Positions 1-64,000 of a stretch of 64,000 nucleotides of DNA are shown here, piece after piece. Both the position numbers and the translations under genes were made by a program. Below the pieces are notes generated by a model, which saw only the letters and a program-made list of their open reading frames with translations, had not been told where the DNA came from and did not search any database. The stretch is from NCBI RefSeq assembly GCF_029948125.1, contig NZ_JASAMB010000008.1, forward strand, positions 124,001 through 188,000. The letters run 5' to 3'. Positions within the stretch are counted from its first letter, which is position 1. The number at the start of each line of letters is the position of its first letter. This DNA comes from Catellatospora sp. KI3 (lineage in GTDB: Bacteria > Actinomycetota > Actinomycetes > Mycobacteriales > Micromonosporaceae).

Positions 1-737
1 CGTGGTGCGCGGGCATCGAGTCCGGTGAGGCCACCGGCTGGCCGGCCACCGACTGGATCGAGGACGTGCTCCTGCGCGACCAGGGCGCCGACGTGTACGA
101 CCAGTGGGTCAAGCACGCCATCCCGTTCAACGACCCGCGCATCGTGTCGGCGACCGACCGGGTCGGCTCGATCCTCAAGAACGAGAAGTACGTCAACGGC
201 GGCTACGGCGGCGTGAAGTCGATCGCCACCACCGCGTTCCAGGAGGGCGGCCTGCCCATCGTCGAGGGCAAGTGCGCGCTGCACCGCCAGGCGTCCTTCT
301 ACGCCAACCAGTGGCCGAAGGGCACCAACGTGTCGGCCGACGGCGACGCCTTCGCGTTCTACTTCCCGGCCATCGACCCGGCCATGGGCAAGCCGGTGCT
401 GGGCGGCGGCGAGTTCGTCGGCGCCTTCACCGACCGCCCCGAGGTCCAGGCGGTGCAGACCTACCTGGCCACCTCGGACTGGGCCAACGGCCGCGCCAAG
501 CTGAAGAACTGGATCTCGGCGAACAAGGGCCTGGACGTCGCCAACGTCGAGAACCCGATCGACAAGGTCGCGGTCGGCATCCTCCAGGACCCGAAGTCGG
601 TCTTCCGCTTCGACGGGTCGGACCTGATGCCGGCGGCCGTCGGCGCGGGCTCGTTCTGGAAGGGCATGACCGAGTGGATCAACGGCAAGGACACCAAGAG
701 CACTCTCGACGCGATCGAGGCGTCCTGGCCGAAGTGA
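1..737 (+). CDS. Carbohydrate ABC transporter substrate-binding protein, C-terminal part
   Basis: The reading frame is open from base 3, so the N-terminus and lipoprotein signal lie left of the window. About 245 residues of a periplasmic-type solute-binding protein remain. The early segment GWPATDWIEDVLLRD and the aromatic-rich C-terminus look like AglE/ThuE-type alpha-glucoside binding proteins (family 1). The next genes are two MalF/MalG-type permeases, so this is the extracellular receptor of that importer. No ATPase gene is in the cluster; such actinobacterial importers commonly share the MsiK ATPase. That MsiK serves here is inference. A strong hairpin follows the stop and probably limits read-through so the receptor is made in excess over the permeases. 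The sugar specificity cannot be read from the sequence. Confidence 0.85.
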   Translation, partial: WCAGIESGEATGWPATDWIEDVLLRDQGADVYDQWVKHAIPFNDPRIVSATDRVGSILKNEKYVNGGYGGVKSIATTAFQEGGLPIVEGKCALHRQASFYANQWPKGTNVSADGDAFAFYFPAIDPAMGKPVLGGGEFVGAFTDRPEVQAVQTYLATSDWANGRAKLKNWISANKGLDVANVENPIDKVAVGILQDPKSVFRFDGSDLMPAAVGAGSFWKGMTEWINGKDTKSTLDAIEASWPK

Positions 738-764
738 CCGGTTCCGCGTGATTCTTTGATCATG

Positions 765-810
765 AAGACTACGCCGTGTGGGTCCGACCGGGCCCACACG
801 GCGTAGTCTT
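765..810 (+). terminator. Intercistronic hairpin between binding protein and permease
   Basis: A perfect 18-bp inverted repeat (765-782 pairs with 793-810) lies in the 100-bp gap after the binding-protein stop. There is no clear U-tract. It probably acts as a partial terminator or RNA stabiliser giving differential expression within the transporter operon. Confidence 0.8.
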
Positions 811-837
811 CCTCCGACCGGCCGACGAGGAGACCGC

Positions 838-1857
838 GTGGACTTCGACTTCACCGCCGAAGGCCCGAAGCTGATGATGCTGCTGTACGGCGTCATCGCC
901 TTCGCGGCCGTGGTGGGACTGCTGCTGCTGGTGCTGGACGTGCTGCCCAGCCGCAAGGACCGCTGGGTCTCGCTGGGCCTGCTGCTGCCGGCCGGTGCCC
1001 TGCTCACCGTGGGCCTCATCATCCCGGCGATCCGCACCCTGATCCTGGCCTTCATGAACAAGGACTCCACCGAGTTCGTCGGCTTCGACAACTTCGTCTG
1101 GATGTTCACGGACAAGACCTCGGGCATGCTGCCCGACTTCAGCGCCGACCCCGTCTCGTACGGCGTACTGCTCAGCACCGTGCTGTGGGTGCTGCTGGTG
1201 CCCACCGTCTCCACCGCCGTCGGCCTGGTCTACGCCGTGATGGTGGACCGGGCCAGGTTCGAGTCGTTCGCCAAGTCGCTGATCTTCATGCCGATGGCCA
1301 TCTCGTTCGTCGGCGCGGGCATCATCTGGAAGTTCATCTACGCCTACCGCCAGGAGGGCGAGAAGCAGATCGGCCTGCTCAACCAGATCGTGGTGGCGCT
1401 CGGCGGCGAGCCGCAGCAGTGGCTGCTGGACGGGCCGTGGAACACGCTGTTCCTGATCGCGGTGCTGGTCTGGATCCAGGCCGGGTTCGCCATGGTGGTG
1501 CTGTCGGCCGCGATCAAGGCCATCCCTGGCGACATCGTCGAGGCCGCCCGCATCGACGGGGTCACCCCGTGGCAGATGTTCTGGCAGGTCACCGTGCCGA
1601 GCATCCGGCCCGCGCTGGTCGTGGTCATGGTGACCATCTCCATCGGCACCCTCAAGGTCTTCGACATCGTCCGCACCATGACCGGCGGCCAGTTCGGCAC
1701 CAGCGTCGTGGCCAACGAGATGTACAACTACTCGTTCCGCTTCGACGAGAAGGGCAAGGGCGCCGCGCTCGCGGTGCTGCTGTTCGTCCTCGTCGCCCCG
1801 ATCGTGATCTACCAGATCCGGGTCATGCGCCGCCGTCGGCTGGAGGGAGTGCGATGA
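838..1857 (+). CDS. Sugar ABC transporter permease (AglF/MalF-type)
   Basis: A 339-residue inner-membrane protein starting at GTG 838, behind GACGAGGAGA; the upstream in-frame start at 778 lies inside the hairpin region and is unlikely. There are several hydrophobic segments, two of them early (about residues 10-30 and 40-70). The cytoplasmic EAA loop is seen as EAARIDGVTPWQMFWQVTVP, which contacts the ATPase in binding-protein-dependent importers. The two early membrane segments before the core domain fit AglF-like permeases. Its stop overlaps the ATG of a 27-codon micro-ORF, which in turn overlaps the next permease, so the three are translationally linked. The partners are the binding protein before it and the permease at 1934. 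Confidence 0.9.
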   Translation: MDFDFTAEGPKLMMLLYGVIAFAAVVGLLLLVLDVLPSRKDRWVSLGLLLPAGALLTVGLIIPAIRTLILAFMNKDSTEFVGFDNFVWMFTDKTSGMLPDFSADPVSYGVLLSTVLWVLLVPTVSTAVGLVYAVMVDRARFESFAKSLIFMPMAISFVGAGIIWKFIYAYRQEGEKQIGLLNQIVVALGGEPQQWLLDGPWNTLFLIAVLVWIQAGFAMVVLSAAIKAIPGDIVEAARIDGVTPWQMFWQVTVPSIRPALVVVMVTISIGTLKVFDIVRTMTGGQFGTSVVANEMYNYSFRFDEKGKGAALAVLLFVLVAPIVIYQIRVMRRRRLEGVR

Positions 1858-1937
1858 GCGAGAGAATCGAGCGAATCATGTTGCAGCGCACTGAAGTGTC
1901 TTATGACGGCGGTCCGCGGAGCGGAGCGGCGGCATGA
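1854..1937 (+). CDS. 27-residue micro-ORF bridging the two permeases
   Basis: The ATG at 1854 overlaps the upstream permease stop by 4 nt (ATGA), and its own TGA overlaps the ATG of the downstream permease by 4 nt. The peptide begins MSERIERIMLQRTEVSYD and ends GGPRSGAAA. It looks like a short GC-rich repeat sequence that is inserted in-frame near gene starts in Micromonosporaceae, giving peptides of the MSER...YDGG type; that parallel is from memory and should be checked. It may serve only to couple translation of the two permeases. A functional peptide is possible but not supported. Confidence 0.5.
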   Translation: MSERIERIMLQRTEVSYDGGPRSGAAA

Positions 1938-2893
1938 GCACCGGTACGGAAACGATCGCGGCAGGGCCGGAGTCCGAGGTGCCGGCCACTCCGGCCGGGC
2001 GGGTGCGCAAACGGCTGACCAGCCGGACCGCCAGCGCCGTCTCGCTGGTGATCGCGCTGCTGTGGACCGTGCCGACGTTCGGCCTGCTGGTCTCGTCGCT
2101 GCGGCCCGAGGACCAGATCAAGAACAACGGCTGGTGGAACTTCTTCAGCGACCCGAAGCTGACCCTGGACAACTACCAGGAGGTGCTGTTCGGCACCACG
2201 GCCTCCTCCGGCCGCCTGGCCAGCTTCTTCATCAACTCGCTGGTGATCACGATCCCGTCGGTGCTGTTCCCGCTGGCGTTCTGCGCGCTGGCGGCGTACG
2301 CGCTGGCCTGGACCCGCTTCCGCGGCCGCGACTGGATCTACATCGGCGTCTTCGCGCTGCAGATCGTGCCGCTGCAGATGGCGCTGATCCCGCTGCTGCA
2401 GTTCTTCAACAAGGGCGTGGCGATCGACGGGTTCCAGCTGCTGCCGCCATGGGAGCTGGAGAACGAGGCCAAGTTCATCACGGTCTGGTTCGCCCACACC
2501 TGCTTCGCGCTGCCGCTGGGCATCTTCCTGCTGCACAACTTCATGGCCGAGCTGCCCGGCGACCTGGTCGAGGCGGCCAAGGTCGACGGGGCCAGCCACG
2601 CCAAGATCTTCCGGTCCGTGGTGCTGCCGCTGATCGTGCCCGCGCTGGCCTCCTTCGCCATCTTCCAGTTCCTGTGGGTATGGAACGACCTGCTGGTCGC
2701 CCTGATCTTCGCGGGCGGCCCGAAGAACGCCCCGCTGACCGTCCGGCTCGCCGAGATGGCGGGCACGCGCGGCAACGAGTGGCAGCGCCTCACCGCGGGC
2801 GCCTTCGTCTCCATCGTCGTCCCGCTGATCGTCTTCCTGTCCCTGCAGCGCTACTTCGTCCGCGGCCTGCTCGCGGGCTCCGTCAAGGGCTGA
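1934..2893 (+). CDS. Sugar ABC transporter permease (AglG/MalG-type)
   Basis: A 319-residue inner-membrane permease with about six membrane segments. The EAA loop reads EAAKVDGASHAKIFRSVVLP (around residue 215-235). The C-terminus ends RYFVRGLLAGSVKG, a hallmark of AglG-type alpha-glucoside permeases. The ATG overlaps the stop of the preceding micro-ORF, so translation is probably coupled rather than driven by its own ribosome binding site. It forms the heterodimeric channel with the 838-1857 product. No gene follows for 1.9 kb; an inverted repeat about 60 bp after the stop may end the transcript. Confidence 0.9.
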   Translation: MSTGTETIAAGPESEVPATPAGRVRKRLTSRTASAVSLVIALLWTVPTFGLLVSSLRPEDQIKNNGWWNFFSDPKLTLDNYQEVLFGTTASSGRLASFFINSLVITIPSVLFPLAFCALAAYALAWTRFRGRDWIYIGVFALQIVPLQMALIPLLQFFNKGVAIDGFQLLPPWELENEAKFITVWFAHTCFALPLGIFLLHNFMAELPGDLVEAAKVDGASHAKIFRSVVLPLIVPALASFAIFQFLWVWNDLLVALIFAGGPKNAPLTVRLAEMAGTRGNEWQRLTAGAFVSIVVPLIVFLSLQRYFVRGLLAGSVKG

Positions 2894-2955
2894 CCCGCCC
2901 CGCCCCGCCCCCTCCCCGCTCGCGGTCCGCTCCGGGCCGCCTGCCAAGATCCGCA

Positions 2956-3013
2956 CAGTTTCGGGGAGACTGCAGGAATCCGAGCCCGGATTCGCGCAGT
3001 CTCCCCGAAACTG
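2956..3013. repeat. Dispersed palindromic repeat family A, copy 1 (possible terminator)
   Basis: A perfect 17-bp inverted repeat (2956-2972 with 2997-3013) contains the core CAGTTTCGGGGA, with a second smaller stem inside (GAATCCG/CGGATTC). The same core occurs at 31333-31396, 51081-51142 and 61992-62055, always between genes. Here it may terminate the sugar-transporter operon. Confidence 0.85.
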
Positions 3014-4225
3014 CATCATGCTCCGGCGGCCGGCACGGCGAGAGCGAGCCGGTCCGGTCGGAGGGAGCGGCGGCGGGCTGGTTAGAGGGCGCCAAAGCCC
3101 CGCTGAACGACGATCGAAGACGGCACACCCCTTGGGGGTGGGTCGGGCGGCGTAGCGGCGACCTGAGCGCCTCGCGGGAGCACGAAGCAGCGGCGGCGTC
3201 AGCGCCTCGCCGGAGCAGAAGCAGCGGCGGCGTCACCGCCTCGCTGGAGCACGACCATGAGCACCTGCCGGACGCGGGCAGGCCGCTGGCGGACGGAGGC
3301 AGCCGGGCCTGGGCTGTGCGCGGGGCATGAACCCGCCCGCATCGCCCAGCAGCAGGCCGCCGAGGCGGCCCGCCAAACCCGCTGCGGCGGCAGCGCTCCA
3401 TCGGGATCGGACCGGTCGCCGAGACGCCCACCCAAGCCCACCACAGCGGCAGCGCTCCATCGGAATCGGACCGGTCGCCGAGACGCCCACCCAAGCCCAC
3501 CACAGCGGCAGCGCTCCATCGGAATCGGACCGGTCGCCGAGACGCCCACCCAAGCCCACCACAGCGGCAGCGCTCCATCGGAATCGGACCGGTCGCCGAG
3601 ACGCCCACCCAAGCCCACCACAGCGGCAGCGCTCGCACCGGGATCGGGCCGGAGGTGATCTCTGCTCACCCGGATCCGGAACGCCGCACCCGACCGCCAG
3701 CGAGGTGTCGCCGGCTCGCCGTCCCTGAAGATCGCTTCCTGCGGTCCGTTACCGGGCGGAGCGGTCGCCCGGTCTACGACCCGGCGCCGAGATCCGACCA
3801 GCGTTGGTGAGCTCTGGCGTCTGATGGCACTGATGATCAGATTCTGCGGGCAGAAGGTCGGTTTCAGACGATGAGCCGTGCAGTGTTGTGACCGGGGGCG
3901 GCGATCTTCGGGTCTGTTCCGGGCGTTGATCGCCGCCGACGGTCAGAACCCGAGCCCACAGCGGAGGTTATGACCGCTCGTAACGATCACTTCGGCCGGA
4001 TCCGAGCTTTCGACCGCCTACAGCCCCTACGGCGACCGGCAGGACCAGGAACGGAGTCGACCGTGGTCACCGCCCGGATCGGCCGCCTGTCGTCAGTCGA
4101 CCGGGCGCCAGGATCGCGGGTCGCGCCATACCGGACGGAACGGGCAGTCAGGGAGGGCTCGGGAACAGGGCAAGCCCGACATCGTGTCAATGTAGAAACA
4201 CGCCCGACACATTGATCTTCAGCCG
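3014..4225. other. Gene-free stretch after the sugar permeases
   Basis: No open frame here has credible coding character. The long frames across 3200-3730 exist only because a 59-bp unit is tandemly repeated and a shifted copy is read in every frame. Besides the tandem repeat (3387-3652) there is an imperfect 17-bp inverted repeat at 3890-3906/3928-3944 built around GCGGCGATC. Nothing else is recognised until the operators from 4226 onward. Confidence 0.7.
3387..3652. repeat. 59-bp tandem repeat, 4 full copies plus a partial
   Basis: Copies start at 3387, 3446, 3505 and 3564, with a degraded partial copy from 3623. Copies 2-4 look identical, and copy 1 differs by one base (GGGATC for GGAATC). 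Each carries GACCGGTCGCCGAGACGCCC. The unit length is not a multiple of three, so it is a non-coding minisatellite, probably variable between strains. Confidence 0.95.
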
Positions 4226-4239
4226 TGGGAGCGCTTCCG
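4226..4239. promoter_or_regulatory. CebR/LacI-type operator candidate 1
   Basis: TGGGAGCGCTTCCG matches the CebR-type palindrome TGGGAGCGCTCCCA at 12 of 14 positions. It lies about 570 bp upstream of the beta-glucosidase start, so it would act only on a distal promoter. Confidence 0.55.
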
Positions 4240-4358
4240 CAGGTAGCGGCCACATCGGTTACCAGCAAAGGATTTCCAGGTGGTTGCCTACAGATTCTGG
4301 AGCGATGAAGGGTCTTCCCCTCCGGCCCAGGAGTCGCTATCGTCTCAACAAACGTCCA

Positions 4359-4372
4359 TGGGAACGCTTCCA
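4359..4372. promoter_or_regulatory. CebR/LacI-type operator candidate 2
   Basis: TGGGAACGCTTCCA matches 12 of 14 positions of the CebR-type palindrome and is 433 bp upstream of the beta-glucosidase start. With sites 1 and 3 it could allow looping by a LacI-family repressor. Confidence 0.55.
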
Positions 4373-4752
4373 CGGATGTTCATCAATGTAAGAATTGGTT
4401 CCGTCGATGGCCCGCCCGGACGCCATCGCCGGCCGCTCCCCGAGGCGGTCGGTCGCCGATCTCCCTACGACCGGCGACCGACCTCCCTCCGGGTGCCGGA
4501 GAGGAGGTGAAGCTCGCGACTACGTCGCGTGCCAACGGCTCCCGCGCGTCACGCTGCCTCGTGACCCTGCCGCCCGGCAGGCACAGGGCGTGAGCACCCG
4601 ATGGGGGCGGGGACTGCCCTTCCCCGCTCCCATACCATCGGGATGCATTGTCCGCCTTGACGCCCATCAGCACCAGACTTGCGCCACCTTTGCGAAAGTC
4701 CGAACACCACATCTCCACCCGTCACCGGGATAGGGACAACTGTACCCGATCA

Positions 4753-4766
4753 TGGGAGCGTTCCCA
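4753..4766. promoter_or_regulatory. CebR/LacI-type operator candidate 3, promoter-proximal
   Basis: TGGGAGCGTTCCCA matches 13 of 14 positions of the CebR consensus known from Streptomyces. It lies 40 nt upstream of the chosen beta-glucosidase ATG, the usual place for repression by a cellobiose-responsive LacI-family regulator. The regulator itself is not in the window. Confidence 0.75.
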
Positions 4767-4805
4767 CTCATGATCAGCCCTTTCCCAGTATTTGAGGAGC
4801 ACCAC

Positions 4806-6242
4806 ATGCCAGGCACCCCAAGCGCCGCCCCAGGCGGCGCCGCGACCTCCACATCGGTCGCCACCGGCGCCCCGAACGCCGGCGAGGACGGGACCACCGA
4901 GCCCTCCCCCGCCGCGGCGCCGGCCCTGCGGTTTCCCGACGGCTTCATCTGGGGCGCCGCGACCTCGGCCTACCAGATCGAAGGCGCGGCACACGTCGAC
5001 GGACGCGGGCAGTCCGTGTGGGACACCTTCTGCAGGATCCCCGGCAGGGTGCGCAACGGCGAGACCGGAGACGTCGCCGCCGACCACTACCACCGCTGGG
5101 CCGACGACCTGGACCTGATCCGGGAACTGGGCCTGAAGTCGTACCGCTTCTCCGTGTCGTGGCCGCGGGTCATCCCGACCGGCGCCGGACCGGTGAACCG
5201 CAAGGGCCTCGACTTCTACAAGCGCCTGGCCGAAGGCCTGCGCAACCGCGGCGTCACGCCGATGGTGACCCTCTACCACTGGGACACCCCGCAGGAGCTG
5301 CAGGACCTCGGAGGCTGGGAGAACCGCGACACCGCCTACCGCTTCGCCGAGTACGCCGCCACGGTCGCGCAGGCGCTCGGCGATGTCGTGCCCAACTGGC
5401 TCACCCTGAACGAGCCCAAGACGATCGTGCAGAACGGCTACCTGTCCGGCACCCACGCCCCCGGCAAGCAGGACCCCGGCGCGGCGTACGTGGTGGCCCA
5501 CCACCAGCTGCTCGCCCACGGCCTGGCCGTGCAGGCGATGCGCCCGCACCTGGGCGCCACCGGCCGGATCGGACCCGCGCTCAACCTGCACCCCTGCTAC
5601 CCGGCCGACGACAGCCCGCAGGCCCAGGCCCGCACGGTGCTGCACGACGGGTACGAGAACCGCCTCTACCTCGACCCGATCCTCAAGGGCAGCTACCCGC
5701 AGGACGTCCTGGACGACCTCGCCTCGTACTCGCCGATGCAGAAGTACATCCTCGACGGCGACCTGCAGGTCATCAACTCGCCGACGGAGCTGCTCGCGGT
5801 CCAGTACTACACCCCGCTGTACGTCACCGCGGAGGGCGACACCGTCACCCGGTACCCGACGACCGAGGCGTTCTGGCAGCAGATCTACCCCGAGGGCATG
5901 TACGACATCCTGACGCGCATCAAGAAGGACTACGGCGACATCGCCCTGACCATCACCGAGAACGGGCTGCCCACGCCGGACACCCTGGGCCGCGACGGCC
6001 GGGTCCGCGACAACGGCCGGATCGCCTTCCTGCGCGACCACTTCACCGAGGCGCACCGCGCCATCACCGACGGGGTCAACCTGGAGAGCTACCACGTCTG
6101 GTCGCTGATGGACAACTTCGAGTGGGCGGAAGGCTACGACCAGCGGTGGGGCCTGGTCTACGTCGACTACGCCACGCAGCAGCGGGTCCGCAAGGACAGC
6201 GCCGACTGGTACAGCGGCGTCATCCGGGCCAACGGCCTGTGA
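4806..6242 (+). CDS. bglC: GH1 beta-glucosidase
   Basis: A 478-residue intracellular glycoside hydrolase family 1 enzyme that releases glucose from beta-glucosides such as cellobiose. The acid/base motif TLNEPKT is near residue 203 and the nucleophile motif ITENG near residue 384. N-terminal PDGFIWGAATSAYQIEG and the C-terminal FEWAEGY substrate-binding motif are also canonical. ATG 4806 follows GAGGAG; the in-frame ATG at 4752 overlaps the operator and lacks a ribosome binding site. The first 40 residues are a Pro/Ala-rich extension with no signal peptide. In Streptomyces the CebR regulon pairs cebEFG with bglC; here the upstream permeases look more AglFG-like, so the symbol is by analogy. 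CebR-type boxes suggest cellobiose induction. Confidence 0.92.
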   Translation: MPGTPSAAPGGAATSTSVATGAPNAGEDGTTEPSPAAAPALRFPDGFIWGAATSAYQIEGAAHVDGRGQSVWDTFCRIPGRVRNGETGDVAADHYHRWADDLDLIRELGLKSYRFSVSWPRVIPTGAGPVNRKGLDFYKRLAEGLRNRGVTPMVTLYHWDTPQELQDLGGWENRDTAYRFAEYAATVAQALGDVVPNWLTLNEPKTIVQNGYLSGTHAPGKQDPGAAYVVAHHQLLAHGLAVQAMRPHLGATGRIGPALNLHPCYPADDSPQAQARTVLHDGYENRLYLDPILKGSYPQDVLDDLASYSPMQKYILDGDLQVINSPTELLAVQYYTPLYVTAEGDTVTRYPTTEAFWQQIYPEGMYDILTRIKKDYGDIALTITENGLPTPDTLGRDGRVRDNGRIAFLRDHFTEAHRAITDGVNLESYHVWSLMDNFEWAEGYDQRWGLVYVDYATQQRVRKDSADWYSGVIRANGL

Positions 6243-6290
6243 AAGTTTCCCCGCCGGTGGGCGACCACCGAGTCCACGCCGGCGGGTGAC

Positions 6291-6321
6291 GGGGCCGGGC
6301 GACCAGTGGTCGCCCGGCCCC
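6291..6321. terminator. Bidirectional hairpin terminator
   Basis: A perfect 14-bp stem (6291-6304 with 6308-6321) with a 3-nt loop lies between the convergent beta-glucosidase and kinase genes. It has no U-tract but is very stable and symmetric. Confidence 0.75.
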
Positions 6322-6355
6322 CAATGCTTACTCTCCGTGAGGACCGTCCGGCCCG

Positions 6356-7750
6356 TCAGGCGCCCAGCGCCCGGCCGAGCGCGGCCACGTCGCCACGCAG
6401 CCGCTGCGCCGCCGCCGCCGCGAGGGTGCCCTCGTCCTCCCGCTGGTCGAGCTTGTAGTAGAGGCTCGCCAGCTGCTGGCTCAGCAGCTCGCCGGTGGGC
6501 TTGTTCTGGGCGAGGTTGCGGATCACGTTGGCGATGTCGGTCGCCACGTCCGAGCGCACCTGCGTCTGCGACTGCGCCAGCTCCAGGGTGTACAGCGCCG
6601 CGTCGCGCGCCTGCGCCACCGTCAGCACCGCCGCCGAGGGCAGCGGGGACGGGGGCGGCGGCGGGGACTTGGTGGGGTAGCCGGTGGGCCAGTTCGCCGG
6701 CACCGACGGCGACGCCGCGACGCTGGGCGAGGCCGACGGGGCGGCGGTCGGCGATACCACCACCGCCGCGCTGGGCGAGACCGTCGGGGAGGCGGTGACG
6801 GCGCCGGGCCGGTCGGTGTCGTCCAGCGGCAGCAGCCATACCGCCAGCCCCAGCGCGGCCAGCGCGGCGACGGTCAGCCCGAGCGGCACGAGTCGCTTGC
6901 GGCCGCTGCCGAGCAGCGCCGAGCGCAGCACCCGCGCGGCCTCGGCGGCCGAGGGCCGCCGGGCGACGTCGCGCTCCAGGCACTCCGCGACCAGGCGCCC
7001 CACCGTGCGGGGCAGCCCCGGGACCTGCGGCACGGTTACCGGGCCGTGGTCGGCGGCGACGTCGTCCCAGCCCGCGACGCGGAACGGCGGGTGGCCGGTG
7101 AGCATCTCGAACAGCACCACCCCGAGGGCGTACACGTCGGTGGCGGGCTGGGCGGGGGTGCCGTCGAGCCGCTCGGGGGCGACGTACGCCGGGGTGCCGA
7201 AGCTGGCGCCGGTGCTGTCGTCGTCGGGCTCGCCGACCCGGGCCGCGATGCCGAAGTCCAGCACCGTGACCTGCTCGCCGTGCAGCATGATGTTGTCCGG
7301 GGTGATGTCGCGGTGCACCACGCCCCGGCGGTGCGCCACCTCCAGCACCGTGGCGACGCGCCCGGCGATGCGCACCGCCTCGCGCCACGGCAGCGGCCCC
7401 AGCGCGATCCGGTCGGCCAGCGGCTCACCGGCGACCAGCTGCAGCACGATGACGGCGATCTCCTCGCCGTGCGCGGTGGCGTCGCGGACGAAGTCGTGCA
7501 CGCCCGCGACGTCGGGGTGGTTCAGCCGCGCCACCGCCCACGCCTCGCGGCGGGCCAGTTCCCGCAGCCGCTCGTCGCCGGCCAGCACCGGGTCCAGCAC
7601 CTTCAGCGCCACCAGCCGGTCGAGCGTCTCGTCCTTGGCCCGCCAGATGACCGACATTCCACCGGCGCCGATCCGATCGATCAGGCGGTAGCGGCCGGCC
7701 AGCAGATCCCCGGCGCGCATGAGGAAATCGTGTTCGGTCACGCACCGCAC
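6356..7750 (-). CDS. Membrane-anchored Ser/Thr protein kinase (PknB-like fold, no PASTA)
   Basis: 464 residues from GTG 7750; later in-frame starts at 7741 and 7720 are possible. An N-terminal Hanks-type kinase domain (about residues 20-280) shows the glycine loop GAGGMSVIWRA, the ATP-binding lysine in VALKV (K50), HRD at 146-148 and DFG at 165-167. The catalytic-loop lysine of the usual HRDxKPxN is threonine here (HRDITPDN). One membrane segment near residue 300 (VPLGLTVAALAALGLAVWLL) is followed by a Pro/Ser/Thr-rich external linker and a helical C-terminal region of about 100 residues. There are no PASTA repeats. It probably phosphorylates cytoplasmic targets in response to an envelope signal; targets are unknown. 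Confidence 0.88.
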   Translation of the reverse strand: MRCVTEHDFLMRAGDLLAGRYRLIDRIGAGGMSVIWRAKDETLDRLVALKVLDPVLAGDERLRELARREAWAVARLNHPDVAGVHDFVRDATAHGEEIAVIVLQLVAGEPLADRIALGPLPWREAVRIAGRVATVLEVAHRRGVVHRDITPDNIMLHGEQVTVLDFGIAARVGEPDDDSTGASFGTPAYVAPERLDGTPAQPATDVYALGVVLFEMLTGHPPFRVAGWDDVAADHGPVTVPQVPGLPRTVGRLVAECLERDVARRPSAAEAARVLRSALLGSGRKRLVPLGLTVAALAALGLAVWLLPLDDTDRPGAVTASPTVSPSAAVVVSPTAAPSASPSVAASPSVPANWPTGYPTKSPPPPPSPLPSAAVLTVAQARDAALYTLELAQSQTQVRSDVATDIANVIRNLAQNKPTGELLSQQLASLYYKLDQREDEGTLAAAAAQRLRGDVAALGRALGA

Positions 7751-7821
7751 GTTCCGGCATGATCGGCACCGGTGTCAACGGCCCCGCAGACACAGTTGCA
7801 TGATCGTTGCGCACACCCGGG

Positions 7822-8721
7822 TCACCGTACGGCGACCGTGCGACCGTCCTCTTCGGAGCGCTGCGCCGCATCCAGCACGGCCACGACCTCGCGCGCGAAG
7901 CGCACGTCGCACGGGTGACCCGGTCGGCCGGCGCGCACCTGGGCCAGTAGTTCGTTTATCGCCCGGCCGAAGTTGACCACGGGATCGCCGGAGCCGCCGG
8001 GCAGATCCACCACGCCCGCGTCGCCGAACAACTGGTAGCCGAACGGCTGGGCGGCGGGGGGCGCGTCCAGGGTCAGCTGCATGACGCTGACCGCGCCGCT
8101 GTCGTGGCGGAGCAGCACGTGGCTGGTCGCGTGCGCGCCGCGCAGCGCCGACACCTCGGCCACCGGCCCGAGCACCGGCAGCAGCCGCGACAGCGCGTGC
8201 GGGCCGAGGTCCCACAGGCCGCCGTGCTCGCGGCGCCACTGCGACCCCGCGTACGGGCCGCCCTGGGCGAAGATCGAGCCGTACATGACGACGCGGGCCG
8301 AACTCCAGCCACCGGCCGCCGCGGCGGTCTCCAGGGCGGCGCCGACCTCCGGGTCGAACCGGGCGGTGAAGAAGACGACGCTGGCCACGCCGCTGCCGGC
8401 GACGGCCTCGACCACCTCGTCGGCGTCGGCGACCGTCAGCGACACCGGCTTGTCCAGCAGCAGGTGGCGCCCGGCGCGGGCGGCGCGCACGGCCAGCGGC
8501 GCCTGCACGTCCGGCGGCAGCGCCACGGCGACGGCCTCGCAGTCGGCGATGAGCGCGTCGGCGTCGGCGTACGGCGCCACGCCCAGCCGCCCGGCCAGCG
8601 CGGCGGTCCTGGCCGGGTCCCGGCCCCACACGCCGACCAGCTCGGCCTCCGGGTGGGCGACCAGCGCCGCACCCTGCGTCACCTGGGCCCAGTGGCCCGT
8701 TCCGAACAACCCGAATCGCAT
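7822..8721 (-). CDS. Gfo/Idh/MocA-family NAD(P)-dependent oxidoreductase
   Basis: A 299-residue cytoplasmic dehydrogenase. The N-terminal Rossmann motif GLFGTGHWA binds NAD(P); LLDKPVSLT in the middle corresponds to the EKP segment typical of the family, with Asp for Glu. A C-terminal alpha/beta domain follows (about residues 125-299). Such enzymes oxidise or reduce sugars, inositols or related polyols; the substrate is not predictable. ATG 8721 is chosen because TAGTGT lies 7 nt upstream with no Shine-Dalgarno, indicating a leaderless mRNA (GTG 8730 is the alternative). The preceding same-strand gene ends 25 nt upstream, so read-through is also possible. Confidence 0.82.
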   Translation of the reverse strand: MRFGLFGTGHWAQVTQGAALVAHPEAELVGVWGRDPARTAALAGRLGVAPYADADALIADCEAVAVALPPDVQAPLAVRAARAGRHLLLDKPVSLTVADADEVVEAVAGSGVASVVFFTARFDPEVGAALETAAAAGGWSSARVVMYGSIFAQGGPYAGSQWRREHGGLWDLGPHALSRLLPVLGPVAEVSALRGAHATSHVLLRHDSGAVSVMQLTLDAPPAAQPFGYQLFGDAGVVDLPGGSGDPVVNFGRAINELLAQVRAGRPGHPCDVRFAREVVAVLDAAQRSEEDGRTVAVR

Positions 8722-8745
8722 GGTGATCACACTAGTGCGCGCCGG

Positions 8746-9267
8746 TCAGGCGTCGGCGACCTCGTCCTCGTAGCGTTCGAGGACCCGCTTGGGCAGGTCG
8801 TGGTTCACGAAGCCGTTGAAGGCGCGGGCTTCGTACCGGTCGGGCAGCAGGGCGCGGACCCGGTCGGGGTAGCCCTGCCCGGCCTGGGCGATGCGCACCA
8901 CGGGCGGCTCGGTCAGGTCCACGGCCACCGGGCCGGAGATGCGCGAGGCGAAGTCCCAGGGCTGCCCCGGCGACCCGGCGGCGCAGAGGTAGTACGCGTA
9001 GACGCGGCGCACCTCGGCGACGGTGCGGGCGTCGACGGGCTCGTAGCCCATCGTCTCGGCGGTACAGATGACGCGGTCGTCGGCCTTGACCTCGTGGCCG
9101 TGGTCGTGGTGCTCGGCCGGGGTGGAAAGTTCCAGCACCTGGGTCACGCGCGCGGCCAGCGCGGCGTCCAGGTCGACCGGGCGCAGCAGCGGGGAGAGGG
9201 CCGCGACCACGGCGAGCGCCAGCAGCTCTGGCAGCACCCACCACGTGTTGCGGCGCAGTGCGGTCAT
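8746..9267 (-). CDS. Hypothetical membrane-anchored protein
   Basis: 173 residues from ATG 9267; upstream in-frame starts up to 9312 exist. One hydrophobic segment at about residues 10-32 (VLPELLALAVVAALSPLL) acts as signal anchor. It is followed by a soluble domain of about 140 residues with two cysteines and a His-rich stretch (AEHHDHGHE). No family is recognised. It sits just upstream of the Gfo/Idh/MocA gene on the same strand, 24 bp apart, possibly co-transcribed. The His/Asp-rich stretch could bind metal, but that is speculation. Confidence 0.6.
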   Translation of the reverse strand: MTALRRNTWWVLPELLALAVVAALSPLLRPVDLDAALAARVTQVLELSTPAEHHDHGHEVKADDRVICTAETMGYEPVDARTVAEVRRVYAYYLCAAGSPGQPWDFASRISGPVAVDLTEPPVVRIAQAGQGYPDRVRALLPDRYEARAFNGFVNHDLPKRVLERYEDEVADA

Positions 9268-9529
9268 CGACACCGGCACATGGTCGCAAAGGTGATGGCA
9301 CTGCGCAACCATTGCTTGACCGGTTCATACATGGTGCAATGTCGATGCCGTGGCGCCGCGAGGGCATCCGTGGGCGCGCCGCGGCACGCGCGTGAGCCGT
9401 GTTCGACGCGACGGACCGTCCCCGCTCTGCCCGCACCGTGTCCGGTGCCGGGCAGGGTTTGACTCCGCAGTCGCAGCACGGCCCGTCCCGCCGACGTGCG
9501 GTGCGCATCCGTGCTGGAAAGGACAGCAC

Positions 9530-10672
9530 GTGAACAGACTCAAGGTGGCCGCGATCGCGGCGACCGCAGCCCTGGCCGCCGGAGTGGCGACCATGTTGAT
9601 CAATCCTGGTCCGGCGGCGGCGCACGGAGCGCTGCTCACCCCGGGCAGCCGCACCTACCTGTGCTATGTGGACGGCAAGAGCAGCACGGGCGAGATCAAG
9701 CCGACCAACCCGGCCTGCCAGAACGCCGCGACCGTGGGCGGCACCCAGCCGTTCTACGACTGGTTCGGCGTGCTGCGCTCCGACGGGGCGGGCCGCACCC
9801 GCGGCTTCATCCCCGACGGCGCGCTGTGCAGCGGCGGCTTCACCAAGTACGCCGGGTTCGACGCCCCGCGCAGCGACTGGCCGCTGACCCACCTCACCTC
9901 GGGTGCCAACCACAACTGGCGCTACAGCAACTGGGCCGCCCACCCGGGCTGGTTCTACCTGTACATCACCAAGGACGGCTACAACCCCAACCAGGCGCTG
10001 ACCTGGGCGGACATGGAAGAGCAGCCGTTCCTGAGCGTGGACCACCCGCCGATGTCCGGCCCGGCGCCGGACGGCTACTACTACTGGTCGGGCAACCTGC
10101 CCGTGAAGACCGGCCGCCACGTCATCTACTCGGTGTGGAAGCGCTCGGACAGCACCGAGACCTTCTACGGCTGCTCCGACGTGGTCTTCGACGGCGGCAA
10201 CGGCCAGGTGACGGGTATCAACAACCCGCTGCCGAGCCAGTCCCCCGGCCCGTCGGCGTCGCCGTCGGCGGGCTCCCCCTCGCCGTCGGCATCCCCGTCG
10301 CGGTCGGCTTCGCCCTCGGCGTCGCCGTCGCGGTCCGCCTCGCCGGCCCCGAGTTCGCCCGCCCCGACCGGGGCGTGCACCGCGACGCTCGCGGTCACCA
10401 ACAGCTGGGGCAACGGGTTCCAGGGTGAGGTGACGGTGCGCAACCCGGGCACCGCCCAGCTCAACGGCTGGACCGTCAAGGCGACGTTCGCCAACGGGCA
10501 GGTGGTGTCGCAGAGCTGGAGCAGCACGTACACCCAGTCCGGGGCGGTGGCCACGTTCAAGAACGTGAGCTGGAACGCCGCCATCCCGGCCGCGGGCAGC
10601 ACCGCGTTCGGGTTCCTGGCCAGCCACACCGGCACGAACAACCCGCCGACGCTGACCTGCACCAGCCCGTAG
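9530..10672 (+). CDS. Secreted AA10 lytic polysaccharide monooxygenase with CBM2
   Basis: 380 residues from GTG 9530, behind GGAAAGGA. The signal peptide ends in PAAA with cleavage before His32, giving the N-terminal histidine (HGALLTPGSR) required for the copper histidine brace. The AA10 domain spans about residues 32-220, with the second brace histidine likely in the GANHNW region and a terminal F in DVVFDGG. A Pro/Ser linker leads to a C-terminal CBM2 (about 280-380; NSWGNGFQGEVTVRNPG), which binds cellulose or chitin. It oxidatively cleaves crystalline polysaccharide outside the cell and so fits with the chitinase and GH6 enzyme in this window. Substrate preference cannot be fixed from the sequence. 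Confidence 0.9.
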   Translation: MNRLKVAAIAATAALAAGVATMLINPGPAAAHGALLTPGSRTYLCYVDGKSSTGEIKPTNPACQNAATVGGTQPFYDWFGVLRSDGAGRTRGFIPDGALCSGGFTKYAGFDAPRSDWPLTHLTSGANHNWRYSNWAAHPGWFYLYITKDGYNPNQALTWADMEEQPFLSVDHPPMSGPAPDGYYYWSGNLPVKTGRHVIYSVWKRSDSTETFYGCSDVVFDGGNGQVTGINNPLPSQSPGPSASPSAGSPSPSASPSRSASPSASPSRSASPAPSSPAPTGACTATLAVTNSWGNGFQGEVTVRNPGTAQLNGWTVKATFANGQVVSQSWSSTYTQSGAVATFKNVSWNAAIPAAGSTAFGFLASHTGTNNPPTLTCTSP

Positions 10673-10684
10673 CACATGGAACAG

Positions 10685-10716
10685 CGGCGGGGGCGGCCCG
10701 AAGGCCGTCCCCGCCG
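10685..10716. terminator. Bidirectional hairpin between LPMO and subtilase
   Basis: 14-nt arms (10685-10698 and 10703-10716) pair with one mismatch and a CGAA loop, between the convergent LPMO and protease genes. Confidence 0.75.
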
Positions 10717-10729
10717 CCGTCTTCAACGG

Positions 10730-13700
10730 TTACGTGACCAGCCGGTACGCCCGGATGATCGTCTGCTCCACGGTGTTGCCCTTGCTGTCCTCACCGGCGG
10801 CCTTGATGGAGACGAACCCCGCCTTGTTCGGGTGCAGCAGGGTGACCAGCCAGCTCCCACCCAGGTGCAGCACCGGCGCCTTGACCCAGTGCTTCCCGTC
10901 GTCGAACGACACCTGCACGCTGAGCTTGCGCAGGCTGCCCGCACCGGACTGGAACTGCTGCCACGCCTTCACCGGGATGACGGCCAGGCTGCCCGCCTTC
11001 GCGGTGTTGCGGTCGCTGAGCGCGGGCTCGAAACCCAGCGTGGTGACCGGCAGGCGCTGCAGGTCCTCGCCGCCGCCCGAGCGGAAGGTCCAGACCGTCC
11101 GCTCCTTCGTCGACAGCACCGCGGGGGCGCCGCGCTCGATCGACGACTCGATCCGGAACCGGCCCGGGGCGGCGGGCACGTTCTCGATGAAGGCCCACGG
11201 ATCGGCGGCCTCCCCGATGAGCACACCGTCGCGGTACACCGCGACGCGGCCCGAGGTGTACTCGCCGGCACCCGGGTGACCCGCGGCGTCGCCGTACGGG
11301 CCCTGCCCGACCACCAGCAGGTCGCCCATGCGGGCGACGTCGGCGTAGTCCTCGTCGGCCGACAGCACCGGCCCGAACGCCGCCTGGTTGAAGCGGTCCC
11401 GGTAGGTGCGGCCGGCCTGGTAGGTCTGCTCGGCGGAGAACAGCGACTGGACGAACGTGTAGGACTCGTCCGTGACCAGCAACTCGTCGAAGAGTGGCTC
11501 CCACGTGACGTCCCCCGTGAAGTACTCGGTACGGGAGAACGGCAGCGGGCTCTCGACCAGCAGCGCCGAGCCGCTGTGCGCGCCGGGGAACCGGGCGAGG
11601 GCGCCCTTCAGCCCCAGGGCACCCGGGACGTGCTGGTAGTGCTCGGATCGCACGGTGGCCAGCTCGCCGGTGGCCACATGCTTGACGAGTCCGGTCGTGA
11701 TCCGGTCGTTCTGCCACCAGGCGCCGTTGTAGACCACCGGTACGCGCACCTCGTCGCCGGACCCGACGAACTGCCCGAACGTGGCGCTGACCGAGGACAG
11801 CAGGCCCGGCAGGGGCTCACCGTCCAGCGGCCCGGACCGCAGCTCGGCGAAGTCCGCCACCGAGGCGCCGACTCCGGCCGTGCCGCCGTCGACGGTCGGG
11901 AACTCCACGGTGATGTCGGCCGACATGGAGACCGCGGCCGGGTCGGGCATCGTGACGTCGAACTTGCCGGAGTTGCGCGCGTCGAGGGTGATGGTGCGCG
12001 AGCCGGCGACCACCACGCGCGGGTACACCAGCTGGGTCACGCCGTTCTCGGTCGGCAGCCAGCTGAACAGCAGGTACGTGCCCGCCGCGACGCGCACGTC
12101 GGTGTCCGGGGCGTCCGCGCCGTACAGCACCACCTCCTTGCCCGTCTCCTGGTTGAACAGGACGGTGAAGTACTCCGCGGCGGGCTGCCCCGCCAGGTCC
12201 AGGTGCGGCAGGCTGAGGGTGAACTTCTCCTCCTCGCGGTCGACCGCGAACGGAGTCGTCACCTTGACCGCACCTGCGGTGGCCGTGATCCGGCCGCCGA
12301 AGTAGCCGGTCGCGGCGCCCGTGCGCACATCCGAGGTGAGCTGCACCGAGGCGGTGCCGCCCGCCGGGACGGTGAGCGTGCCCGCGCTGAGCGAGAAGTA
12401 CCCGGCCGGAGCCGCGGTGTCCAGCGCCAGCGCCAGCGTGACGTCGGCCGCGCCGCTGTTGCGGTAGGTGACCGTGCGCACGTCGACGGTGTCGTCGCCG
12501 TGCGGCCACTCCTGGCGGCCCAGGCTGACCACGGCGGGTTCGGCCGTGACCGGCTGGTTGATCGCGCGCGCCACGTCGACCCGGCCCGCGCCCTGCGCGA
12601 ACGGGCCGTCGATGGCCGGGTTCGGCGCCGCCGATCCGATCAGCGTGGTCTTGCGCTGCGCCGCCGACCAGTCGGGGTGCACCTGGGTGAGGATCGCGGC
12701 GGCACCGGCCACGTGCGGGGTGGCCATCGAGGTGCCCGACAGCGTGGTGTACGGCTGGCCGGGCTCGCCCAGGAAGCCGTCCTTGCTGTTGGCGGCCACG
12801 ATGTCCACGCCCGGCCCGGTGATCTCCGGCTTGAGCGCGGCGTCGCCGACGCGCGGACCCCGGCTGGAGAACTCGGCCAGGTCCTCGTTCTTGTAGACCG
12901 CGCCGACCGCGAGCGCCGCGTCGGCGCTGGCCGGCGAGCCGACCGTCTCGTCGCCGCCGGCGTTGCCCGCGGCGATGACGAACAGGATGTTCGACGACGC
13001 GGTCAGGTCGTTGACGGCCTGCTCGATCGGGTCGATCTCGGGTCCGTCGGTGCCGCCGAGGCTCATGTTGACCACGTCGGCGCCGTTGGCGGCGGCCCAC
13101 TGCATGCCGTCGAGGATCCACGACTCGGCGCAGCCGCCCTCGAAGCAGACCTTGCCGTCGAGCAGGGTCGCCCCGGGTGCCACACCCTTGTACTTGCCGC
13201 CCGACGCGGCACCGGAACCGGCGATGGTCGAGGCGACGTGGGTGCCGTGGCCGACGTGGTCGAGGCCGTCCTCGTACTCCCCGGCGAAGTTCTGCTCGGC
13301 GGCGACCTTGCCCGCCAGGTCCGGGTGGGTGGCGTCGATGCCGGTGTCGAGCACCGCCACCTTCACGCCGGTGCCGTCGAAGCCCGCGGCCCAGGCCGCG
13401 GGCGCGCCGATCTGCGGCACGCTCACGTCGAGGCTGGGCTTGCGCACCCCGTCCAGCCAGACCTTGCCCGGGTTGGCCACCCGGGACTTCGAACCGGCCG
13501 ACTTCAGGTTCTTCCAGTACGACCCGAGCTTGGCGTGCGGCGCCTTGGCCGCGTACCCGCGCAGGACCGGCAGCCGGCGCGTGACGGTCAGCCCGGCGGG
13601 CGCGGCGGCGGTGCTGCCGACCCCGGAGACCAGCAGCGGCAGCGACTCGCGGCGGTCGTAGCCGGCCGCCAGCAGCCCGGTGATGTCGAACAACCGCAGG

Positions 13701-14005
13701 TCGAGCCGGTCGGCGCGCAGCAGCGGCAGCGCGTCGGCCGGGATGACGTAGCGGTGCCCGGCACGGGTGTAGCGCAGGTACTGCACACCCTGGCGCGGGG
13801 TGATGCTGATCCTCTCGTCTCCGTGTGTGGTGATCCGGTCGCCGGTCACCAGGGTGACCGTGCGTCCGACTGCCTGAGCCTGCTGCTGCCCGGATCCCTT
13901 GGCGATGGCGGCCGGTTCCGGCCCTGCCATGCCCGGCTCCCCGGCCAGTAACGATGTGACGACGGCGGCGGCAAGTATGCCGGCCAGCATCCGTCGAGAT
14001 CGCAT
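10730..14005 (-). CDS. Secreted subtilisin-like serine protease (S8)
   Basis: 1091 residues from ATG 14005, behind GGGGAG; the further upstream ATG at 14044 has no support. A signal peptide (about 1-30; MLAGILAAAVVTSLLAG) and a propeptide of about 150 residues precede the catalytic domain. The triad is Asp220 (VAVLDTGIDATHPDL), His253 (GHGTHVAS) and Ser426 (GTSMATPHVAG); the oxyanion region reads AAGNAGG. A further 600 residues of beta-rich C-terminal domains follow. This is typical of large Streptomyces-like extracellular subtilases used in protein scavenging. A candidate structured RNA with a terminator lies 280-430 nt upstream on the same strand. Confidence 0.92.
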   Translation of the reverse strand: MRSRRMLAGILAAAVVTSLLAGEPGMAGPEPAAIAKGSGQQQAQAVGRTVTLVTGDRITTHGDERISITPRQGVQYLRYTRAGHRYVIPADALPLLRADRLDLRLFDITGLLAAGYDRRESLPLLVSGVGSTAAAPAGLTVTRRLPVLRGYAAKAPHAKLGSYWKNLKSAGSKSRVANPGKVWLDGVRKPSLDVSVPQIGAPAAWAAGFDGTGVKVAVLDTGIDATHPDLAGKVAAEQNFAGEYEDGLDHVGHGTHVASTIAGSGAASGGKYKGVAPGATLLDGKVCFEGGCAESWILDGMQWAAANGADVVNMSLGGTDGPEIDPIEQAVNDLTASSNILFVIAAGNAGGDETVGSPASADAALAVGAVYKNEDLAEFSSRGPRVGDAALKPEITGPGVDIVAANSKDGFLGEPGQPYTTLSGTSMATPHVAGAAAILTQVHPDWSAAQRKTTLIGSAAPNPAIDGPFAQGAGRVDVARAINQPVTAEPAVVSLGRQEWPHGDDTVDVRTVTYRNSGAADVTLALALDTAAPAGYFSLSAGTLTVPAGGTASVQLTSDVRTGAATGYFGGRITATAGAVKVTTPFAVDREEEKFTLSLPHLDLAGQPAAEYFTVLFNQETGKEVVLYGADAPDTDVRVAAGTYLLFSWLPTENGVTQLVYPRVVVAGSRTITLDARNSGKFDVTMPDPAAVSMSADITVEFPTVDGGTAGVGASVADFAELRSGPLDGEPLPGLLSSVSATFGQFVGSGDEVRVPVVYNGAWWQNDRITTGLVKHVATGELATVRSEHYQHVPGALGLKGALARFPGAHSGSALLVESPLPFSRTEYFTGDVTWEPLFDELLVTDESYTFVQSLFSAEQTYQAGRTYRDRFNQAAFGPVLSADEDYADVARMGDLLVVGQGPYGDAAGHPGAGEYTSGRVAVYRDGVLIGEAADPWAFIENVPAAPGRFRIESSIERGAPAVLSTKERTVWTFRSGGGEDLQRLPVTTLGFEPALSDRNTAKAGSLAVIPVKAWQQFQSGAGSLRKLSVQVSFDDGKHWVKAPVLHLGGSWLVTLLHPNKAGFVSIKAAGEDSKGNTVEQTIIRAYRLVT

Positions 14006-14229
14006 GCGCGCTCCCCCATTCGGCGTCTGAAACAGACTGTCCACTCACGACGCAAGGTACTCATGCATCGCAATGCGTACACGCGACAGACATGCCGTTG
14101 GGTTCCGCGAATCGACAAGATCTTTGGGTGGGGCCCCGGCGGGCACCCCGGAATCGACTCGGCAGGGTATGGATGGAGGGCTATTTTGTTGGTACTCTCG
14201 CCGAAGTATCGCCTGGCGGTGCCGAAAAG

Positions 14230-14270
14230 ACCGCCCGCCCCGGAGCTGATCGGGATCCGGGGCGGGCGGT
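14230..14270. other. Perfect 15-bp hairpin upstream of the subtilase
   Basis: 14230-14244 pairs perfectly with 14256-14270 around an 11-nt loop. It lies between the terminator at 14282 and the protease start, so it could be a second terminator or an element of the protease leader. Protein binding to this palindrome is another possibility. Confidence 0.65.
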
Positions 14271-14277
14271 CGGCGAG

Positions 14278-14310
14278 AAAAGAGCCGCGCCACTGGGCAG
14301 GGCGCGGCTC
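14278..14310 (-). terminator. Intrinsic terminator of the 14.3-kb RNA
   Basis: Read on the minus strand, GAGCCGCGCC (14310-14301) pairs perfectly with GGCGCGGCTC (14291-14282) across a 9-nt loop and is followed by TTTT (14281-14278). The U-tract orients it to the minus strand. It is one of the few hairpins in the window with a classical U-tract. Confidence 0.8.
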
Positions 14311-14432
14311 GAAGAGGTAAAGGTCGGTGCGTGCGGTCGCCTCGCGGCGAGTGGCGCGACACGGCTCCAGCCGTACGGTATTCCGTGAAGGCTTTGTATT
14401 TGAGGCCCGGGGACACTGTCCACGCACCGACC
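14282..14432 (-). ncRNA. Candidate structured RNA (sRNA or cis-regulatory leader)
   Basis: A perfect 12-bp closing stem (14322-14333 with 14421-14432; GGTCGGTGCGTG) encloses about 87 nt. Inside, three adjacent perfect hairpins form: 14375-14386 (4 bp, 4-nt loop), 14361-14374 (5 bp, 4-nt loop) and 14337-14350 (5 bp; on the minus strand its loop is GCGA, a GNRA tetraloop). An 11-nt spacer leads to an intrinsic terminator with TTTT on the minus strand. It looks like a multibranched RNA ending in a terminator, 280 nt before the subtilase start on the same strand. It was compared by eye with cyclic-dinucleotide, cobalamin, SAM-IV and ykkC riboswitches and with RNase P, SRP and tmRNA, without a match. 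Whether it stands alone or attenuates the protease is unknown. Confidence 0.55.
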
Positions 14433-14592
14433 TCGACCACCTTAGCGCCGATCTTCGCCGTTGCCGAACATCGTGGCCGTGATCACTTACGGGAATCACC
14501 CGGGCGGATCATCCCCGGTCGTGCTCCTGACGGCGGCCTATTCCGGCCGTACGACGCTTGCCCCGCGCTGACCTTGCCGCAAGGATGACCGG

Positions 14593-16833
14593 GTGTCCAA
14601 CGACCCCTCCACCTCCGCCCAGCCTGCCACGGCGCCGGCCGGCTCCGGACCGGCGGCCGCCGACGGCGCCGCCCGCACCCGCCTGGGACGCGACAGCGAC
14701 AACGACATAGTCATCGACGACCTGCAGGCCTCCCGCCGCCACGCCGAGCTGCGGCGGGTCGGCAACTCGTACCAGATCGTCGACCTGGGCAGCCGCAACG
14801 GCACGTTCCTCAACGGACGCCGGGTGCTCAAGGCCACCGCGCTGCACTCCGGCGACCTGGTGTCGATCGGCCGCCACGAGCTGCTCTTCGACGGCGTACG
14901 GCTGCACGAGCACGTCGACACCGGCCCCGCCTCGATCGTCGCCGACGACCTGACCGTGCGCATGGGCGAGAAGGTGCTCATCGACGACGTCAGCTTCTCG
15001 CTGCGCGAGGGCAGCCTGCTGGCCCTCATCGGCCCCAGCGGCTGCGGCAAGTCCACCCTGCTCAAGGCGCTCACCGGGCTGCGCCCGGCCACCCAGGGCC
15101 GGCTCTGGTACGGCGGCCACGACCTCTACGCCGACTACGCCCAGCTGCGCTACCGCATCGGCATGGTGCCCCAGGACGACGTGCTGCACAAGCAGCTCAA
15201 GGTCCGCACCGCCCTGCGGTACGCCGCCGCGCTGCGCTTCGCCGACGACGTGCCGCGCAAGGTCCGCTGGGCCAAGGTCAACGAGGTCATGGAGACCATG
15301 CGCCTGACCCACCGGGCCAAGGCACGCATCGACGTGCTCTCCGGCGGCCAGCGCAAGCGGGCCTCGGTCGCGATGGAGCTGCTCACCGAGCCGTCGCTGC
15401 TGTGCCTGGACGAGCCCACCTCGGGCCTGGACCCGGCGCTGGACAAGGGCGTCATGACCGAGCTGCGCGAGCTCGCCGACAAGGGCAAGACCGTCGTCGT
15501 GGTCACCCACAGTGTGCTGCATCTGGACATGTGCGACCGGGTGCTGGTCATGTGCCTGGGCGGCACCATGGGCTACTTCGGCCCGCCGGACCAGCTGCTT
15601 GACTTCTTCGGCGCCGAGGACTACGCCGACGTGTTCACGAAGATCACCGACGAGCCGGAGCGGTGGACCCGCGCCTTCCGCAACTCCCCGCTGTACGCCC
15701 GCTATGTCAGCGCCGTCGCCCCGGTCACCCGCGACGCCGCCCCGGCGGCCCCTGCCGCCCCGGCGCAGGCCGAGGCCGCGACCGAGGCCGTCGACGCCGC
15801 CGACCCGGTCGCGTCGATCCCCGCCCAGCGCACCGACGAGCCCACCCTGCTCGACACCGGCGCGGTCGAGCTGCCGCCGGTGAACCCGGCCGACGACGCC
15901 GAACCGGCCACCACCGCCGTCGACGCCAACGGCGTACGCATCCGGCCCAACGTCGCCGCGGCCAAGCCGGGCACCGTGAACATGGACAAACGCACGTTCC
16001 GGCTGTTCGCCCGCAACCCCAGCGCGCCGATCCGGCAGTACTTCACGCTGTGCCTGCGCATGCTGAACGTGATCTTCTCCGATCGCGGGTTCAGCATGTT
16101 CCTGCTCGCGATGCCGCTGATCCTGGCCGGGCTGTCGTACACCGTCCCCGGCGAGCACGGCCTGGCCATGCAGAAGATCATCAGCCTGGAGGCGATGCAG
16201 CTGCTCGTGGTGCTGGTCACCGGCGCGGCCTTCATCGGCACCGCCGCCTCGATGCGCGAGATCGTCAACGAGGCGCCGATCTACGCCCGGGAACGCGCGG
16301 TCGGCCTGTCGGCCGCGGCGTACCTGAGCTCGAAGCTGACGATCTTCTTCCTGATCAACACCGCGCAGGTGGCGCTCTTCGTCTACCTCGCGCTGTTCAA
16401 GGGCACGCCGTCGGAGTTCCTGGTGATCCCGAGCCAGACCCTCGAGATCATCGTCGCGATGGTGGCGGTCGCGCTCGTGTCGACGGTCCTCGGCCTGCTG
16501 ATCAGCGCCCTGGCGCGGACCAGCGAGCAGACCACCCCGATCATGGTCGTGGTGGTCATGGCCCAGTTGGTCTTCTCCGGCGGCCTGTTCCTGCTCGCGG
16601 GCAGCCCGGTCATGGAGATCATCGCCTGGGTGTTCCCGACCCGGTGGGGCTTCAGCGCTGCGGCGGCCACGACCGACGTGGGCAAGATGCTGCCCAAGCT
16701 GTTCCAGGACCCGCTGTTCACCCACAGCACCGAGACCTGGTGGCGGGCGATGATCTTCATCGGCGTGCAGCTGGTGGTCCTCACCCTCCTCACCCGCCTA
16801 GCCATGCGCCGCCTCGAACCCGGCCGCTCCTAA
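14593..16833 (+). CDS. FHA-domain ABC transporter, ATPase fused to ABC-2 permease
   Basis: 746 residues from GTG 14593, with AAGGA upstream. The order is an FHA phosphothreonine-binding domain (about 25-100; LGRDSDNDIVIDD, SRRHAEL), then an ABC ATPase (about 115-340; Walker A GPSGCGKST, signature LSGGQRKR, Walker B LLCLDEPTSGLDP), a Pro/Ala linker, then an ABC-2 membrane domain with about six helices (480-746). The layout matches mycobacterial Rv1747-type exporters, which are regulated by Ser/Thr kinases through FHA binding. The substrate is unknown; cell-envelope glycolipid export is known for mycobacterial relatives. The kinase at 6356 is a conceivable partner but is not linked. Confidence 0.92.
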   Translation: MSNDPSTSAQPATAPAGSGPAAADGAARTRLGRDSDNDIVIDDLQASRRHAELRRVGNSYQIVDLGSRNGTFLNGRRVLKATALHSGDLVSIGRHELLFDGVRLHEHVDTGPASIVADDLTVRMGEKVLIDDVSFSLREGSLLALIGPSGCGKSTLLKALTGLRPATQGRLWYGGHDLYADYAQLRYRIGMVPQDDVLHKQLKVRTALRYAAALRFADDVPRKVRWAKVNEVMETMRLTHRAKARIDVLSGGQRKRASVAMELLTEPSLLCLDEPTSGLDPALDKGVMTELRELADKGKTVVVVTHSVLHLDMCDRVLVMCLGGTMGYFGPPDQLLDFFGAEDYADVFTKITDEPERWTRAFRNSPLYARYVSAVAPVTRDAAPAAPAAPAQAEAATEAVDAADPVASIPAQRTDEPTLLDTGAVELPPVNPADDAEPATTAVDANGVRIRPNVAAAKPGTVNMDKRTFRLFARNPSAPIRQYFTLCLRMLNVIFSDRGFSMFLLAMPLILAGLSYTVPGEHGLAMQKIISLEAMQLLVVLVTGAAFIGTAASMREIVNEAPIYARERAVGLSAAAYLSSKLTIFFLINTAQVALFVYLALFKGTPSEFLVIPSQTLEIIVAMVAVALVSTVLGLLISALARTSEQTTPIMVVVVMAQLVFSGGLFLLAGSPVMEIIAWVFPTRWGFSAAAATTDVGKMLPKLFQDPLFTHSTETWWRAMIFIGVQLVVLTLLTRLAMRRLEPGRS

Positions 16834-16844
16834 CCCCCACCCCC

Positions 16845-16874
16845 GGCCCCGCAGGCCCTCCGGCCTGCGGGGCC
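16845..16874 (+). terminator. Terminator after the FHA-ABC gene
   Basis: A perfect 13-bp stem (16845-16857 with 16862-16874) with a CTCC loop begins 12 nt after the stop codon. It has no U-tract. Confidence 0.75.
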
Positions 16875-16889
16875 GCCCCTTCGCCTCCG

Positions 16890-18019
16890 GTTGATCATGA
16901 ACATATGGACGTGTTCGACGGCGTGTCCTCACCCTGGCGCCGTGATCGACAAGGGCTTGGCGGCGCGTGTTTGCCGAGGCGGCTGTCCGCAATGGGCGAT
17001 TTTCCCTGCGATGATCGCCATGCGCGGGCAGATCCTGCGGTCGTAGCACGTGAAGTGACCGCAGGCGGCGATCGTCGACATCGTGCAGCGCTCGATCGCT
17101 GGCGACCGCGAGCGCTTGCCCGCGCACGATCACGCTCTCCGGTCGAAACGTGCGGTATCAGGCGACAGCCCGACATCAAACGCCGACCATCGAGAACCGC
17201 GCCAGCCCGATCGCCGACGATCCCGAGCACCTACCCGCACACGATCACACTCACCGGCCGAAACATGCGGCATCAGGCGACAGCCCGACGCCAAACGCCG
17301 ACCATCGAGAGAAGCCGACCAACGAGACCTGTGTCGACCCGACCCCGCTCCGCTGCCGGCCGATCGCGCCGGGCGATCGATGCCGTTCGGTCGGAGTGCG
17401 GCGGGCCAGCTGACTTCCTCGCGGTTTCGCGGGCCGGGCTCCGCCGACGATTCGGCATCGGTTCGGAGTCAGAGCGCCCGATTCGTCCGCTGCCGGTTCG
17501 CATTTCCATCGCAGAGCGGGATCGAGAGATCGCGACCGTCGATGGTCGCCGCCTGTGGTCAGTCGGTCGGCCAGAACCGCACGGCTTGCCCTACGAGCGC
17601 GATCATGCGCGGTCAAGCGCCCACGATCGCCAGCGATCGAGCGACGCCCGATGTTGACGATCGCCTCCTGCGGTCACTCCACGAGCTGCGACCTAAGGGT
17701 TTGCCCAGACACAGCGATCTCCGCCTGCGGTCACCTCGCAAGCTGCGATCGCACCGTTCGCCCGCGCACAACGATCGCCGCCTGCGGTCACTTCGCGCGC
17801 AGCGACCGCAGGGTTGCCCACGCACAACGCCCCCGATCGCCGCCTGCGGTCACTTCGCGCGCTACGACCGCAGGGTTTGGCCGCGCAGGGCGATCATCGC
17901 AGGGGAGATCACCGATTGCGGACAGACGCCCCTGCGACGCTCGCCGCGTCAAGCACTAGTTGATCACGGTGCCGGGGTGGGGACACGCCGTCGAACACGT
18001 CCATAAGTTCATGATCAAC
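16890..18019. repeat. 1.13-kb non-coding element with long inverted ends and tandem hairpin units
   Basis: The first ~185 bp (16890-17075) reappear inverted at the other end (about 17834-18019) with roughly four in five bases matching by eye. Both ends begin GTTGATCATGAAC. The interior holds a 115-bp-period direct repeat (about 17110-17195 and 17225-17310). It also has four head-to-tail units of 57-60 bp (about 17650, 17714, 17772, 17834), each with the internal palindrome CCTGCGGTC...GACCGCAGG flanked by GATCGCCG. No frame inside has coding character. The right end supplies the stop codon of the DUF4395 gene. It has no transposase; it could be a non-autonomous mobile element, a protein-binding array or a structured RNA. 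Confidence 0.8.
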
Positions 18020-18485
18020 GGGGCGATGGGGGTGCGGCAGGGCGGGGGTGGGGTTGGGGGGTGGGGGTGCGGGGGGTTAGGGGGTGGCCGGTGAGGCGGC
18101 GGTAGGCGAGGAAGAGCTCGCAGCCGAGGCAGAGGCCGAACGCGCCGTTGAGGCAGGCGGCGATCAGGGCGAACCCGGCGGCGATCGCCCCGACGAGGGT
18201 GGCGCCGGACAGGTACCCGGCGGCCGATACCAGGGCGAACACGAGGCCGACGAACTGCGCGAACCGTACGGGGGCCAGCGGCTCGAGCTCGGTGGGCGGG
18301 GCCAGGCGCGGGGCGACCAGCGCGCGGTACAGCAGGCCGTACGGGCCGAGGCGCGGCCAGGCGGCGGTCACCGCGAACACCGCCGCCTGCGCCAGTACCA
18401 GCCAGCCGGATCCGGTGAGCAGGACGGCCACCAGCACGATCGTGGTGAGGACGGCGGCGAAGCGGGGGCCGCGCGGGTCGGTCAT
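18015..18485 (-). CDS. DUF4395 membrane protein
   Basis: 156 residues with about four membrane segments. GLCLGCELFLAYRRL near residue 130 is the conserved Cys/Glu motif of DUF4395 proteins. The ATG overlaps the stop of the upstream thioredoxin-like gene by 4 nt, and DUF4395 genes are widely paired with thioredoxins, suggesting a shared role in membrane-associated thiol redox. The last 20 residues are a Pro-rich tail. The final Arg-stop (CGT TGA) is formed by the end of the 1.13-kb repeat element, so the natural C-terminus may have been replaced. Confidence 0.85.
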   Translation of the reverse strand: MTDPRGPRFAAVLTTIVLVAVLLTGSGWLVLAQAAVFAVTAAWPRLGPYGLLYRALVAPRLAPPTELEPLAPVRFAQFVGLVFALVSAAGYLSGATLVGAIAAGFALIAACLNGAFGLCLGCELFLAYRRLTGHPLTPRTPTPQPHPRPAAPPSPR

Positions 18486-18928
18486 GCGGAGCTCTTCTCG
18501 ATGTCGGCGGCGGAAAGGAGCGGGGCCACGGCGGCCATGACCTGCGCGCGGGTGGGGGTGCCCTGGGCGCGTCCGGCGATCCGGCCGGTGGCGTCGATGA
18601 CCAGGACGGTGGGCGTACGCCAGATGTCCAGCGCCCGCACCGCTTCCAGGCGGCTCTCAGCGTCGATCTCGACGTGGGCGACGCCGGGCACGGCCTCGGC
18701 CACGTGCGCGCAGATCACCCGGGTGGCCCGGCAGGGCGCGCAGAACGCGGAGGAGAACTGCAGCAGGGTGACGGTCCCCGCGGGGACGCCGAGGTCGCGG
18801 AGCAGTGCCGCGTGGCCGTCGTCGTTCGACACCTGACGTACGGTACCCGCGCGCCGACGGTGGACCAGCCCGGCCGCGGTCGCGGCGACCAGCGCCACAG
18901 CCGCCACCACCGCTCCGGTCCAGTTCAT
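18482..18928 (-). CDS. Membrane-anchored thioredoxin-like protein
   Basis: 148 residues from ATG 18928. An N-terminal signal anchor (VVAAVALVAATAAGLVHRRR) is followed by a thioredoxin fold with the active site FCAPCRA and cis-Pro in RTPTVLVID. The very long reading frame that runs through here to 20428 is antisense overlap with the exporter and is not real. Translation is coupled to the DUF4395 gene by ATGA. It probably acts as an extracytoplasmic thiol-disulfide reductant or oxidant. The CxxC dipeptide is Ala-Pro, as in TlpA/ResA-like proteins. Confidence 0.85.
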   Translation of the reverse strand: MNWTGAVVAAVALVAATAAGLVHRRRAGTVRQVSNDDGHAALLRDLGVPAGTVTLLQFSSAFCAPCRATRVICAHVAEAVPGVAHVEIDAESRLEAVRALDIWRTPTVLVIDATGRIAGRAQGTPTRAQVMAAVAPLLSAADIEKSSA

Positions 18929-19039
18929 CCCGTCAGCCTGGCACGCGCCCCGGCCCTGCTCGAAGCCCCGTCCCGAGGTTCGGACGTGGTTCACATCTCC
19001 GCCACACGGCTGCCACACCGTCCCGCACCAGGGGCGGGC

Positions 19040-21114
<2,075 letters not shown>

Positions 21115-21183
21115 CTAATTGTCCGCTTTACCCCGCGCGGGCGATCTCCCGTGAACCGGCCCGCCCCGGCCTTGATCGTTCAT

Positions 21184-21238
21184 GTTGCCGGGCAGTCGGG
21201 CGTATCGAGGGTCGAGATACGCCCGACTGCCCGGCAAC
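21184..21238. repeat. Dispersed palindromic repeat family B, copy 1 (possible terminator)
   Basis: A perfect 23-bp inverted repeat (21184-21206 with 21216-21238) with a 9-nt loop; the arm begins GTTGCCGGGCAGTCGGGCG. It lies 20 bp after the chitinase stop. Related copies are at 52590 and 57662. Confidence 0.9.
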
Positions 21239-21258
21239 TTAGTGGATCTAGGGGGCCG

Positions 21259-22833
21259 TCAGCGGGTGAAGCCGGCGGTGATGCGGGTGAAGTCCCAGTC
21301 GGACTGGGCGATGCCGCTGCAGTTGGCGACCACGCCGCCGCCGGCGCAGCCCCGGTCGCGGTTGACCGACCAGAACGCCAGGCGCGCGATGGCCTTGCTG
21401 TTGGCCCAGTCGCGGATCTGGGTCCAGGTCGCGGTGCTGGTCAGCTCCTGCTGGTCGGACAGGCCGTTCATGCCGGAGAGGCCGATGTGGGCGTACGCGG
21501 TGGCGTCGCTCCAGCCGTACGCCGTCTTCAGGGCGTTCTTCAGCCCTTCGGCGGCGCTGACGGTGTTGGCGTACATGTTCGCCCCGCCGCCGAAGTCGAA
21601 CGGCATGATCGTGAAGATGTCGATGTTGGTGCCCAGCGCCGCCGACTGGTTGATCAGGCGGGTGCCCCACCAGGACGGACCGGTGGTCGAGGTGCCGAAC
21701 GTGATGATCGTCTTGATGCCGGGGTTGTTCTGCTTGACGATCTTCAGCGCGTTGAGGATGCGGTCCTGCACGACCTCGTTCTCGAACTCGTCGGTGTTCT
21801 CGATGTCGATGTCGATGGCCTTCAGGTTGTACGCGTTGATGACCTGCTGGTACGCCCCGGCCAGCGCGGCCGCGGTGGAGCAGTTCGGGCCGAGCTTGTT
21901 GCCGCTCCAGCCGCCGAACGAGGGCACGATGTCGCCGCCCGCCGCCTTGATCGCGTTGATGGTGCTCTGGTCGGCGCCGCCGGTCAGCGGGCGGCTGCCG
22001 TCCCAGGCCGGGGTGCAGCCGCCGCCGGACAGCACGAACGCCATGGTGAACCACTTGATGCCGGTGGCCGACATGACCGTGCTGACGCTGGGCGGGTTGC
22101 CCCAGCCGACGTAGTAGTACGGCGCGGCGCCCTTGAAGCCGCTGGTGGTGCAGCCGGTGGTGGTGGCCGAGGCGGCGCTGCTGGCGGCGGACTCGCCGTT
22201 GCCGTTGTACGCCTTCACGGTGTACGTGTGCGCCGTGCAGGTGCCCAGGCCGGAGATGGTCGCCGAGGTGCCGGTGACGGTGGCGCGGACGGTGCTGCCC
22301 TCGTACACGCGGTAACCGGTGACGGTGCCGGTGGAGGCGCCCCAGCTCAGCGCGATCGAGGTGTTGGTGACCGTGCCGACCGACGGGTTGCCCGGCTTGC
22401 CGGGGACCCCAGCCGGGGGCGGCGAGGACGGCGGGGTGCCGCCGCCGCAGGAGGCGCCGTTGACGGTGCAGTTCAGCGGGTTGCCCGAGCCGCTGACGTT
22501 GAAGCCGAAGGAGGCGGTGCCACCGGGGTTGACGGTGCCGTTCCAGCCCGCGTTCACGGCCGTGACGTGCTGGCCGGACTTGGTGACGACCGCGTCCCAG
22601 GCCGTGCCCATGGTGGCGCCGGAGGGCAGGTCGAACTGGACGTTCCAGCTGGTGATGGTGCTGGAGGTGTTGTTCGTGATGGTGAACTTGCCCTCGTAGC
22701 CGGTGCCCCAGTCCTGCACCTTGGTGAAGGCGGCGGTGGCGGCGTACGCCGGGGTGGATCCGATGAGGGAGGCGGCACCGGCGATCAGGGCCACGCTGAG
22801 GGTGGCCAGACCGGCGCGCAGGGATCTTCTCAT
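21259..22833 (-). CDS. Secreted GH18 chitinase with CBM2 and FN3 domains
   Basis: 524 residues from ATG 22833. The signal peptide covers about 1-31 (ending TPAYA). It is followed by a CBM2 (about 32-135; WGTGYEGKFTITNN), a Pro/Gly linker, an FN3 domain (about 150-240; PGKPGNPSVGTV) and a GH18 catalytic domain (about 245-524). The GH18 motif is KAIDIDIEN, with the catalytic Glu at its end and Lys in place of the first Asp of DxxDxDxE. FGGWSGNK and MPFDFGG are the other barrel strands. It hydrolyses chitin outside the cell and is like the CBM2-FN3-GH18 chitinases of streptomycetes. An AT-rich patch at about 22950-22985 is the likely promoter. No DasR-like site was recognised. Confidence 0.92.
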   Translation of the reverse strand: MRRSLRAGLATLSVALIAGAASLIGSTPAYAATAAFTKVQDWGTGYEGKFTITNNTSSTITSWNVQFDLPSGATMGTAWDAVVTKSGQHVTAVNAGWNGTVNPGGTASFGFNVSGSGNPLNCTVNGASCGGGTPPSSPPPAGVPGKPGNPSVGTVTNTSIALSWGASTGTVTGYRVYEGSTVRATVTGTSATISGLGTCTAHTYTVKAYNGNGESAASSAASATTTGCTTSGFKGAAPYYYVGWGNPPSVSTVMSATGIKWFTMAFVLSGGGCTPAWDGSRPLTGGADQSTINAIKAAGGDIVPSFGGWSGNKLGPNCSTAAALAGAYQQVINAYNLKAIDIDIENTDEFENEVVQDRILNALKIVKQNNPGIKTIITFGTSTTGPSWWGTRLINQSAALGTNIDIFTIMPFDFGGGANMYANTVSAAEGLKNALKTAYGWSDATAYAHIGLSGMNGLSDQQELTSTATWTQIRDWANSKAIARLAFWSVNRDRGCAGGGVVANCSGIAQSDWDFTRITAGFTR

Positions 22834-23003
22834 GGCGGGGGGAGCCCTTTCGTCGGGTAGCGCGCGGCGGGCGACGGCTTCGGGGAGCACGTCGCCCGAC
22901 GGCGAGCTTGGGGACTTCAGGCGCTCATGAGCTTGGGTACACCCTAGGGTTTAAGAGAGTTAACAGTAAAGAGTGTTGTCGATTTTGTTTGTGCCATCCG
23001 CGG

Positions 23004-23828
23004 TCAGAAGCCGAAGCCCGCGGCGTAGGAGGCCTGGGCCAGGACCGTCTGGCCGGCGGTGTTGGGGTGGAAGTAGTCCCAGGTCGAGACCTGCGACAGC
23101 ACGAACGGGTAGTTGAACACCGCGTTGTCGTCGAAGTCGCAGTTCGGGCCGTACGCGGCGCAGGCCTGGGCGAGCTGGGCGTTGAAGTCGACGACGCGCT
23201 GGCGGACCCGGTCGCGGCGGTCGACGTCGGCCTGGGCGGTGGAGGTCGGGTTGGCCAGCAGCGACTGGCAGATGCCGAACAGCGACCAGGTCGAGCGGGC
23301 CGAGGAGCTGTCCTTGCCGACCTGCCACAGCCGCTTGACGTCCGGAATGGAGATCAGCGCCACCTTGGCGTTGGGCAGCCCCGACTTGAGCGTGTTCAGC
23401 GCCGAGTCGATCGAGGCACGGTACGAGGCGACCGACGTCATCGACGCCTCCGAGCCGGTGCAGGCGTCGTTGGCGCCGATCAGGATCGTCACGTACTGCG
23501 CGTTCTGGCTGACCGCCGTGGCCGCCTGGCCGGGCATGTCGGCGGCCTTGGCGCCGCTCTTGGCGTCGTTGTAGTTCTTGCCGCTGATGGTCGGGTTCTT
23601 GGCCAGGATGCGCGAGTAGTGGCTGCTGACCGAGGCGTAGCTGCCGGTGCTGAACGACCGGGCGGTGCAGTCGGCGTACCAGCCGCAGGCGTTGAAGCCG
23701 CGGGTGATCGAGTCACCCATGCTGGCCATGGAGTTGGGCGGGGTGACGGCGGCGGCGGCCGGGCTGGCCAGCAGCATTACTGCGGCGGCGGCGGCCGCGA
23801 GCACGAGGGACGGGCGCGTGAGGCGCAT
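23004..23828 (-). CDS. Secreted SGNH/GDSL hydrolase
   Basis: 274 residues with a signal peptide (1-27, ending PAAAA). The SGNH blocks are present: nucleophile Ser40 in MGDSITRG, block III GANDAC, and block V DYFHPN with the catalytic Asp and His. Cysteines in pairs (CGWYADC, CAAYGPNC) suggest disulfides. It is an extracellular esterase or lipase; possible roles are lipid or polysaccharide deacetylation. AAGG lies upstream of the ATG. It is 151 bp downstream of the SDR gene's stop on the same strand and probably has its own promoter. Confidence 0.87.
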   Translation of the reverse strand: MRLTRPSLVLAAAAAAVMLLASPAAAAVTPPNSMASMGDSITRGFNACGWYADCTARSFSTGSYASVSSHYSRILAKNPTISGKNYNDAKSGAKAADMPGQAATAVSQNAQYVTILIGANDACTGSEASMTSVASYRASIDSALNTLKSGLPNAKVALISIPDVKRLWQVGKDSSSARSTWSLFGICQSLLANPTSTAQADVDRRDRVRQRVVDFNAQLAQACAAYGPNCDFDDNAVFNYPFVLSQVSTWDYFHPNTAGQTVLAQASYAAGFGF

Positions 23829-23979
23829 GGGGGCCTGCCTTCCAGGGGGACGGAGAAGACGGGGGCGTACGGTCTCCGGTGCTCAACGCACCAGGAGCGG
23901 GTCGGGGTACCGCTACCGCGCGGGCACACGGTTACCGAAGGGTAATATCTCGGTGACCTAGGTCACAAGACGTTCGTCC

Positions 23980-24819
23980 CTATCGGGCATCCCGATCGGA
24001 CAGTCCCGCATCGTCCTGATAGCGGACCCGGGCCGCGTCGTCGCGCAGCACCACCTGGTCCGGCACCAGCAGCCGGTACGCCAGGTCGCGCCCGCCCTGC
24101 GGCAGCAGCGCCAGCAGCCGCGTCAGCGGGCCCAGCCGCCCCGGCACGAACACCTCGAACCGGGGCCGCCGGATCGCCCCGGCGACGGCACGGGCCACCT
24201 CGGCCGGGGTCAGCCGGCGTACCGAGCCATGGCTGGTGCCCACCGCGAGCTCCGTCTCCACCACCGACGGCAGCACCACCGTGACCTGGACCCCGGTGCC
24301 GGCCAGCTCCTGCCGGGCGGCCAGGGCGTAGCCGTACACGGCGTGCTTGGTCGCGGCGTAGGTGGCCTCGCCGGGCGGGCTGATCCGGCTCGCGGCCGAG
24401 GCGACGGTCAGGATGTGGCCGCGGCCCCGGGCCCGCATGCGCGGCGCGGCGGCGAGGAAGCCGTGCCGCACCCCGTGCACGTTCACGTCGAACTGGCGCC
24501 GGGCGGCCGCGTGCGGCTCGGCCGCGAACGGGCCGACCCACATCACGCCCGCGTTGTTGACCAGCACGTCCACCGGGCCGAAGGCCTCCTCGGCCCGGTC
24601 CAGGAAGGCGGTGACCGAGGCCGGGTCGGTCACGTCCAGCGGCACGGCGAGCACGTCACCGGGCAGGGCGGCGGCGGTCGCGGCCACGGCCGTGGCGTCG
24701 AGGTCGCCGAGCACCACCCGGGCGCCGGCGACGGCCAGCTCGGCGGCGACGGCCGCCCCGATCCCCCGGGCCGCACCGGTCACCGCCACGGTCAGCCCCG
24801 AGATCACCTGTCGCGCCAT
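23980..24819 (-). CDS. Short-chain dehydrogenase/reductase
   Basis: 279 residues. The NAD(P) motif TGAARGIG lies at about 14-21, DLDAT after beta-2 suggests NAD preference, NNAGVM is in the middle and the catalytic YAATK near residue 153. ATG 24819 has GGGGAG 8 nt upstream. The C-terminal 40 residues extend beyond the usual 250-residue SDR and are Arg/Leu-rich, as in DltE/SDR proteins acting on lipid-like substrates. The neighbouring LysR gene is on the same strand about 90 bp upstream. The substrate is unknown. Confidence 0.85.
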   Translation of the reverse strand: MARQVISGLTVAVTGAARGIGAAVAAELAVAGARVVLGDLDATAVAATAAALPGDVLAVPLDVTDPASVTAFLDRAEEAFGPVDVLVNNAGVMWVGPFAAEPHAAARRQFDVNVHGVRHGFLAAAPRMRARGRGHILTVASAASRISPPGEATYAATKHAVYGYALAARQELAGTGVQVTVVLPSVVETELAVGTSHGSVRRLTPAEVARAVAGAIRRPRFEVFVPGRLGPLTRLLALLPQGGRDLAYRLLVPDQVVLRDDAARVRYQDDAGLSDRDAR

Positions 24820-24910
24820 CGCGCCGCTCCCCTGCCCCGCTCGTCTCGCATATACGTTGGCCCATCTCGTCGACTTCGATCTACGTGGATTCGATGCAAT
24901 AGGCTGACGT

Positions 24911-25876
24911 CTATTGCTGGCGGCGCGGGGCGAGCTGGAGGCGGGGCGGCGCGAGGTGGTGGACGGTCGCCGGGTGGACGGTCGCCGCGGCGTGCTGGAG
25001 GGCGTCGAGGAGGTCGACGGCGATGGGGCGGGTGCGGTGGGTGGCGGTCACCGCGCCCAGGTAGCGGGTCGGGGCGGGACCGGACAGCGGCAGCGCGGTC
25101 ACCTCCGGCGGGGCCGCGGCCAGCGCGACGAACGGCACCACGCCGATGCCGACCCCGGCGGCGACCAGGGACAGGGCGAAGCCGTAGTCGGTGGCGCGGC
25201 AGGAGATCCGGGGCGCGAAACCGGCGATCGCGGCGTACCCGGCGAACATCTCGGCGATGCTCTGGCAGCCCTGCACCCACCGCTGCTCGGCCAGGTCGGC
25301 CAGGGCGAGGCGGTCCCGGTCGGCGAACGGGTGGCCCGGGGGCAGCACGACGTACAGCGGGTCGTCGAGCAGCGGGGTCCAGCGCAGACCGGAGCGGTCG
25401 CCGGGGCGCACCGGCGGCGGCCCGTCGAAGTGGTACGCCAGGGCCAGATCGGCCTTCCCCTGCCGTACCAGCGCCAGGCTCTGCTCTGGCTCGTGCTCCA
25501 GCACCGTGGTCTCCACGCCGGGGTGGGCCTGCGCCAGCCGGGTGAGCGCGGGCGGCAGCAGGCGCTGCCCGCCGCTGATGAACGTGGCCACCGTGAGCTG
25601 GTCGGGATTGGCCTCGGCGAGCCGGTCCAGGCGCACCCGGGCGTGGGTCAGCTCGGCCAGCACCACCTCGGCCGACTCCACCAGCACCCGGCCCGCCGGG
25701 GTCAGCTCGGTGCCGCGCGCCCCGCGCGCCACCACCGGCGCGCCGACCGAGCGCTCCAGCGCCGCGATGTGCTGCGAGACCGCCGACGGGGTGAGCAGCA
25801 GCGCGGTCGCCGCCCGGCTGAAGCTGCCGTGCGCGGCGACCTCCCGCAGGATGCGCAGCCGCTGGACGTCGATCAT
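24911..25876 (-). CDS. LysR-family transcriptional regulator
   Basis: 321 residues. N-terminal winged helix-turn-helix (about 1-62; GSFSRAATALLLTPSAVSQHIAALE) and a periplasmic-binding-protein-like effector domain (about 90-295). AAGGAA precedes the ATG. It is transcribed divergently from the EamA transporter across a 70-bp gap containing a palindrome of LysR type. It therefore very likely controls that transporter and itself, as LysR proteins commonly do. The effector is unknown; the exported or imported metabolite of the transporter is the natural candidate. Confidence 0.9.
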   Translation of the reverse strand: MIDVQRLRILREVAAHGSFSRAATALLLTPSAVSQHIAALERSVGAPVVARGARGTELTPAGRVLVESAEVVLAELTHARVRLDRLAEANPDQLTVATFISGGQRLLPPALTRLAQAHPGVETTVLEHEPEQSLALVRQGKADLALAYHFDGPPPVRPGDRSGLRWTPLLDDPLYVVLPPGHPFADRDRLALADLAEQRWVQGCQSIAEMFAGYAAIAGFAPRISCRATDYGFALSLVAAGVGIGVVPFVALAAAPPEVTALPLSGPAPTRYLGAVTATHRTRPIAVDLLDALQHAAATVHPATVHHLAPPRLQLAPRRQQ

Positions 25877-25897
25877 CAGTATTCCTTAAAGGTCATG

Positions 25898-25919
25898 AAG
25901 CAGTTGACGACTACTGCTT
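25898..25919. promoter_or_regulatory. LysR-type operator candidate
   Basis: A perfect AAGCAGT-N8-ACTGCTT palindrome lies in the divergent LysR/EamA promoter region, ending 27 bp before the transporter ATG. LysR sites typically have the form T-N11-A within such dyads. Confidence 0.7.
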
Positions 25920-25946
25920 ATGTCTGCGAGCTTGCAGGCTGAGCGC

Positions 25947-26843
25947 ATGAAACGTCAAGCCTGGCTGCTGCTGGCCGCGATGTCCGTGCTGTGGGGCATC
26001 CCGTACCTGTTCATCAAGTACGCCCTCGTCGACCTGCCCCCGGGCGCGATCGCCTTCGGCCGCGTCGCGATCGCCGTCGCGGTGCTGCTGCCCGTCGCCG
26101 TACGGGCGAAGGCGCTGGCCCCGCTGCGCGGCCGCTGGGGCGCGGTCAGCCTGCTCGCCGTCGTGCACGTGGTCGCGCCGCAGCTGCTCATCACGTACGG
26201 CGAGCTGCACGTCAGCTCCGGGCTCACCGCGCTGCTGCTGGCCGTGCAGCCGCTGGCCATCGCGGCGCTGGCGCTGCGCGTCGACCCGGCCGAGCGCACC
26301 GACCGGCGCAAGCTGCTCGGGCTGCTCGCGGGCCTGCTCGGGGTGGCCGCGGCGGTCGGCTTCGACCTCGGCGGCGGCAGCGGCGCGCAGCTGCTGGGCG
26401 CCGGGCTGGTGCTGCTGGCCGGGATCTCGTACGCGCTGGCCACCACCCTGGTCAAGAAGCGGCTGGCCGACGTGCCGTCGCTGGGCGTGGTCACCGGCAC
26501 CACCGGCATCGCCGCCGCCCTGCTGGCCCCGCTCGCCCTGGTCACCACCCCGGCCCGGCTGCCCGGCGGCGCCGCCGTCGGCGCGGTGCTGGTCCTCGGC
26601 CTGCTCAGCACCGCCGCGGCGTTCCTGCTCTACTACCGGCTGATCGCGCTGGCCGGGTCCGGCACCGCCGGGCTGGTCTCCTACACCAGCCCCGCCGTCG
26701 CCGTGCTGCTCGGCGTACTGCTGCTCGGCGAGCCGATGCACGCCAGCACCCTGGCCGGGTTCGCCCTCATCCTCGGCGGCTCCTGGCTGGCGACCCGCCC
26801 GGCCGCACCCCGCCCGGCCGCGCTGCGGCCCGCCACCTCATGA
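25947..26843 (+). CDS. EamA/DMT-superfamily transporter
   Basis: 298 residues with about ten membrane helices in two EamA repeats (about 5-135 and 145-285). MSVLWGIPYLFIKYAL in the first helix and SYTSPAVAVLLGVLLLGEP in the last repeat are typical of the drug/metabolite transporter superfamily. ATG 25947 is chosen; the in-frame ATG at 25920 sits directly against the LysR palindrome and would leave no room for a promoter beyond it. It likely exports an amino acid or small metabolite under control of the divergent LysR regulator. Its 3' end overlaps the convergent ketopantoate reductase-like gene by 6 bp. Confidence 0.88.
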   Translation: MKRQAWLLLAAMSVLWGIPYLFIKYALVDLPPGAIAFGRVAIAVAVLLPVAVRAKALAPLRGRWGAVSLLAVVHVVAPQLLITYGELHVSSGLTALLLAVQPLAIAALALRVDPAERTDRRKLLGLLAGLLGVAAAVGFDLGGGSGAQLLGAGLVLLAGISYALATTLVKKRLADVPSLGVVTGTTGIAAALLAPLALVTTPARLPGGAAVGAVLVLGLLSTAAAFLLYYRLIALAGSGTAGLVSYTSPAVAVLLGVLLLGEPMHASTLAGFALILGGSWLATRPAAPRPAALRPATS

Positions 26844-27803
26844 CCGCAGCAGGGCCTCCCACTCGGCCGTCGGCAGCGATGCCGGCGGCCGCCCCTGCCG
26901 AGCGAACAGGTTCGCCATCCGCCGGGCGTGCTCGTTGTACGGCGCGGCCACCCCGTGCAACCGCCCCAGCAGCACGATCTCGCCGTTGAGGTAGTCCGCC
27001 TCGATGCTGCCGGTCCCCCGGGCCAGGCTCTGCCACGACGAACTGCCGCCCCGGGGCGTGCCCGGGACGTCGTGCCGCCGGATGATGTCGCCGCGGCGCA
27101 CCCGGTCCTCCTCCGCCGAGGCGTGGTCGATCCCCGCCGCGTCGAGCACCGCGACCGCCTCCGCCCGCAGCAGCTCCCCCAGCTCGGCCGTCCGCTCGTC
27201 CCGCACGCACACCGCGTCCAGCGCGTTGGCCAGGTTCACCAGCAGCTTGCGGTACTTCCACCGCATCACGTCCGGACGTACCTCGGACACGAACCCGGCG
27301 TCACGCAGCGCCCCCGCGATCTCCCGCGCCGTGCCGTCCGCGCCGTACGGGTAGCGGCCCAGGTCGAGGATGCCCGGGGTCGGCGAGCCGTGCGCCGCCA
27401 CGACGCCCGGTTCCAGGTGGGTGGCGGGGAACGCGACGCAGATCCCGTACACGTTGGGGAACAGGCGCAGCGCGGCCCGCTCGTTGGCGACGCCGTTCTG
27501 CAGGCAGGCGATCGGCGTCGCCAGATCGACCGTCGCCGCCAGCGCGCGCAGCGCCGCCTCGGTGTCGTTGCCTTTCATCGCCAGCAGCACCGCGTCCACC
27601 GGATGCGGCACCTCAGCGGGGTCGCTGAAGGCAGCGACCTGAATCGTCCGGCGACCCTCCGGCGTGGCCAGGGTCAACCCATCCCGCTGTATCGCCGCCA
27701 GATGGGCCCCCCGGGCCAGCAGCACCGTCTCGTGGCCGGACGCGTGCAGCAGGGCACCGGCGGCACCGCCCACGGCCCCGGCCCCGTACACCAGGAAACG
27801 CAC
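26838..27803 (-). CDS. Ketopantoate reductase-like protein (PanE/ApbA family)
   Basis: 321 residues. The NADP Rossmann motif VYGAGAVGG is at the N-terminus, and the mid-region KGNDTEAAL (with the conserved Lys of MKxxxT) is PanE-like. The C-terminal helical domain contains WRKLLVN-type residues as WKYRKLLVNLANAL and the SSW motif SSSWQSLARG with EADYLNGEI, both family hallmarks. It reduces 2-dehydropantoate to pantoate in coenzyme A synthesis, or acts on a similar 2-oxoacid. GTG 27803 is chosen because TAGGCT lies 8 nt upstream; GTG 27809 is 6 nt earlier. A paralogue elsewhere may be the housekeeping enzyme. Confidence 0.85.
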   Translation of the reverse strand: MRFLVYGAGAVGGAAGALLHASGHETVLLARGAHLAAIQRDGLTLATPEGRRTIQVAAFSDPAEVPHPVDAVLLAMKGNDTEAALRALAATVDLATPIACLQNGVANERAALRLFPNVYGICVAFPATHLEPGVVAAHGSPTPGILDLGRYPYGADGTAREIAGALRDAGFVSEVRPDVMRWKYRKLLVNLANALDAVCVRDERTAELGELLRAEAVAVLDAAGIDHASAEEDRVRRGDIIRRHDVPGTPRGGSSSWQSLARGTGSIEADYLNGEIVLLGRLHGVAAPYNEHARRMANLFARQGRPPASLPTAEWEALLRS

Positions 27804-27853
27804 GATCACGCAGCCTACTTCACAGACAGTGCCGCAGCGGGCACGATGGCTGC

Positions 27854-29818
27854 ATGCCTGAGGGGGGAAGGCTGGCTCAAGCCCGGCAGCTCGTGTCCCG
27901 GCTGGACTTTCCCGCCGCACAGCAGCTGCTGCGCGACGAGCTGGCACGCGCACACGTCGATCCGCACGCGGCCGACGAATCCGAAGCGGACTCCGCCGCG
28001 CTGTACGCCGGAGTGATGCTGCAGCTCAACGAGCCGCACACGGCCCGCACCTGGGCCGCGTACGCGCACACCGCCGCGCGGCTCCAGCACGGCGAGTTCG
28101 ACCGGCGCACCCTGCACGCGCTGGGGCTGCTCGCCCTCGCCCAGCACCGCACCGGGGCGCTCCGCCGCGCCGGGCTGCTCTACACGCAGCTCGTCGAGGA
28201 CCTGACCCGGGTCGAAGGGCACCGCGGCGACCGGACCCTGGCCGCCCGCGCCGACGCGGCCGTGGTCGACCACGCCCGGGGCCACTGCGAGCAGGCCCGC
28301 GACCAGCTCAGCGACGTCGTCGCCGCGTACGAGCACCGGCACGGCGCCGGGCATCCGATCGCCGTGCGGATGCTGGTCCGGCTGGCCGGAATGTGGCGCG
28401 ACTGCGGCGACTTCGACCAGGCGCACCGGCTGCTGACGCAGGCGCGTGAGCACACCGCCGGGCTGGCCGCCGCGGACGACCTGCACCGGCTGCTCCATGC
28501 GGCGACCCGGGCCCCGGCCGATCCGTACCACCACTGTGGCGTCGACCCCACCGCCGGACCCGACGACGAGGATCCACCGCCGCCGTCCGGCTCCGCGTAC
28601 GCCGCCGCACCCGAGCCGCCGAGCGCCTGGCCGCCACCCCGGTCCCCGGAACCCGACGCCTGGCCCGCCACCGGCGACCCGGACGCCGCGCCCAGCCCCG
28701 CTGAGCCCGACGCCTGGCCCACCGGACCCGACTCCAGGCATGCCACCGAGCCCGGCTCCTGGCCGCTGTCCCGGACCGGCGAACCCGAGCCCTGGTACCA
28801 CGCCTCCGCGCCAGCCGACCGACCTCACTACACCGACACGGAGGGCTGGACCGAAACCCCGCACCAGCCCTACCCCGACGAGCGGGGAACACACGGTTGG
28901 ACGGCCGCCGAAGCGCCACCGCGGCCGCACTCGGACGAGCGCGGCACACACGACTGGACCGCCGCCGAAACGCCACCGCAGCCACCGATGGCTGCCGCGC
29001 CGCACGTGGGCCGGGTCTCCGCCGACTACTGGCCCGACGACGAGATATTCGAGCCCGAACCCGCCCCAGGAACCGGCCGTTCGGCCTCGGGCCGGGGCTC
29101 CCGGCCGTCACCGCGCCCTGGGCCGACCGCCGCGGCGGCGCCGGTGCTCACCGCCTTCGGCACGCAGGCCGCGCCTGTCACACCCGACCGGTATCCGGCC
29201 GCACCACCGGTCACCGACCGGCCCGAGTCCTCCGCCCGGCACCCGTTCCCCGACCAGCCGGCGTTCCCCGGTCAGCGGGTGTCCGCCGGTCAGCCGGTGC
29301 TTCCCGAGCGGCGGGTGTTCCCCGGTCAGCCGATGCTTCCCGACCGGCGCCCGGGTCGCGATGACGTCAGCCGCGATGATCCGGGCCGCGCCGGAACCGG
29401 CGGCCCCCGCCGACGGGGGCGCCTCGCCGCCGCGCTGGCCGTGGCGGCGGCGCTGGTGGCCATCGCCGCCGTCGTCGCCACCCTGGTCCTGGTCAACGGC
29501 TCCGAGAAACCGGCCGCGACGTCGTCACCCGGCCCGGTCGGCCCCTCCGCGCTGCCCGCCGTGTACGGGCTGACGCTGCATGACGAAGGGCGACAGGTTC
29601 AGCTGTCGTGGACCTACCCCGCGAACGTGGCCGCTCCGCTGATCGTGTCGGTCGCGTTCGCGGGGCAGCCGATGCGACCGCTGCAGTCGCTGCCGGCGGG
29701 CACGGAGACGTTCACTGTGCCCGGATTGGAGCCGAACCGCGACTACTGCCTGACCATCACCCTCGCGTACGCTGCCGACCGGATGGTGATGGCCCCGGCC
29801 GTCTGCACCGAACGCTGA
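27854..29818 (+). CDS. TPR-like protein with disordered middle, one membrane helix and FN3 tail
   Basis: 654 residues. Residues 1-210 are alpha-helical repeats resembling tetratricopeptides (QARQLVSRLDFPAAQQLL, ALGLLALAQHRTGALRRAG). Residues 220-510 are Pro/Asp/Glu-rich and low-complexity, with PEPDAWP-like and TDERGTH-like repeats. A single helix at about 520-545 (LAAALAVAAALVAIAAVV) precedes an FN3-like domain (570-650; YGLTLHDEGRQVQLSWTYP). The order predicts a cytoplasmic TPR and an external FN3. It is divergent from the PanE-like gene across 50 bp. CACGAT lies 6 nt before the ATG, suggesting a leaderless mRNA. A scaffold or signalling role is plausible but not shown. Confidence 0.75.
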   Translation: MPEGGRLAQARQLVSRLDFPAAQQLLRDELARAHVDPHAADESEADSAALYAGVMLQLNEPHTARTWAAYAHTAARLQHGEFDRRTLHALGLLALAQHRTGALRRAGLLYTQLVEDLTRVEGHRGDRTLAARADAAVVDHARGHCEQARDQLSDVVAAYEHRHGAGHPIAVRMLVRLAGMWRDCGDFDQAHRLLTQAREHTAGLAAADDLHRLLHAATRAPADPYHHCGVDPTAGPDDEDPPPPSGSAYAAAPEPPSAWPPPRSPEPDAWPATGDPDAAPSPAEPDAWPTGPDSRHATEPGSWPLSRTGEPEPWYHASAPADRPHYTDTEGWTETPHQPYPDERGTHGWTAAEAPPRPHSDERGTHDWTAAETPPQPPMAAAPHVGRVSADYWPDDEIFEPEPAPGTGRSASGRGSRPSPRPGPTAAAAPVLTAFGTQAAPVTPDRYPAAPPVTDRPESSARHPFPDQPAFPGQRVSAGQPVLPERRVFPGQPMLPDRRPGRDDVSRDDPGRAGTGGPRRRGRLAAALAVAAALVAIAAVVATLVLVNGSEKPAATSSPGPVGPSALPAVYGLTLHDEGRQVQLSWTYPANVAAPLIVSVAFAGQPMRPLQSLPAGTETFTVPGLEPNRDYCLTITLAYAADRMVMAPAVCTER

Positions 29819-30611
29819 CCGGCCACCCACCGACGTCACCCGCGAGCACCCGGCCGACGCACGAACCCATCGGTATCGGCTCCTGATGGACGAGGACGGC
29901 GCAGCCCGCCGGGGATGGCTGAAGATCGCTGTTTTCGGGCGATGTCCCCGTTCCGCACCCGGCGTGTTGCCCCACGAATCGACCGAGAACGCCGATCATG
30001 ACCTGGAGCACACTGATGATCGTCGTGTGCGGTGAAAAGTGCGCTCTGAAGCGCGCGGACTGACACCATATACCGATCATCCCCGTCTGATCACGAGTAT
30101 CCGGCGCGGAACGCCGATCTTTACCAAGGATCCGCACTGCCGACGGACAGGGCGCGGGAGCTAGCGACCTGGCCCCTAGTCGGCCCGAGCTGACCTGACC
30201 TGAGCGGGCCTGGAATGGCTCGAGCTGACCCCGGATCGCCAGGAGGCGCCCTCAACGGCCGATCATGGAGCCTGATCCGCCGCTTGATCGACGGTTGCGG
30301 ACACAACGCGGCGTCGCACCGAAGGTTGTGACCTACTACGGCGATCTTGACGGCTGCTCACCCCGCAGGAATCCGACCGCTCGCCGCCGCAGGAAGCCGA
30401 GCTGCGCGCCATGCAGGAGCCCGACCTCACGCCGACGAGAAGGGCGCAGCTGCTCACCCCGCAGGAAGCCGATCTCGCGCCGACAGTGCAAGGCGTAGCC
30501 GCTCCTGGCGGAGGAAAGCGAGGCGGTGGCCGCCGGGCTGGTGCCCGGCGGCGGTGCGGTGGGAGCGGGGCGGGGGCGGTTGCGATCCGGTCTGGGTTCG
30601 TTGAGGTTCGA
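29819..30611. other. Gene-free stretch after the TPR-FN3 gene
   Basis: No credible coding frame. It contains scattered GATCG-rich short inverted motifs and a directly repeated segment CTCACCCCGCAGGAA (near 30358 and 30455) in a low-complexity region. Nothing identifiable as an RNA gene was seen. Confidence 0.6.
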
Positions 30612-30703
30612 CCGGTGCAGGTTGCGGATTCATACCGGTGCAGGTTGCCGACTACTGCCGGTGCAGGTTGCCGACTACTGCCGGTGCGGGGTTGCGGACT
30701 GCG
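30612..30703. repeat. 23-bp tandem repeat, about four copies
   Basis: Units start at about 30612, 30635, 30658 and 30681, with the core CCGGTGCAGGTTGCCGAC. The two middle copies are identical and the outer ones degraded. They lie just beyond the 3' end of the minus-strand gene at 30723. Confidence 0.88.
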
Positions 30704-30722
30704 AGAGGCGGCTGGTGGGGGT

Positions 30723-31217
30723 TCAGGTGGGGTCGTGGGGGGAGTTGGCGGCGCGGGCGGTCAGTTGGCGCAGCCAGAGGCTTTCGCGTTGGCGGCGGTG
30801 CATGGTCGCGAGCAGCGCCTGCGGGAGGGGGCCGTGCCGCAGTTGCTGGGCCACGAGCCCGGCCAGGGTCATCACCGGCATGTCGTAGGCGCTGTCGGCG
30901 GCGAACAGCAGCAGATCGCGCACCAGGTCCGGCGGGAGCTCCGGCGGCAGCAGCGGGCACAGCGCGCCGAGGACGGCGTCGGTGTGCCAGCCGCCGTCGG
31001 TTCCCCGGTGTGCCAGCAGGGCTCGCACCAGGGCGATCAGTGTCGGCGGTGGGAGGGTCGCGGCCATGCCGGGCAGGCTGGACGCGCCCGCGCTGTCGGC
31101 CATGCCGCCGCCGCGGCGCAGACTGACCAGTTCGGACGCGGCCTCGGCCAGGTCGTGGGCGGCGATGTGCGCCTCGATGCGCGCCAGGCGCTGCGCATAG
31201 GTGGCCTGGGCGGTCAT
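30723..31217 (-). CDS. Hypothetical helical protein
   Basis: 164 residues from ATG 31217; a longer frame to 31379 runs into a repeat and is not used. It is Leu/Ala/Arg-rich and predicted all-helical (YAQRLARIEAHIAAHDLAEAA, LLHAHRGTD-like segments), soluble, with no signal peptide or recognised motif. The coding pattern is good in this frame with strong third-position GC. It stands alone, with 740 bp to its other neighbour and a tandem repeat at its 3' end. No function can be assigned. Confidence 0.6.
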   Translation of the reverse strand: MTAQATYAQRLARIEAHIAAHDLAEAASELVSLRRGGGMADSAGASSLPGMAATLPPPTLIALVRALLAHRGTDGGWHTDAVLGALCPLLPPELPPDLVRDLLLFAADSAYDMPVMTLAGLVAQQLRHGPLPQALLATMHRRQRESLWLRQLTARAANSPHDPT

Positions 31218-31332
31218 CGGGGCGCCGCCCCTGCCGGCCCGTCCACAGTGGTCGGTGTCGTCATGTCGGCGGATTGTAGGCACCACCCCCGACATCCCCG
31301 CCGACCCGACCCCGCGCCCCTCCCCATCCCTC

Positions 31333-31396
31333 GTGCAGTTTCGGGGAAACTGCACGAACAGCGCCCGAGATTCCCGCACTTTCCCCGAAACTGCAC
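31333..31396. repeat. Dispersed palindromic repeat family A, copy 2
   Basis: Arms 31333-31353 and 31376-31396 pair with one mismatch; the core is GTGCAGTTTCGGGGAAA. It lies between two minus-strand genes. Confidence 0.88.
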
Positions 31397-31452
31397 GAAC
31401 GCCCCGCCGGCGCGAAGCGGGCGGGGCGTTACGGGACGGGCGCGAACGGGGG

Positions 31453-31650
31453 TCAGCCCGCGCGGCGGTTGGCCCAGAGTCGGGGGCCGCCGCCCTGGGT
31501 CTTCTTCGGGATGAAGGCCTGCTTGCCCTGGGCCTGCTGCTGGCCCTGGCCCTTGCCCTTGGCCCGGCGCTCGGCCCGGTTCATGGGCTGGGGCTCCTCG
31601 GTCTCGGCGGGCTCGGGCGCGTCGGACGGCGAGCTGTGATCTTCACGCAT
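31453..31650 (-). CDS. Small basic disordered protein
   Basis: 65 residues from ATG 31650, with AGGAGA 4-9 nt upstream, a much stronger ribosome binding site than most genes here. An acidic N-terminal third (SPSDAPEPAETEEPQP) is followed by a basic half with NRAERRAKGKGQGQQQAQGK and PKKTQGG. The NRAERRAKGK motif recurs in small actinobacterial proteins of unknown function. It is too short and polar for a membrane protein; nucleic-acid or ribosome binding is a guess. It lies downstream of trmB on the same strand but 300 bp away. Confidence 0.7.
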   Translation of the reverse strand: MREDHSSPSDAPEPAETEEPQPMNRAERRAKGKGQGQQQAQGKQAFIPKKTQGGGPRLWANRRAG

Positions 31651-31956
31651 GGTGTCTCCTGTGGATGCGGGTACGCCGACGGCTGCCATGGTGGGCAGCG
31701 GACGTGCAATGTCGGGTCAGGACGAGCCCTGCGGTCACGGCTGCCCCGTACGGGGTCGGCCGCGAGGCTCGAAGCGGCGCCGGTCGGCGCGCGTCGGGTG
31801 CGCGGGCGCTGTCGGGGGTCATCGGCGGGCCGCCGCGCGGGCGGGCCGTCCGGACGAGCCGATGGCGCGTTGGATCACGCTCACATGTACATGGCCAGGA
31901 GCCTAGCAGGCCGCACGATGATCGCGCACCCGCGCGCGGGGCGTGCCGGACGGGGT

Positions 31957-32700
31957 TCAGCCGCGCCGGTAGAGCAGGTCGAAGATCTGCCGACCGGCGG
32001 CGATGCCGCGCTGCTCGAACTTGGTCAGCGGCCGGTGGGCGGGGCGCGGTGCGAAGCCGTCGTACAGGTTGACCAGGCCCTCGTCGGCGTCGAGCACCTC
32101 GGCCATCTGCTCGGCGTAGTCGGCCCAGTCGGTGGCGCAGTGCAGCACGCCGCCGACGGCCAGCCGCGAGCGCAGCAGGGCGACGGTGTCGGGCTGGATC
32201 AGGCGCCGCTTGTGGTGGCGGGCCTTGGGCCACGGGTCGGGGAAGTAGACGTGCACGGCGTCGAGGCTGCCCTCGGCGAGCATGTGCCGGACCAGGTGCA
32301 GCGCGTCGCCCTGGGCGACCCGCACGTTGGGCAGGTCCTGCGCCTCGGCGACGGCCAGCAGGTTGCCCAGGCCGGGCGGGAAGACCTCGACGGCCAGGTA
32401 GTCGCGGGCGGGGTCGGCGGCGGCCATGGCGGCGGTGGCGTCGCCCATCCCGGAGCCGATCTCCAGTACGAGCGGAGCCCGCCGCCCGTACAGCGCGGCC
32501 TGGTCGATGGGGGTCCACGGTTCGGTGATGTCGACGCCGTAGCGCGGCCACAGCCGGGTCAGCGCGTCCTCGTGCCGCCCGCTCACCCGCCCGCGGCGCG
32601 GGTAGAAGGTGGTGATGCGGGTCAGGTGGCGGCCGTCGGGCAGCACACCGGCCGGATCGGCGGCGTCGGCCACGGCGGAGTCGAGGTCAGCGGAGGTCAC
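31957..32700 (-). CDS. trmB: tRNA (guanine-N7-)-methyltransferase
   Basis: 247 residues. A class I SAM-binding motif LEIGSGMGDA is followed by VYFPDPWPKARHHKRRL, the diagnostic TrmB segment, and TKFEQRG near the C-terminus for tRNA contact. It makes m7G46 in the variable loop of tRNAs. GTG 32700 is chosen because the family begins shortly before PDGRHLTRITTFYPRRG and TATCCT lies 9 nt upstream; the frame is open to 32913 but that extension is Arg-rich and not conserved-looking. It is divergent from the valS leader. Confidence 0.92.
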   Translation of the reverse strand: MTSADLDSAVADAADPAGVLPDGRHLTRITTFYPRRGRVSGRHEDALTRLWPRYGVDITEPWTPIDQAALYGRRAPLVLEIGSGMGDATAAMAAADPARDYLAVEVFPPGLGNLLAVAEAQDLPNVRVAQGDALHLVRHMLAEGSLDAVHVYFPDPWPKARHHKRRLIQPDTVALLRSRLAVGGVLHCATDWADYAEQMAEVLDADEGLVNLYDGFAPRPAHRPLTKFEQRGIAAGRQIFDLLYRRG

Positions 32701-32810
32701 AAGACAGTCAGGATACCAGCGCGACGCGCGGCCTCCATGATCATGGGTGCGCGGGCGGCGGCGCACCGGTACCATCGTGGGCAACGCCGACCGATGCCGA
32801 AGGAGGAGCC

Positions 32811-32876
32811 ATGACCCGCGCGCTCCCCGCATCGACGCTGTCGGTAGTACGCGTAGCCGAACCGGGCCGCGCGTAA
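32811..32876 (+). CDS. valS leader peptide with three GTA valine codons
   Basis: A 21-residue ORF (MTRALPASTLSVV then RVAEPGRA) directly behind AAGGAGGAGCC, one of the strongest Shine-Dalgarno sequences in the window. Its only three valines (positions 12, 13, 15) are all GTA, at 32844, 32847 and 32853; GTA is the rarest valine codon in such GC-rich genomes. The next gene is a valyl-tRNA synthetase. A terminator-like hairpin and a competing stem follow the stop codon. This is the layout of ribosome-mediated transcription attenuation, in which ribosomes stall at valine codons when charged Val-tRNA is scarce. The peptide itself probably has no other function. Confidence 0.75.
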   Translation: MTRALPASTLSVVRVAEPGRA

Positions 32877-32911
32877 TCCTTCGATCACCGCGCCCGACGC
32901 GCGCGGTGGTC
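32866..32911 (+). promoter_or_regulatory. Putative attenuator with alternative stems upstream of valS
   Basis: Terminator-like stem: GATCACCGCGC (32883-32893) pairs with GCGCGGTGGTC (32901-32911), 11 bp with one wobble and a 7-nt loop. Competing stem: the leader's last codons (32867-32873, CCGCGCG) pair perfectly with 32900-32906 (CGCGCGG), which would break the terminator. No U-tract follows, as is common in actinobacteria. The switch model is inference. Confidence 0.55.
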
Positions 32912-32960
32912 ACCCAACCTCTCTCTCGCGTACGGGCGCCATACCCACCGAGGTGAGGTC

Positions 32961-35459
32961 ATGAGCCTTCCGGAGAAGCCCTCGATCGACGGGCTGGCCG
33001 CCAAGTGGTCCCAGCGCTGGGACGCCGACCAGCTGTACCGCTTCGACCGCGCGGCGCCGCGCGAGCGCGTGTTCGCCATCGACACCCCGCCCCCGACGGC
33101 CAGCGGCGCGCTGCACGTGGGGCACGTGTTCTCGTACACCCAGACCGACGTGCTGGCCCGGTTCCAGCGCATGCGCGGGCGCGAGGTGTTCTACCCGATG
33201 GGGTGGGACGACAACGGCCTGCCGACCGAGCGCCGGGTGCAGCACCGGTTCGGGGTGCGCTGCGACCCGTCGCTGCCGTACGACCCGGACTTCACGCCGC
33301 CGGAGCAGCCCGGTCGGGAGCAGGTGCCGGTGTCGCGGCGCAACTTCACCGAGCTGTGCGCCCGGCAGACCGAGCTGGACGAGCGCGCCTTCGAGGAGCT
33401 GTTCCGGCTGGTGGGGCTGTCGGTGGACTGGTCGCTGCTGTACACGACGATCGGCGCGCGGGCGCGGGCGGTGTCGCAGCGGGCGTTCCTGCGGGCGCTG
33501 GCGCGCGGGGAGGCGTACCAGGCGCAGGCGCCGACGCTGTGGGACACCACGTTCCGTACCGCGGTGGCGCAGGCGGAGACGGAGGACCGGGAGCGGCCGG
33601 GGGCGTACCACCGGATCGCCTTCCACCCCGACGGCGCCGCCGCCGAACCGATCATCGTGGCGACCACGCGGCCGGAGCTGCTGCCCGCGTGCGTGGCGCT
33701 GGTCGCGCACCCGGACGACGCCCGCTACGCGCCGCTGTTCGGCACGAGCGTGCGCACGCCCGGCTTCGGCGCCCGGGTGCCGGTGCTGGCGCATCCCCTG
33801 GCCGACCCGGCCAAGGGCACCGGCATCGCGATGATCTGCACGTTCGGCGACGCCGCCGACGTGATCTGGTGGCGCGAGCTGGACCTGCCGACGCGGCCGG
33901 TGCTGGGCTTCGACGGGCGGCTGCTGGCCGAGGCCCCGGCGCACCTGGACGAGAGCGGCCGGGCGGCGTACGCGCGGCTGGCCGGGCTGACCCCCGCCGC
34001 GGCCCGCGAGCAGGTGGCGGTGCTGCTGCGCGAGACCGGCGAGCTACTGGGCACCCCGGAGCCGATCAGGCATCCGGTGAAGTTCTACGAGCGCGGCGAG
34101 AAGCCGCTGGAGATCGTGCCGACCCGCCAGTGGTACGTGCGCAACGGCGGCCGCGACCCTGAGCTGCGTACGGCGCTGCTGGCCCGGGGGCGGGAGCTGA
34201 ACTGGCAGCCCGCGCACATGCGCAGCCGCTACGACCACTGGGTGCAGGGCCTGGCCGGGGACTGGCTGATCAGCCGCCAGCGCTTCTTCGGGGTGCCGAT
34301 CCCGGTGTGGTACCCGCTGGACGCCGACGGGCAGCCCGACCACGGCCGCCCGATCACCCCCGCCGAGGACGTGCTGCCGATCGACCCCAGCTCGGACACC
34401 CCGCCCGGGTACAGCGCCGACCAGCGCGACGTGCCGGGCGGCTTCACCGGCGACCCGGACGTGATGGACACCTGGGCGACGTCCTCGCTCACCCCGCAGA
34501 TCGCGGGCGGCTGGGGCGCCGACGACGACCTGTTCGCGCGGGTGTTTCCGATGGATCTGCGGCCGCAGGCGCACGAGATCATCCGTACCTGGCTGTTCGC
34601 GACGGTGCTGCGCGGCCACGCCGAGCACGGCGCGCTGCCGTGGCGTACGGCCGCGATCGCGGGGTGGATCCTGGACCCCGACCGCAAGAAGATGTCGAAG
34701 TCCGTGGGGAACGTGGTGACCCCGGTGGGGCTGCTGCACGAGTACGGCTCCGACGCCGTGCGCTACTGGGCCGCCGCTGCCCGCCCCGGCGCCGACACCG
34801 CGTTCGACACCGGGCAGATGCGGATCGGCCGCCGCCTCGCGACCAAGATCCTCAACGCCACCCGGTTCGTGCTCGGCCTGGGCGAACCCGCACCCGGAGC
34901 CGCGATCACCGAGCCGCTGGACCGAGCCCTGCTGGCCGCGCTGCGCCCGGTGCTCGCCGAGGCCACCACGGCCCTGGAGCAGTACGACCAGGGCCGCGCC
35001 CTGGCCGCCGCCGAGCGCTTCTTCTGGACGTTCTGCGACGACTACCTGGAGCTGGTGAAGGCGCGCGCCTACGGCGAGCACGGCGCAGCCGCCGCCGACT
35101 CGGCCCGGCTGGCCCTGCGTACCGCCCTGTCGGTGCTGCTGCGGCTGCTGGCCCCGGTGCTGCCGTTCGTGACCGAGGAGGCCTGGTCGTGGTGGCACGG
35201 CGCGAGCATCCACCGCGCCCCGTGGCCCACCCCCGACGAACTCGGCCCCGGGGGCGACCCGGCGGTGCTGGCCGCGGCCATCGAGGCGATCGAGGCGGTG
35301 CGCCGCGCCAAGTCCGAGGCGAAGCTGTCGATGCGTACCCCCGTGTCGGTGCTGACCTTGCCCGACGGCGCCCCGCACGACGCCATCGAGGCCGACCTGC
35401 GCGCCGCCGGCGTGATCCACACGATCACCCGCGGTCCCCGCCTCGCCGTCACGCTCTGA
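32961..35459 (+). CDS. valS: Valyl-tRNA synthetase, short archaeal/rickettsial-like type
   Basis: 832 residues, class I. HVGH at 52-55 and KKMSKSVGN near 575 are the catalytic signatures; an editing domain lies between, and an anticodon-binding helical domain at about 620-790. The N-terminal FYPMGWDDNGLPTERRVQ is typical of archaeal-type ValRS (also in Rickettsia) rather than the usual bacterial form. The long C-terminal coiled coil of bacterial ValRS is missing. The ATG follows GAGGTGAGG. A valine-codon leader peptide and attenuator lie upstream. The genome may also carry a standard ValRS, making this a second, inducible copy; that cannot be seen here. A family D repeat follows the stop. Confidence 0.93.
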   Translation: MSLPEKPSIDGLAAKWSQRWDADQLYRFDRAAPRERVFAIDTPPPTASGALHVGHVFSYTQTDVLARFQRMRGREVFYPMGWDDNGLPTERRVQHRFGVRCDPSLPYDPDFTPPEQPGREQVPVSRRNFTELCARQTELDERAFEELFRLVGLSVDWSLLYTTIGARARAVSQRAFLRALARGEAYQAQAPTLWDTTFRTAVAQAETEDRERPGAYHRIAFHPDGAAAEPIIVATTRPELLPACVALVAHPDDARYAPLFGTSVRTPGFGARVPVLAHPLADPAKGTGIAMICTFGDAADVIWWRELDLPTRPVLGFDGRLLAEAPAHLDESGRAAYARLAGLTPAAAREQVAVLLRETGELLGTPEPIRHPVKFYERGEKPLEIVPTRQWYVRNGGRDPELRTALLARGRELNWQPAHMRSRYDHWVQGLAGDWLISRQRFFGVPIPVWYPLDADGQPDHGRPITPAEDVLPIDPSSDTPPGYSADQRDVPGGFTGDPDVMDTWATSSLTPQIAGGWGADDDLFARVFPMDLRPQAHEIIRTWLFATVLRGHAEHGALPWRTAAIAGWILDPDRKKMSKSVGNVVTPVGLLHEYGSDAVRYWAAAARPGADTAFDTGQMRIGRRLATKILNATRFVLGLGEPAPGAAITEPLDRALLAALRPVLAEATTALEQYDQGRALAAAERFFWTFCDDYLELVKARAYGEHGAAAADSARLALRTALSVLLRLLAPVLPFVTEEAWSWWHGASIHRAPWPTPDELGPGGDPAVLAAAIEAIEAVRRAKSEAKLSMRTPVSVLTLPDGAPHDAIEADLRAAGVIHTITRGPRLAVTL

Positions 35460-35460
35460 G

Positions 35461-35513
35461 GTAAGGAAGGGTCCCTTCTTATCGCATTCCGTAGTAGAAG
35501 GGTCCCTTCCTAA
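35461..35513. repeat. Dispersed repeat family D, copy 2
   Basis: Inverted relative to copies 1 and 4: TAAGGAAGGGTCCCTTCTTA, a spacer, then a second GAAGGGTCCCTTCCTAA palindrome. It starts 2 nt after the valS stop and may serve as its terminator. Confidence 0.85.
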
Positions 35514-35666
35514 CAGCGGTCGCCGACGGACGACATGGGCTTGGGCTGGGAAGAGTCCGAGTTGGGTGCTAAATGCAAAAAATGCGATGTGCACCACATA
35601 TGCCAGGCGAACCGGAGCGGACGGGGCAGTCTTGATCAGCCCCGTCCCTCCCCCGAAGGTGCTCTC

Positions 35667-38060
35667 ATGTCGCGAAAACCCCTGGCCAAGCGACTTACCA
35701 AGATCGCCGTGGTCACCGTCGCGGTGGGTGCCGTGCTGGCCGTCGCCGCCACCCCCGCGGTCGCGCTGGCCGACTGGGCCATCGAGCAGACCGCGCCCTC
35801 GTACGAGTCGCTGCCGCAGGTGCTGCGCGAGCCCGCCACCGCCCAGGCCAGCTACCTGTACGCCAACGACGGCAAGACCGTGATCACCACGTTCTACGAC
35901 CAGAACCGCCGCGACGTGCCCCTGGACCAGGTGGCCCCGGCGATGCGCGACGCGGTCGTGGCCGCCGAGGACACCCGCTTCTTCACCCACCACGGCGTGG
36001 ACGTGCGCGGTGTGCTGCGCGCGGTGGTCGCCAACGGCGCCAGCGGCGGCGTCGAGCAAGGCGCCTCGACGCTGACCATGCAGTACGTCCGCAACGTGCT
36101 CAAGAACGACCCGGGGCTGACCCCCGAGGAGCGCGAGTCCGCCACCGAGCAGACCGCGTCCCGCAAGATCCGCGAGGCGCGGTACGCGCTGTCGCTGGAG
36201 CAGAAGCTCTCCAAGAACGAGATCCTGGAGCGCTACCTCAACATCGCCTACTTCGGCGCGGGCGCGTACGGCGTCGACGCCGCCGCGCACACCTACTTCT
36301 CCAAGAACGCCGCCGACCTGACCCTGGGCGAGGCGTCCCTGCTGGCGGGCCTGCTGCAGGCCCCCGAGGCGGACAACCCGCTGACCAAGGGCCTGGACGG
36401 CGCCGTGGCCCGCCGCGAGTACGTGCTGGCCGCGATGGTCGGCACCGGCTCGATCAGCCGGCAGCAGGCCGACGCGGCGCAGGCCACCGCGCCGGTGCTC
36501 AAGCGCGGCTCCTCCCCCAACGACTGCGTCGCCTCGAAGAACGAGTGGGGCTTCTTCTGCGACTACTTCCGCACCTGGTGGAAGTCGCAGCCCGCGTTCG
36601 GCGACACGCCCGAGGCCCGGGTGCAGGCGCTGAAGCTGGGCGGATACCGCATCGTCACCACGCTCGACCCCGCCATCGCCACCGAGGCGCAGCGGCAGGC
36701 CGTCAAGGTGTACGGGTACACCAGCAAGCGCGCCCTGCCGATGGCCGTGGTCGAGCCCGGCACCGGCCGGGTGCTCGCGATGGCCGTCAACCGGCACTAC
36801 AACCCGGTCGACAAGCCCGGCAACACGGTCAACCAGCTGATCGCCGGGGCCGACACCGCGCACGGCTACCAGGCCGGCTCGACGTTCAAGATGTTCACCA
36901 TGCTGGCGGCGCTGGAGCAGGGCAAGACCCTGGACACCAGCTTCGACTCGCCCAGCCGCCTGGTCACCCGCTGGCCGGACTCGGGTGAGACCACCAGCTG
37001 CGACGGCTTCTGGTGCCCCAAGAACGCCAGCCCGAGCTTCATGGACGGCAGGCGCAACATGTGGACCGGCTTCGGCCGGTCGGTGAACACGTACTTCGTG
37101 TGGCTGGAGGAGCAGGTCGGGGCCGACCGGGCGGTCGAGATGGCGCAGCGGCTGGGCATCCAGTTCCGCGACTCCGGCGACGCCGACCGGGCCCGCAGCA
37201 GCGCGGCCAGCTGGGGCTCGTTCACCCTGGGCGTCTCGCTGACCACCCCGCTGGACCTGGCCAACGCATACGCCACCCTGGCCGCCGACGGGAAGTACTG
37301 CACGCCGGTGCCGGTGCGCTCGGTGACCACCGCCGCCGGGGCGGAGCTGGACGTGGCGCGGCCCGACTGCCGCCAGGTGATCACCGACGACGTGGCGCGG
37401 GCCGCCACCGACGCGGCCCGCTGCCCGGTGGGCCAGCAGAGCGCGTACCACGGCTGCGACGGCGGCACGGCCACGGCGGTCTCGCAGCTGCTGGGCGGGC
37501 GCCCGGTCGCGGGCAAGACCGGCAGCTCCACCGACAACATGACCGAGACGTTCGTGGCGTACACGCCGCAGCTGGCCGCCGCGGCGATCGCCGCCAACCC
37601 GGACAGCCCGCTGGACAAGGTCGGCGCGGCGGTGCTGCCGCAGGTCTACCGGGCCGTGGCCGCCACCCTGGCCACCGGCTCCGGGCCGCTGGAGGTCAAG
37701 CAGTTCGTGGCGCCGACCCGGACGCTGGTCGTCGCCGACCACCGCGACCGCGGCGACGAACCCGGCCTCGAACCGGTGCCGGCCTCGCCGTCGCCGAGCG
37801 CGGTGCCCTCGCCGAGCCCCGACGAGCACTCCGACGACCGGAGCGACGGCAAGAAGGATCACGGCAAGAACGAGGACAAGAACGAGGACAAGCCGAGCGG
37901 CGGCAAGGACGACAAGCCCAAGCCCGCCAAGCCGACGCCGAAGCCCTCGGCCAAGCCGACCGCCAAGCCCACGCCCAAGCCGACGCCGTCGGCGGAGCCG
38001 AGCCCTTCGGACACCGAGAATTCGCCCAGCCCGCGGCCGAGCCGCAGCCGGCGCCACTGA
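35667..38060 (+). CDS. Class A penicillin-binding protein (GT51 + transpeptidase)
   Basis: 797 residues from ATG 35667, with GAAGGTG upstream; the longer frame from 35535 lacks a ribosome binding site. An N-terminal membrane anchor (about 12-33) precedes a GT51 transglycosylase (about 70-240; EDTRFFTHHGVD, QGASTLTMQYVRN). The transpeptidase (about 330-680) has SxxK as STFK near residue 405, SVN and KTG in AGKTGSS near 615. The last 120 residues are Pro/Lys/Ser-rich (KPTPKPSAKPT) and probably span or bind the wall. There are no PASTA domains. It polymerises and crosslinks peptidoglycan. A bidirectional hairpin follows. Confidence 0.93.
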   Translation: MSRKPLAKRLTKIAVVTVAVGAVLAVAATPAVALADWAIEQTAPSYESLPQVLREPATAQASYLYANDGKTVITTFYDQNRRDVPLDQVAPAMRDAVVAAEDTRFFTHHGVDVRGVLRAVVANGASGGVEQGASTLTMQYVRNVLKNDPGLTPEERESATEQTASRKIREARYALSLEQKLSKNEILERYLNIAYFGAGAYGVDAAAHTYFSKNAADLTLGEASLLAGLLQAPEADNPLTKGLDGAVARREYVLAAMVGTGSISRQQADAAQATAPVLKRGSSPNDCVASKNEWGFFCDYFRTWWKSQPAFGDTPEARVQALKLGGYRIVTTLDPAIATEAQRQAVKVYGYTSKRALPMAVVEPGTGRVLAMAVNRHYNPVDKPGNTVNQLIAGADTAHGYQAGSTFKMFTMLAALEQGKTLDTSFDSPSRLVTRWPDSGETTSCDGFWCPKNASPSFMDGRRNMWTGFGRSVNTYFVWLEEQVGADRAVEMAQRLGIQFRDSGDADRARSSAASWGSFTLGVSLTTPLDLANAYATLAADGKYCTPVPVRSVTTAAGAELDVARPDCRQVITDDVARAATDAARCPVGQQSAYHGCDGGTATAVSQLLGGRPVAGKTGSSTDNMTETFVAYTPQLAAAAIAANPDSPLDKVGAAVLPQVYRAVAATLATGSGPLEVKQFVAPTRTLVVADHRDRGDEPGLEPVPASPSPSAVPSPSPDEHSDDRSDGKKDHGKNEDKNEDKPSGGKDDKPKPAKPTPKPSAKPTAKPTPKPTPSAEPSPSDTENSPSPRPSRSRRH

Positions 38061-38073
38061 TCCATCGGGTACG

Positions 38074-38118
38074 ACGAAAGGCCCCCTCCCCCGCGCGAGC
38101 GGAAGAGGGGGCCTTCGT
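38074..38118. terminator. Bidirectional hairpin between PBP and GH6 genes
   Basis: ACGAAAGGCCCCCTC (38074-38088) pairs with GAGGGGGCCTTCGT (38105-38118) with a one-base bulge. Both strands carry A/T runs at the stem base. It serves two convergent genes. Confidence 0.8.
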
Positions 38119-38155
38119 TCACCTGTCAGTGGCTTCCCACCGCCAAGTCAGTGAA

Positions 38156-40267
38156 TCAGGACAGCGGCGGGTAGGCGTTCGCCATCAGCTGCTGGAACTG
38201 AGCCGAGAACCACTGCCCCGAGATCGGGGCGTTGGGCAGCGAGCCGGTCATGCTGTTGCCGTTGCGCTCGTTACCGGTGTAGGTCGGGTCGCACATCCGG
38301 TCGAAGCCCTTGCCCTCGTTGTTCGGGATCAGGCTGCTGGAACCGTCGGACTCGCCCGGGGGCTTCACCCACACGTACGCGTCGATACCGGTGGCCGGGG
38401 CGGCCTTCGGACGCTCGCCCATGCCGGCGCCGGCCTGGTTGCACCAGTTACCGGCGTGGATGCGGCGGTCGATGCGGGACTGGTTGACGAACGTGTCCAC
38501 GTTGGTCGAGGTCGACGGGGCCGTGGGCCGGGTCGTCTGGATCGACTGGCACGGGGTCTGCACGCAGTTGCCCCAGCCGTTGCGCGAGGTGTCGATCAGC
38601 ATGCCGATGTTCGAGTTGAAGCCGGCCGAGACCAGCTGACCGCGGAACGCCTGCGCGAAGGTGAGCTCGTCGACGTAGAAGTTCCAGTCGACCCACTTGG
38701 CCTGGCGGACCGAGGTGCCGTTCACCGAGGTGTTGATGGTGAAGTACGGCTCGGTCAGGGCCGAGTAGTTGGCGGTGTTGGTGATGAAGCCGTGGACGTA
38801 GTTGACGTTGCTGCCCTCGGCGGTCGCCGCCTCCTTCAGCTTGGTGGCGGTGGGGCCGAAGTTGGTGTCCCAGCCGATCCAGCCGTGGTGGGCGGAGTCG
38901 ATGTAGTTGTAGGTGTTGGCGATCGGGCCGAGCTTGGACAGCGCGTAGCCGATGCCCTTGACGTAGCCGCCGTTCTGGTTCATGGTCGAGCACTTCGCCA
39001 CGTTCAGGTTCGTCACCAGGTTCGGGATCGAGTCGATCTCGATGATGTTGACGATCCGCAGCGCCGAGTACTTCGAGTCGGCCTGGATCGCGGCGATCGG
39101 GTCGATGTACTCCGTCTTGTAGCGGGGCAGCTCGTCGACGCCCAGCTCACCGTTGGAGGCCAGCGCCGAGCAGTCACGGCCGGGCAGGTCGTAGATCACG
39201 AACATGACCGTCAGCGGGGTGGCGCCGTTGGCGGCGTCCTGCGCCACAGCGGCGTCCAGGTGCGCCCGCAGGCCCATGCTGGTCGAGCTGCCGGCGATCG
39301 CGGCGATCCGGTCCAGCCACACGGCGGTGGAGGTGTTGGCGACGCGGCTGCCGCCGGGCTCCGCGGTGGCCTTGGCCTTCCACTCCGGGTTCACGTAACC
39401 GGTCGAGCCGGAGTACGGGTTGTCGACCTTGCCGATCGAGTCGTTGTCGGACTCGGTCACGGCCAGCGTGGCGCTGGTGTAACCGGAGGACGACGCGGTG
39501 ATCGTCGCGGTGCCGTTGGTCTGGTCGGCGTCCTCGGCCGCGGCGACTGCCACGGACACGCCGGCGACGGCGTTGGACGGGGTCAGCGTGACCGACGCAG
39601 GCGCGGAGATGTCGCTGTCACCGGTACGGGCCAGCGCCACCGTCACGTTCGAGGTGGGGGCCGAGCTCAGCTTGACCGTGACCGCGCTGCTCGCACCCTC
39701 GGCGACGACCGTCGAGGTCGGCGAGAAGATGATCTGCTTGGTGCCGCCGCTCGGGCTCGGGCTGGCGCTGGGGCTCGCGCTGGCGCTCGGGCTCGGCGGG
39801 GTGCTCGGCGACGGGCTGGTGGTGGTGCCGCCCGTGCAGGTGACGCCGTTCAGGGTGAACGAGGTCGGCTTCGGGTTGCTGCCGGTCCACTTGCCGTTGA
39901 AGCCGAGGCTGGTCGAGGCGCCGGTCGCCAGGTTCTTGTTCCAGTCCAGCGCCACCGCGGTGACGTTGGCGCCGGAGGCCGACCAGGTCGCCGACCAGCC
40001 CTGGGTGAACGTCTGACCGCCCGGGAAGGCGAACTTCAGCGTCCAGTTGGTGATCGCGTCACCGGTGTTCTTGACGACGACCGTGCCGGTGAAGCCACCC
40101 TGGTTGGTGCCCTCGGTCCAGTCGTTCGTGGTGTACGTGATGTCGCAACCGGGCGCGGCGTGCGCCAGGGTCGCGGGGAGGGTGACGAGGCTGGCGACCA
40201 CGAGGGCGCCCGCACCGGTCAGCGCGGCTACCTTGCGCCTTCCGGCAAGCCTGATCGGGAACTTCAT
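38156..40267 (-). CDS. Secreted GH6 exo-cellulase with N-terminal CBM2
   Basis: 703 residues from ATG 40267, spaced 6 nt from AAGGAG (the ATG at 40273 abuts it). Signal peptide about 1-38 (ending LAHA), CBM2 about 39-145 (CDITYTTNDW, NWTLKFAFPGG), Pro/Ser linker, a 100-residue Calx-beta-like beta domain (IIFSPTSTVVAEGASSAVTV), then a GH6 domain from about 270. GH6 signatures VIYDLPGRDCSA (near residue 358) and IDTSRNGWG are present. The length and loops resemble actinobacterial Cel6B-type cellobiohydrolases, releasing cellobiose from chain ends. Two CebR-like sites upstream suggest cellobiose control with the GH1 gene. Confidence 0.92.
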   Translation of the reverse strand: MKFPIRLAGRRKVAALTGAGALVVASLVTLPATLAHAAPGCDITYTTNDWTEGTNQGGFTGTVVVKNTGDAITNWTLKFAFPGGQTFTQGWSATWSASGANVTAVALDWNKNLATGASTSLGFNGKWTGSNPKPTSFTLNGVTCTGGTTTSPSPSTPPSPSASASPSASPSPSGGTKQIIFSPTSTVVAEGASSAVTVKLSSAPTSNVTVALARTGDSDISAPASVTLTPSNAVAGVSVAVAAAEDADQTNGTATITASSSGYTSATLAVTESDNDSIGKVDNPYSGSTGYVNPEWKAKATAEPGGSRVANTSTAVWLDRIAAIAGSSTSMGLRAHLDAAVAQDAANGATPLTVMFVIYDLPGRDCSALASNGELGVDELPRYKTEYIDPIAAIQADSKYSALRIVNIIEIDSIPNLVTNLNVAKCSTMNQNGGYVKGIGYALSKLGPIANTYNYIDSAHHGWIGWDTNFGPTATKLKEAATAEGSNVNYVHGFITNTANYSALTEPYFTINTSVNGTSVRQAKWVDWNFYVDELTFAQAFRGQLVSAGFNSNIGMLIDTSRNGWGNCVQTPCQSIQTTRPTAPSTSTNVDTFVNQSRIDRRIHAGNWCNQAGAGMGERPKAAPATGIDAYVWVKPPGESDGSSSLIPNNEGKGFDRMCDPTYTGNERNGNSMTGSLPNAPISGQWFSAQFQQLMANAYPPLS

Positions 40268-40309
40268 TGCCATCTCCTTGGGCAGGTCCCGCGATCCCGG
40301 ACGAGATCG

Positions 40310-40323
40310 CGGTAGCGCTCCCA
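40310..40323. promoter_or_regulatory. CebR/LacI-type operator candidate 4 (GH6 promoter)
   Basis: CGGTAGCGCTCCCA matches 12 of 14 positions of the CebR palindrome and lies 43 nt upstream of the GH6 ATG, in the same relative place as site 3 of the beta-glucosidase. Confidence 0.6.
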
Positions 40324-40585
40324 CGGACGGCCGGGAGGATGGCCGCACACGAGAGCACGGGATGGATCAGATGTGCCCGGCCCGGCCGGGCGTTGCTAGG
40401 TGACGCACGCGACCGCATCACGGTCCGTGCCACCGCCGTCCCGATGAGACATCGGGCTGCCCTCGGCGATGAGTTCGCGTGTTCGGCTCCCCACGAACGG
40501 GCTTCATACTCGCACAGGAAACATGGCCGACACAACACTGTCCGTCGATTTCCACGGCACTCGAGCAAAAAGCCTTGACCAGCAG

Positions 40586-40599
40586 TGGTCGCGCTCCCA
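40586..40599. promoter_or_regulatory. CebR/LacI-type operator candidate 5 (GH6 distal)
   Basis: TGGTCGCGCTCCCA matches 12 of 14 positions; the right half-site is perfect. It is about 320 bp upstream of the GH6 start. Confidence 0.4.
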
Positions 40600-40666
40600 T
40601 GGACCCCGTTTCCGGGCACCCAAAAGCGACGAATGCCGCCCTGCGGTAGCCCCCGGCGGCACCGCC

Positions 40667-40882
40667 TCGCGCGCCGGAACGCTGCCGCATCAGGGCGAGA
40701 GGACGCCCGTCAGGGTCGCGCAGAAGGACATCCACAGCTCGGTCACCCCGTCGCGATGCGCCACGTGCGGCTCGTCCACGGACGACACACCGGCCGCCGG
40801 CAGGCGCGCGCCCGGCCTCGGCGTCGTCGACGGTGGAGCCGGCCGGCCCAGATCGAGCGGGTGTCCGTCCCCGCCCGAAATT
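40667..40882 (-). pseudogene. Decayed VOC/glyoxalase-family gene fragment
   Basis: On the minus strand one frame gives GVSSVDEPHVAHRDGVTELWM and the next frame continues as LLRDPDGRPLALM. Together these form the C-terminal end of a VOC (glyoxalase-like) protein. Restoring one base near 40722 (TTCTGCGC to TTCCTGCGC) joins them. A further frame change seems to lie upstream (TVDDAEA in a third frame). No N-terminal half is found; homology ends at the inverted repeat at 40883. A sequencing error could explain one shift but not the missing half. Confidence 0.5.
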
Positions 40883-40941
40883 GACGCTGGCCTATCTAGA
40901 AGACGGATTTCCAAGATTCGTCTCCTGGATAGGCCAGCGTC
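40883..40941. repeat. Long hairpin at the 5' break of the VOC fragment
   Basis: A perfect 14-bp inverted repeat (40883-40896 with 40928-40941; GACGCTGGCCTATC) with an inner AGACG/CGTCT stem. It could be the TetR gene's terminator or a single copy of another palindromic repeat. Its edge coincides with the truncation of the VOC fragment. Confidence 0.75.
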
Positions 40942-41000
40942 GATAAAAGGCGGGCGGCTGGGCCGCGAGCGGGGCGATCCGAGGCGCGGCGGTGGAAGTT

Positions 41001-41657
41001 TCAGAGGCGGAAGCCGGGGGCGGCGGTGGAGGTTTCAGGGCGGAAGCTGAGGACTGCCGCGATGAGGCGGACCACGTCGGCGTGCAGGGCCGCGAACCGG
41101 CCGTCGCGGCCGTCGTCCAGCTCCGCCACGGGGGCGTACGGGTCGATCGCGTGCAGCAGCAGCTCGTTGATGCCGCCCACGATCGCCAGCGCCTGCGCCG
41201 GGGCCAGCGGCTCCAGCCGCGGATCGTACTGCCGGCCGATCTCGACCATGTCGACCAGCGTCTGCGCGAACCCCTGCAGCGTGCGCTGCCGCAGCATGAA
41301 CGCGCGCTGCCCGGCGGCCTGCACCTCGATCAGCATGGTCCGGGTGAACGACGGCATCGTCTCCAGCGCGCCGAGGTAGGCCGCCGCGCCGTCGCTGATG
41401 CGCTGGGGCCACGGCTGGTCGCCGCTGGCCGCCGCCCGGATGATCAGCATCAGCCGGTCGCAGACGTGCTCGTAGAGCGCCATCAGGCACTCTTCCTTGT
41501 CGGTGAAGTGCTCGTAGAAGGTGCGTTTGGACACCCTGGCCAGCGCGACGACGTCGGCGATGGTGGTGGCGGAGTACCCCTTCTCGGATACACAGGTCGC
41601 GAGCGCGCCGGTGAGGTCGCGACGGATGGTCTCGGCCGTTCTCGTGGGTGCGGCCAC
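41001..41657 (-). CDS. TetR-family transcriptional regulator
   Basis: 218 residues from GTG 41657, behind GGAGGAG. The N-terminal helix-turn-helix is TTIADVVALARVSKRTFYEHF (about 31-50), followed by an all-helical ligand-binding domain. It is divergent from the BVMO-SDR-hydrolase operon, and two inverted repeats lie between. It is therefore the likely repressor of that operon, released by a lipophilic substrate or product. The effector is unknown. Confidence 0.9.
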   Translation of the reverse strand: MAAPTRTAETIRRDLTGALATCVSEKGYSATTIADVVALARVSKRTFYEHFTDKEECLMALYEHVCDRLMLIIRAAASGDQPWPQRISDGAAAYLGALETMPSFTRTMLIEVQAAGQRAFMLRQRTLQGFAQTLVDMVEIGRQYDPRLEPLAPAQALAIVGGINELLLHAIDPYAPVAELDDGRDGRFAALHADVVRLIAAVLSFRPETSTAAPGFRL

Positions 41658-41732
41658 GGCTCCTCCGGAGGTGCTGGAACGGTTGCCGACTGTACCGGGG
41701 CGATGCTGCCGCCCATCCCCTTCCGCGCTCTG

Positions 41733-41746
41733 TTACCTGGTGGTAA
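41733..41746. promoter_or_regulatory. TetR operator candidate 1
   Basis: TTACCTGGTGGTAA is a perfect 5-bp inverted repeat with a 4-nt centre, in the TetR/BVMO divergent promoter region. Confidence 0.6.
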
Positions 41747-41761
41747 TTTCGGCGGCGACGG

Positions 41762-41779
41762 TGGTACTGGCTGGTACCA
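41762..41779. promoter_or_regulatory. TetR operator candidate 2
   Basis: TGGTAC-N6-GTACCA is a perfect 6-bp inverted repeat, 36 bp before the BVMO GTG. It shares the GGTA core with candidate 1, suggesting two sites for one regulator. Confidence 0.6.
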
Positions 41780-41814
41780 ACGGCTGAGCCAGACTTCGAG
41801 AGAGGGGGTGAGCC

Positions 41815-43296
41815 GTGGACGGCAGCGCCACCCATACCGCGATCGCGCTGGTGGGGGCCGGGTTCGGCGGGCTCGGGGCGGCGATCCGGCTGCGCCGCGC
41901 GGGGTACCGCGACTTCCTGGTGTTCGACCGGGGCGCCGACGTCGGCGGCACCTGGCGCGACAACACGTACCCCGGCTGCGCCTGCGACGTGCCGTCGCAC
42001 CTGTACTCGCTGTCGTTCGCGCCCAACCCCGACTGGTCGCGCAGCTTCTCGCCGCAGCCGGAGATCTGGGCGTACCTGCGGCGGGTCGCCGACGAGCACG
42101 GGGTGCGCCCGCACCTGCGGCTGGCGCACGAGGTGCACTCGGCGGCGTGGGACGCCGAGCGGCGGGTGTGGCGGCTGGCGACCTCGCACGGGGCGTACAC
42201 GGCGGATGTGCTGGTGGCCGCCGGCGGGCCGCTCACCGAGCCCAGCGTCCCCGACCTGCCCGGCCTGGCCGGCTTCCAGGGCGAGCTGTTCCACTCCGCG
42301 CGCTGGCGCCACGACCTGGACCTGACCGGGCGGCGGGTCGCCGTGGTCGGCACCGGCGCCTCGGCGATCCAGTTCGTGCCGCGGATCGCGCCCGAGGTGG
42401 CCCACCTGACGCTGCTGCAGCGCACCCCGGCCTGGGTGCTGCCGCGCCGCGACCGGCCCATCACCGCGCTCGAACGCGCCCTGTTCCGGCACGTGCCCGG
42501 CGCGCAGCGGCTGGCCCGCGCCGCGGTCTACTGGGCCCGCGAGGCGCAGGGCACCGCCTTCCTGCGGCCCGCGCTGATGCGGTTCGGGCAGGCGATGGCC
42601 CGCCGCCACCTGCGCCGCGCCGTCGCGGACCCGGTGCTGCGCGCCAAGCTCACCCCGCGCTACACCATGGGCTGCAAGCGGGTGCTGCTCTCCGACGACT
42701 ACTACCCGGCGCTGACCCGCGACAACGTCGAGGTGGTGACCGAGGCGGTCACGCGGGTCACCCCGAGCGGCGTGGTCACCGCCGACGGGCGCGAGCACCC
42801 GGTCGACACGATCATCTTCGGTACCGGCTTCCACGTCACCAACCTGCCGCTGGCCCGTACGGTCCGGGGCGCCGACGGCCGCACCCTGGCCGAGCACTGG
42901 GGCGGCAGCATGTACGCCTACCGCGGCCTCACCGTCAGCGGCTTCCCGAACCTGTTCCTGCTGCTGGGCCCGAACACCGGCCTGGGCCACAACTCGGTCG
43001 TCTTCATGATCGAGGCGCAGCTGGACTACCTGCTCGGCGCGCTGCGCCACCTCGACCGCACCGGCGTGCCGATCGAGCCGACCGAGCGGGCGCAGCGGGA
43101 GTACAACGCGGCGCTGGACCGGCGCATGCGCGGGACCGTGTGGACCACCGGCGGCTGCCGCAGCTGGTACCTGGACGGCAGCGGTCGCAACTCCACCCTG
43201 TGGCCGGGCTACACCTGGTCGTACTGGCTGCGCACCCGCCGGTTCGACGCCGGGGCGTACCGGGCGGTCGGCGCGACCGCGGGCGGTGGCCGATGA
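41815..43296 (+). CDS. Flavin-containing (Baeyer-Villiger-type) monooxygenase
   Basis: 493 residues from GTG 41815, behind GAGGGGGTGAG. The FAD motif GAGFGG is at about 15-20 and the NADP motif GTGASA near 180. Between them FQGELFHSARWRHD matches the BVMO fingerprint FxGxxxHxxxWP/D. GGTWRDNTYPG is the conserved segment after the FAD domain. It uses NADPH and O2 to insert oxygen into ketones, or oxidises heteroatoms. Its stop overlaps the next gene's start (ATGA); the SDR and alpha/beta hydrolase that follow would form an alcohol, ketone, ester, acid plus alcohol route. Confidence 0.9.
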   Translation: MDGSATHTAIALVGAGFGGLGAAIRLRRAGYRDFLVFDRGADVGGTWRDNTYPGCACDVPSHLYSLSFAPNPDWSRSFSPQPEIWAYLRRVADEHGVRPHLRLAHEVHSAAWDAERRVWRLATSHGAYTADVLVAAGGPLTEPSVPDLPGLAGFQGELFHSARWRHDLDLTGRRVAVVGTGASAIQFVPRIAPEVAHLTLLQRTPAWVLPRRDRPITALERALFRHVPGAQRLARAAVYWAREAQGTAFLRPALMRFGQAMARRHLRRAVADPVLRAKLTPRYTMGCKRVLLSDDYYPALTRDNVEVVTEAVTRVTPSGVVTADGREHPVDTIIFGTGFHVTNLPLARTVRGADGRTLAEHWGGSMYAYRGLTVSGFPNLFLLLGPNTGLGHNSVVFMIEAQLDYLLGALRHLDRTGVPIEPTERAQREYNAALDRRMRGTVWTTGGCRSWYLDGSGRNSTLWPGYTWSYWLRTRRFDAGAYRAVGATAGGGR

Positions 43297-44180
43297 GCGG
43301 GCCGCTGGCGGGCCGGACCGTGCTCATCACCGGGGCCGCCCGGGGCATCGGGGCGCACACGGCCAGGCTGGCCGCCGCCCGCGGGGCCCGGCTGGCCCTG
43401 GTCGGGCTGGAGCCCGCGCTGCTGCGCGAGCTCGCCGCCGAGCTGACCGGCGGCGGGTACGAGGCGGCCTGGTACGAGGCGGACGTGACCGACTCGGCCG
43501 CGCTGGCCGGGGCGGTCGCCGGCACGCTGGCGCGGTTCGGGCGCATCGACGCCGTGGTCGCCAACGCCGGGGTGGCCAGCTTCGGCACGGTCGCCACCGG
43601 CGACATCGAGGCGCTGGCCCGTACCGTGCAGGTGAACCTGATCGGGGTGATGCGCACGGTCGCCGCGACGGCGGCGCCGGTGATCGCCGCGCGCGGGCAC
43701 TACCTGCTGGTGTCGTCGACGGCGGCGTTCGCGGCGCTGCCGGGGCTGGCCGCGTACTGCGCCGCCAAGGCGGGGGTGGAGCACTTCGGCAACGCGCTGC
43801 GGCTGGAGCTGGCCCACCACGGGGTCACCGTCGGCACCGCGCATCCGGGGTGGATCGACACCGACCTGGTCCGCGACGCCCGCGACGACCTGCCGTCGTT
43901 CCGGGCCGCGCTGGGGCGGATGCCGTGGCCGGTCGGGTCGATCACCTCGGTGGAGCGGTGCGCGCGGGCGTTCGTGCGCGGACTGGAGCGGCGACGGCGG
44001 CGGGTGTACGTGCCGCGCTCGATCGCGGCGGTGCAGGCGCTGCGTACGGTGCTCAACAGTCGGCTGGGCGGGGCCGCCGTCACCCGGCACTCGGGCGAGC
44101 TTGTGCCCCGGATGGAGGCCGAGGTCGCCGCGCTGGGGCGGGCGTTCGGGGCGCACAGCGCGGAGGAGGGCCGACGGTGA
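43293..44180 (+). CDS. Short-chain dehydrogenase/reductase of the BVMO operon
   Basis: 295 residues. TGAARGIG at about 14-21, VVANAGVA in place of NNAG, and catalytic Ser (LLVSSTAAF) with YCAAK. The C-terminal 50 residues extend past the classical SDR and are Arg-rich. Its ATG overlaps the BVMO stop and its TGA overlaps the hydrolase GTG, so all three are translationally coupled. It would oxidise an alcohol to the ketone used by the BVMO, or the reverse. The substrate is unknown; steroid, terpene or long-chain ketone are possibilities. Confidence 0.9.
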   Translation: MSGPLAGRTVLITGAARGIGAHTARLAAARGARLALVGLEPALLRELAAELTGGGYEAAWYEADVTDSAALAGAVAGTLARFGRIDAVVANAGVASFGTVATGDIEALARTVQVNLIGVMRTVAATAAPVIAARGHYLLVSSTAAFAALPGLAAYCAAKAGVEHFGNALRLELAHHGVTVGTAHPGWIDTDLVRDARDDLPSFRAALGRMPWPVGSITSVERCARAFVRGLERRRRRVYVPRSIAAVQALRTVLNSRLGGAAVTRHSGELVPRMEAEVAALGRAFGAHSAEEGRR

Positions 44181-44962
44181 GGATCGCGTACGAGCGCCGG
44201 GGCAGCGGCAGCCCGCTGGTGCTGGTCCACGGCATCGGCCACCACTGGCGCGCCTGGGAGCCGGTGCTGGACCCGCTGGCCGCCGTACATGAGGTGATCG
44301 CGATCGACCTGCCCGGCTTCGGTCGCTCGCCCGTCCCCGACGGCGGCATGCCCGACGGCATGGCCCCGCTGGTGGCGCTGATCGCGAAGTGGCTGCGCCG
44401 GGAGGGCCTGAACCGGCCGCACGTGGCGGGCAACAGCCTCGGCGGCTCGATCGCGCTGGAGCTGGCCGCCGCCGGGCTGGCGGCGTCGGCCACCGCGTTC
44501 GCCCCGGCCGGCTTCTGGCAGCCCTGGCAGCGCCGGTACGCCCTGACCGTGCTGCACACCCTGCGCGCCGGGACGATGCTGCCGCCGACGCTGGTACGCG
44601 CGCACCTCAGCGCCCGGCCCGGCCGCAGCCTGGCCTTCGGCATGCTGATGCACCGCCCCGGCCGGCTGACCGCCGAACGGGCCACCGCCGACGCCCTGGC
44701 GATGCGCGACGGCGCGGGCTTCCGCGCCGTGGCCCGCTCCGCCCCCGGCTACCAGTACCGGGGCGAGCCCACCTGCCCGGTCACCATCGCCTGGGGCGAC
44801 CGCGACCGCATCCTGCTCCCCCGGCAGGCCACCACCGCCCGCCACCGCCTCCCCACAGCCACCCACCTCACCCTCCCCCGCTGCGGCCACGTCCCCATGT
44901 CCGACAACCCCACCCTGGTAACCCGCACCATCCTGTCCACCACCACCGCCCCACCCCGTTGA
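44177..44962 (+). CDS. Alpha/beta hydrolase of the BVMO operon
   Basis: 261 residues from GTG 44177, overlapping the SDR stop, with GGAGGAGGG upstream. HGIGHHW gives the oxyanion region, the nucleophile elbow is GNSLGG, the acid lies in WGDRDRI and the histidine in CGHVPMSDN. It would hydrolyse the ester or lactone made by the BVMO. The stop codon (CGT TGA) is formed by the start of a family E repeat (GTTGATCATGAAC), exactly as for the DUF4395 gene. The Pro/Arg-rich last residues may thus be repeat-derived. Confidence 0.88.
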   Translation: MRIAYERRGSGSPLVLVHGIGHHWRAWEPVLDPLAAVHEVIAIDLPGFGRSPVPDGGMPDGMAPLVALIAKWLRREGLNRPHVAGNSLGGSIALELAAAGLAASATAFAPAGFWQPWQRRYALTVLHTLRAGTMLPPTLVRAHLSARPGRSLAFGMLMHRPGRLTAERATADALAMRDGAGFRAVARSAPGYQYRGEPTCPVTIAWGDRDRILLPRQATTARHRLPTATHLTLPRCGHVPMSDNPTLVTRTILSTTTAPPR

Positions 44963-45019
44963 TCATGAACCTATGGCACGGTTCGACGGCGTGTCGCATG
45001 CACGGCTTCCTGATCAACT
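44958..45019. repeat. Dispersed repeat family E, stand-alone copy
   Basis: Starts GTTGATCATGAACCTATGG, contains TTCGACGGCGTGTC and ends TGATCAAC. It is the same sequence as both ends of the 1.13-kb element at 16890-18019. It supplies the hydrolase stop codon. Confidence 0.8.
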
Positions 45020-45053
45020 CGCCCGCGATGGCGAGCGCCCCGCGAGACGGCGG

Positions 45054-45073
45054 TTAAGAAGGGGCCCTTCCTT
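45054..45073. repeat. Dispersed repeat family D, half copy (copy 3)
   Basis: TTAAGAAGGGGCCCTTCCTT, one palindrome of the usual pair, located 3 bp beyond the 3' end of the convergent dehydrogenase gene and 35 bp after a family E repeat. Confidence 0.8.
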
Positions 45074-45076
45074 CGT

Positions 45077-46117
45077 TCAGAAGGTGAGGGTGACTTTGAT
45101 GTCGTCGGGGCGGTGGGTGAGGGCGTCGCGCCAGTCGGTGAGGGGGACGCGGCGGGTGATCAGCGACGAGAGCCAGTCGTGGTCGGCCGCGGCCAGGGCG
45201 GCCGCGGCGGCCTCCCAGTGGCGCAGGTTGGCGTTGACCGAACCGAAGGTGACGTTGTTCTCCAGCACCACCTCCTTGTTCAGCTCCGCCACGTCCAGGC
45301 TCAGCGGGCGGCCGCCGCTGGACACCCCGGCCAGGCAGACGACGCCGTTCGGCCCCACCTGGCTGATCACGTTGGCGATGACCACGGGCGCGCCGGTGCA
45401 CTCCAGCGCGATGTCCGGCTCGAACGGCAGGGCGCACACCGAGCCGGTGTGGTACGTGCCGCCGAGCCGCCGTACCAGATCGGGCTTCGGTCCGCTCTCG
45501 GCCCGGTCGAGCACGTGCACGTCCAGCCCGCGCTGGCTGCCGAGCAGCGCGGCGAGCAGCCCGATCGGACCGGCGCCGGTGACCAGGACCGACTCCGGCG
45601 CCCAGGCCGCGCGGGCGCCGATGCGCTCGATGTGCTCCCATGCCTTGGCCACCACGCTGGCCGGTTCGAGCAGCACGCCCACCTCGGCCAGGGACTCGTC
45701 CAGGCCGACGGCGAAGTCCGGTTCGGTACGCCAGCGTTCGCGGGCGAAACCGTGCCGCTGCTTGATCCCGCACTCGACGTAGCGGCCGTTGCGGCACATG
45801 TCCCACTCGCCGGCCGCGCAGTTGCGGCACGGCTGCGGGTCGGGGCGCCGGACGATGCCCGCGACCAGGTCGCCGGGCTGCCAGCGGCCGGAGTCGTCGG
45901 ACAGCACCCGGCCCAGCGACTCGTGCCCGAGGACGAGGCGGCCGTCGGGGCCGGGCGCCTCGCCGTACTCCCCGGCGATGATCTCGCGGTCGGTGCCGCA
46001 GATGCCCACGGCCAGTGCCCTTACCAGGACCTGGCCCTCAGCCGGGTCAGGCTCGGGCAGGTCGTCGACGAGCTGGGCCGAGTCCGCCTGTCCTGCCTCG
46101 ACGATGAGTCCACGCAT
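45077..46117 (-). CDS. Zinc-type medium-chain dehydrogenase (glucose dehydrogenase-like)
   Basis: 346 residues from ATG 46117. The frame continues to 46678 but TAGATT 7 nt before this ATG marks a leaderless start. Catalytic-zinc ligands lie in GICGTDRE and LGHES; the structural zinc region is PCRNCAAGEWDMCRNG. NAD(P) binding is VTGAGPIGLLAALLG. The C-terminal motif NVTFGSVNANLRHW is shared with archaeal-type glucose 1-dehydrogenases. It would oxidise glucose or a related sugar to the lactone. It is divergent from the prolyl oligopeptidase. Confidence 0.88.
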   Translation of the reverse strand: MRGLIVEAGQADSAQLVDDLPEPDPAEGQVLVRALAVGICGTDREIIAGEYGEAPGPDGRLVLGHESLGRVLSDDSGRWQPGDLVAGIVRRPDPQPCRNCAAGEWDMCRNGRYVECGIKQRHGFARERWRTEPDFAVGLDESLAEVGVLLEPASVVAKAWEHIERIGARAAWAPESVLVTGAGPIGLLAALLGSQRGLDVHVLDRAESGPKPDLVRRLGGTYHTGSVCALPFEPDIALECTGAPVVIANVISQVGPNGVVCLAGVSSGGRPLSLDVAELNKEVVLENNVTFGSVNANLRHWEAAAAALAAADHDWLSSLITRRVPLTDWRDALTHRPDDIKVTLTF

Positions 46118-46182
46118 AGGTCTGAATCTAAGGGCCGCACGCGGGCCCCGCGCGCTGATCGCCCATTCGCCCCGGGACCGGA

Positions 46183-46246
46183 CCACCGTTCGCGCACGCG
46201 CTGAGCCACCGTTCGCGCACGCGCTGAGCCACCGTTCGCACACGCG
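46183..46246. repeat. 23-bp tandem repeat, 2.7 copies
   Basis: Units start at 46183, 46206 and 46229 (CCACCGTTCGCGCACGCGCT...). They lie in the divergent promoter region of the dehydrogenase and the oligopeptidase, so they could affect expression. Confidence 0.85.
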
Positions 46247-46292
46247 AAATGGGCACGCGAGACCGTGGCATCTGTCGGGCAGACTTGACGTT

Positions 46293-48383
46293 ATGTCCAC
46301 CCCCACGACACCCTCCGTCAATCCGCCCCCCGCGCCGCGGCTTGACCTGGTCGAACAGCTGCACGGTCGGTCGGTCGCCGATCCGTACCGGTGGCTGGAG
46401 GATCCGGCGGACCCCCGCACCCAGGCCTGGTCGGCCGGGCAGGACGAGCTGCTCGCCGCCGCGCGGTCCGGCTGGCCCGACCGGGACACGCTGCGCGAGC
46501 GGCTGGCGCAGCTGCTGGCCGTCGGCGCCGTGACGGCCCCTCGCTGGTACGGCGAACGAGGCTTCTTCCTGCGCCGCACCGCCGCGCAGGACCACGCCGT
46601 GCTGCACGTGATCGAGCCCGACGGCACCGAACGCGTGCTCATCGACCCCGGCGCGCTGGACCCGTCCGGCGCCACCACCCTGGACTGGTTCTACCCGTCC
46701 TGGGAGGGCACCCTGCTGGCGTACGCGCTGAGCGTCGGCGGCACCGAGGAGCCGCAGCTGCGCGTGCTCGACGTCGCCACCGGCGAGGTCGTCGACGGGC
46801 CGATCGGCCGGATGCGGCACACCCACATCGCCTGGCTGCCCGGCGGCTCGGCGTTCTACTACTCGCGCTTCCTGGCGCCGGGCTCGGTGCCCGGCGACGA
46901 CCCGAAACTGCACCGCCGGGTGTACCTGCACCGCCTGGGCACCGACCCGGACACCGACGCGCTGATCCTCGGCGACGGATCGCCGCGCGGACGCTACTTC
47001 TACCCCAGCGTCTCCCCCGACGGCCGCTGGCTGTGGGTGCAGGAGAACCAGGGCACCGACCCGCGCAACGACGTGTGGATCGCCGACCTGGCCGCCTGCC
47101 CCGCCGACGCGCCGGACCTGCGGCCGCTGCAGGTCGGCGTCGACGCGCTGACCTTCCCGTACTTCCACGGCGACCGGGTCTACCTGCGTACCAACCGCGA
47201 CGCCCCGCGCTGGCGGCTGTGCACCACCGACCCGGCGCACCTGGACTACGCGCACTGGACCGACCTGGTCGGCCAGGATCCGGACGCGGTGCTCAACGGG
47301 TACGAGATCCTCGACGGCGACTCGCTGGACCAGCCGGTCCTGCTCGTCAACACCACCCGGCACGCCATCGACGAGCTGACCGTGCACGACCTGGAGACCG
47401 GGGTCGAACTGTCCAAGGTCGCCCTGCCGGGCCTGGGCAGCATCGGCCCGCTGAGCGCCCGCCCGGACCCGGCCGACCAGGCCTGGTTCAGCTACAGCGA
47501 CTACGCCAGCCCCGGCACGGTCTACCGGTTCGACGCCCGGGACTCGTCGGTGTCCCGGTGGGCCGGTCCGCCCGGGGCGCCGTGCGCGCCCCAGCTGACC
47601 ACCACGCAGGTCACCTACACCTCGGCCGACGGCACCGACGTGCACATGTTCGTGGTGTCGGCGCCCGGCCGCGCGGCCGGACCCCGCCCGACCGTCCTGT
47701 ACGGCTACGGCGGCTTCAACATCTCGCTCGCCCCGTGGTACTCGCCCAACGCCATCGCCTGGATCGAGGCGGGCGGCGTCTGGGCGGTGGCCAACCTGCG
47801 CGGCGGCGGCGAGGAGGGCGAGGCGTGGCACCGGGCGGGCATGCTCGCGCACAAGCAGAACGTCTTCGACGACTTCCACGCCGCCGCCGACTGGCTGGTC
47901 GACAACGGGATCACCACCCCGGAGCAGCTGGCGATCTTCGGCGGCTCCAACGGCGGCCTGCTGGTCGGGGCGGCGCTGACCCAGCGGCCCGACCGGTACG
48001 CGGCGGTCGTCTGCTCGGCGCCGCTGCTGGACATGGTCCGCTACGAGCTGTTCGGGCTGGGATCCACCTGGGCCGGGGAGTACGGCAGCGCCACCGTGCC
48101 CGAGCAGCTGGACTGGCTGCTGGCGTACTCGCCGTACCACAACGTGCGCGAGGGCACCGCCTATCCGGCGGTGCTGTTCACGGTGTTCGACAGCGACACC
48201 CGGGTCGATCCGCTGCACGCGCGCAAGTTCGCCGCCGCGCTCCAGCACGCGAGCACCGGCGCGCCGGTGCTGCTGCGGCGCGAGGGCGACGTCGGACACG
48301 GCAGCGCGTCGATCTCCCGAACCATCGACCTGTACGCCGACCAGCTGTCCTTCCTCGCCGCGCACACCCGCGCGCACGGTTGA
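46293..48383 (+). CDS. Prolyl oligopeptidase family serine peptidase (S9A)
   Basis: 696 residues. An N-terminal seven-bladed propeller (about 70-410; DPYRWLEDP at the start) is followed by an alpha/beta hydrolase domain. Nucleophile GGSNGGLL is near residue 551, the acid in DSDTRVDP near 633 and the histidine in GDVGHGS near 667. There is no signal peptide, so it is cytoplasmic. It cleaves short peptides after proline. ATG 46293 has CAGACT 7 nt upstream and no Shine-Dalgarno, pointing to a leaderless transcript. The open frame back to 45789 is antisense to the dehydrogenase. Confidence 0.92.
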   Translation: MSTPTTPSVNPPPAPRLDLVEQLHGRSVADPYRWLEDPADPRTQAWSAGQDELLAAARSGWPDRDTLRERLAQLLAVGAVTAPRWYGERGFFLRRTAAQDHAVLHVIEPDGTERVLIDPGALDPSGATTLDWFYPSWEGTLLAYALSVGGTEEPQLRVLDVATGEVVDGPIGRMRHTHIAWLPGGSAFYYSRFLAPGSVPGDDPKLHRRVYLHRLGTDPDTDALILGDGSPRGRYFYPSVSPDGRWLWVQENQGTDPRNDVWIADLAACPADAPDLRPLQVGVDALTFPYFHGDRVYLRTNRDAPRWRLCTTDPAHLDYAHWTDLVGQDPDAVLNGYEILDGDSLDQPVLLVNTTRHAIDELTVHDLETGVELSKVALPGLGSIGPLSARPDPADQAWFSYSDYASPGTVYRFDARDSSVSRWAGPPGAPCAPQLTTTQVTYTSADGTDVHMFVVSAPGRAAGPRPTVLYGYGGFNISLAPWYSPNAIAWIEAGGVWAVANLRGGGEEGEAWHRAGMLAHKQNVFDDFHAAADWLVDNGITTPEQLAIFGGSNGGLLVGAALTQRPDRYAAVVCSAPLLDMVRYELFGLGSTWAGEYGSATVPEQLDWLLAYSPYHNVREGTAYPAVLFTVFDSDTRVDPLHARKFAAALQHASTGAPVLLRREGDVGHGSASISRTIDLYADQLSFLAAHTRAHG

Positions 48384-48390
48384 CGCCGGT

Positions 48391-48426
48391 TCCGGCCGGT
48401 CACGGGGCGACCCGCGACCGGCCGGA
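48391..48426 (+). terminator. Terminator after the oligopeptidase
   Basis: TCCGGCCGGTC (48391-48401) pairs perfectly with GACCGGCCGGA (48416-48426), 7 nt after the stop codon. The next gene's -10 box follows at 48431. Confidence 0.7.
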
Positions 48427-48443
48427 CCCCTAGGCTGAGCGGC

Positions 48444-49502
48444 GTGCTCGACACCCTCGACCGGTCGCTGCCGGCCCGGCTGGCCCGGCACGCGGCCGCC
48501 TCCACCTTGGCGGCGCTGCTCAGCGACGCCCGGCTGACCCGGCTGCTGGCGGAGACCCCACTGCTCGGCAAGGGCATCGGCGGCGTGCACACGGTGCTCG
48601 ACCTCGACGGGACAGCCGTCTTCGCCAAGCGGATCCCGCTGACCGACCTGGAACGGCGGCATACGCGCAGCACCGCCAACCTCTTCGACCTGCCGCTGTC
48701 CTGCCAGTACGGCGTAGCCGGGCCGGGGTTCGGGGTGTGGCGGGAGGTCGCCGCGCACGAGCTGGCCAACGGCCACATGCTGGGCGGGCGGGGCGGCACG
48801 GTCCCGCTGCTGCACCACTGGCGGGTGCTGGACGGGCGGCCGCCGCAGACCACCCCCGAGGAGCACGCCGACCCCGAGCGGACGGTGGCGTACTGGGGCG
48901 GCTCGGACGCGGTCCGGCAGCGGCTCGCGGCGGTGGCCGGTTCGACCGCGAGCGTGGTGCTGCTGCTGGAGCACCTGCCGTGGAACCTGGCCGACTGGCT
49001 GGACGAGCGGGTGGCCGCCGGTGCCGCCGAGGCGGCGTACGCGATGGTCGAGCGGGAGCTGCTGCTCCGGGTGCCGCTGCTCGGCGGCGAGCTGATCCAC
49101 TTCGACCACCACTTCCGCAACGTGCTCACCGACGGGCGGCACCTCTACTTCGGCGACCTCGGGCTGGCCACCTCACCCCGGTTCGAGCTGCCGGCCGCCG
49201 AGCGGGAGTTCCTGGCCGCCCACCGCGACCACGACCTGGGCTACGCGGTGATGCAGCTGGTCAACAGCGTGGTCAAGGCGGTGAGCCCGCTGGAGACCTG
49301 GCCCGAGCGCTTCGACCTGGTACGCCGCAGCGCCGCCGGACTCCCCTGCCCCGAGCTGCCCGGCTGGGCGCAGGCGCTGGTCCGGCGGCACGCACCGGCC
49401 GCCGCGGTCATGAACGACTTCTACTGGCCGCTGCACACCGAGCCCCGCGCGCACGCGACCCCGTTCCCCACCGCCCAGCTCGACCTGTCCTTAAGCCGCT
49501 AG
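48444..49502 (+). CDS. Protein-kinase-like fold protein of unknown substrate
   Basis: 352 residues from GTG 48444, with TAGGCT 7 nt upstream (leaderless). LIHFDHHFRNVLTDGRHLYFGDLGLA near residues 217-242 resembles the catalytic HxD...N loop followed by a DFG-like DLG of small-molecule or protein kinases. VFAKRIPLTDLE near 53-64 carries the candidate ATP-binding lysine. The glycine loop is weak (GKGIGGVHTVLDL). It is soluble. It is probably a phosphotransferase of the APH/LPS-kinase type; no substrate hint in the neighbourhood. No exact family is recognised. Confidence 0.6.
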   Translation: MLDTLDRSLPARLARHAAASTLAALLSDARLTRLLAETPLLGKGIGGVHTVLDLDGTAVFAKRIPLTDLERRHTRSTANLFDLPLSCQYGVAGPGFGVWREVAAHELANGHMLGGRGGTVPLLHHWRVLDGRPPQTTPEEHADPERTVAYWGGSDAVRQRLAAVAGSTASVVLLLEHLPWNLADWLDERVAAGAAEAAYAMVERELLLRVPLLGGELIHFDHHFRNVLTDGRHLYFGDLGLATSPRFELPAAEREFLAAHRDHDLGYAVMQLVNSVVKAVSPLETWPERFDLVRRSAAGLPCPELPGWAQALVRRHAPAAAVMNDFYWPLHTEPRAHATPFPTAQLDLSLSR

Positions 49503-49607
49503 CACCATTACCACCGGCACGCGGCGCCCGAAGATCGCCGTTCGCGGCCAGCGGGCCGGGTCGGAGTCCAGGAAACGACCTGAATCCGCGATCGATCACG
49601 AGGCCGC

Positions 49608-50540
49608 CTAGTCTGCTCCCCAGCCCCGCAGCTTGTCGGGGTTGCGTACGCCCCAGATCCGCCTGATCCGGTCGTCGGCGACCTCGAACGCCATCACCAG
49701 CACGGTGACCCCGTCCCGCTGCGCCACCAGGCCCGGCACGCCGTTGACCGAGCGCTCCATGATCACCATGGGCGCCATCGCGGCGATGGCCACGGCGTAG
49801 CGCGCGATCTGCTCGGCGCCCACGACCGGGCCCGGCACCGCGCTGACCACGCCGCCGCCGTCCGCGACCGCCGTGGCCCGAGGGTCGAGCAGCCCGATGA
49901 GAGCAGCGATGTCCCCCGCCTCCCAGGCCACCCTGAACTGCCTGACGATGCCCGCCTGGGCGGCGACCGGAGTCGTGGCGGCGGGCAGGGCGCGTACGCG
50001 GCGGCGGGCCGAGGTGGCGAGCTGGCGGCAGGCCGCCGGGGTGCGGGCCACGATCTCGGCCACCTCGGCGAACGAGTAGCCGAAGACCTCGTGCAGCACG
50101 TAGGCGACCCGCTCGGCGGGGGTCAGCGATTCGAGCATGACCAGGAACGCCATGGTGACCGATTCGTCGAGGGTGACGCGGTCGGCCGGATCGGCGGCGG
50201 CCCACTCGGCGGGTGCGGGCAGCGGCTCGGGGACCCATTCGCCCACGTAGCGCTCACGCCGGGCGCGGGCCGAGCCGAGCAGGTCGAGGCAGATCCGACC
50301 GGCCACCGTCGTCAGCCAGGCTCCGGGCGCCCTGATGGCCCCGCGTTGCTCCGGCGACATGGCGTACCAGCGCGCGTAGGCCTCCTGCACCGCGTCCTCG
50401 GCGTCGGTCAGCGACCCGAGCAGCCGGTACGCGATGTTGATCAGCCGGCGTCGCTCGCCCATGACGCCGGGCAGGTCCGCATCGGACAGCGCCGTCACCG
50501 CGCCACCGCGCTGCGGCCGACGGAGTGTGAGGTGGCGCAC
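49608..50540 (-). CDS. ECF41-group RNA polymerase sigma factor
   Basis: 310 residues from GTG 50540, behind GAGGCGG; the GTG at 50498 is an alternative. Region 2 (about 35-100; AYRLLGSLTDAEDAVQEAYARWY) and region 4 (about 130-190; LTPAERVAYVLHEVFGYSF). A C-terminal SnoaL-like domain of about 110 residues follows, with ADGGG and ending RNPDKLRGWGAD. The DGGG and NPDKL motifs are the hallmarks of ECF41, in which this domain tunes activity in place of an anti-sigma factor. A divergent membrane-protein gene has a matching promoter. Confidence 0.92.
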   Translation of the reverse strand: MRHLTLRRPQRGGAVTALSDADLPGVMGERRRLINIAYRLLGSLTDAEDAVQEAYARWYAMSPEQRGAIRAPGAWLTTVAGRICLDLLGSARARRERYVGEWVPEPLPAPAEWAAADPADRVTLDESVTMAFLVMLESLTPAERVAYVLHEVFGYSFAEVAEIVARTPAACRQLATSARRRVRALPAATTPVAAQAGIVRQFRVAWEAGDIAALIGLLDPRATAVADGGGVVSAVPGPVVGAEQIARYAVAIAAMAPMVIMERSVNGVPGLVAQRDGVTVLVMAFEVADDRIRRIWGVRNPDKLRGWGAD

Positions 50541-50544
50541 CCCG

Positions 50545-50571
50545 CCTCACAACCGGTGGACGAGCGTCGTC
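50545..50571 (+). promoter_or_regulatory. ECF41-type promoter candidate
   Basis: CCTCACA (50545-50551), 16 nt, CGTC (50568-50571). The published ECF41 consensus is TGTCACA-N16-CGTC. It points toward the gene at 50614 and lies beside the sigma gene. Confidence 0.6.
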
Positions 50572-50613
50572 GGACCACCGAGTGATAAACCGTCGAGCCC
50601 AAGGAGTCCTCCC

Positions 50614-51030
50614 GTGCGCAAGACCTTCGCCGTGCTGGCGACCCTGCTCCTGCTGGTCGTCGTGGCGCAGTTCTACTTCGCGGCCAGCGGCGCGTTCAGC
50701 ACCGACCCCGACCGCGCAGCCTACCGACCCCACCACGCGCTCGGATACGTGATCTTCCTACTGCCGCTGCTCATGGCCGGGGTCGCGGCGCCGGCCCGCC
50801 TACCCCGCCGCCTCATCCTGTCGACGCTGCTGGTCACGGTGCTGACCACGGTCGAGGTAGTGGTCGCCAAGGTCGCCTGGGCCATCGGCAGCGGCACGGC
50901 GGGGCAACTCGTCTTCGGCCTGCACGCGGTCTGCGGCACGGCCCTGCTGGCAGTCGTCTGGACAGTCTTCCGGCAGGCCCGGCCGATCCTGACCGGCCGC
51001 CCGCACCCGAACGCCGCCGCAGACCGCTGA
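50614..51030 (+). CDS. Four-helix membrane protein (DUF6220-like)
   Basis: 138 residues from GTG 50614, behind AAGGAG. Four membrane helices (about 4-26, 42-60, 66-88, 100-122) with HHALGYVIFLLPLLMAG and a Pro/Arg tail. The pattern fits the DUF6220 family as I recall it; no catalytic residues stand out. It is divergent from the ECF41 sigma gene and follows an ECF41-type promoter, so it is the probable direct target. A stress-linked membrane function is inferred. Confidence 0.75.
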   Translation: MRKTFAVLATLLLLVVVAQFYFAASGAFSTDPDRAAYRPHHALGYVIFLLPLLMAGVAAPARLPRRLILSTLLVTVLTTVEVVVAKVAWAIGSGTAGQLVFGLHAVCGTALLAVVWTVFRQARPILTGRPHPNAAADR

Positions 51031-51080
51031 CCACCCTTGCCCCACGCCCCGCGCCCGCGCCCCGCGCCCCGTCGCGGGGG

Positions 51081-51142
51081 TGCAGTTTCGGGGAAAGTGC
51101 ACGAATCTTGGCCGCGATTCCTGCACTTTCCCCGAAACTGCA
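51081..51142. repeat. Dispersed palindromic repeat family A, copy 3
   Basis: A perfect 21-bp inverted repeat (51081-51101 with 51122-51142), TGCAGTTTCGGGGAAAGTGC as arm core. Its centre (CGAATCTTGGCCGCGATTCC) is identical to copy 4 at 61992, implying recent spread. Confidence 0.92.
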
Positions 51143-51214
51143 GGATGGTCGGGGCCAGTGCCCGGAGGCAGGTCGGGCCCGGAAAGCAGTTGCCCAGGCT
51201 GAAATCATGGTGCG

Positions 51215-51958
51215 ATGACCGAGCGTAAGCCGATGATCGCAATCCTCACCGGGGCGGGGATCTCCACCGACTCCGGTATTCCGGACTTCCGGGGGCCGCA
51301 GGGGGTCTGGACGCGCGACCCGGACGCCGAGAAGCTGTTCACGTACGAGCACTACCTGGCCGACCCGGCCGTCCGCCGCAAGTCGTGGCTGGCCCGGCGC
51401 GACAACGCCGCCTGGCAGGCTCAGCCCAACCCGGCCCACCTGGCCCTGGTGGAGCTGGAGCGGGCCGGGTTCCCGGTGCGGATCATCACGCAGAACATCG
51501 ACGGCCTGCACCAGAAGGCGGGTTTCTCCGCGCGCAAGGTGATCGAGCTGCACGGCACCATGTTCACGGTGCGCTGCATGGGCTGCGGTGAGCAGGGCAC
51601 GATGCGCGACGCGCTGGACCGGGTCGAGGCGGGCGACCCCGACCCGAGCTGCCTGAGCTGCGGCGGCATCCTCAAGGCGGGCACGGTCATGTTCGGCGAG
51701 AACCTGGACGGCCAGAAGCTGTCCGACGCGGCCGCGATCGCCAAGGCGTGCCAGGTTTTCTGGGCGATCGGCACCTCGCTGACGGTGCAGCCGGCCTCGT
51801 CGATGTGCGCGGTGGCGCTGGCCGAGGGCGCGCTCACGACGATCGTGAACGCGCAGCCGACGCCGTACGACGGGGTCGCCGACGAGGTGGTGCGGGAGCC
51901 GATCGGCACGGCGGTGCCCCGCATGGTGCGCGAGCTGCTGGCGGCGCACCCGGACTGA
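51215..51958 (+). CDS. NAD-dependent protein deacylase (sirtuin)
   Basis: 247 residues. NAD-binding GAGISTDSGIPDFRG at about 12-26, TQNIDGLHQKAG near 95-106, catalytic His in ELHGT. Zinc cysteines are CMGC and CLSCGG. VMFGENLD and WAIGTSLTVQP complete the fold. It removes acyl groups from lysines using NAD. AATCAT lies 6 nt upstream and no Shine-Dalgarno is present, so it is possibly leaderless. The 2H phosphoesterase gene follows 71 bp downstream on the same strand. Confidence 0.93.
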   Translation: MTERKPMIAILTGAGISTDSGIPDFRGPQGVWTRDPDAEKLFTYEHYLADPAVRRKSWLARRDNAAWQAQPNPAHLALVELERAGFPVRIITQNIDGLHQKAGFSARKVIELHGTMFTVRCMGCGEQGTMRDALDRVEAGDPDPSCLSCGGILKAGTVMFGENLDGQKLSDAAAIAKACQVFWAIGTSLTVQPASSMCAVALAEGALTTIVNAQPTPYDGVADEVVREPIGTAVPRMVRELLAAHPD

Positions 51959-52029
51959 CGACGGCCGCCCGCCGGGAACGCGCCGGTGGGCGGCTAATTC
52001 GTTTGGCGGTACCGGATATGGTCCCGATC

Positions 52030-52548
52030 ATGACTGCCGCGCTGGAGCTGTACTTCGACCAGGCCACCACGTTCCGCCTGCGCAAGCTGTGGAGCGCGCT
52101 GGAGGACGAGGGCATCCCGAGCCTGCGCGATCTGACCCACCGCAAGCACCGGCCGCACCTGTCGATCACCAGCGCGGAGGTGCTGGACGGCCCGGCGGTG
52201 CAGGACGCGCTGGGCGACCTGCCCGCCGCGCCGCCGCTGCGGCTGACCTTCGACCACATCGGGCAGTTCCTCGGCCGGGTGCTGTGGCTGGGCCCGGTGC
52301 CGACGGCGGAGTTGCTGGCACACCACGCGGCCGTGCACGCCCGGCTGACCGCCGCCGGGATCGAGACCGGCTCGTTCTACCAGCCCGGCGCCTGGGTGCC
52401 GCACTGCACCCTGTCGATGCGGGTCCCGCTCGTCCGGATGACCGACGCGATCCGGCTGTGCCTGGACGTGCTGCCGATCGAGGCGACGTTCACCGGCGCC
52501 GCCGTGGCCGACCACGCCCGCGACCTCTACCACCCGCTCCCCGCCTGA
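52030..52548 (+). CDS. 2H phosphoesterase / 2'-5' RNA ligase-like protein
   Basis: 172 residues from ATG 52030, with TATGGT 7 nt upstream; ATG 52018 is an alternative. Two HxS/T motifs, PHLSIT near residue 42 and PHCTLS near 121, are the catalytic pair of the 2H family. A fold of about 170 residues is normal. Members hydrolyse or form 2'-phosphodiester or cyclic phosphodiester bonds in RNA or small nucleotides. The physiological substrate is unknown. It is cytoplasmic. Confidence 0.85.
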   Translation: MTAALELYFDQATTFRLRKLWSALEDEGIPSLRDLTHRKHRPHLSITSAEVLDGPAVQDALGDLPAAPPLRLTFDHIGQFLGRVLWLGPVPTAELLAHHAAVHARLTAAGIETGSFYQPGAWVPHCTLSMRVPLVRMTDAIRLCLDVLPIEATFTGAAVADHARDLYHPLPA

Positions 52549-52589
52549 CCCGCCCCGTCCCGCGCCGCGCCGCCCTCAAGATCGGTCAA

Positions 52590-52644
52590 GTTGCCGGGCA
52601 GTCGTGGGAAGAGTGCCCCAGGATACGCCCGATTGCCCGGCAAC
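52590..52644. repeat. Dispersed palindromic repeat family B, copy 2
   Basis: Arms GTTGCCGGGCAGTCG and CGATTGCCCGGCAAC; the centre has diverged from copy 1. It lies between convergent genes, where it could terminate both. Confidence 0.8.
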
Positions 52645-52670
52645 ATGAGCGATCATGCGCCATTGAGCGA

Positions 52671-53069
52671 TCAGGCGCCGATCGCGGCCTTGACCTTGGC
52701 GATGGCGGCGGTCTCGGTCTCCTTGACCCCGCCGGAGGCGTTGGCGACCTGGTCGCAGGCGGCGCTGATCACGTTGCGGAACTCGGCCAGCTCCTGCGGG
52801 TTCTTGGACTGCAGGATCGAGGCGGACTGCTGCAGCGCGCTGAGCACCCCGGACTCCATCTCGCCGGACGAGCCCTTGGGCAGCTCCGGCAGGCCGCCGG
52901 TCTTGAGCACGTCACGCAGCTCGGTCGAGGTGTTGGCCAGGGCCTTGGCTCCGGCGATGCTCTCCTTGAAACTGGCGAAGAAGCCCGGGTCGGCGCTGGA
53001 GACCAGGTACATGGCGCCGAAGGCGGCGGTACGCAGGGTCTGGCGCTCTTGGTCGGTGTAATCCGTCAT
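52671..53069 (-). CDS. Hypothetical small soluble protein
   Basis: 132 residues from ATG 53069 (MTDYTDQERQTLRTAA), with CACAAT 7 nt upstream and no Shine-Dalgarno. All-helical, with ASFKESIAGAKALA and VKETETAAIAKVKAAIGA as amphipathic segments. No signal peptide. The family is not recognised. It is divergent from the YidB-like gene across about 125 bp. Confidence 0.65.
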   Translation of the reverse strand: MTDYTDQERQTLRTAAFGAMYLVSSADPGFFASFKESIAGAKALANTSTELRDVLKTGGLPELPKGSSGEMESGVLSALQQSASILQSKNPQELAEFRNVISAACDQVANASGGVKETETAAIAKVKAAIGA

Positions 53070-53194
53070 GCGGCACATTGTGGATCAGCAACCCCATGCG
53101 GTATGGCCGTTTCACCGCTTTCACCGCGTATGCGGGGCCGACCACCTAAGGTCGGGGAAGAGCGCCAGCTCACCGAAACGGGGGTAACGGGGAA

Positions 53195-53596
53195 ATGGCA
53201 GTCGACCTCAACCAGATCATGAAGCTGATGAGCGACCCGACCGTGCAGAAGTTGGTCCAGGGTCTGCTGGGTCAGCTGAGCGGCGGCAAGGGCGGCGCGC
53301 CGAACATGGCCGGCCTGATGGACCAGTTGGACAAGGCCGGGCTGGGCCAGCAGGCCCAGTCGTGGGTCGGTACCGGTCAGAACGAGCCCGTCACCGGCGC
53401 GCAGCTGCAGCAGGCGCTCGGCGGCGGCATGCTCGAGCAGGCCGCCGCCGACGCGGGCACGACGCCGCGCCAGGCGGCCGACGACCTGGCCAAGGTGCTG
53501 CCCGGCCTGATCGACCAGGCCACGCCGAACGGCCAGATGCCGGACCCGCAGCAGATGCAGCAGATGATCGGCAAGTTCATGGGCGGCGCCCACTAG
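53195..53596 (+). CDS. YidB/DUF937-family protein
   Basis: 133 residues, with GGGG before the ATG. The central SWVGTGQNEPVTGAQLQQALG is the YidB signature, followed by helical segments. Gly/Gln-rich linkers separate the N-terminal helix (IMKLMSDPTVQKLVQGLLGQL) from the core. Members are small soluble proteins of unknown function. A terminator hairpin begins 22 nt after the stop. Confidence 0.85.
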   Translation: MAVDLNQIMKLMSDPTVQKLVQGLLGQLSGGKGGAPNMAGLMDQLDKAGLGQQAQSWVGTGQNEPVTGAQLQQALGGGMLEQAAADAGTTPRQAADDLAKVLPGLIDQATPNGQMPDPQQMQQMIGKFMGGAH

Positions 53597-53617
53597 CGCG
53601 CCGCGGCAGCATGGCCG

Positions 53618-53645
53618 GAGCCCGCCTGCTTGGTCAGGCGGGCTC
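53618..53645. terminator. Bidirectional terminator overlapping the DUF2127 stop
   Basis: GAGCCCGCCTG (53618-53628) pairs perfectly with CAGGCGGGCTC (53635-53645), with a 6-nt loop. Its right arm encodes the last codons of the convergent minus-strand gene (stop at 53634). Confidence 0.82.
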
Positions 53646-54407
53646 TTCGCGTGCGGCGGCACCGCCGGCGGCGCGGGCGAGCTGGAGCAGGCTCTCGTGG
53701 TGGTGCTCGGCCTCGGCGGCGGCGCGGCCCCCGCGTACGCCGAACAGGCGCTTGCGGTAGACGAGGAAGACCACCGCACCGATGTTGATCAGCAGGGCCG
53801 TGACGCGCACCCAGGTGACCCGCTCACTCAGCTCGTACACCTCGAGCGGGATGAACAGGGAGGTCGCCACGGCGGCCAGGTACTCGCCCCAGCGTTCGAG
53901 CAGCCACAGGCCGACGCCCTCGACCAGCTGCAGCGCGCCGTAGCCGAACAGCGCGGCGGCGACCAGCGTCAGGGTCCGGGGCTCGGTGGCCAGGGCGCGC
54001 TCGACGAGGTGCAGCAGCGGGGAATCGCGCAGGTTCCAGTGCAGCCGGTCGGCGAGCGGCTGCAGCAGCGGGAGGGTGGTGTCGAACTGGGTTCGCACCT
54101 GGCCCTGGTGGCTGCGGAAGCGGAGCACGGCCCAGCCCGCGAGCACCAGCAGCAGGCCGCGCAGGAACCGCTCGACGGCCAGCAGCCGCAGGATCACCGC
54201 GTCGCGCAGCAGCTGCCCGCGCATCGGGACGGGCGCGTCGTCGGCGGGCCCGCTCGCGCGCGGTCGGCCGAGCACGAAGTCGCCGCAGCGCAGGCAGCGC
54301 CAGGCGGGGCCGGCCGGGGTGGAAACGTGCAGGTGTGCGCGCAGCTCCGGCTCGTCCGGCGCGTACGTGAGGTGGTGTCGGCTGCAGGCCAGCAGGTTCC
54401 AGTCCAC
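53634..54407 (-). CDS. DUF2127-family membrane protein with N-terminal zinc-ribbon-like segment
   Basis: 257 residues from GTG 54407, with GAGG upstream. Residues 1-50 carry CSRHHLTYAP and CLRCGDF, a possible metal-binding pair. About four membrane helices follow (70-90, 140-165, 170-190, 205-220). LVEGVGLWLLERWGEYLAAVATSLFIPLEVYEL is the DUF2127 core with conserved Glu residues. Function unknown. It has no clear operon partner. Confidence 0.78.
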   Translation of the reverse strand: MDWNLLACSRHHLTYAPDEPELRAHLHVSTPAGPAWRCLRCGDFVLGRPRASGPADDAPVPMRGQLLRDAVILRLLAVERFLRGLLLVLAGWAVLRFRSHQGQVRTQFDTTLPLLQPLADRLHWNLRDSPLLHLVERALATEPRTLTLVAAALFGYGALQLVEGVGLWLLERWGEYLAAVATSLFIPLEVYELSERVTWVRVTALLINIGAVVFLVYRKRLFGVRGGRAAAEAEHHHESLLQLARAAGGAAAREEPA

Positions 54408-54645
54408 CGTCGCCGTCCTCCGTTCCGCCGAGCCGCCAGCGCCGTTCCCACGCTATCGGGCACCAGGGGTCGGGGCGGGACGACTGGCGATGATCGTCGC
54501 GGCCGGGCGGAAACCGCAGCTCATCCTGACCAATCAGCGCGTAGCGGCGCCGCGGGCCGAGGGCGCCGACCTCGGCCGAACGTACTAGTCGAGCCTCGGC
54601 CGGACGAACCGAAGACGGCCCTTACCAGGGGCTTCGCCGCGCGTG

Positions 54646-54665
54646 ATAGTGAACTCCGTCACTAT
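54646..54665. promoter_or_regulatory. Perfect palindrome upstream of the lysozyme-like gene
   Basis: ATAGTGA-N6-TCACTAT, extended by GTG on the left. It ends 31 bp before the -10 box TACGAT (54696-54701), covering the -35 region; a repressor site is likely. The regulator is unknown. Confidence 0.6.
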
Positions 54666-54707
54666 TCCCAGCTGGGCACTGGCAAGACTCTTTTCTACGA
54701 TCGCCGA

Positions 54708-55700
54708 ATGCGTGGCAATGAAGCACACGAGCAGTGCGGGACCGACCACTCCCCCGTGGTCGCCCGCCAGAACCCCCGTACCGAATCCGTCAAGGCTCTG
54801 CTGGTCCGCCTGAAGGCGGTCGACCCCCGGCGCGCGCTGGCCGTCACCGGCCTGGCCGGCGTGCTGGGCGCGGCCGCGCTGGGCGGCGTCGTCGCCGGTG
54901 GTGCCGACACCACGGAGCCCGACCATGCCGCGGCGGCCGCCGTGGCCCTGCGCGCCGCGACCGGCCGAGAGAGCCGCGACAGCCGCGACGGCGCCGAGAA
55001 GGCGGCGTCCCGCTCGTTCGACCGGATCGAGCGCATGGCCGCCGAGATCGCGACGCTGGCCCCCAAGGGCGCGGTCGCCCTGGCCGCCAAGCCGAAGGAG
55101 GTGGCCAAGCCGAAGGAGGTGACGAAGCCGAAGGCGGTCGCCAAGCCGAAGGCCGTGGCCGAGCCGAAGGCGGTCACCAAGCCCAAGAGCGTGGCGAAGC
55201 CGAAGGCCGTCGCCAAGCCGAAGCCGAAGGCCGTCGCGAAGCCCAAGCCGGTGCAGGTGGTGCTGGCGCCGGTGGCCGGGCTCGACCTGACCCAGATGCG
55301 CAACGCGCAGGCGATCGTGCAGGCCGCCCAGGCGATGAAGCTGCCCGAGCGGGCGATGGTGCTGGCCGTGGCCTGCTCGATGCAGGAGAGCAACCTGTAC
55401 AACCTGGCCAGCACGGTGCTGCCGGAGTCGTACCGGTACACCGACGAGGGCCAGGGCTCCGACCACGACTCGGTCGGCCTGTTCCAGCAGCGGCCCAGCT
55501 CCGGCTGGGGCGCGGTGCGCGACCTGATGCAGCCGAAGTACGCCGCGACCCAGTTCTACAAGGCGCTGGTCAACGTGTACGGCTGGCAGAACATGGCGCT
55601 GACCGACGCGGTCCAGGCGGTGCAGATCTCCGGCTTCCCGTACGCGTACGCCAAGCACGAGTGGCGGGCGCAGCAGGTCGTCGACGCGCTGAACCGGTAG
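54708..55700 (+). CDS. Secreted lysozyme-like (putative peptidoglycan hydrolase) protein with KPK repeats
   Basis: 330 residues from ATG 54708, with TACGAT 6 nt upstream. A hydrophobic export segment at about 47-65 (ALAVTGLAGVLGAAALGGVVAG) lies after an unusually long N-terminus. A low-complexity KPKAVAKPK region spans about 125-182. The C-terminal domain (about 190-330) includes VLAVACSMQESNLYNLA, where the Glu fits the catalytic residue of a lysozyme or transglycosylase, and VGLFQQRPSSGWG. This layout is seen in actinobacterial wall-associated hydrolases. The basic repeats may bind wall polymers. The activity is inferred from the fold only. Confidence 0.75.
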   Translation: MRGNEAHEQCGTDHSPVVARQNPRTESVKALLVRLKAVDPRRALAVTGLAGVLGAAALGGVVAGGADTTEPDHAAAAAVALRAATGRESRDSRDGAEKAASRSFDRIERMAAEIATLAPKGAVALAAKPKEVAKPKEVTKPKAVAKPKAVAEPKAVTKPKSVAKPKAVAKPKPKAVAKPKPVQVVLAPVAGLDLTQMRNAQAIVQAAQAMKLPERAMVLAVACSMQESNLYNLASTVLPESYRYTDEGQGSDHDSVGLFQQRPSSGWGAVRDLMQPKYAATQFYKALVNVYGWQNMALTDAVQAVQISGFPYAYAKHEWRAQQVVDALNR

Positions 55701-55707
55701 TCCACTC

Positions 55708-56634
55708 CTAGCGCTGCCCCGGGTGCTCGGGCCGGTCCAGGCCGTACCGGCGGGGCGGGTCCACACCCGGGGGCAGCGCCGCCAGGTGGAATCTGGCCAG
55801 CAGGCGCGGCAGGATGGTGCGCAGCGCCATCGCCGTGCCGCCCCGGTCCCCGCCGCCGTCGTGCAGCAGCACGATCGAGCCGTCGCGGGTGGCCGAGTCG
55901 ACCAGGGCCGCGATCTCGGCCGGCCGTTTGAGCGGCAGCCCCCAGTCCTTCGGGTCGACCTGCCAGTGCAGCGCGGTCATGCCCAGCCTGCGGGCGGCCG
56001 CGACCGCCGCTTCGGTCCACTCCCCGCCGGGCTGCCGGAAGTACGAGACCCGCGCACCCGGTACGGCGGCCTGGATGGCACGGTTGGTGCGCCGCAGGTC
56101 GGCCAGGATGTCGCGGGGTTCGCGCCGCCCCAGCTTCAGGTCGTGGGACCAGCTGTGGTTGCACAGCGTATGGCCCTCGGCCGCGATGTCGCGCACCAGC
56201 TGCGGATACTTCACCACGTTGGCGCCGATCAGGCAGAACGTCGCCTTGACCCGGTACTCGTGCAGCAGCGCCACCACGATCGGGGTCCAGGTGGGATCCG
56301 GCCCGTCGTCGAAGGTCAGCGCCACCTCCGGGGTGCCGGTGGTGTAGCGGCTGCCGGCCGGGCCGAAGCGCTGCGGGGCCAGCGGCGGGCGACCCGGCCC
56401 GGTGACCGGCTCGGCCCGGGGCGGCAGCGGCGCCAGCGCGGCCGGGCGCCCACCGACCTCGGCGACGTTCTCACCGTGTACCCCCGGACTCGCCCCGGTG
56501 AGCCAGGCCCGGGTCGCCCCGAGCCCGCCGCTGACCCGTCCGAGCAGGAATCCGGCGCCGAGCACCGCGGCGACCAGAGCCAGCGCGGCCGGCACTCCTC
56601 GGCCTGCCTTCCCGGGTCTCGCTCCGCCGCTCAT
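55708..56634 (-). CDS. Polysaccharide deacetylase (NodB domain)
   Basis: 308 residues from ATG 56634, behind GGAGGG. A membrane anchor at about 13-33, a Pro-rich linker, then a NodB domain (about 100-290). TFDDGPD gives the catalytic base and metal Asp, HSWSHD the two metal histidines, RQPGGEW, VDPKDW and LLHDGGG the rest of the CE4 signature. It deacetylates peptidoglycan or another N-acetylated glycan at the cell surface. Its 3' end meets the lysozyme-like gene 7 bp away (convergent). Confidence 0.92.
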   Translation of the reverse strand: MSGGARPGKAGRGVPAALALVAAVLGAGFLLGRVSGGLGATRAWLTGASPGVHGENVAEVGGRPAALAPLPPRAEPVTGPGRPPLAPQRFGPAGSRYTTGTPEVALTFDDGPDPTWTPIVVALLHEYRVKATFCLIGANVVKYPQLVRDIAAEGHTLCNHSWSHDLKLGRREPRDILADLRRTNRAIQAAVPGARVSYFRQPGGEWTEAAVAAARRLGMTALHWQVDPKDWGLPLKRPAEIAALVDSATRDGSIVLLHDGGGDRGGTAMALRTILPRLLARFHLAALPPGVDPPRRYGLDRPEHPGQR

Positions 56635-56712
56635 GGCAGCCCTCCACCGGCGTCTATCTGCATACCATAGCAAACAGTCTAAATGGGGCAGGCCTGATCG
56701 GACGGAGAGCTG

Positions 56713-57537
56713 TCAGGCGTACGCGGCCACAGCCGCCGCCAGCCGCCGGTACCGGGCCAGCCGGTGCCCGGGGCGGAACCCCTCAACCCAGGGCTTGCGC
56801 CGGCCCGCGAAGTGCATGATCCGCACGTCGGTGTCGGGCCACGGCGCGTCCGGTCCGGGTTCGATGTCGTAGCTGCGCATGTGGTTCCACCGGTGCGGCA
56901 GCCGCAGCCAGCGTCCGGCGGTCACCAGGTTGAGCGCGTCCTGGTCCGGGAAGCGCAGCCGGGGCGCGTTGGCGGTCAGGTAGTCCAGGCAGCGCCGGGT
57001 CACGTCCTGGGCGCGCCAGGCGGCCAGGTCGATCAGCAGCATGCCGGAGTTGAAGTACGGCGCCGGACCGTCCACGTCGGCCCCCGCACCCGGGATGCCG
57101 CCCTGGGCGTCCATGGTGGCGTTGTACGCGTCGCGCACCGCCGCGAGCACCGTCTCCCCACCCAGCGGCACCGTCCACAGCGGGGCGAGGTCGCCGCAGA
57201 CCGCGGTGTCGGCGTCGAGGTAGAGCAGCCGCCGCGCCCCGTCGCCGACCAGGTCGGGCAGGAGCAGGCGCAGGTACATGCCGGGGGTCAGGTAGTCGAG
57301 CCAGTCCGGTTCGGCCAGGGGCAGGCTGCGGAACTCGTCGCCGCAGGTGAGCAGGCGCAGCTCGGCGCGGCCGTCGAGCTGGCGGTCCAGGTGGCCGCGG
57401 CGGGTCTTGGCCACCTCGTCGGTGGTGAGCAGCCAGAACACGATGCCGTCACGGCCGGGGTGGCACTCCAGCACGGACTCCATCGCGACCTGCGCGTGCT
57501 CGGCGTACGTCTCGTCCACGGCGAAGGCGATATCCAT
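56713..57537 (-). CDS. Family 8 glycosyltransferase
   Basis: 274 residues from ATG 57537, with TATACC 7 nt upstream (leaderless). MDIAFAVDETYAEHA at the N-terminus, the metal-binding DxD in YLDADTAV, PYFNSGMLLIDL, FPDQDALN and the C-terminal HFAGRRKPW all match GT8 enzymes such as LgtC-type galactosyltransferases or glycogenin-like proteins. It is cytoplasmic or peripheral and transfers a sugar from a nucleotide donor with retention. The acceptor is unknown. It is near envelope genes (deacetylase, LysX). Confidence 0.9.
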   Translation of the reverse strand: MDIAFAVDETYAEHAQVAMESVLECHPGRDGIVFWLLTTDEVAKTRRGHLDRQLDGRAELRLLTCGDEFRSLPLAEPDWLDYLTPGMYLRLLLPDLVGDGARRLLYLDADTAVCGDLAPLWTVPLGGETVLAAVRDAYNATMDAQGGIPGAGADVDGPAPYFNSGMLLIDLAAWRAQDVTRRCLDYLTANAPRLRFPDQDALNLVTAGRWLRLPHRWNHMRSYDIEPGPDAPWPDTDVRIMHFAGRRKPWVEGFRPGHRLARYRRLAAAVAAYA

Positions 57538-57661
57538 GCCCGCCGGTATAGCAAGAAAGCCGCACGTGAATGTTGTTTCATTTCAAAAGATTACTGAACT
57601 TGCAGCAACTTCTGCCGCTTCGGTTGATCGGGTGTCGCGGCCCACCAAGACCGCTGGTCAA

Positions 57662-57714
57662 GTTGCCCGGAATCGGGGTATTCGGGGCGCTCTTTCGCCC
57701 GATTGCCCGGCAAC
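57662..57714. repeat. Dispersed palindromic repeat family B, copy 3
   Basis: Arms GTTGCCCGGAATCGGG and CGCCCGATTGCCCGGCAAC, with a diverged centre. It lies 32 bp beyond the lysX stop, where it may act as terminator. Confidence 0.8.
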
Positions 57715-57745
57715 TCGGCCAGCGATCCTGACCACGAACGGGGGG

Positions 57746-60700
57746 TCAGTGGGAGGCGCGGACGAGGGGGAAGGGAAGGGTTTCGCGGATCGAGCGGCCG
57801 GTGAGGAGCATGACCAGGCGGTCCACGCCGATGCCGAGGCCGCCGGTCGGCGGCATGGCGAACTCCAGCGCCTGCAGGAAGTCCTCGTCCAGCTCCATCG
57901 CCTCCGGGTCGCCGCCCGCGGCCAGCAGCGACTGCTCGGTCAGCCGCCGCCGCTGCTCCACCGGATCGGTCAGCTCCGAGTACGCCGTGCCCAGCTCGGT
58001 GCCGAAGGCGACCAGGTCCCAGCGCTCGGCCAGGCGCGGATCGCGGCGGTGCTGGCGGGTCAGCGGCGACACGTCGGTCGGGAAGTCCTTGTAGAACGTG
58101 GGCAGCACCGTCTTGCCCTCGACCAGGTGCTCGTACATCTCCAGCACCACGGCGCCCCGGCCCCACTTGGGGTCGTACGGGATCTTCGCCGCGTCGCACA
58201 TCTTGCGCAGGATCACCACGTCGGTGTCGGCGGTGACCTCCTCGCCCAGCGCCGCCGAGATCGCCTCGTCGACCGTGCGCACCGCCCAGTCGCCGGAGAC
58301 GTCGTGCGCCTGGCCGTCGTGCATGATCACGCACTCGCCGTTGGCGGCGGTCGCGGCCGACTGCACCACCTCCCGGGTCAGCGCCAGCATCGAGTCGTAG
58401 TCGGCGTACGCCTGGTAGGCCTCCAGCATCGAGAACTCGGGGTTGTGCTTGTAGTCCACGCCCTCGTTGCGGAACGTGCGCCCCAGCTCGAACACCTTCT
58501 CCACGCCGCCGACCGCGAGGCGCTTGAGGTACAGCTCCGGCGCGATACGCAGGTACAGCCGCAGGTCGTAGGCGTTGATGTGGGTGGTGAACGGGCGGGC
58601 GTTGGCGCCGCCGTGGATCCGCTGCAGGATCGGCGTCTCCACCTCGATGAAGCCCCGTGCCGTGAACGACTCGCGCAGGCTGTGCACGGCCGCGCTACGG
58701 GCGCGCAGCAGGTCGCGGGCGCCGCTGTTGGTGATCAGGTCCAGGTAGCGCTGGCGCACCCTGGCCTCGGGGTCGGTCAGGCCGCTGTGCTTGTCCGGCA
58801 GCGGGCGCAGGCACTTGCCGGTGATCAGCCACGAGTCCACGTGCACGGACAGCTCGCCGCGCCGGGTGGTGAGCACCTCGCCGGTCGCGCCGATCTGGTC
58901 GCCGATGTCGACCGCCGCGGTCCAGTCCTCGATGCCCTTGTCCAGCATGAGCTGCAGGTCGCCGCTCCAGTCGCGGACGGTCGCGAAGGCGACCCTGCCG
59001 TGGTCGCGCAGCAGCATCAGGCGTCCGGCCACGCTGACGAGGTCGCCGGTGTGCGTGTCCGGGGGCAGGCCGGGGTGCCGGGCCGCGACCTCGGCGCAGC
59101 TCGCGGTGGGTTTGAAGCCGACCGGGTACGGGTCGACGCCCTCGGCGCGCAGCCGTTCGAGCTTCGCCAGCCGTACCCCCATCTGCTCGCTGACCTCGTC
59201 GCCCGCCTCGTGCCCGGACGCCGCCTCCTGCGCGGCGACCGGCAGCCCGGCCAGCGGCGCCACCCCGGTGGCGTCCAGCGCCGCGACCGGCGTGCCCGGC
59301 ACGGTCACGAAGCCCTCGGCGATCATCGAGGCCAGGCCGACCTTGGCCAGCTCCCGCCGCTCGCCGAAGCACAGGAAGCGGGGCACCCAGGTCGGGTTGT
59401 ACTTGGCGTTGGAGCGGTACAGCGACTCCAGCTGCCACCAGCGCGAGAAGAACAGCAGCAGCCGCCGCCAGGCCCGCAGCACCGGCCCGGCGCCGATGCG
59501 GGCGCCCTCCTCGAACACCGACCGGAACGCGGCGAAGTTCAGCGACACCCGGTCCACGCCGAGCCGGTTGCAGGCGCCCATCAGCGAGGCGACCATGAAC
59601 TCCATCGCCCCGTTCTCGGCGTGCTTGTCCCGGCGCATCAGGTCCAGCGACAGCCCGCGCCGGCCCCAGGGGCTGAACGACAGCAGCGACACCACCCTGC
59701 CGTCGCCGTCCAGGGCCTCCACCAGCACGCAGCGGCTGTCGTTCGGGTCGCCCAGACGGCCCAGCGCCATCGAGAAGCCGCGCTCGCTGTCGGTGTCGCG
59801 CCAGCTCGTGGCGAGGTTCGCCAGCTCGCGCATCTCGTCGAGCGGGATGTCGGCGTGGCGGCGCACCTGCGCGGTGTAGCCGGAGCGCTCGACCCGGTTG
59901 ACGGCCTGGCGTACGCCGCGCATCTCCCGGCCGTCGAGCGCGAACTGGTCGGCGTACAGGATCGCCTCGTCGCCCAGCTCCATCACCTTCAGCCCGGCCC
60001 GGTGGTACGCGGTGGCGCCCTCCTCGCTGGCGCCCATCGCCGCCGCCGACCAGCCGTAGCCGCGCGCCTGCGACAGCCACGCCCCGATGGCCTTGTCCCA
60101 CGCCTCCGGGTCGCCGATCGGATCGCCGCTGGCCAGGCTCACGCCGTTGACGGCGCGGTAGGTGACGGCCGCCTTGCCGCTGGGCGCGAAGATCGCCGCC
60201 TTGTCCCGCCGGGTGGCGAAGTAGCCCAGCGAGTCGCGCTCGCCGTACCGGTCCAGCAGGCCGCGGACCTGGGTCTCCTCCTCCGGCCCCAGCACGGAGG
60301 CGACCTCCTGCGAGCGCAGCAGCGTGAACAGGCCCGCGAAGACCGCGATCGCGCCGAACAGGCCCAGGATCAGGTTGACCGCGCCGGAGGCCTCGCCGTC
60401 GCGGGTCACGTCGAAGGCGAACGCGCCGCCGAGCACCTTCTCCGCCGCGTACGTGAGCTGCTCCTGGAACCCCTGCAGCGTGCCCGGGAAGGCCGCGACC
60501 AGGCTGTAGCCCAGCCCGATCCCGACCGCCGCGACACCGGCGAAGACCAGCAGCGCGCGCCAGAACGCGCCCTTGCGCACCCGGGCGTAGAACTCGCGCC
60601 TGGCCAGGAGCAGCACGATCAGCGCCGCCACGGCGATGCCGACGCTGATCGCGGTGGCGACCCGCCCCCAGCCGCTGAACAGCGGCTTGCCCGCGTCGTC

Positions 60701-61030
60701 GACCAGCTTCGCGTCGGGCAGGAAGGCGATCAGGCCCAGCGCCAGCACGCTGGCCACGGCGTCGAGCACGAAGTACACGATCAGGGTCCACCAGGCGACC
60801 CGCTTGCGCCGGGCCGTGGCACCGGCGAGCACCGCCATGAACGCCGCGTACGCCAGGTTGGCCGGTACCGGGATCAGCACGTCGTCGAGCAGCCGGCGGA
60901 TCGGCTGGGTGCTGCTGCCCACCGCCCCGCCGAACGCGGCCAGTGCGCTGATCGCCGCAACCACGCCCAGCACCAGCGCGAAGACGTGCGGCACCTTCGA
61001 GCGCCAACCGCCGTGCACGTGTCCGTCCAC
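57746..61030 (-). CDS. lysX: Bifunctional lysylphosphatidylglycerol synthetase / lysyl-tRNA synthetase
   Basis: 1094 residues from GTG 61030, with GAGG upstream. The N-terminal 250 residues have about six membrane helices. Residues 270-590 are the MprF/DUF2156 aminoacyl-phosphatidylglycerol synthase (DSLGYFATRRDKAAIFAPSG). An OB-fold (about 690-790) and a class II LysRS core (about 800-1090) follow, with ETPILQRIHGGANARPF, FELGRTFRNEG and the C-terminal GLGIGVDRLVMLL motif. LysX charges lysine and transfers it to phosphatidylglycerol, giving resistance to cationic peptides in mycobacteria. The LysRS MIHGGA motif is IHGGANA here as in other LysX. It is divergent from a membrane protein. Confidence 0.95.
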   Translation of the reverse strand: MDGHVHGGWRSKVPHVFALVLGVVAAISALAAFGGAVGSSTQPIRRLLDDVLIPVPANLAYAAFMAVLAGATARRKRVAWWTLIVYFVLDAVASVLALGLIAFLPDAKLVDDAGKPLFSGWGRVATAISVGIAVAALIVLLLARREFYARVRKGAFWRALLVFAGVAAVGIGLGYSLVAAFPGTLQGFQEQLTYAAEKVLGGAFAFDVTRDGEASGAVNLILGLFGAIAVFAGLFTLLRSQEVASVLGPEEETQVRGLLDRYGERDSLGYFATRRDKAAIFAPSGKAAVTYRAVNGVSLASGDPIGDPEAWDKAIGAWLSQARGYGWSAAAMGASEEGATAYHRAGLKVMELGDEAILYADQFALDGREMRGVRQAVNRVERSGYTAQVRRHADIPLDEMRELANLATSWRDTDSERGFSMALGRLGDPNDSRCVLVEALDGDGRVVSLLSFSPWGRRGLSLDLMRRDKHAENGAMEFMVASLMGACNRLGVDRVSLNFAAFRSVFEEGARIGAGPVLRAWRRLLLFFSRWWQLESLYRSNAKYNPTWVPRFLCFGERRELAKVGLASMIAEGFVTVPGTPVAALDATGVAPLAGLPVAAQEAASGHEAGDEVSEQMGVRLAKLERLRAEGVDPYPVGFKPTASCAEVAARHPGLPPDTHTGDLVSVAGRLMLLRDHGRVAFATVRDWSGDLQLMLDKGIEDWTAAVDIGDQIGATGEVLTTRRGELSVHVDSWLITGKCLRPLPDKHSGLTDPEARVRQRYLDLITNSGARDLLRARSAAVHSLRESFTARGFIEVETPILQRIHGGANARPFTTHINAYDLRLYLRIAPELYLKRLAVGGVEKVFELGRTFRNEGVDYKHNPEFSMLEAYQAYADYDSMLALTREVVQSAATAANGECVIMHDGQAHDVSGDWAVRTVDEAISAALGEEVTADTDVVILRKMCDAAKIPYDPKWGRGAVVLEMYEHLVEGKTVLPTFYKDFPTDVSPLTRQHRRDPRLAERWDLVAFGTELGTAYSELTDPVEQRRRLTEQSLLAAGGDPEAMELDEDFLQALEFAMPPTGGLGIGVDRLVMLLTGRSIRETLPFPLVRASH

Positions 61031-61129
61031 CCGGCACCTCGATCCTGAGCAGCGTCAACTTCGAACATATGGCACCGGTATGGACCTAACATGGCGAATA
61101 CGAGTAAAGCTCGCGAGTGGGGGTAGCCC

Positions 61130-61939
61130 GTGTCGGACTGGTTCCGCCGCACGGTCGTGGAAACGGGACGGTTGCCCCTGTTCTGCTTCTTCTCCGGCTT
61201 CATCGTCGGTTTCGCCTTCATCCGGTTCTCGGTGCGCATGATCCGGGCCCAGGTGAAGTGGTGGCCCGGCAACGTCACCCCCGGCGGCATGCACATCCAC
61301 CACGTCGTCTTCGGCGTGATCTTCATGCTGATCGGCGGCGTGATCGGGCTGGCCATCCCGGACGACCTCGTCGGCTGGCGGTCGCTGGCCGCCGGGCTGT
61401 TCGGCATCGGATCGGCCCTGGTGCTCGACGAGTTCGCGCTGATCCTGCACCTGGACGACGTGTACTGGTCCGAGGCCGGGCGAACCTCCATCGACGCCGT
61501 CTTCGTCGCCATCGCGCTCACCGGCCTGCTCGTGCTCGGGCTGCGGCCCGTCGGCATCGACGACCTCATCCAGGCGCGCGCCCTGGGGCCGGGTGCGGTC
61601 GGCTGGGCCATCGCGGGCGTCGGGGCCATGCTGCACCTCGGCCTGTGCGCGATCACACTGCTGAAGGGGAAGATCTGGACCGGCCTGCTGGGCCTGTTCG
61701 TGCCCGTGCTGCTGTACGTCGGCGCGATCCGGCTGGCCCGGCCGCACTCGCCCTGGGCCCGCTGGCGCTACCTCGCCGAGACGCCGAAGGCGGAGTCGAA
61801 ACTGGCCCGGGCGCAATGGCGCGAGCGCCAACTGCGGGGGCCCGCCATCCGCGCCAAGATCCGGCTCCAGGAACTCGTCGCCGGCCGCCCGGACGCCACC
61901 CCCGAACCCGACCCCGAACAAGACCACGCCCCCCGCTGA
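61130..61939 (+). CDS. Integral membrane protein with HIHH motif, divergent to lysX
   Basis: 269 residues from GTG 61130, with GGGGG upstream. Six or so membrane helices (about 15-35, 55-77, 82-105, 122-142, 158-180, 185-205) and a basic cytoplasmic tail. GGMHIHHVVFGVIF near residue 53 and LDEFALILHLDDVYW near 104 are rich in His/Asp/Glu at membrane edges and could bind metal. No family is recognised. It shares a 99-bp promoter region with lysX, so joint regulation is likely. Confidence 0.75.
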   Translation: MSDWFRRTVVETGRLPLFCFFSGFIVGFAFIRFSVRMIRAQVKWWPGNVTPGGMHIHHVVFGVIFMLIGGVIGLAIPDDLVGWRSLAAGLFGIGSALVLDEFALILHLDDVYWSEAGRTSIDAVFVAIALTGLLVLGLRPVGIDDLIQARALGPGAVGWAIAGVGAMLHLGLCAITLLKGKIWTGLLGLFVPVLLYVGAIRLARPHSPWARWRYLAETPKAESKLARAQWRERQLRGPAIRAKIRLQELVAGRPDATPEPDPEQDHAPR

Positions 61940-61991
61940 CCCGCCCCGCCCGCGCCCCCGCCCGCCCCGCCCTCGCCCCGCGAGGTCGAGG

Positions 61992-62055
61992 GTGCAGTTT
62001 CGGGGAAAGTGCACGAATCTTGGCCGCGATTCCTGCAGTTTCCCCGAAACTGCAC
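61992..62055. repeat. Dispersed palindromic repeat family A, copy 4
   Basis: Arms GTGCAGTTTCGGGGAAA and TTTCCCCGAAACTGCAC with inner GTGCA/TGCAG. The centre is identical to copy 3 at 51081. It lies between the membrane protein and the NUDIX gene. Confidence 0.92.
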
Positions 62056-62118
62056 GACGGTCGGGCGGGAGATCGGCACTCGGGGCAGGGAATGCGGGGC
62101 GCCGATAGGATGCCGGGG

Positions 62119-62658
62119 GTGATCGAACGATTCCCCCTGCTGTTCGCACCCCAGCGCTGGGACTGGGCGAGCGTGGACGGGCAGTTCTCCACCGGCAGTC
62201 CCCCGGATGAGCTGGTCACCAAGGTGCACGTGGTCGGCTTCGACGGCGACCGGATCGTGCTGTGCCGCGACGCCCGCCCGGTGTGGTTCCTGCCCGGCGG
62301 CACCCGCGAGGCCGACGAGCCGCTGGTCGACTGCGCCGCCCGCGAGCTGCTGGAGGAGGCCGGGGCGGTACTGCGCGGGCCGCTGCACGTGATCGGCGCG
62401 CACCTGTGCCTGTCCGACCTGCCGCAGCCGTACCGGCCGTACCATCCGCACCCGCGCGTGGCCTGGCTGTGGTGCTTCGCCGACGTCAGCGTCGAGGCGG
62501 CGCCGCTCAATCCGGCCGACGGCGAACAGGTCGTCGAGGTCCGCGCGGTGGAGGTCGCCGAGGCCCGCGAGCGGCTCCTGTCCGACGGCCCGTGGTATCC
62601 GGAGCTGGTCGACCTGGCCGTCGAACTGCGCGCCGCCGGCACCGCACCCACCGTCTGA
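62119..62658 (+). CDS. NUDIX hydrolase
   Basis: 179 residues from GTG 62119, with TAGGAT (62106-62111) 7 nt upstream; ATG 62110 is within the -10 box and less likely. The NUDIX box is LPGGTREADEPLVDCAARELLEEAG (about 61-85), with REL-LEE-AG core matching GX5EX7REUXEEXGU except that the first Glu position is shifted. It hydrolyses nucleoside diphosphates linked to another group. The substrate is unknown. It is cytoplasmic. Confidence 0.88.
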   Translation: MIERFPLLFAPQRWDWASVDGQFSTGSPPDELVTKVHVVGFDGDRIVLCRDARPVWFLPGGTREADEPLVDCAARELLEEAGAVLRGPLHVIGAHLCLSDLPQPYRPYHPHPRVAWLWCFADVSVEAAPLNPADGEQVVEVRAVEVAEARERLLSDGPWYPELVDLAVELRAAGTAPTV

Positions 62659-62674
62659 ACCCGCTGCCCGAGTG

Positions 62675-62725
62675 AAGCAGGGGCCCTGCTACCTCGGAAA
62701 GCGATAAGAAGGGGCCCTTCCTTAC
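62675..62725. repeat. Dispersed repeat family D, copy 4
   Basis: Two palindromes (AGCAGGGGCCCTGCT and TAAGAAGGGGCCCTTCCTTA) flank CGGAAAGCGA. Its right end forms the TAA stop codon of the DnaN-like gene (62722-62724). Confidence 0.87.
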
Positions 62726-63867
62726 GAGGCGGGGTCGCGGCGGAGGGGGACGACCAGGTAGCGGAGATCGGGGGCGGGGGTGGGGGCGGTGAAGACGGTC
62801 GGGCGCAGGGCGGGCTGAAGGCTCAGGCGCACCGGGCCGCCCGCGAACGGGCGCAGCGCGTCGAGCAGGAAGCGGGACTGGTAGTGCCGGGTCAGCCAGT
62901 CGCCGGACGTGTCGGCCTTGAGCGTCTCCTCGGACTCACCGGCCTGCGCGTCGCGGCCCTGCACGCGCAGCTGCCCGTCGGCCAGGTCGAGGCTGACCGC
63001 GCCGGTGGGGCCGGCGTACAGGGCGGCGCGGCGGACGGCCTGGGTGAGCTCGTCGGCGTCGACGACGGCCTCGGCGGCCGGTTCGGCTTCGAGCAGCCGC
63101 CGCAGCTGAGCGTCGGGGAATCCGGCGGCCAGGGACGGCGCGGTCACGGTCCAGCCGGGCCAGGACAGCGCGCAGCGGCCGTCACCGCCGTGCAGCGTGA
63201 CCGTGTCGGCCGTGGCGCAGAGCCGGGTCACCTCGGCCAGCAGCGTCGCGGGCACCAGCACGTCCAGCCCGCCGGGGACCGCCTCGGCAGGGACCGGGCG
63301 GGTGGCGGCCGGGGCGGGCTGCCAGGGCAGTTCGGCGGCGGCGAGGCGGAAGCGGTCGGTGGCCAGCAGGGACAGCCGCCCGTCGGCGGAGCGCAGCCGC
63401 ACGCCGGTGAACAGGGGCAGCGCCTCCTCGCGGGAGGCGGCCGCGGCCACGGCGGCGGCAGCCGCGGCGAAGGCGGCGCCGGGCACCGTGCCCAGTGCGG
63501 GCGGGACGTCGGCCGCCGCGGCGGGGGCCGGTTCGAGCCGGGGCAGGGCGAACCGTGCTCCCGGCGTACGCAGGGCGACCCGGCTGCCCTTGACCACGAC
63601 CCGCAGCTGCGGCGCGTCCAGGTGGGCCAGGGTGTCGGCCAGCGCGCGGCGCGACAGCACCGCCTCGCCGTCGGTGTGGACCAGCGCGGGCAGGGTCACG
63701 CTCGCGGCGGCCTCGCCGTCGGTGGCGTGCAGCTCCAGCCGGTTCCCGGCGCCGCGCAGCAGCACCCCGGCCAGCCCCGGGCGGATCGCCCGCACCGGCA
63801 GCAGGCGCAGCAGCCGGGCGGCCGCGTCGGCCAGCAGCGCGGTGGGCAGACTCAGGTCCAGGCTCAT
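62722..63867 (-). CDS. DnaN-like sliding clamp paralogue
   Basis: 381 residues from ATG 63867, with TACCGT 6 nt upstream. Three beta-clamp domains can be followed: ATDGEAAASVTLPA and SRRALADTLAHL in domain I, LLATDRFRLAAAELPW in domain II, and the C-terminal RYLVVPLR, which corresponds to the YLVMPMR end of DnaN. The sequence is Ala/Pro-rich and more diverged than a housekeeping clamp, and no dnaA, recF or gyrB is next to it. It is probably a second clamp for a specialised polymerase or repair complex. The stop codon comes from a family D repeat. Confidence 0.82.
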   Translation of the reverse strand: MSLDLSLPTALLADAAARLLRLLPVRAIRPGLAGVLLRGAGNRLELHATDGEAAASVTLPALVHTDGEAVLSRRALADTLAHLDAPQLRVVVKGSRVALRTPGARFALPRLEPAPAAAADVPPALGTVPGAAFAAAAAAVAAAASREEALPLFTGVRLRSADGRLSLLATDRFRLAAAELPWQPAPAATRPVPAEAVPGGLDVLVPATLLAEVTRLCATADTVTLHGGDGRCALSWPGWTVTAPSLAAGFPDAQLRRLLEAEPAAEAVVDADELTQAVRRAALYAGPTGAVSLDLADGQLRVQGRDAQAGESEETLKADTSGDWLTRHYQSRFLLDALRPFAGGPVRLSLQPALRPTVFTAPTPAPDLRYLVVPLRRDPAS

Positions 63868-63882
63868 GCCCGCACGGTAGGC

Positions 63883-64000
63883 CCGGGGTACGACAGCGCC
63901 CGGGGCACGACAGCGCCCGGGGCACGACAGCGCCCAGGGGCACGACAGCGCCCAGGGGCACGACGGCGCCGAGGGGTACGGCGGCGCCGGGGTACGACAG
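63883..64000. repeat. 17-18-bp tandem repeat upstream of the DnaN-like gene
   Basis: About six and a half units of CGGGGCACGACAGCGCC with minor changes, starting 16 bp before the DnaN-like ATG and continuing past the window's end. They occupy the expected -35 region. Confidence 0.88.

Follow-up and report, generated by a model that had tools for sequence, protein, structure and literature searches.

In Streptomyces coelicolor the gene for TrpRS1, an indolmycin-resistant auxiliary tryptophanyl-tRNA synthetase, is reportedly controlled by an attenuator, as Vecchione and Sello are said to have described in 2010. In translational attenuation of the erm type, stalling of the ribosome during translation of a leader peptide exposes a sequestered Shine-Dalgarno (SD) sequence, and selective charging of tRNA isoacceptors is reportedly the subject of work by Elf et al. 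in 2003. Candidate trpS2 and leuS attenuators in Streptomyces are given in the accessible portions of Seliverstov et al. 2005 (PMC1262725), in whose main text the word valS does not occur. Selective charging theory is treated by Elf and Ehrenberg 2005 (PMC1183508), and also in PMC2891978, and the cases in the available sections of these articles are E. coli leaders and biosynthetic pathways; in the excerpts of PMC5794164, valS is the name of a suppressor strain. No valyl-tRNA synthetase (ValRS) attenuator was described in the literature searched, which was covered mostly below full-text level.

Here we analysed a 64,000-nucleotide stretch of DNA from Catellatospora sp. KI3 (the window; all coordinates are window positions on the + strand), in which a short open reading frame (ORF) with three valine codons precedes a valS gene. 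We read this region as a ribosome-mediated attenuator through which a shortage of valyl-tRNA induces an auxiliary ValRS, and we put the probability of this reading at roughly 0.78. The locus resembles S. coelicolor trpRS1 in combining an actinomycete auxiliary synthetase gene, a short leader with cognate codons and, as we propose, ribosome-mediated attenuation, and it differs in the amino acid (valine), in the alt_ValS type of the enzyme, in lacking a U-tract and in the near-restriction of its structural gene to a single valine codon. As in erm systems, a stalled leader ribosome would expose an SD sequence here, but the signal would be uncharged tRNA-Val rather than a drug-bound ribosome. With Streptomyces trpS2 and leuS, as presented in the accessible portions of PMC1262725, it shares a leader peptide, an antiterminator and a hairpin before an actinobacterial synthetase gene, whereas the trp and leuS attenuator hairpins given there have poly-U after them. 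Unlike the E. coli cases in the available sections of PMC1183508 and PMC2891978, the gene concerned is here that of a synthetase and the codon split is near-total.

A leader ORF with three valine codons precedes a second valS gene

The leader ORF (32811-32876) has 21 codons, encodes MTRALPASTLSVVRVAEPGRA followed by a stop, and is preceded by an SD sequence, AAGGAGGAG (32800-32808), that contains GGAGGAG in 11/11 genomes of the genus. Everything that the first-pass annotation had listed here was found on direct reading, namely the 21-codon ORF, its strong SD, the hairpin discussed below and three GTA valines (32844, 32847 and 32853), which are the only valine codons of the ORF. The regulatory codons GTA-GTA-CGC-GTA (32844-32855) are hereafter termed Val1, Val2, Arg and Val3. 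GTA had also been called rare, and among 626 ORFs, picked mechanically by GC3 from 864 kb, or about a tenth, of the genome, valine is indeed encoded by GTG in 50%, GTC in 46%, GTA in 2.8% (571 of 20204) and GTT in 1.4% of cases.

The next gene (32961-35459; SD GAGGTGAGG at 32950-32958) is a valS, as had been proposed, and its product is a full-length ValRS that scores 1394.5 bits against NCBIfam alt_ValS (NF000540; cut-off 900) and 565 bits, under the cut-off of 612.1, against TIGR00422. We therefore refer to it as an auxiliary ValRS of the alt_ValS/PRK13208 type. The suggestion that it might be a second ValRS also proved right, with a canonical ValRS (TIGR00422, 1017 bits) encoded on another contig of the 8.2-Mb genome. 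The NCBIfam alt_ValS model is of the type 'exception', a label likewise borne by the MupA/MupB resistance models. Upstream of the leader and valS lies a divergent Methyltransf_4 gene, which we take to be of the TrmB type, and downstream of valS lies a transglycosylase/transpeptidase gene. A search for a T-box riboswitch was negative, with no Rfam family at its gathering threshold across the whole window.

In an 11-genome alignment the best-conserved stretch 5' of the leader is a candidate -10 box, TACCAT (32770-32775; genus consensus TA[CTG]CAT), and transcription would start just 5' of the leader; a promoter scan gave no full sigma-70 match at this box. In leader-bearing genomes of three other genera (G028, G051 and G026) TANNAT stands 7 nt 5' of the leader start codon, which places the leader to be translated first, and this spacing suggests that its mRNA is probably of the leaderless kind. 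Leaders of the window's genus have a strong SD, whereas those at L207, L208 and L209 have a -10-like box 7 nt from the start. In G028 and G026 (L207 and L209) the leader start GTGACACA is complementary, allowing G-U pairs, to a TGTGTC[AG]T sequence 3' of the hairpin.

Conservation, distribution and descent of the leader

All 11 genomes of the genus contain the auxiliary ValRS, and the leader stands directly before its gene in 11/11 (the G009 valS, split into L099 and L100, was counted once). The peptides of the genus read MTHxLxxSFVVRVADSGRA in eight genomes and MT[RH]ALPASTLSVVRVAEPGRA in three, and a covariance model detected leaders ahead of the same valS in G028 (VTHHLQAVVRVADQGRA), G051 (MTHRQAVVVRVPNKGRA) and G026 (VTHTFQAVVRVANSGHA), each of these peptides being followed by a stop. 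Orthologous leaders, the search for which in Micromonosporaceae the first-pass annotation had set as a test, are thus found throughout the genus and in three more genera, or in 14 of 354 genomes and four of 44 genera of the family. The family is placed as Micromonosporaceae by the valS locus of one member (L302, genus g4), which over 2478 bases shows no difference from that of Micromonospora sp. PLK6-60 (L078).

In the genus alignment a 6-nt indel leaves the leader in frame and its stop alternates between TAA and TAG, and the sequence is mostly conserved from the SD through the valS start and little conserved 5' of the TA[CTG]CAT box. Within the leader the N-terminal half is freely variable while the 3' half has hardly changed even at wobble bases, and VVRV is kept at the amino-acid level in 14/14 leaders. 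A small conserved protein gene that chances to precede valS, with no part in regulation, would also have a clear SD and in-frame conservation across the genus, but this uneven distribution of changes, and covariation in a hairpin that lies outside the ORF, argue against it and we regard it as highly improbable.

Searches with covariance model R1 returned 30 loci, 21 of which (L205-L225) were checked by tblastn; this valS is present at five, namely in the window, in G008 and in the three other genera, and absent from 16. Model R2, run on 394 genomes of the class with stricter filters that weak leaders may escape, returned, apart from the genome of the window itself, a single weak match (G361, L240), with no further case; judged by eye, neither this match nor a weak R2 match within the family (G018, L239) is such a leader. 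The 99 orthologues outside the leader-bearing set (80 named loci and 19 family loci) have no such leader by ORF scan and model R2. The latter was run on these 99 loci and L089 because an ORF scan that requires an SD could miss SD-less leaders of the type seen in G028, G051 and G026; besides L089 there were nine matches, the best at 20.5 bits (E 0.034), and not one lay just upstream of valS on the same strand, the upstream sequence being shorter than 400 nt at two of the 99 loci (150 nt at L023 and 184 nt at L130). In none of the 11 genus genomes did a similar ORF scan find a recognisable leader before the canonical valS. A site at window position 8989 with one mismatch to GTAGTACGCGTAGCC was attributed to chance, there being 36 matches at two or fewer mismatches against 57 in a reversed control.

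A tree of 48 ValRSs, covering the first ~515 columns, places the 14 leader-bearing genes in one clade (100/100), which makes the co-occurrence of the leader with the GTG-rich gene described below a single event, even if a well-maintained one. Proteins at the extremes of this clade share 64-70% identity. The valS genes of G028, G051 and G026 nest within the genus clade (97/89), which suggests that the leader-valS cassette was transferred horizontally between genera, and these three genomes also carry a canonical-type ValRS. By eye, the sequence 5' of the cassette differs in at least two of L207, L208 and L209.

Leader and valS use different valine codons

Beyond the first-pass account, we observed that valS is nearly purged of all valine codons but GTG. 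Its 51 valine codons comprise 49 GTG and two GTC, with no GTA or GTT, and this GTG share ranks first among 365 ORFs with at least 25 valine codons (next 0.78; binomial P 5e-13); elsewhere in the gene, G/(G+C) at four-fold sites is an unremarkable 0.54. The 11 orthologues of the genus have GTG at 531 and GTA at 0 of 576 valine codons, and those of the three other leader-bearing genera have GTG at 42/50, 45/47 and 46/52. Overall, the GTG share is 84-96% in the 14 leader-bearing orthologues (L089-L099 and L283-L285) compared with 13-79% in the 99 leaderless ones (median 0.42), among which the highest value belongs to L070, where the other four-fold sites are also unusual (0.70). Further, the third base is invariant in 31 of 36 valine columns of the genus valS alignment compared with 141 of 370 four-fold columns overall. 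A GTG bias general to valine genes was considered and rejected, with GTG at 12/27 in ilvC and 23/47 in ilvD over matched stretches and a share of 0.44-0.67 in the canonical valS of the genus. The 11 auxiliary ValRSs of the genus are also somewhat valine-poor, at 5.9-6.5% against a median of 7.8%, although eight of the 99 leaderless orthologues overlap with this range.

In the leaders the 44 valine codons are, by contrast, 35 GTA, eight GTC and one GTG, with GTA at Val2 and Val3 in 14/14 and at Val1 in six, the other eight having GTC there. The genome has one tRNA-Val gene each with anticodons UAC, GAC and CAC, as counted over 60 of 61 tRNA matches (C14:2049 was left out). This codon split fits selective charging, with sensitive codons in the leader and insensitive codons in valS. 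GTA at Val2 is confounded, because its A is also needed by the stem 1:2 described below, and GTA at Val3 is free of this confound because its A is unpaired. The first-pass annotation had the leader sense tRNA-Val(UAC); with GTC at Val1 in 8/14 leaders and only the GTA of Val3 confound-free, this isoacceptor in particular may or may not be the one sensed.

The conservation of VVRV as amino acids might also mean that the valines matter as peptide, in an arrest peptide responsive to a ribosome-targeting antibiotic, with valS as a stress gene, and short hydrophobic motifs do occur in erm leaders. Conservation extends to the third base, however, with Val2 and Val3 never departing from GTA, and the cognate gene downstream together with its near-GTG-only coding points to tRNA supply, which leaves an arrest peptide improbable even with a valS among the WhiB7 binding targets of M. 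abscessus given in the available part of PMC10727445.

Mutually exclusive helices are predicted from the valine codons to the hairpin

Three helices with overlapping arms are predicted from the regulatory codons onwards. The first, a protector stem (1:2), pairs 32848-32858 with 32865-32875 (-17.0 kcal/mol; in 11/11 genus members) and thereby joins the Val2-Arg-Val3-Ala codons to the last codons and stop of the leader, a pairing absent from the first-pass account. The second, a candidate antiterminator (2:3), pairs 32863-32878 with 32883-32896 at -15.9 kcal/mol here and -14.6 to -15.9 kcal/mol in 11/11 genus members. The third is hairpin H (3:4), in which 32883-32893 and 32901-32911 form 11 bp at -21.1 kcal/mol, with a range of -21.1 to -25.5 kcal/mol across the genus. 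In the three other genera the corresponding energies are -13.9 to -17.0 (1:2), -12.2 to -16.9 (2:3) and -18.2 to -27.9 kcal/mol (3:4). This mutually exclusive 1:2, 2:3, 3:4 chain, with the cognate codons in segment 1, is predicted in 14/14 leaders, and its energies allow a kinetic attenuator. It had earlier been proposed that H competes with pairing between CCGCGCG (32867-32873) and 32900-32906; the two sequences are complementary, but we rejected this 2:4 pairing as the main antiterminator, as it competes with the closer and longer 3:4, is impossible before segment 4 is transcribed and looks weaker than the pairing of segment 2 with the 5' arm of the hairpin.

Across the 14 leaders (11 distinct), 99.1% of cells in 1:2 and 3:4 are paired. 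Covariation in the stems, which the first-pass annotation had set as a further test, was seen in H, where two pairs have two-sided changes (G-C/A-U/G-U and C-G/U-A); the covariation score was reached by 0/500 shuffles and the number of pairs with two-sided change by 63/500, in a comparison where kinship of the sequences can beat shuffles even without structure. Of the 10 pairs of helix 1:2, eight never vary, one changes from U-G to U-A and one is broken in G051, and covariation is hardly a test of a helix so nearly invariant.

The description of H as terminator-like held for the hairpin itself but not for a terminator, since no T-run follows it. A terminator scan of 32600-33100 found none, and in the 12 nt 3' of H in the 14 leaders there are at most four T in eight, the longest T run is 2 and there is no U-tract. 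Because a U-tract was looked for and is absent, we do not label the region a classical transcriptional attenuator; of the classical attenuation layout that had been proposed, ribosome-mediated attenuation is retained as the working principle and the U-tract is not.

Downstream of H we identified a second feature that the first-pass annotation had not included, a candidate SD-sequestering helix (5:6) between ACCUC/UCUCG (32917-32928) and CGAGGUGAGGU (32949-32959). The valS SD is paired in the minimum free energy (MFE) structure of the post-H segment in 14/14 leaders, with arms that differ between genera, and the energy of this segment beats shuffles by 2.6 s.d. in G010, the best case, and not at all in G028. 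A conserved CGGGCGCC element (32933-32940; CGGG[CT]GC in 12/14 leaders) lies in the same segment, and this CGGG[CT]GC(C) element is complementary to GCGCC[CT]G within H (GCGCCCG in the window).

Simulated folding varies with the position of the stalled ribosome

In equilibrium folding H was formed in most states with no clean switch, and footprint-based SD accessibility behaved likewise; with the ribosome at the stop codon, H was lost in 4/11 leaders (G000, G008, G009 and G003), the window's included, which counts against the attenuator reading. As equilibrium folding gave no switch, we ran a co-transcriptional simulation with energy barriers, in which rearrangements take place only under the energy barrier and the ribosome masks the RNA as far as 12 nt from the first base in the A-site. 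The set comprised eight distinct leaders of the genus, the near-copies G001, G002 and G009 being left out.

With a barrier of 8.5 kcal/mol and a footprint of 12 nt, H was absent in 8/8 leaders when the A-site was one codon before Val1 or at Val1, Val2 or Arg, and present in 8/8 at -4 and -5 codons from Val2 and from +4 to the stop. Intermediate positions at this barrier gave H in 4/8 at -3, 2/8 at Val3 and 6/8 at +3, and positions further upstream gave 5-7/8, with 0/2 at the first codons of two longer leaders. Over six settings (barrier 7.5-10, footprint 10-14) a stall at Val1 left H in 0/8 leaders in five and 4/8 in one, and a stall at Val2 left it in 0/8 in four and 5/8 in two. For the Val2 stall, a barrier of 7.5 gave H in 5/8, repeat runs at a barrier of 10 scattered (3/8 versus 0/8), and at a barrier of 6 the switch failed, with H in 5/8. 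Outcomes of Val3 stalls were mixed and likewise varied with the settings. Ribosome-free leaders formed H in 3/8 at a barrier of 6 and 6/8 at a barrier of 9. Among runs for the three other genera, 13/15 at Val1 and 8/15 at Val2 lacked H and 15/15 at the stop had it, and G026, when stalled upstream, often formed neither helix in the simulation.

As a null, we synonymously recoded the codons from Val1 to the stop and scored the full pattern, which is H at -5, -4 and +7 and none at Val1 and Val2. It appeared in 1, 12, 6 and 11 of 60 recoded versions of four leaders (30/240), and in 4/4 runs of each of the four natural leaders. The simulated dependence on stall position is unusual, though not exclusive to the natural codons, and, limited by its dependence on the settings and by the recoding null, the evidence from co-transcriptional folding is moderate.

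A range of effective stall positions, and the 1:2/2:3/3:4 topology with its -17.0, -14.6 to -15.9 and -21.1 to -25.5 kcal/mol, would suit transcriptional attenuation at a U-less or Rho-dependent terminator formed by H, on the model of S. coelicolor trpRS1. Against it, poly-U tracts are part of the trp and leuS attenuators published for actinobacteria (PMC1262725) and the present locus has none; we give it somewhat less than an even chance, about level with the SD control considered next.

Simulation also addressed the valS SD, which had a mean unpaired fraction of 0.45 with the ribosome at Val1, 0.51 at Val2 and 0.30 at the stop; comparing Val2 with the stop in 11 leaders, exposure was higher in seven, lower in three and equal in one. 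These values bear on a purely translational, erm-like switch, in which H would be a spacer or switch that terminates nothing and a stall at the valine codons would expose the valS SD. That all 14 leaders lack a U-tract 3' of H, that the SD is paired in every post-H MFE structure despite the differing arms and that stalls favour an SD-freeing 4:5 pairing in part of the runs all speak for such a switch, but exposure rises at Val2 in just 7/11 leaders and the sequestering helix may be no better than shuffles or at most 2.6 s.d. better, and we give it somewhat less than an even chance.

Proposed mechanism and significance

In the attenuator reading that we prefer, ample Val-tRNA would allow the leader ribosome to reach the stop and cover segment 2, so that, as folding predicts, H (3:4) forms; with H formed, segment 5 would be available to pair with the valS SD (5:6), switching the gene off. 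When Val-tRNA is scarce, a stall at Val1-Val2 would open 1:2 and segment 2 would pair with segment 3 before segment 4 is transcribed. With H prevented, segment 4 may pair with segment 5, and valS would be transcribed and/or its SD freed. Confidence in the predicted stall-dependent prevention of H is moderate, and in the predicted freeing of the valS SD weak. For the off switch, we weigh termination, SD occlusion or both about evenly.

A cell starved in this way still has to translate the valS mRNA, whose valines are spelled almost entirely with GTG. The leader avoids this codon, which, from wobble rules and selective-charging theory, would be read by both tRNA-Val(CAC) and tRNA-Val(UAC). We lean slightly towards the view that leader and gene form an 'emergency synthetase' cassette. 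Its leader would rely on GTA (and GTC), codons read by the tRNAs that are uncharged first, and its ValRS gene would have been stripped down to GTG, a codon read by tRNAs that stay charged, so that the enzyme is induced by shortage and can still be translated. A bolder form of this proposal is that the cassette answers an attack on the valine isoacceptors UAC and GAC rather than a general valine shortage.

Selective-charging theory states which isoacceptors keep their charge in starvation, and the near-disjoint valine codons of the leader and valS amount to a natural synonymous-site test of it. For the widespread second ValRS of these genera, the attenuator predicts a role as an enzyme that would be made once valyl-tRNA is exhausted, for example when an inhibitor acts on the housekeeping ValRS.
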